From NCBI GenBank assembly GCA_022777455.1, contig JALFGI010000281.1, positions 1-10,057 on the forward strand: DNA of 10,057 nucleotides. Reading direction: 5' to 3'. The notes under the pieces are model-generated. The model did no database searches and had not been told where the DNA came from. It saw nothing but the letters and a program-made list of their open reading frames with translations. Positions 1 to 10,057 of this stretch are shown here, one piece after another. The DNA is from Clostridiales bacterium. Its GTDB lineage: Bacteria; Bacillota_A; Clostridia; Oscillospirales; Oscillospiraceae. The translations under genes were made by a program, and so were the position numbers. How positions within the stretch are numbered: position 1 is the first letter of the stretch; each line of letters begins with the position of its first letter.

Positions 1-1
1 G

Positions 2-511
2 GAAAAGGAAATCTATGGCACCTATATCGACTATCTCATCGGAGGCTACCTGATTTCTCCGGAATTCAGCCTTTCCAGTCAGGCGCTGGAATTGATGATC
101 CAGGCCCTCAGCTCCCGCCGGGCTTCCAATATTTCCGAAGCAAGCCTGCTGTGCAAAAAGAAATTCGGCAAGTCCCCTGTTCCCCGTATCATCACCTCCC
201 TGCGCTCCGTCAGTGAGCCGTCCGCGCCCCGAAAGACAAAGTCAGAACCAAAAAACCAAAAGATTACCCTGAATCAATTGGAAAATCAGGGTCCGGATAT
301 CCAGGTGCTGCTCCAGCTGGCAGAATACCTCCATGCCGCCGTCAAAAGCTACGCCGCCAACCTTCCAACTACCTCCCAAGGGGACGGCAGCGTAGCGGCC
401 ACTTTGAGCAACGAGGAAGAGTCCCTGATCGCGGAATTCCGTCACCTCCAGGACGACGAGAAAAAGCGAATTCGCCGGGTTGTTCATAGCTTCTATACCA
501 AGAAGTACTAA
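2..511 (+). CDS. Unrecognised protein, C-terminal part (5' end outside window)
   Basis: The reading frame is open from the window edge (first codons EKEIYGTYIDYL) to TAA at 509-511, so at least 169 residues are seen and the true start lies to the left. TTG or ATG codons at 92-97 are internal and not needed as starts. The visible part has a hydrophobic/aromatic first stretch, a middle rich in Ser, Lys, Arg and Pro (probably a disordered linker), and a charged C-terminal helix (LIAEFRHLQDDEKKRIRRVV) of the kind that ends many XRE-type regulators. That resemblance is weak and no function is assigned. It lies 5' of a serine recombinase remnant on the same strand, which suggests it belongs to the same accessory segment. 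It could be a plasmid or conjugative-element protein. Confidence 0.55.
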   Translation, partial: EKEIYGTYIDYLIGGYLISPEFSLSSQALELMIQALSSRRASNISEASLLCKKKFGKSPVPRIITSLRSVSEPSAPRKTKSEPKNQKITLNQLENQGPDIQVLLQLAEYLHAAVKSYAANLPTTSQGDGSVAATLSNEEESLIAEFRHLQDDEKKRIRRVVHSFYTKKY

Positions 512-525
512 GGAAGTTTTGAATA

Positions 526-861
526 AATCGTCTGCGGATGGTGATTGTGGGGTCAATTACGCTGGATTGCCGAGAGGGCAAGGCCAAACCTATGAGCGAA
601 GCCTTTCTCCAAATGGCGGGTGTGTTCAGCCAACTTGAATTAGCGACGATTAGAGCAAGGGTGCGGTCGGGCATGGAGAACGCCAGAGCAAAGGGTCGGC
701 AAATCGGTCGACCGCAGGTGAGCAAAGAGGACATCCCCGCCACCTTCCTTCGCCACTACCCCGCCTACAAGAACAAGCAGTTGAATGTGTCGGAACTGGC
801 AAGGGTCTGCGACATCAGCAGAACCACCGCATACAAATACATTGGACTTTTGGAAGCATAA
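526..861 (+). pseudogene. Serine recombinase (resolvase/invertase family), C-terminal remnant
   Basis: The frame matches the second half of small serine recombinases. The first ATG (538) begins inside the catalytic domain at MVIVGSITLDCREGK. The long E helix with AFLQMAGVFSQLEL follows at about residues 20-53, then the linker KGRQIGRP (52-59), then a C-terminal helix-turn-helix (83-104, NVSELARVCDISRTTAYKYI) that would bind the recombination site. The first 80-100 residues, including the active-site serine, are absent: an in-frame TGA lies at 520-522 just before the recognisable sequence begins. The product cannot cut DNA. At most it could be expressed as a DNA-binding fragment, but I see no clear ribosome binding site before 538. 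The break lies within about 511-526, right after the stop of the upstream gene, so a deletion endpoint is likely there. Confidence 0.8.
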
Positions 862-863
862 AG

Positions 864-898
864 TAATCCCATGCCCACTTCACTTGGGCATGGGATTA
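864..898 (+). terminator. Perfect 14-bp hairpin after the recombinase remnant, overlapping the NUDIX promoter
   Basis: Arms 864-877 (TAATCCCATGCCCA) and 885-898 (TGGGCATGGGATTA) are exact reverse complements around a 7-base loop. It begins three bases after the recombinase stop codon, the normal place for a terminator, but no real T tract follows (ATGTTATAATCAG), so termination strength is doubtful. The -35 box of the next gene lies in the loop and the right arm fills the spacer, so the dyad could equally be an operator. Confidence 0.5.
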
Positions 899-907
899 TG
901 TTATAAT
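879..907 (+). promoter_or_regulatory. Extended -10 promoter of the NUDIX gene
   Basis: The -35 box is TTCACT (879-884), followed after 17 bases by TATAAT (902-907), with TG at 899-900 giving an extended -10 (TGTTATAAT). A start of transcription near 914 would give a short leader before the ribosome binding site at 932. The perfect dyad 864-898 covers the -35 and spacer. Confidence 0.6.
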
Positions 908-947
908 CAGTTCACAAAACTTGAATATGATAAAGGAGCTGGCAAAA

Positions 948-1358
948 ATGATATACGAAAAAAGTTGCGGAGCAATCGTTTATACAAATGTTAATGGCGA
1001 ACGACTTTATTTGGTTGAGCAAATGCTTGGTGGACATTGGGGTGTCCCTAAAGGACATGTTGAAGAGAACGAAACTGAAGAAGAGACCGCTTTAAGAGAA
1101 ATAAAAGAAGAAGTCGGTTTGGATGTCATCATTGATAGTGGCTTTAGAACTGTAGAGACATATTCTCCCAAGGATGGTTTCATCAAAGATGTTGTCTATT
1201 TCGTTGCTTATAGTAAATCTATGGATACTACAATGCAAGCGGAAGAAGTGAGAGATATTAAATGGGTTAAAATTAAAGAGGCAACAGATTTGATAGAATT
1301 CCAAGACATGCAAGAAATCATGATAATGGCAGATACTTATTTAGGAAAAACAAATTGA
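948..1358 (+). CDS. NUDIX hydrolase, Ap4A-hydrolase-like
   Basis: This 136-residue protein is the right size for a single-domain NUDIX hydrolase, which cleaves a nucleoside diphosphate linked to another moiety using a divalent metal. The NUDIX box is complete at residues 36-58: G36, E42, R50, E51, E54, E55 and G57 fit GX5EX7REUXEEXGU. The preceding WGVPKGH (31-37) is typical of the dinucleoside tetraphosphate hydrolase/MutT-like branch, so Ap4A-type substrates are the best guess, not proven. I chose ATG 948 because AAAGGAG (932-938) lies 9 bases before it; in-frame ATG 927 and TTG 921 lack a site. The gene is visibly more AT-rich than everything around it, and has its own promoter and terminator, so it looks like a transferred cargo gene. 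A role in detoxifying damaged or signalling nucleotides is inference. Confidence 0.9.
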   Translation: MIYEKSCGAIVYTNVNGERLYLVEQMLGGHWGVPKGHVEENETEEETALREIKEEVGLDVIIDSGFRTVETYSPKDGFIKDVVYFVAYSKSMDTTMQAEEVRDIKWVKIKEATDLIEFQDMQEIMIMADTYLGKTN

Positions 1359-1396
1359 CCATTTTTGTTTGTCGGAGCAACAAATTCCGATTTGAC

Positions 1397-1442
1397 GAGC
1401 AGTTGCCCTTCGTGGCAACTGCTCCTTTTCTTTTGCTTTTTT
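1397..1442 (+). terminator. Rho-independent terminator of the NUDIX gene
   Basis: Arms 1397-1407 (GAGCAGTTGCC) and 1414-1424 (GGCAACTGCTC) form a perfect 11-bp stem with a 6-base loop, followed by a T-rich tract (1426-1442) interrupted by single C and G bases. It lies 38 bases after the NUDIX stop codon. Confidence 0.85.
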
Positions 1443-1445
1443 GTA

Positions 1446-1454
1446 TGCTATACT
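1446..1454 (+). promoter_or_regulatory. Extended -10 promoter of the WYL regulator gene
   Basis: TGCTATACT at 1446-1454 is an extended -10 (TG, one base, TATACT). The only -35 at 17 bases is a poor TTTTCT (1426-1431) inside the T tract of the preceding terminator. It would start transcription near 1461, leaving about 23 bases before the ATG at 1484, with AGGAAGG at 1470-1476 as ribosome binding site. Confidence 0.5.
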
Positions 1455-1483
1455 ATCAGAAAACCGCAAAGGAAGGTTCCCAC

Positions 1484-1972
1484 ATGGCGAACTATGGTAA
1501 ATACTACATTGCTGTCCGCTTGCTGCTGTTGAAGCAATACTTAGAAGCCAACGCAGGACGAACCCGCATTGTGAAGCGGCGGGAACTGGAACAACTTTTG
1601 GAAGAACATGATATGCCAGTAGAGAAAAAGACCTTGTATCAGGACTTCGCCGCTCTGGGGGATGTCTGCGGCTTACAGTTGGAATACGATGTTCACAAGA
1701 AGGGATACCGACTTCTGAACCCGCCCTTTGAGCCTTACGAACTTCGCCTTTTGGTGGATAGCGTTCAGTCCTCCAAGTTCATCACAAGGGAAAAGGCAAG
1801 GGAAATCACTGCCAAACTGAAAAGGTTTGCGGGCAAGGACACCGTGGAGAGCATAAACAGAGAAAACCAGGTTGCCAACCGAGTGCGGAGTATGAATGAT
1901 AGTGTGGTCAAGGATGCCGACCGCATCCACGAGGCCATCCGTCGGGCGGTATTCTCTTGTAAATCTGCTTGA
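1484..1972 (+). pseudogene. WYL-domain transcriptional regulator, truncated after the N-terminal half
   Basis: The ATG at 1484 follows AGGAAGG (1470-1476) and starts a clear helix-turn-helix regulator of the YafY/WYL type. Residues 5-60 form the winged-helix part (KRRELEQLLE, then KTLYQDFAALGDVCGL). The family-typical linker follows at about 79-118 (PPFEPYELRLLVDSVQSSKF), then the start of the region that precedes the WYL domain (DADRIHEAIRRAV, 144-156). After V156 the sequence changes abruptly to FSCKSA and stops, giving 162 residues instead of the roughly 300 usual for the family; the whole ligand-sensing WYL domain is missing. The sequence after about 1950 reads on the other strand as tyrosine recombinase. 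DNA binding might persist but sensing cannot. Codons upstream to 1355 are open but overlap the terminator and promoter, so they are not coding. Confidence 0.8.
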
Positions 1973-2096
1973 CAGATTCCTAATAGTGGTTGATTGTTCC
2001 CTCCCGAAGTTTTCTTGCTTTGCAGTCCAAAATATATTCCTCAAAACCGTCCACGAAAGTTTTCTCTCTTGGAAAGCACATCTTCATTTTCTTCAT
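1951..2096 (-). pseudogene. Tyrosine recombinase (phage/ICE-type integrase), N-terminal stub with early stop
   Basis: Read on the minus strand, ATG at 2096 is preceded 8 bases away by AGGAGGG (2105-2111). It starts MKKMKMCFPREKTFVDGF, followed by EEYILDCKARKLREGTINHY, then TAG (1982-1980, codon 39), then ESVKQIYKRI in the same frame up to about 1951. The pattern (an aromatic-rich first helix, CKARxLREGTIxHY, a helix ending in KQI) is the SAM-like core-binding domain of XerC/D-type integrases from Firmicute elements. The catalytic domain with its R-H-R-Y residues is absent, replaced by the truncated regulator coding sequence. So the gene is broken twice: once by the nonsense codon and once by the deletion near 1950. 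It is too short to stand out as an open frame. The family call rests on my recognition of the motif, without an alignment. Confidence 0.65.
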
Positions 2097-2117
2097 CAAA
2101 AACGCCCTCCTAAACGC

Positions 2118-2167
2118 AAAAACAGGAAGCACATCACAACTCTTTTGGAGAGTAGGATGTGCTTCCT
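2118..2167 (-). terminator. Long hairpin with T5 tract, between the GGGtGRT gene and the integrase stub
   Basis: Arms 2124-2135 (AGGAAGCACATC) and 2156-2167 (GATGTGCTTCCT) pair perfectly over 12 bp, and inside them 2139-2143 and 2149-2153 (ACTCT/AGAGT) form a second stem. On the minus strand the structure is followed by TG and five Ts (plus-strand A run 2118-2122), so it can end minus-strand transcription coming from the GGGtGRT operon before it enters the integrase. It might also be an attenuator for the integrase or a structure at the end of the element. Confidence 0.6.
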
Positions 2168-2170
2168 TGC

Positions 2171-2198
2171 ATTCTATTTGTGAAAAGTGGGGTTTGAA
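2171..2198 (-). promoter_or_regulatory. Possible weak promoter for the integrase stub
   Basis: On the minus strand TTCAAA lies 16 bases before TAGAAT (plus positions 2171-2176). Transcription would begin near 2164, inside the arm of the hairpin just described. The -35 box is poor, so this is only a candidate. Confidence 0.25.
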
Positions 2199-2213
2199 CT
2201 TTTACGGTTCAAA
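2193..2213 (-). repeat. Short inverted repeat behind the GGGtGRT gene
   Basis: TTTGAAC (2193-2199) and GTTCAAA (2207-2213) form a 7-bp stem with a 7-base loop, 17 bases after the GGGtGRT stop codon. A second small palindrome, GGGATTATCCC, lies at 2217-2227. Neither is followed by a strong T tract. They may add to termination or be remnants of the element boundary. Confidence 0.4.
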
Positions 2214-2230
2214 TAAGGGATTATCCCCTC

Positions 2231-3229
2231 TTACTTCAGGCTCTCAGCAACGGCCACAGCCACGGAAACGGTAGCGCCGACCATGGGGTTGTTGCCCATG
2301 CCCAGGAAGCCCATCATTTCCACGTGAGCGGGGACGGAGGAGGAACCGGCGAACTGGGCATCGGAGTGCATACGGCCCATGGTGTCGGTCATGCCGTAGG
2401 AAGCAGGGCCTGCAGCCATGTTGTCAGGATGCAGGGTACGGCCCGTACCGCCGCCGGAGGCCACGGAGAAGTACTTCTTGCCCTGCTCGATGCACTCCTT
2501 CTTGTAGGTGCCGGCAACGGGATGCTGGAACCGGGTGGGGTTGGTGGAGTTACCGGTGATGGAGACATCCACGCCCTCGTGGTGCATGATGGCAACGCCC
2601 TCGCGGACATCGTCAGCACCGAAGCAGCGAACGGCAGCACGCTCGCCATCGGAGTACTTGTACTCCTTGACGATCTTCAGCTCGCCGGTGTAGTAGTCGA
2701 ACTGGGTCTGCACATAGGTGAAGCCGTTGATCCGGGAGATGATCTGAGCAGCGTCCTTGCCCAGGCCGTTCAGGATGACCCGCAGGGGCTCCTTACGAGC
2801 CTTGTTGGCGGAGCGGGCGATGCCGATGGCACCCTCAGCGGCGGCGAAGGACTCGTGGCCGGCCAGGAAGGCGAAGCACTTGGTCTCGTCCCGCAGCAGC
2901 ATGGCACCCAGGTTGCCATGGCCCAGACCAACCTTACGGTCCTCAGCCACGGAACCATCAATGCAGAAGGCCTGCAGGCCGATGCCGATGGCCTCAGCAG
3001 CCTCAGCGGCGTTCTTCACGCCCTTCTTCAAAGCAATGGCGGCGCCCACGGTGTAAGCCCAGCAGGCGTTCTCAAAGCAGATGGGCTGAATGCCCTTGAC
3101 GATCTCGTAGGGGTCGAAGCCCTTGGACTGGCACAGCTCGCGGCATGCTTCCACGGAGGACAGGCCATACTGAGCGAGGACACCATTGATCTTGTCAATT
3201 CTTCTTTCGTAACTTTCAAACAAAGCCAT
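2231..3229 (-). CDS. GGGtGRT protein (conserved, function unknown)
   Basis: This 332-residue protein belongs to the family named for the motif GGGTGRT, seen here at residues 259-265 within a longer conserved C-terminal part (LHPDNMAAGPASYGMTDTMG, about 266-285; AHVEMMGFLGMGNNPMVGAT, 301-320). Length agrees with the family. There is no signal peptide or membrane segment, so it should be cytosolic. Glycine-rich turns, His103/His125/His216/His217 and several Cys (29, 33, 51, 56, 89, 118, 202, 246) are visible, but I know of no assigned reaction. ATG 3229 is preceded 7 bases away by AGGAGGA (3237-3243). It lies 15 bases behind the Fe-S scaffold gene, so the two are co-transcribed and probably act together, perhaps in assembly or use of an Fe-S or related cofactor (inference). 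Codon use is strongly biased (CTG, GGC, AAG, ATC), as in highly expressed genes. Confidence 0.88.
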   Translation of the reverse strand: MALFESYERRIDKINGVLAQYGLSSVEACRELCQSKGFDPYEIVKGIQPICFENACWAYTVGAAIALKKGVKNAAEAAEAIGIGLQAFCIDGSVAEDRKVGLGHGNLGAMLLRDETKCFAFLAGHESFAAAEGAIGIARSANKARKEPLRVILNGLGKDAAQIISRINGFTYVQTQFDYYTGELKIVKEYKYSDGERAAVRCFGADDVREGVAIMHHEGVDVSITGNSTNPTRFQHPVAGTYKKECIEQGKKYFSVASGGGTGRTLHPDNMAAGPASYGMTDTMGRMHSDAQFAGSSSVPAHVEMMGFLGMGNNPMVGATVSVAVAVAESLK

Positions 3230-3244
3230 CGTCGTGTCCTCCTC

Positions 3245-3937
3245 TTATTCGTGGCGGGGGTCAATGTACTTGGGTGCGTTGTCGAAACGACCGTAGTGAC
3301 CCATAGCCTTCTTGTAGGCAGTGTTGGCGTCGTCGCCCTTCTTCATGAAGTCCATCATCTTGCCCAGGTTGACGAACTCATAGCCGATGATCAGGTTGTC
3401 CTCATCCAGCGCGACCCGGGTGACATAGCCTTCGGCCATCTCCAGGTAACGGGGACCCTTGGAACGGGTGGCGAACATGGTGCCCACCTGGCTGCGCAGG
3501 CCCTTGCCCAGGTCCTCCAGAGAAGCGCCCACAACCAGGCCGCCCTCGGAGAATGCGGACTGGCTGCGGCCGTAAACGATCTGCAGGAACAGCTCACGCA
3601 TAGCGGTGTTGATGGCGTCGCACACCAGGTCGGTGTTCAGCGCCTCCAGAATGGTCTTGCCGATCAGGATCTCAGCGGCCATTGCGGCGGAGTGGGTCAT
3701 GCCAGAGCAGCCGATGGTCTCAACCAGAGCCTCTTCGATCACGCCTTCCTTCACGTTCAGGGTCAGCTTGCAGGCACCCTGCTGAGGAGCACACCAGCCA
3801 ATACCGTGGGTAAAGCCGCTGATGTCCTTGATTTCCTTGGCCTGCACCCATTTGCCCTCTTCGGGAATGGGAGCGGGGCCATGGTATGCGCCCTTGGCGA
3901 CGGAGCACATGTTCTGTACTTCTGCACTATAAATCAT
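3245..3937 (-). CDS. IscU/NifU-like iron-sulfur cluster assembly scaffold protein
   Basis: The 230-residue product starts at ATG 3937, with AAAGGAA (3945-3951) 7 bases upstream; the longer open frame to 4012 would cross the 5' hairpin and has no start with a ribosome binding site. Residues 57-100 show the IscU/NifU N-terminal fold signature: KLTLNVKEGVIEEALVETIGC, then SGMTHSAAMAAEIL, then GKTILEAL. Cysteines at 11, 49, 56, 77 and 106 are candidates for cluster ligands; Cys77 sits in the GCxGxTxSA loop where scaffolds carry a ligand, and C49/C56 lie in GWCAPQQGAC. Unlike classical IscU (about 130 residues) it has about 110 further C-terminal residues (115-230) that look soluble and are not a known NfuA domain. 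It is the first gene of the operon with the GGGtGRT gene. No cysteine desulfurase gene is next to it here, so sulfur supply must come from elsewhere. Confidence 0.85.
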   Translation of the reverse strand: MIYSAEVQNMCSVAKGAYHGPAPIPEEGKWVQAKEIKDISGFTHGIGWCAPQQGACKLTLNVKEGVIEEALVETIGCSGMTHSAAMAAEILIGKTILEALNTDLVCDAINTAMRELFLQIVYGRSQSAFSEGGLVVGASLEDLGKGLRSQVGTMFATRSKGPRYLEMAEGYVTRVALDEDNLIIGYEFVNLGKMMDFMKKGDDANTAYKKAMGHYGRFDNAPKYIDPRHE

Positions 3938-3990
3938 GGCAATTTTCCTTTCTTTCAAAAGACGTTGTTTTCGCCTTTGGATTACACAGT

Positions 3991-4008
3991 GGAAAACCGG
4001 GATTTTCC
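3991..4008 (-). promoter_or_regulatory. Hairpin at the predicted 5' end of the scaffold-GGGtGRT mRNA
   Basis: GGAAAA (3991-3996) and TTTTCC (4003-4008) enclose CCGGGA. The predicted transcription start is near 4008, so the mRNA would begin almost directly with this stem-loop and then run about 70 bases to the ATG. Such 5' stems often stabilise mRNA; a regulatory role is possible. Confidence 0.4.
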
Positions 4009-4014
4009 GCATAT

Positions 4015-4043
4015 ATTATACATTCCGGGAAAGCAATTGTCAA
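4015..4043 (-). promoter_or_regulatory. Perfect-consensus sigma-A promoter of the scaffold-GGGtGRT operon
   Basis: On the minus strand TTGACA (plus 4038-4043) and TATAAT (plus 4015-4020) are separated by exactly 17 bases. Both boxes match the consensus at all six positions, which predicts strong expression. Inverted repeats CCGGGAA (4025-4031) and TTCCCGG (4044-4050) flank the -35 box and could be an operator. Confidence 0.85.
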
Positions 4044-4050
4044 TTCCCGG
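4025..4050. repeat. Inverted repeat CCGGGAA-N12-TTCCCGG around the -35 box
   Basis: The 7-base arms at 4025-4031 and 4044-4050 are exact reverse complements with 12 bases between them that contain most of TTGACA. A third CCGGGA is at 3997-4002 in the 5' hairpin loop. Position and symmetry fit a repressor binding site, but no known regulator box is recognised. Confidence 0.5.
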
Positions 4051-4081
4051 ATGTAGGAAAATCAATAAAAGCGCACCGATT

Positions 4082-4642
4082 TCAGCATTCCTTGATCCAT
4101 TCTTTCGTCCAAGCGCTTTTCAGTTCTCTGAAAGCCTGATCGCACCAGTCCGCAATGTACACCTGATTCTCTGCCAGATACGCATACAGCTTTCGGCAAA
4201 CAGATATTGCGTGATCGTATTCCTCCCGAGTGATGTTACCGGTTTCCAACGCCTCGTCCAGTTCATCCCGGTCAAGAACCTCCAGCACATCTCCAATGGC
4301 AACAATATCCAGATATAAATCCGCAAAACAGGGGTTATCCGGATTGTCAAAGCAATTACCGGCAGTGACATCAAAGTAGAGACTAATTCGCTGACCCTGA
4401 CGGTCATACATGGCGGTAATCCAGAAAGACTGTTCCTTCAGCGCAATCTGCAGCCAGCCAAATCCCTCATCCGCAATTAGAACATCCCCAAAAGGATAAT
4501 GAATCGTTAAAGGAGCAGTCAGTTCCCGCAAAATGCTCAGGCTCATCCGTCCCTGATGGCCGTTTCGCCGGAAGTCCCGGGCGATATAATCCTTGCGCAG
4601 AACGCGGCCCCAATCGGTTCGTTTCATGTCCTTGCTCTGCAT
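4082..4642 (-). CDS. DUF402 protein, likely nucleotide phosphatase
   Basis: The 186-residue protein has the layout of DUF402: an N-terminal part with a YPFGD segment (49-53), then LYFDVTAG (88-95), FADLYLDIV (106-114), and VLDRDELDEALETGNIT (122-138) followed by a helical end. The acidic residues D91, D108, D112, D124, D126 and E127 sit where characterised members bind divalent metal. From memory of the family, characterised members include FomD (a nucleotidyl-phosphonate hydrolase) and a staphylococcal nucleoside tri/diphosphatase, so a metal-dependent nucleotide phosphatase role is likely, with substrate unknown. The start at 4642 is preceded by GGGAG (4649-4653); a later ATG (4627) has no such site. 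It lies 18 bases behind rpe and probably shares its mRNA. No clear terminator is seen between its stop and the next promoter. Confidence 0.8.
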   Translation of the reverse strand: MQSKDMKRTDWGRVLRKDYIARDFRRNGHQGRMSLSILRELTAPLTIHYPFGDVLIADEGFGWLQIALKEQSFWITAMYDRQGQRISLYFDVTAGNCFDNPDNPCFADLYLDIVAIGDVLEVLDRDELDEALETGNITREEYDHAISVCRKLYAYLAENQVYIADWCDQAFRELKSAWTKEWIKEC

Positions 4643-4660
4643 GCATTTCTCCCAACGTAG

Positions 4661-5311
4661 TTACGCCTGAATGGTTTTCACAAACGCTGCCCGGTCGGCG
4701 GCTTTGAAATAGGCAGAACCGGTGACCAGTACGCCAGCACCATTGGCCTTGCAGATGGGAGCTGTATTCCGGTCAATGCCGCCATCCACAGAAAGCAGGC
4801 AGCCGGGGTTCACTTCATCCAAACGGCGGCGCAGATTCTGAAGCTTTGGCATCATATCCGCTTTGAATTTCTGACCGCCGAAGCCGGGCTCAACGGTCAT
4901 CACAAGAATCAGATCACACAGGGAAAGGTACGGCTCCGCCTCCTCTGCCTGGGTACCGGGCTTCAGAGATATACCCGCCTTACATCCCATGGAACGGATG
5001 CGCTTCAAGGCTTTGATTGTATTCTCCTGAGAGTCTGCCTCAATATGTATGGTGAGCCAATCGGCTCCAGCAGCAACGAACTGCTCCACATAACGAATGG
5101 GTTTTTCGATCATCAGATGGACGTCCAGAGTCATCTGGGTCACATCCCGAATTGCCTTCAAAGCCGGAAGGCCGAAGGAGAAATTGGGAACGAAGTTTCC
5201 GTCCATCACGTCAACGTGAATCCAATCGGCACCGCTCTTTTCAATATCATGAATATCCCGCTCCAGATTTACAAAATCCGCAGCTAGAATGGAAGGTGCA
5301 GCTTTTGCCAT
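4661..5311 (-). CDS. rpe: Ribulose-phosphate 3-epimerase
   Basis: This enzyme interconverts D-ribulose 5-phosphate and D-xylulose 5-phosphate in the pentose phosphate pathway in the cytosol. The 216-residue TIM barrel is full length. Key residues are visible: S7 in APSILAADF, metal ligands and catalytic acids H32 and D34 in HVDVMDGNFVPN, H65 in DVHLMI, the phosphate-binding loop VEPGFGGQKF (140-149) and D176 in SVDGGI. AGGAG (plus 5318-5322) lies 6 bases before the ATG. In many Firmicutes rpe follows rsgA and precedes thiN; here it has its own promoter and is followed by a DUF402 gene instead. Confidence 0.97.
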   Translation of the reverse strand: MAKAAPSILAADFVNLERDIHDIEKSGADWIHVDVMDGNFVPNFSFGLPALKAIRDVTQMTLDVHLMIEKPIRYVEQFVAAGADWLTIHIEADSQENTIKALKRIRSMGCKAGISLKPGTQAEEAEPYLSLCDLILVMTVEPGFGGQKFKADMMPKLQNLRRRLDEVNPGCLLSVDGGIDRNTAPICKANGAGVLVTGSAYFKAADRAAFVKTIQA

Positions 5312-5356
5312 TTCTTTCTCCTCTCAAATCAAACAAAGTCCATCAAAGGCAATTCC

Positions 5357-5385
5357 ATGATAGCATAAAACGATATAAAATGCAA
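5357..5385 (-). promoter_or_regulatory. Promoter of rpe
   Basis: On the minus strand TTGCAT (plus 5380-5385), a 17-base spacer and TATCAT (plus 5357-5362) preceded by TGC form an extended -10 promoter. Transcription would start near 5350, about 40 bases before the rpe ATG. Confidence 0.7.
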
Positions 5386-5413
5386 CCGTTTCAGAGGATA
5401 CCCCTTCTCTGCT

Positions 5414-5641
5414 TCAGCCACGCTGTTTATCCTCTTCCGCCGGATAAAATCTCAGGCCGGAATATCCGTCCCGTTCCACATGCTCTGTCCACATGGAGGC
5501 AGGCCGCACCCAGAATCCACCTTCACCATACAGCGCGCGGTAGACAACCATCTGTTCTCCTGTCTCCGAATGGGTTGCCACAAACAGCAATTCGTACTCA
5601 TTGCCTTTAAAATGCCGATATTTACCTGGTTTCAGTTCCAT
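5414..5641 (-). CDS. DUF1653 domain-containing small protein
   Basis: The 75-residue protein is a complete DUF1653 domain: PGKYRHFKGNEYELL near the N-terminus, ATHSETGE in the middle, MVVYRALYGEGGFWVRP (31-47) as the hallmark, and an RFYP-type end. The fold is thought to be a small beta barrel; I know of no established reaction. It is soluble and has no signal peptide. GGAGGT (plus 5647-5652) lies 5 bases before the ATG, and directly touches the T tract of the terminator in front of it, so no separate promoter can fit between terminator and ribosome binding site. Expression would depend on readthrough from the upstream membrane-protein gene or on a promoter within its 3' end. Confidence 0.85.
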   Translation of the reverse strand: MELKPGKYRHFKGNEYELLFVATHSETGEQMVVYRALYGEGGFWVRPASMWTEHVERDGYSGLRFYPAEEDKQRG

Positions 5642-5652
5642 ATTTTACCTCC

Positions 5653-5682
5653 AAAAAATGCGCCGGGATGATCCCGGCGCAT
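5653..5682 (-). terminator. Strong intrinsic terminator behind the deacetylase-like gene
   Basis: On the minus strand a perfect 12-bp palindromic stem (arms 5658-5669 and 5671-5682, core GCGCCGGGAT) is followed by six Ts (plus-strand A run 5653-5658). It begins 6 bases after the stop codon of the deacetylase-like gene. The GGAGG of the DUF1653 gene follows the T run with no gap. Confidence 0.93.
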
Positions 5683-5688
5683 TATGAA

Positions 5689-7710
5689 TTAAGATTTTGC
5701 AGGTGTGCTGCCGCGGCTGGCCAGATCCAAAACCACATTGCAATCGAAGTAGTTGGAGAACTGGCTGGAATACCACGCCATCGCTTCACCGGTGACCATC
5801 AGACGGGTCTGACGGACAAAGGTGGTGTTCACATCTACTCTGGGAGAAGAACCGTTGTTCAGGAAGAAGCGGATGCCGCTGTTGTAAAGCACATTGAACG
5901 TTGTGCCGGAATATGCTTCAATATCGCTGGCCCGGGCAAAGACCATCGTATCCACCTCGCCAATGACGGGGGTGATCTGGTTGGTCCAGTTCTGAACCTC
6001 GGCCTGAATCTGCAGGGTATTCATGCCGCGGTAGGCCTGGTTACTGTAGGTGTAGCTGGCAATGGTGTAGCCCTTTTCCCGCAGGGCCGCCACAATCTCC
6101 TTGGCACCGGCAACTTCGTCATCATAGAACGTCTGGCCAAAACGGGACACATAGGAGGTATTGGTTCGATAGCCGAACACGCCCTCGGTACCGGTGACAG
6201 CCAGAATCGCGCGGGCTCCCTGGTAGCAGAAATCAGGATGCTCCTGAATAAAGGCTTCCAGAACGGGAACCAGGTCGTAATTGCCAATCTGGGTCTGACC
6301 GCTGGAATCCACATAGGCAGCCTTGATATCGCCGTTGTCGTCCAGCACCAGCTTATAAGCAAAGCCGTGGCCATTGGCATCGGGAGTACCGTCCTTATCG
6401 GGGTCAACCATATACTCAAAATAGTTGACCATGGTTTCCGTAATCATCACCGGCTTCTTGCCCTGGGGCAGATAGATGGATTTGGAGAAGAAGCTGTTGT
6501 TGCCATCCACACCGGGGACGCTGGTGATGAAGCTGTCGAAATCCACCAGCACATAGTTGGAGGCATACAGCTGATTCAGAATCCGGGTAAACTCCTCCAC
6601 GGAAACGAAGTTCTTGTTATATAGACCCGCCAGGTCGGCGCCGGAAATATCCTTGTTGCAGGCCCTGGAGGCATCCGCCATCAGGACGTGGAAGGAAAGG
6701 TTGGGAATGGAGGAAACATCCTTCACTTCCACCAGCTGGTTCTTCTCATTGACCAGCTCTGCCTTCTTGGCAGTTACCTGCTGGGCAAACTTATCATTGC
6801 TTCCGGTGTAGGAATCCAGCAAGGCAATGGCACCGTCATAATCATAACCGACCACCAAGGTCTCAGCCTCGGCAATCAATCTCTTGAACTCCTGCTCTGC
6901 GGCACCGGCTGCATTCGCCTGCTGCTGCGCTTCCGCCTTGGCAACAGAATCTTTGTTCTTCTTTACAGTCAGCGCATTGGAAACAGAACCGACAATGAAA
7001 CTGATAATCAGGAACAGCGCTGCGCCGGCAATGATTGCTGGGAGATAAACCTCCTTGAAAATGCGCTTCTTCTCCCGCTTTCTCCGGCGGATATACTTGG
7101 GATCCAGCGGATCCAGTACCTCCTCGGTTTTCATCTTGGTCACAGGCTCCATATACATATCCAGGAGCTTGGAGAACGCGCTCTTTTTTGCAGGAGTGGC
7201 TGGCTTCTTTTTCTTTTCTTTTTTGGGCCGTACTCCCAACTTGGGAAGCTTCAGACCGCCCTTCTTCTTTTGGGGAGGAGCAGGAGTTTCCCCTTCTTCA
7301 GGATCGTGCATTTCCTCTTCGGAATAGTCCTCTTCCCCCTGGGCATAGCCTTCTTCCTCCTGGGAATCATCCGGTTCTTCCTGGGGGTATTCCTCCTCCC
7401 CGGGTTCACCGTAGATACGCACATCGTCGTCCTCATCGTAGTCCGATTCTGCCCGAACTTCAGAACGCTCCGGGAAATCAGCAGTCAGATCCTCGTTGGG
7501 ATCATCGTCCTCGCTCAGATCAACATCCTGGTATTCTTCCGGAGGCTGTTCAAAGTGAAATTTTTTGGTGGCATCCTCCTCGTCGTCAGATGCATCGTCC
7601 TCTAATATATCAGAAAAATCAAAATCTTCATCCTCGGACAGAAAATCCTTCGGATCGAAGCCATATTCTTCTTCAAAATCGAAATCGACATCGAAATCGT
7701 TCTTATCCAT
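5689..7710 (-). CDS. Single-pass membrane protein with acidic cytoplasmic tail and polysaccharide-deacetylase-like extracellular domain
   Basis: Order of regions in the 673 residues: 1-145 extremely Asp/Glu-rich, low complexity; 148-176 Lys/Pro-rich; 205-221 basic cluster (RRRKREKKR) before one membrane helix at about 223-243, giving an inside-to-outside orientation; 250-325 Ala/Gln/Lys-rich, probably coiled coil or TPR-like; 335-670 extracellular domain resembling the NodB/polysaccharide deacetylase fold (SFHVLMADASRA, then LVDFDSFI, YLPQGKKPVMITETMVNYFEYM at 413-434 in two parts, and GTEGVFGYRTN at 507-517). The NodB metal motifs TFDD and HxxxH are not visible: ITETMVNYF stands where the aspartates are expected, so activity is doubtful. 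A DPDKDGTPD loop (436-444) resembles an EF-hand calcium site. A cell-wall role is inference. Promoter at 7745-7773; weak AGGG ribosome binding site. Confidence 0.75.
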   Translation of the reverse strand: MDKNDFDVDFDFEEEYGFDPKDFLSEDEDFDFSDILEDDASDDEEDATKKFHFEQPPEEYQDVDLSEDDDPNEDLTADFPERSEVRAESDYDEDDDVRIYGEPGEEEYPQEEPDDSQEEEGYAQGEEDYSEEEMHDPEEGETPAPPQKKKGGLKLPKLGVRPKKEKKKKPATPAKKSAFSKLLDMYMEPVTKMKTEEVLDPLDPKYIRRRKREKKRIFKEVYLPAIIAGAALFLIISFIVGSVSNALTVKKNKDSVAKAEAQQQANAAGAAEQEFKRLIAEAETLVVGYDYDGAIALLDSYTGSNDKFAQQVTAKKAELVNEKNQLVEVKDVSSIPNLSFHVLMADASRACNKDISGADLAGLYNKNFVSVEEFTRILNQLYASNYVLVDFDSFITSVPGVDGNNSFFSKSIYLPQGKKPVMITETMVNYFEYMVDPDKDGTPDANGHGFAYKLVLDDNGDIKAAYVDSSGQTQIGNYDLVPVLEAFIQEHPDFCYQGARAILAVTGTEGVFGYRTNTSYVSRFGQTFYDDEVAGAKEIVAALREKGYTIASYTYSNQAYRGMNTLQIQAEVQNWTNQITPVIGEVDTMVFARASDIEAYSGTTFNVLYNSGIRFFLNNGSSPRVDVNTTFVRQTRLMVTGEAMAWYSSQFSNYFDCNVVLDLASRGSTPAKS

Positions 7711-7744
7711 CGCTCGTCCCTACCTTTGTGGTGATGTCAATCCT

Positions 7745-7773
7745 ATTCTAGCATTGCTCAGAAAAAATTGCAA
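7745..7773 (-). promoter_or_regulatory. Promoter of the deacetylase-like gene
   Basis: On the minus strand TTGCAA (plus 7768-7773), a 17-base spacer and TAGAAT (plus 7745-7750) preceded by TGC make an extended -10 promoter, with a leader of about 28 bases before the ATG at 7710. Confidence 0.7.
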
Positions 7774-7779
7774 GTGGAA

Positions 7780-7796
7780 TTGACATAAAACGTCAA
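7780..7796. repeat. Small dyad TTGAC-N7-GTCAA upstream of the promoter
   Basis: TTGAC (7780-7784) and GTCAA (7792-7796) are exact reverse complements, just upstream of the -35 box at 7768-7773 and 23 bases after the MATE stop. It may be an activator or repressor half-site pair, or a weak terminator stem for the MATE gene; the T run on the minus strand comes before the stem, not after it, which argues against a terminator. Confidence 0.3.
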
Positions 7797-7819
7797 AAAA
7801 CGTGCCTGCAAAGAAAATC

Positions 7820-9214
7820 TTAATCTGTCGACCTTTCTGTCTGGCTGAACAGCCCCTCCCGGGTGATATTCTTGGCCCATTTGCCGCTGCGATAATGGTC
7901 AATCACCCAGGGCCACTTTACAAATTCATCGGTACAAAGCAGGAAATACACCCAAAGGACCGGAAGTTTCAGAACAAATGCGGCAAAAAATCCCAAAGGC
8001 ACCGCATAGCACCACATGTCAATGGTATCACAGATCAGACCGAACCGGGTATCGCCGCCGGCCCGGAATACACCGGCAATCAAAGAGGTATTCACAGCTC
8101 CACCCATGATGTAATAGGTATTGATCCAAAGCATCACCTTCAGATAGCCCATTGCCGTTTCTGACAGACTGGTGGATGCAAACCGAAGCACAAGCGGCAT
8201 ACAGGCAATCAGAATTACTGCGCCAGCAAGTCCGGAAATAACCGTCATCCTCATCACCTGAGAGGCATATTCCTTGGCTTTGTCCAGCTTTCCCTCTCCC
8301 ATCACATTGCCAAGCAGGATTCCGCCCGCACTGGCAACTGCAAAACAGAAGGTGGAACTTAAGTTTCTGACAACGACGACCATGGAGTTGGCGGCCACCG
8401 CATCGTTGCCCAAGTGACCCAAAATCACAGAGTACATGGAAAAGGCCAGTCCCCAGGAAAGATCATTTCCCAGAGCAGGCATTGCCAGGCGAACGAAGTC
8501 ACCGGTCAGAAGCTTGTTGCGCCGGAACAGATATCTGGGATCCAATTTCACATCTTTGGAAAAAGCAGATACCACAAAGCAGCCCATCAGTTCCACCACC
8601 CGGGAGGATGCCGTGGCAATGGCCACACCCTTGGCCCCCAGCTTCGGTGCGCCGAACAGTCCGAAAATAAACACGGCATTGAGCACAATGTTCAGCCCAA
8701 AAGCCATCACATTCAGCACCATGCAAACCGTGACTCTTCCGATGCTGCGCAGTACCGCCAGGTATATCTCTAGGATACCCCAGCACAGGTATGTTATTCC
8801 CATAATCCGCAGATATTCCCCGCCGATGGCAATGAGCTCCCCGTCTTCCGTGAAAAGGCGCATCAAGCTCCCGGGAATGAAAAAGGCCAGCAGAGAAAAT
8901 GCGGTTGTGAGGATCAGCGAATACCGAAGGGCAATGCCCTCCACCGCCTGAATGGCTTGGAAGTCCCTCTTTCCGAAATACTGGGCACAAAGTAATGTGG
9001 CGCCGGTGCCCAATCCATAGAACACCATGTTCAGCACATTGGCATAATTTGCCGCCAGAGAAACAGCGGATATGGAGGACTGTCCCACATAGTTCAGCAT
9101 CACCACATCACAGGAGCTGACTGCCGCGTTGAGCAGATTCTGAATGACCAGTGGAATCAGCAGCTTATACATCTGCTTGTTGAATCCGCTGTCCACCGTT
9201 AATCTCTTTTTCAT
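7820..9214 (-). CDS. MATE family efflux transporter
   Basis: The 464-residue membrane protein has the length and repeated hydrophobic pattern of MATE transporters: two related halves of about six helices each. The N-terminal signature is clear at about 16-75 (LLIPLVIQNLLNAAVSSCDVV, then NYVGQSSISAVSLAANYAN, and GLGTGATLLCAQYFGKRD), and the second half repeats it (LAMPALGNDLSWGLAFSMYS at about 243-262; GNDAVAANSMVVVVRNL; GGILLGNVMGEGKLDKAKEY). Such pumps export cationic drugs or metabolites in exchange for sodium ions or protons; the substrate here cannot be read from sequence. The ATG at 9214 follows GAGAGGA closely. The gene begins 23 bases after the uvrB stop with no terminator between them, so it is probably co-transcribed with uvrB. 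No drug-specific regulator is adjacent. Confidence 0.93.
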   Translation of the reverse strand: MKKRLTVDSGFNKQMYKLLIPLVIQNLLNAAVSSCDVVMLNYVGQSSISAVSLAANYANVLNMVFYGLGTGATLLCAQYFGKRDFQAIQAVEGIALRYSLILTTAFSLLAFFIPGSLMRLFTEDGELIAIGGEYLRIMGITYLCWGILEIYLAVLRSIGRVTVCMVLNVMAFGLNIVLNAVFIFGLFGAPKLGAKGVAIATASSRVVELMGCFVVSAFSKDVKLDPRYLFRRNKLLTGDFVRLAMPALGNDLSWGLAFSMYSVILGHLGNDAVAANSMVVVVRNLSSTFCFAVASAGGILLGNVMGEGKLDKAKEYASQVMRMTVISGLAGAVILIACMPLVLRFASTSLSETAMGYLKVMLWINTYYIMGGAVNTSLIAGVFRAGGDTRFGLICDTIDMWCYAVPLGFFAAFVLKLPVLWVYFLLCTDEFVKWPWVIDHYRSGKWAKNITREGLFSQTERSTD

Positions 9215-9237
9215 ATGATTCCTCTCTTTTTCTCTTT

Positions 9238-10056
9238 TTACATTCCGTTGCCCCGCAGTTCAATAATCTGGTCACGCAGAACGGCGGCATATTCGTATTC
9301 CATCATCTTTGCCGCTTCCTTCATTTGCTTTTCCAGGCGGGCAATTTCTTTTTCCTTTTCCGCCTTGGTCATCTTCACGCCGTTCCTTCCCTTCCGTTCC
9401 GCAGTGGGGGAGGAGATTTCTATCAGGTCACGGACGGATTTGATCACTGTCTTGGGAACGATGCCATGAGCTTTGTTGTAACTGTCCTGAATGTCTCTGC
9501 GTCGGGCCGTCTCATCCAGCGCCAAGCGCATGGAGGGCGTGATCGTATCGGCATACATAACAACCTTGCCCTCCGCGTTTCTGGCTGCCCGTCCGATGGT
9601 CTGGATCAGGCTCGTTTCACTGCGCAGGAAGCCTTCCTTGTCCGCATCCAGAATAGCCACCAGGCTCACTTCCGGCAAATCCAATCCTTCCCGCAGCAGG
9701 TTGATGCCAACCAGCACATCGAATTTGGCCATCCGAAGATCCCGGATGATTTCCATACGCTCCATTGCCCCGATGTCAGAATGCATATAGCGCACCTTGA
9801 TACCGGCCTTGGTGAGATAAGTGGTCAGATCTTCCGCCATTTTCTTGGTGAGGGTGGTAACCAGTACCCGCTGCCCCTTGGCTGTCCGGGCGTTGATTTC
9901 TCCAATGAGGTCATCAATTTGTCCCTCGACCGGCCGCACATCAATTTCGGGATCCAGCAGTCCGGTGGGGCGGATAACCTGTTCGGCAATTAAGGCGCTC
10001 TGGCTCTTTTCCAAGTCGCCGGGGGTTGCGCTGACACAGACAATCTGTTTTAGCTT
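9238..10056 (-). CDS. uvrB: Excinuclease ABC subunit B, C-terminal part (5' end outside window)
   Basis: The frame is open to the right edge; 272 residues of about 660 are present. UvrB receives damaged DNA from UvrA, verifies the lesion with its helicase-like domains and loads UvrC. Visible in the fragment: the VSATPGD motif (8-14), the second RecA-like domain with [15 protein letters not shown] (67-81), [19 protein letters not shown] (90-108), motif V in [20 protein letters not shown] (117-136), motif [11 protein letters not shown] (152-160), then YADTITPSM, and the C-terminal UVR domain (234-267, [20 protein letters not shown] followed by [11 protein letters not shown]) that contacts UvrC. 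TAA is at 9238-9240. Gene order after it is a MATE gene instead of the common uvrA. Confidence 0.98.
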
Positions 10057-10057
10057 G

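Follow-up and report, generated by a model that had tools for sequence, protein, structure and literature searches.

The window analysed here, a stretch of 10,057 nucleotides from a Clostridiales bacterium (contig JALFGI010000281.1), carries on its minus strand two co-directional genes: upstream, the gene for a NifU-like protein of 230 residues (3245..3937), and downstream, the gene for the GGGtGRT protein of 332 residues (2231..3229), recognized by its PF14057 match. The start of the NifU-like ORF at 3937 is favoured by the alignment of its family; the mechanical ORF list has 4012. Between the two genes lie 15 nt (3230..3244, minus strand), which hold the Shine-Dalgarno-like AGAGGAGGA of the GGGtGRT gene, and an RBS-like GAAAGGAAA precedes the NifU-like start. 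A sigma-70-type promoter of the form TTGACA-N17-TATAAT (4015..4043, read from 4043 to 4015 on the minus strand) matches the consensus in 12 of 12 positions. In all these respects, namely the 15-base gap, the two ribosome binding sites and the perfect promoter, the preliminary description of this DNA was accurate. On the 3' side, the pair is followed by a terminator-like hairpin with a U-rich stretch (2112..2174, minus strand); the fold of 2105-2180 has an energy of -31.7 kcal/mol (z -5.2 against 200 shuffles), and a simple terminator scan of the window did not pick it up.

Related loci show a similar layout. The spacing of the two genes is at most 97 nt in 134 of 136 pairs (repeat genomes counted) and 228 nt in the remaining two, which both come from one genome. 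In 70 upstream regions, comprising the window and those of the relatives L001-L080 with enough sequence, a promoter with at least 11 of 12 consensus positions was found 34 times, 19 of them with 12/12, and in none of 70 mononucleotide shuffles (one per region).

The two genes are also set apart by their codon usage, with effective numbers of codons of 31.0 and 29.2, whereas six other genes of the window range from 40.6 to 50.6, and neither contains a TTA, CTA or TCA codon. This strong bias accounts for an antisense ORF of 664 codons (2324..4318, plus strand), which is real as a reading frame: over the length of the two genes, the antisense frame stayed open in 2000/2000 synonymous resamplings with the pair's own codon usage, and in only 138/2000 with that of five other window genes. 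Both the bias and the open frame had been proposed before, and the resampling bears them out. The accompanying claim of strong expression finds support in published proteomics of relatives; for the window itself, we infer it. Length-based ORF picking turns such long antisense frames into an annotation trap: among the best 80 of at least 582 relatives, it yielded two clusters of them, with 24 and 10 loci.

As to the other genes of the window, a DUF402 protein is encoded just upstream of the pair's promoter (4082-4642, minus strand), further upstream of which lie a ribulose-phosphate 3-epimerase (4661-5311), a 673-residue protein (5689-7710) that matches no Pfam family, a MatE transporter and the end of uvrB. 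On the other side of the pair, a putatively regulator-like, truncated gene (1484-1972, plus strand) has no Pfam match; over 152 residues, its product shares 74% identity with the N-terminal part of a 333-residue protein in the related locus L006 (12143-13141, minus strand), and the gene ends soon after. A further ORF (538-861, plus strand) matches only the end of a resolvase N-terminal domain (profile 104-144 of 145) and is likely a mobile-element remnant.

A discrete NifU-like family and its GGGtGRT partner

The NifU-like protein matches the NifU N-terminal domain (PF01592) with 23.4 bits over residues 56-113. Since the match covers these residues only, the C-terminal extension of about 109 residues is real, and it is conserved, in keeping with the extension of 110 residues noted earlier. 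The protein scores far below the NCBIfam equivalog cut-offs for NifU, IscU and SufU (TIGR03419, 26.6 of 187.9 bits; TIGR01999, 21.6 of 192.4; TIGR01994, 21.2 of 92.5). Its family is discrete, with a gap in score from 313.8 to 27.7 bits between its members and ordinary IscU-type proteins in a sample of 299 genomes. Of eight genomes inspected for a canonical NifU/IscU protein, seven encode one in addition (168-176 bits); the eighth, a Parabacteroides genome, has this NifU-like protein alone.

To describe the family, we used 138 sequences (the window, eight repeats and 129 other loci). For reference, nine canonical NifU/IscU copies, chosen by the pattern C[GA]D and drawn from seven of these genomes, were aligned with them. 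Three cysteines, C49, C77 and C106, are kept in 138/138 sequences, and C56 in 132/138. C77 aligns with the cysteine of the GC motif, C63 of IscU, and C106, within a VCDAIN stretch found in 138/138, immediately precedes the last helix, like the corresponding cysteine of IscU. The third position differs: IscU C37 corresponds to Q53 in the alignment, with C49 four residues before it, which leaves cluster ligation putative. The CGD stretch with Asp39 is replaced by QGA or QGT and occurs in 0/138 family members (9/9 canonical copies, by construction), the LPxxKxHC motif in 0/138 versus 8/9, and the LPPxK chaperone (HscA) motif in 0/138 versus 3/9. Asp39 and LPPxK have roles in cluster release and chaperone-driven transfer. 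Residues ~38-125 are predicted to adopt the IscU fold, in a model of middling confidence whose C-terminal extension lies partly below 50; comparison of the NifU part with the PDB gave no match at E 0.001. The protein thus resembles IscU in predicted fold, in C77 and in the cysteine before the last helix, but differs from it in its missing motifs, shifted first cysteine and additional C-terminal part. The fold is likewise of the type seen in the Zn-dependent sulfurtransferase SufU. SufU, however, has the CGD motif and is encoded in suf operons, whereas the NifU-like protein has no CGD and the pair is not in a suf operon.

The GGGtGRT protein is a full-length member of PF14057 (657.5 bits versus a cut-off of 27, profile 1-326 of 327), no different from the rest of its family. 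The preliminary description knew of no assigned function, and the open-licence literature searched likewise assigns none to the protein or the pair. We found no solved relative. The predicted model has N-terminal helices followed by a Rossmann-like α/β part, and the family conserves three loops, GHES (124-127), TGNSTN (225-230) and SGGGTGRTLHPDN (258-270). No cysteine is strictly invariant, the best being C118 (141/144 sequences), and invariant polar residues form an enzyme-like pattern.

In the model, the Rossmann-like domain possibly resembles the sugar-isomerase (SIS) fold, as structural comparison gave a weak match over most of the SIS chain. The segment S223-I-T-G-N-S228-T-N, located at strand 222-225 and before helix 235-249, has the loop form S-x-[ST]-G-x-[ST], which, following a strand, is presumably the phosphate-binding loop of SIS domains; this loose motif, picked post hoc, occurs in 2/896 control ORFs. 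SIS-domain proteins such as GmhA, MurQ and the isomerase domain of GlmS share the strand-to-helix position of this loop, with S-x-S-G-N-S-x-N in place of S-x-T-G-N-S-x-N, but GGGtGRT has extra strands between the two motifs. A profile comparison by hhalign with 26 SIS_2-type sequences was not significant (probability 2.3%, with a score of 22.9 as against 25.0 for one of 30 column-shuffled controls and 18.9 for the reversed control), and none of 112 GGGtGRT members matched a Pfam SIS family.

Pairing, distribution and inheritance

A scan of genome contigs gave at least 582 relatives, of which the best 80 were kept, a set that for this reason leans to close relatives. Two other searches each scored at least about 8000 homologues. 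The NifU-like gene lies directly upstream and on the same strand in 75 of these 80 loci. In the other five (L002, L014, L016, L059, L074), the upstream place is not visible, because the GGGtGRT frame begins about 120 bases or less from the end of the locus, so that the neighbour is present in 75/75 loci with visible upstream sequence. The same holds for all 45 true PF14057 loci among L081-L126, which come from whole genomes (eight repeat genomes already counted); one candidate, L124, was rejected as a threonine synthase. Rare adjacency, which the preliminary description had named as evidence against its reading, is therefore the opposite of what is seen. When the neighbourhoods of the best 80 of at least 582 loci were clustered, the pair families ranked first (55 and 47 loci; the procedure picked the longest ORFs, and antisense ORFs displaced the real pair genes in some loci). 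Next, after the antisense ORFs, came an ABC ATPase in 13/80, a count that no other neighbour exceeded.

Co-occurrence was assessed in genomes drawn over two whole phyla, labelled here by named loci and of unstated completeness: 145 from the Victivallis phylum (G006) and 299 from the Clostridium phylum (G002). In the former, PF14057 was found in 66/145, and the same 66 had the NifU-like protein (lowest full match 344.1 bits); in the latter, it was found in 19/299, and the same 19 had a NifU-like match of at least 313.8 bits, one of them with two copies of each gene. Partial matches, none above 27.7 bits, were obtained in another 66 Clostridium-phylum genomes; we take them as ordinary IscU-type proteins. 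Comparing the genome lists, both genes are present in 85 genomes, neither in 359 and one only in 0, an exclusive one-to-one relationship that strengthens the earlier idea of a dedicated pairing. Searched alone in other samples, PF14057 was over cut-off in 7/299 genomes of the Succinivibrio phylum, and it occurred in 3/148 of the phylum of a Desulfobulbaceae MAG and 1/198 of the Parabacteroides phylum.

Of the 145 Victivallis-phylum genomes, 49 have a heme-copper oxidase (PF00115 over cut-off), 0/66 with the pair versus 49/79 without it (Fisher p 6.6e-18, kinship ignored, for this phylum only); one pair genome, G146, has a PF00115 match of 21 bits, below cut-off. At the same time, three Vibrio records of ~1.85 Mb each carry a GGGtGRT gene, so it is not confined to obligate anaerobes. 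The suggested restriction to anaerobes thus stands as an oxidase exclusion in one phylum, but not as a general rule.

Trees of the two proteins (55 chosen rows each, several of them MAG contigs, for which misbinning is possible) share the same departures from taxonomy. The Pseudomonadota label needs three changes in both, all forced by well-supported branches: Succinivibrionaceae are placed among Oscillospiraceae relatives, L118 groups with two loci of the Desulfobulbaceae-phylum sample, L125 and L126, and the five genomes L119-L123 form a separate group. Given this matching misplacement, we read the pair as having been transferred jointly between phyla, with differential loss as the alternative.

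Two further occurrences deserve mention. One genome (G804, contig C94) holds a second, strongly diverged GGGtGRT-NifU pair, with GGGIGRTLNPDD as signature loop and SGNATN in place of TGNSTN, possibly a copy with changed function. Moreover, GGGtGRT genes or pieces are found in fecal 'Bacteriophage sp.' records (MT837192, MT835590, MT835504, MT838301, MT836003, MT839063) and in several OY725xxx 'plasmid' records, which are perhaps misassigned chromosomal DNA.

Iron response and possible roles of the pair

Published data from two species, each of another phylum, show higher levels of both members of the pair when iron is supplied, which lends weight to the proposed iron link. In Clostridium pasteurianum, GGGtGRT (F502_05012) is 7.1-fold higher with iron in early and 2.2-fold in late samples, and the NifU-related protein (F502_05017) 2.4- and 3.7-fold in early and 1.6- and 2.9-fold in late ones (PMC5395762); in Bacteroides thetaiotaomicron, transcripts BT0173-74 drop 11- to 12.8-fold when iron is depleted (PMC10434189). 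GGGtGRT is listed in gut and rumen protein surveys (PMC11204068, PMC7035244, PMC12643325, PMC13041051, PMC12014591), which cover human, chicken and rumen. Both proteins fall together in two of them, DFSSTS7063_01431 (GGGtGRT) and DFSSTS7063_01432 (NifU N-terminal) in one (PMC12014591) and a GGGtGRT and a NifU N-terminal protein in the other (PMC13041051). GGGtGRT also figures among putative virulence-factor hits (PMC9942572); nothing in this analysis supports such a role.

We consider it plausible, if slightly short of an even chance, that the pair forms a two-subunit Fe-S complex, mainly of anaerobes. The reasons are the exclusive pairing, the fixed cassette, a cluster-holding fold devoid of transfer motifs, the iron response and the enzyme-like partner. 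The two genes would specify an obligate two-protein unit, in which the NifU-like protein would hold an Fe-S cluster (or Fe) via C49, C77 and C106, and GGGtGRT would provide an α/β active-site-like domain, whose SGGGTGRTLHPDN, TGNSTN and GHES loops may bind a small ligand, complete the metal site or do both; the amount of the pair would be set by iron supply. Cluster binding, a physical complex and catalysis are what we infer from sequence, and genes can be paired perfectly without their products forming a stable complex. The two genes of the window lie in the same reading frame, which allowed a read-through single chain to be folded (alignment of 15 fused and 97 single rows). The resulting model (pLDDT 73.8, pTM 0.66) contains both folds, but their mutual placement is not confident, there is no confident interface, and the SGGGTGRTLHPDN loop lies mostly below 50.

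The preliminary description had instead suggested a dedicated scaffold paired with one client that receives or helps build a particular Fe-S or mixed-metal cofactor. On this view, the NifU-like protein would build a cluster and hand it to GGGtGRT, the sole working enzyme. While the predicted IscU fold, the three conserved cysteines and the exclusive pairing would suit this arrangement, GGGtGRT lacks an invariant set of cysteines to receive a cluster, and in C. pasteurianum the NifU-related protein can itself be seen in two spots of 2-D gels (PMC5395762), which suits a partner present in stoichiometric amounts better than an assembly factor acting catalytically. With CGD and LPxxKxHC absent throughout the family and the fold and three cysteines kept, a dedicated cluster-carrying partner of GGGtGRT fits the NifU-like protein better than a general scaffold. 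Of the earlier interpretation, the pairing, the iron link and, for one phylum, the anaerobe bias endure; the scaffold in the sense of IscU finds no support, and we regard the handing-over of clusters to a client as unlikely.

It seems rather improbable that the pair serves to buffer or store iron-sulfur, building up when iron is plentiful and keeping Fe-S for later, in the manner of ferritin or IssA. IssA, a thioferrate storage protein, belongs to a different protein family. The rise with iron in two phyla and the listing in gut and rumen surveys would agree with a storage role such as that described for IssA (PMC5524996), but ordinary Fe-S proteins, namely hydrogenase, pyruvate:ferredoxin oxidoreductase and aconitase, respond to iron alike in the same table (PMC5395762), and the invariant polar residues of GGGtGRT are enzyme-like. 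Least probable of all is a role in sulfur or zinc handling, with the NifU-like protein as a sulfurtransferase of the SufU kind or a Zn protein, and with GGGtGRT employing the sulfur to modify a metabolite or protein: the conserved cysteines and the match of the SufU structures 5xt5 and 6jzv to the model (probability 0.84-0.85, TMt 0.32-0.37, below IscU) stand against the published iron response, the missing CGD motif and the want of a recurring third gene in the best 80 of at least 582 loci.

Within the two-subunit reading, a more specific version would be an as yet unrecognized Fe-S enzyme of anaerobes, in which the IscU fold serves as a permanent cofactor subunit, locked to a SIS-like, phosphosugar-binding GGGtGRT protein, with the cluster completed or shared at the SGGGTGRTLHPDN loop and the pair spreading between phyla as one cassette, among the iron-dependent proteins of gut communities. 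Taken as a whole, this is a speculative proposal with a small chance of being right. Should the NifU-like protein turn out to be a cofactor subunit, proteins of the IscU type would not be scaffolds only. According to the published data cited above and our own sample of one phylum, the pair appears in human, chicken and rumen surveys, responds to iron in two phyla and never accompanies a heme-copper oxidase. Because the unit consists of just two genes, deletion, purification and structure determination are feasible in laboratory strains such as C. pasteurianum and B. thetaiotaomicron, and an old 'conserved hypothetical' pair becomes directly testable.
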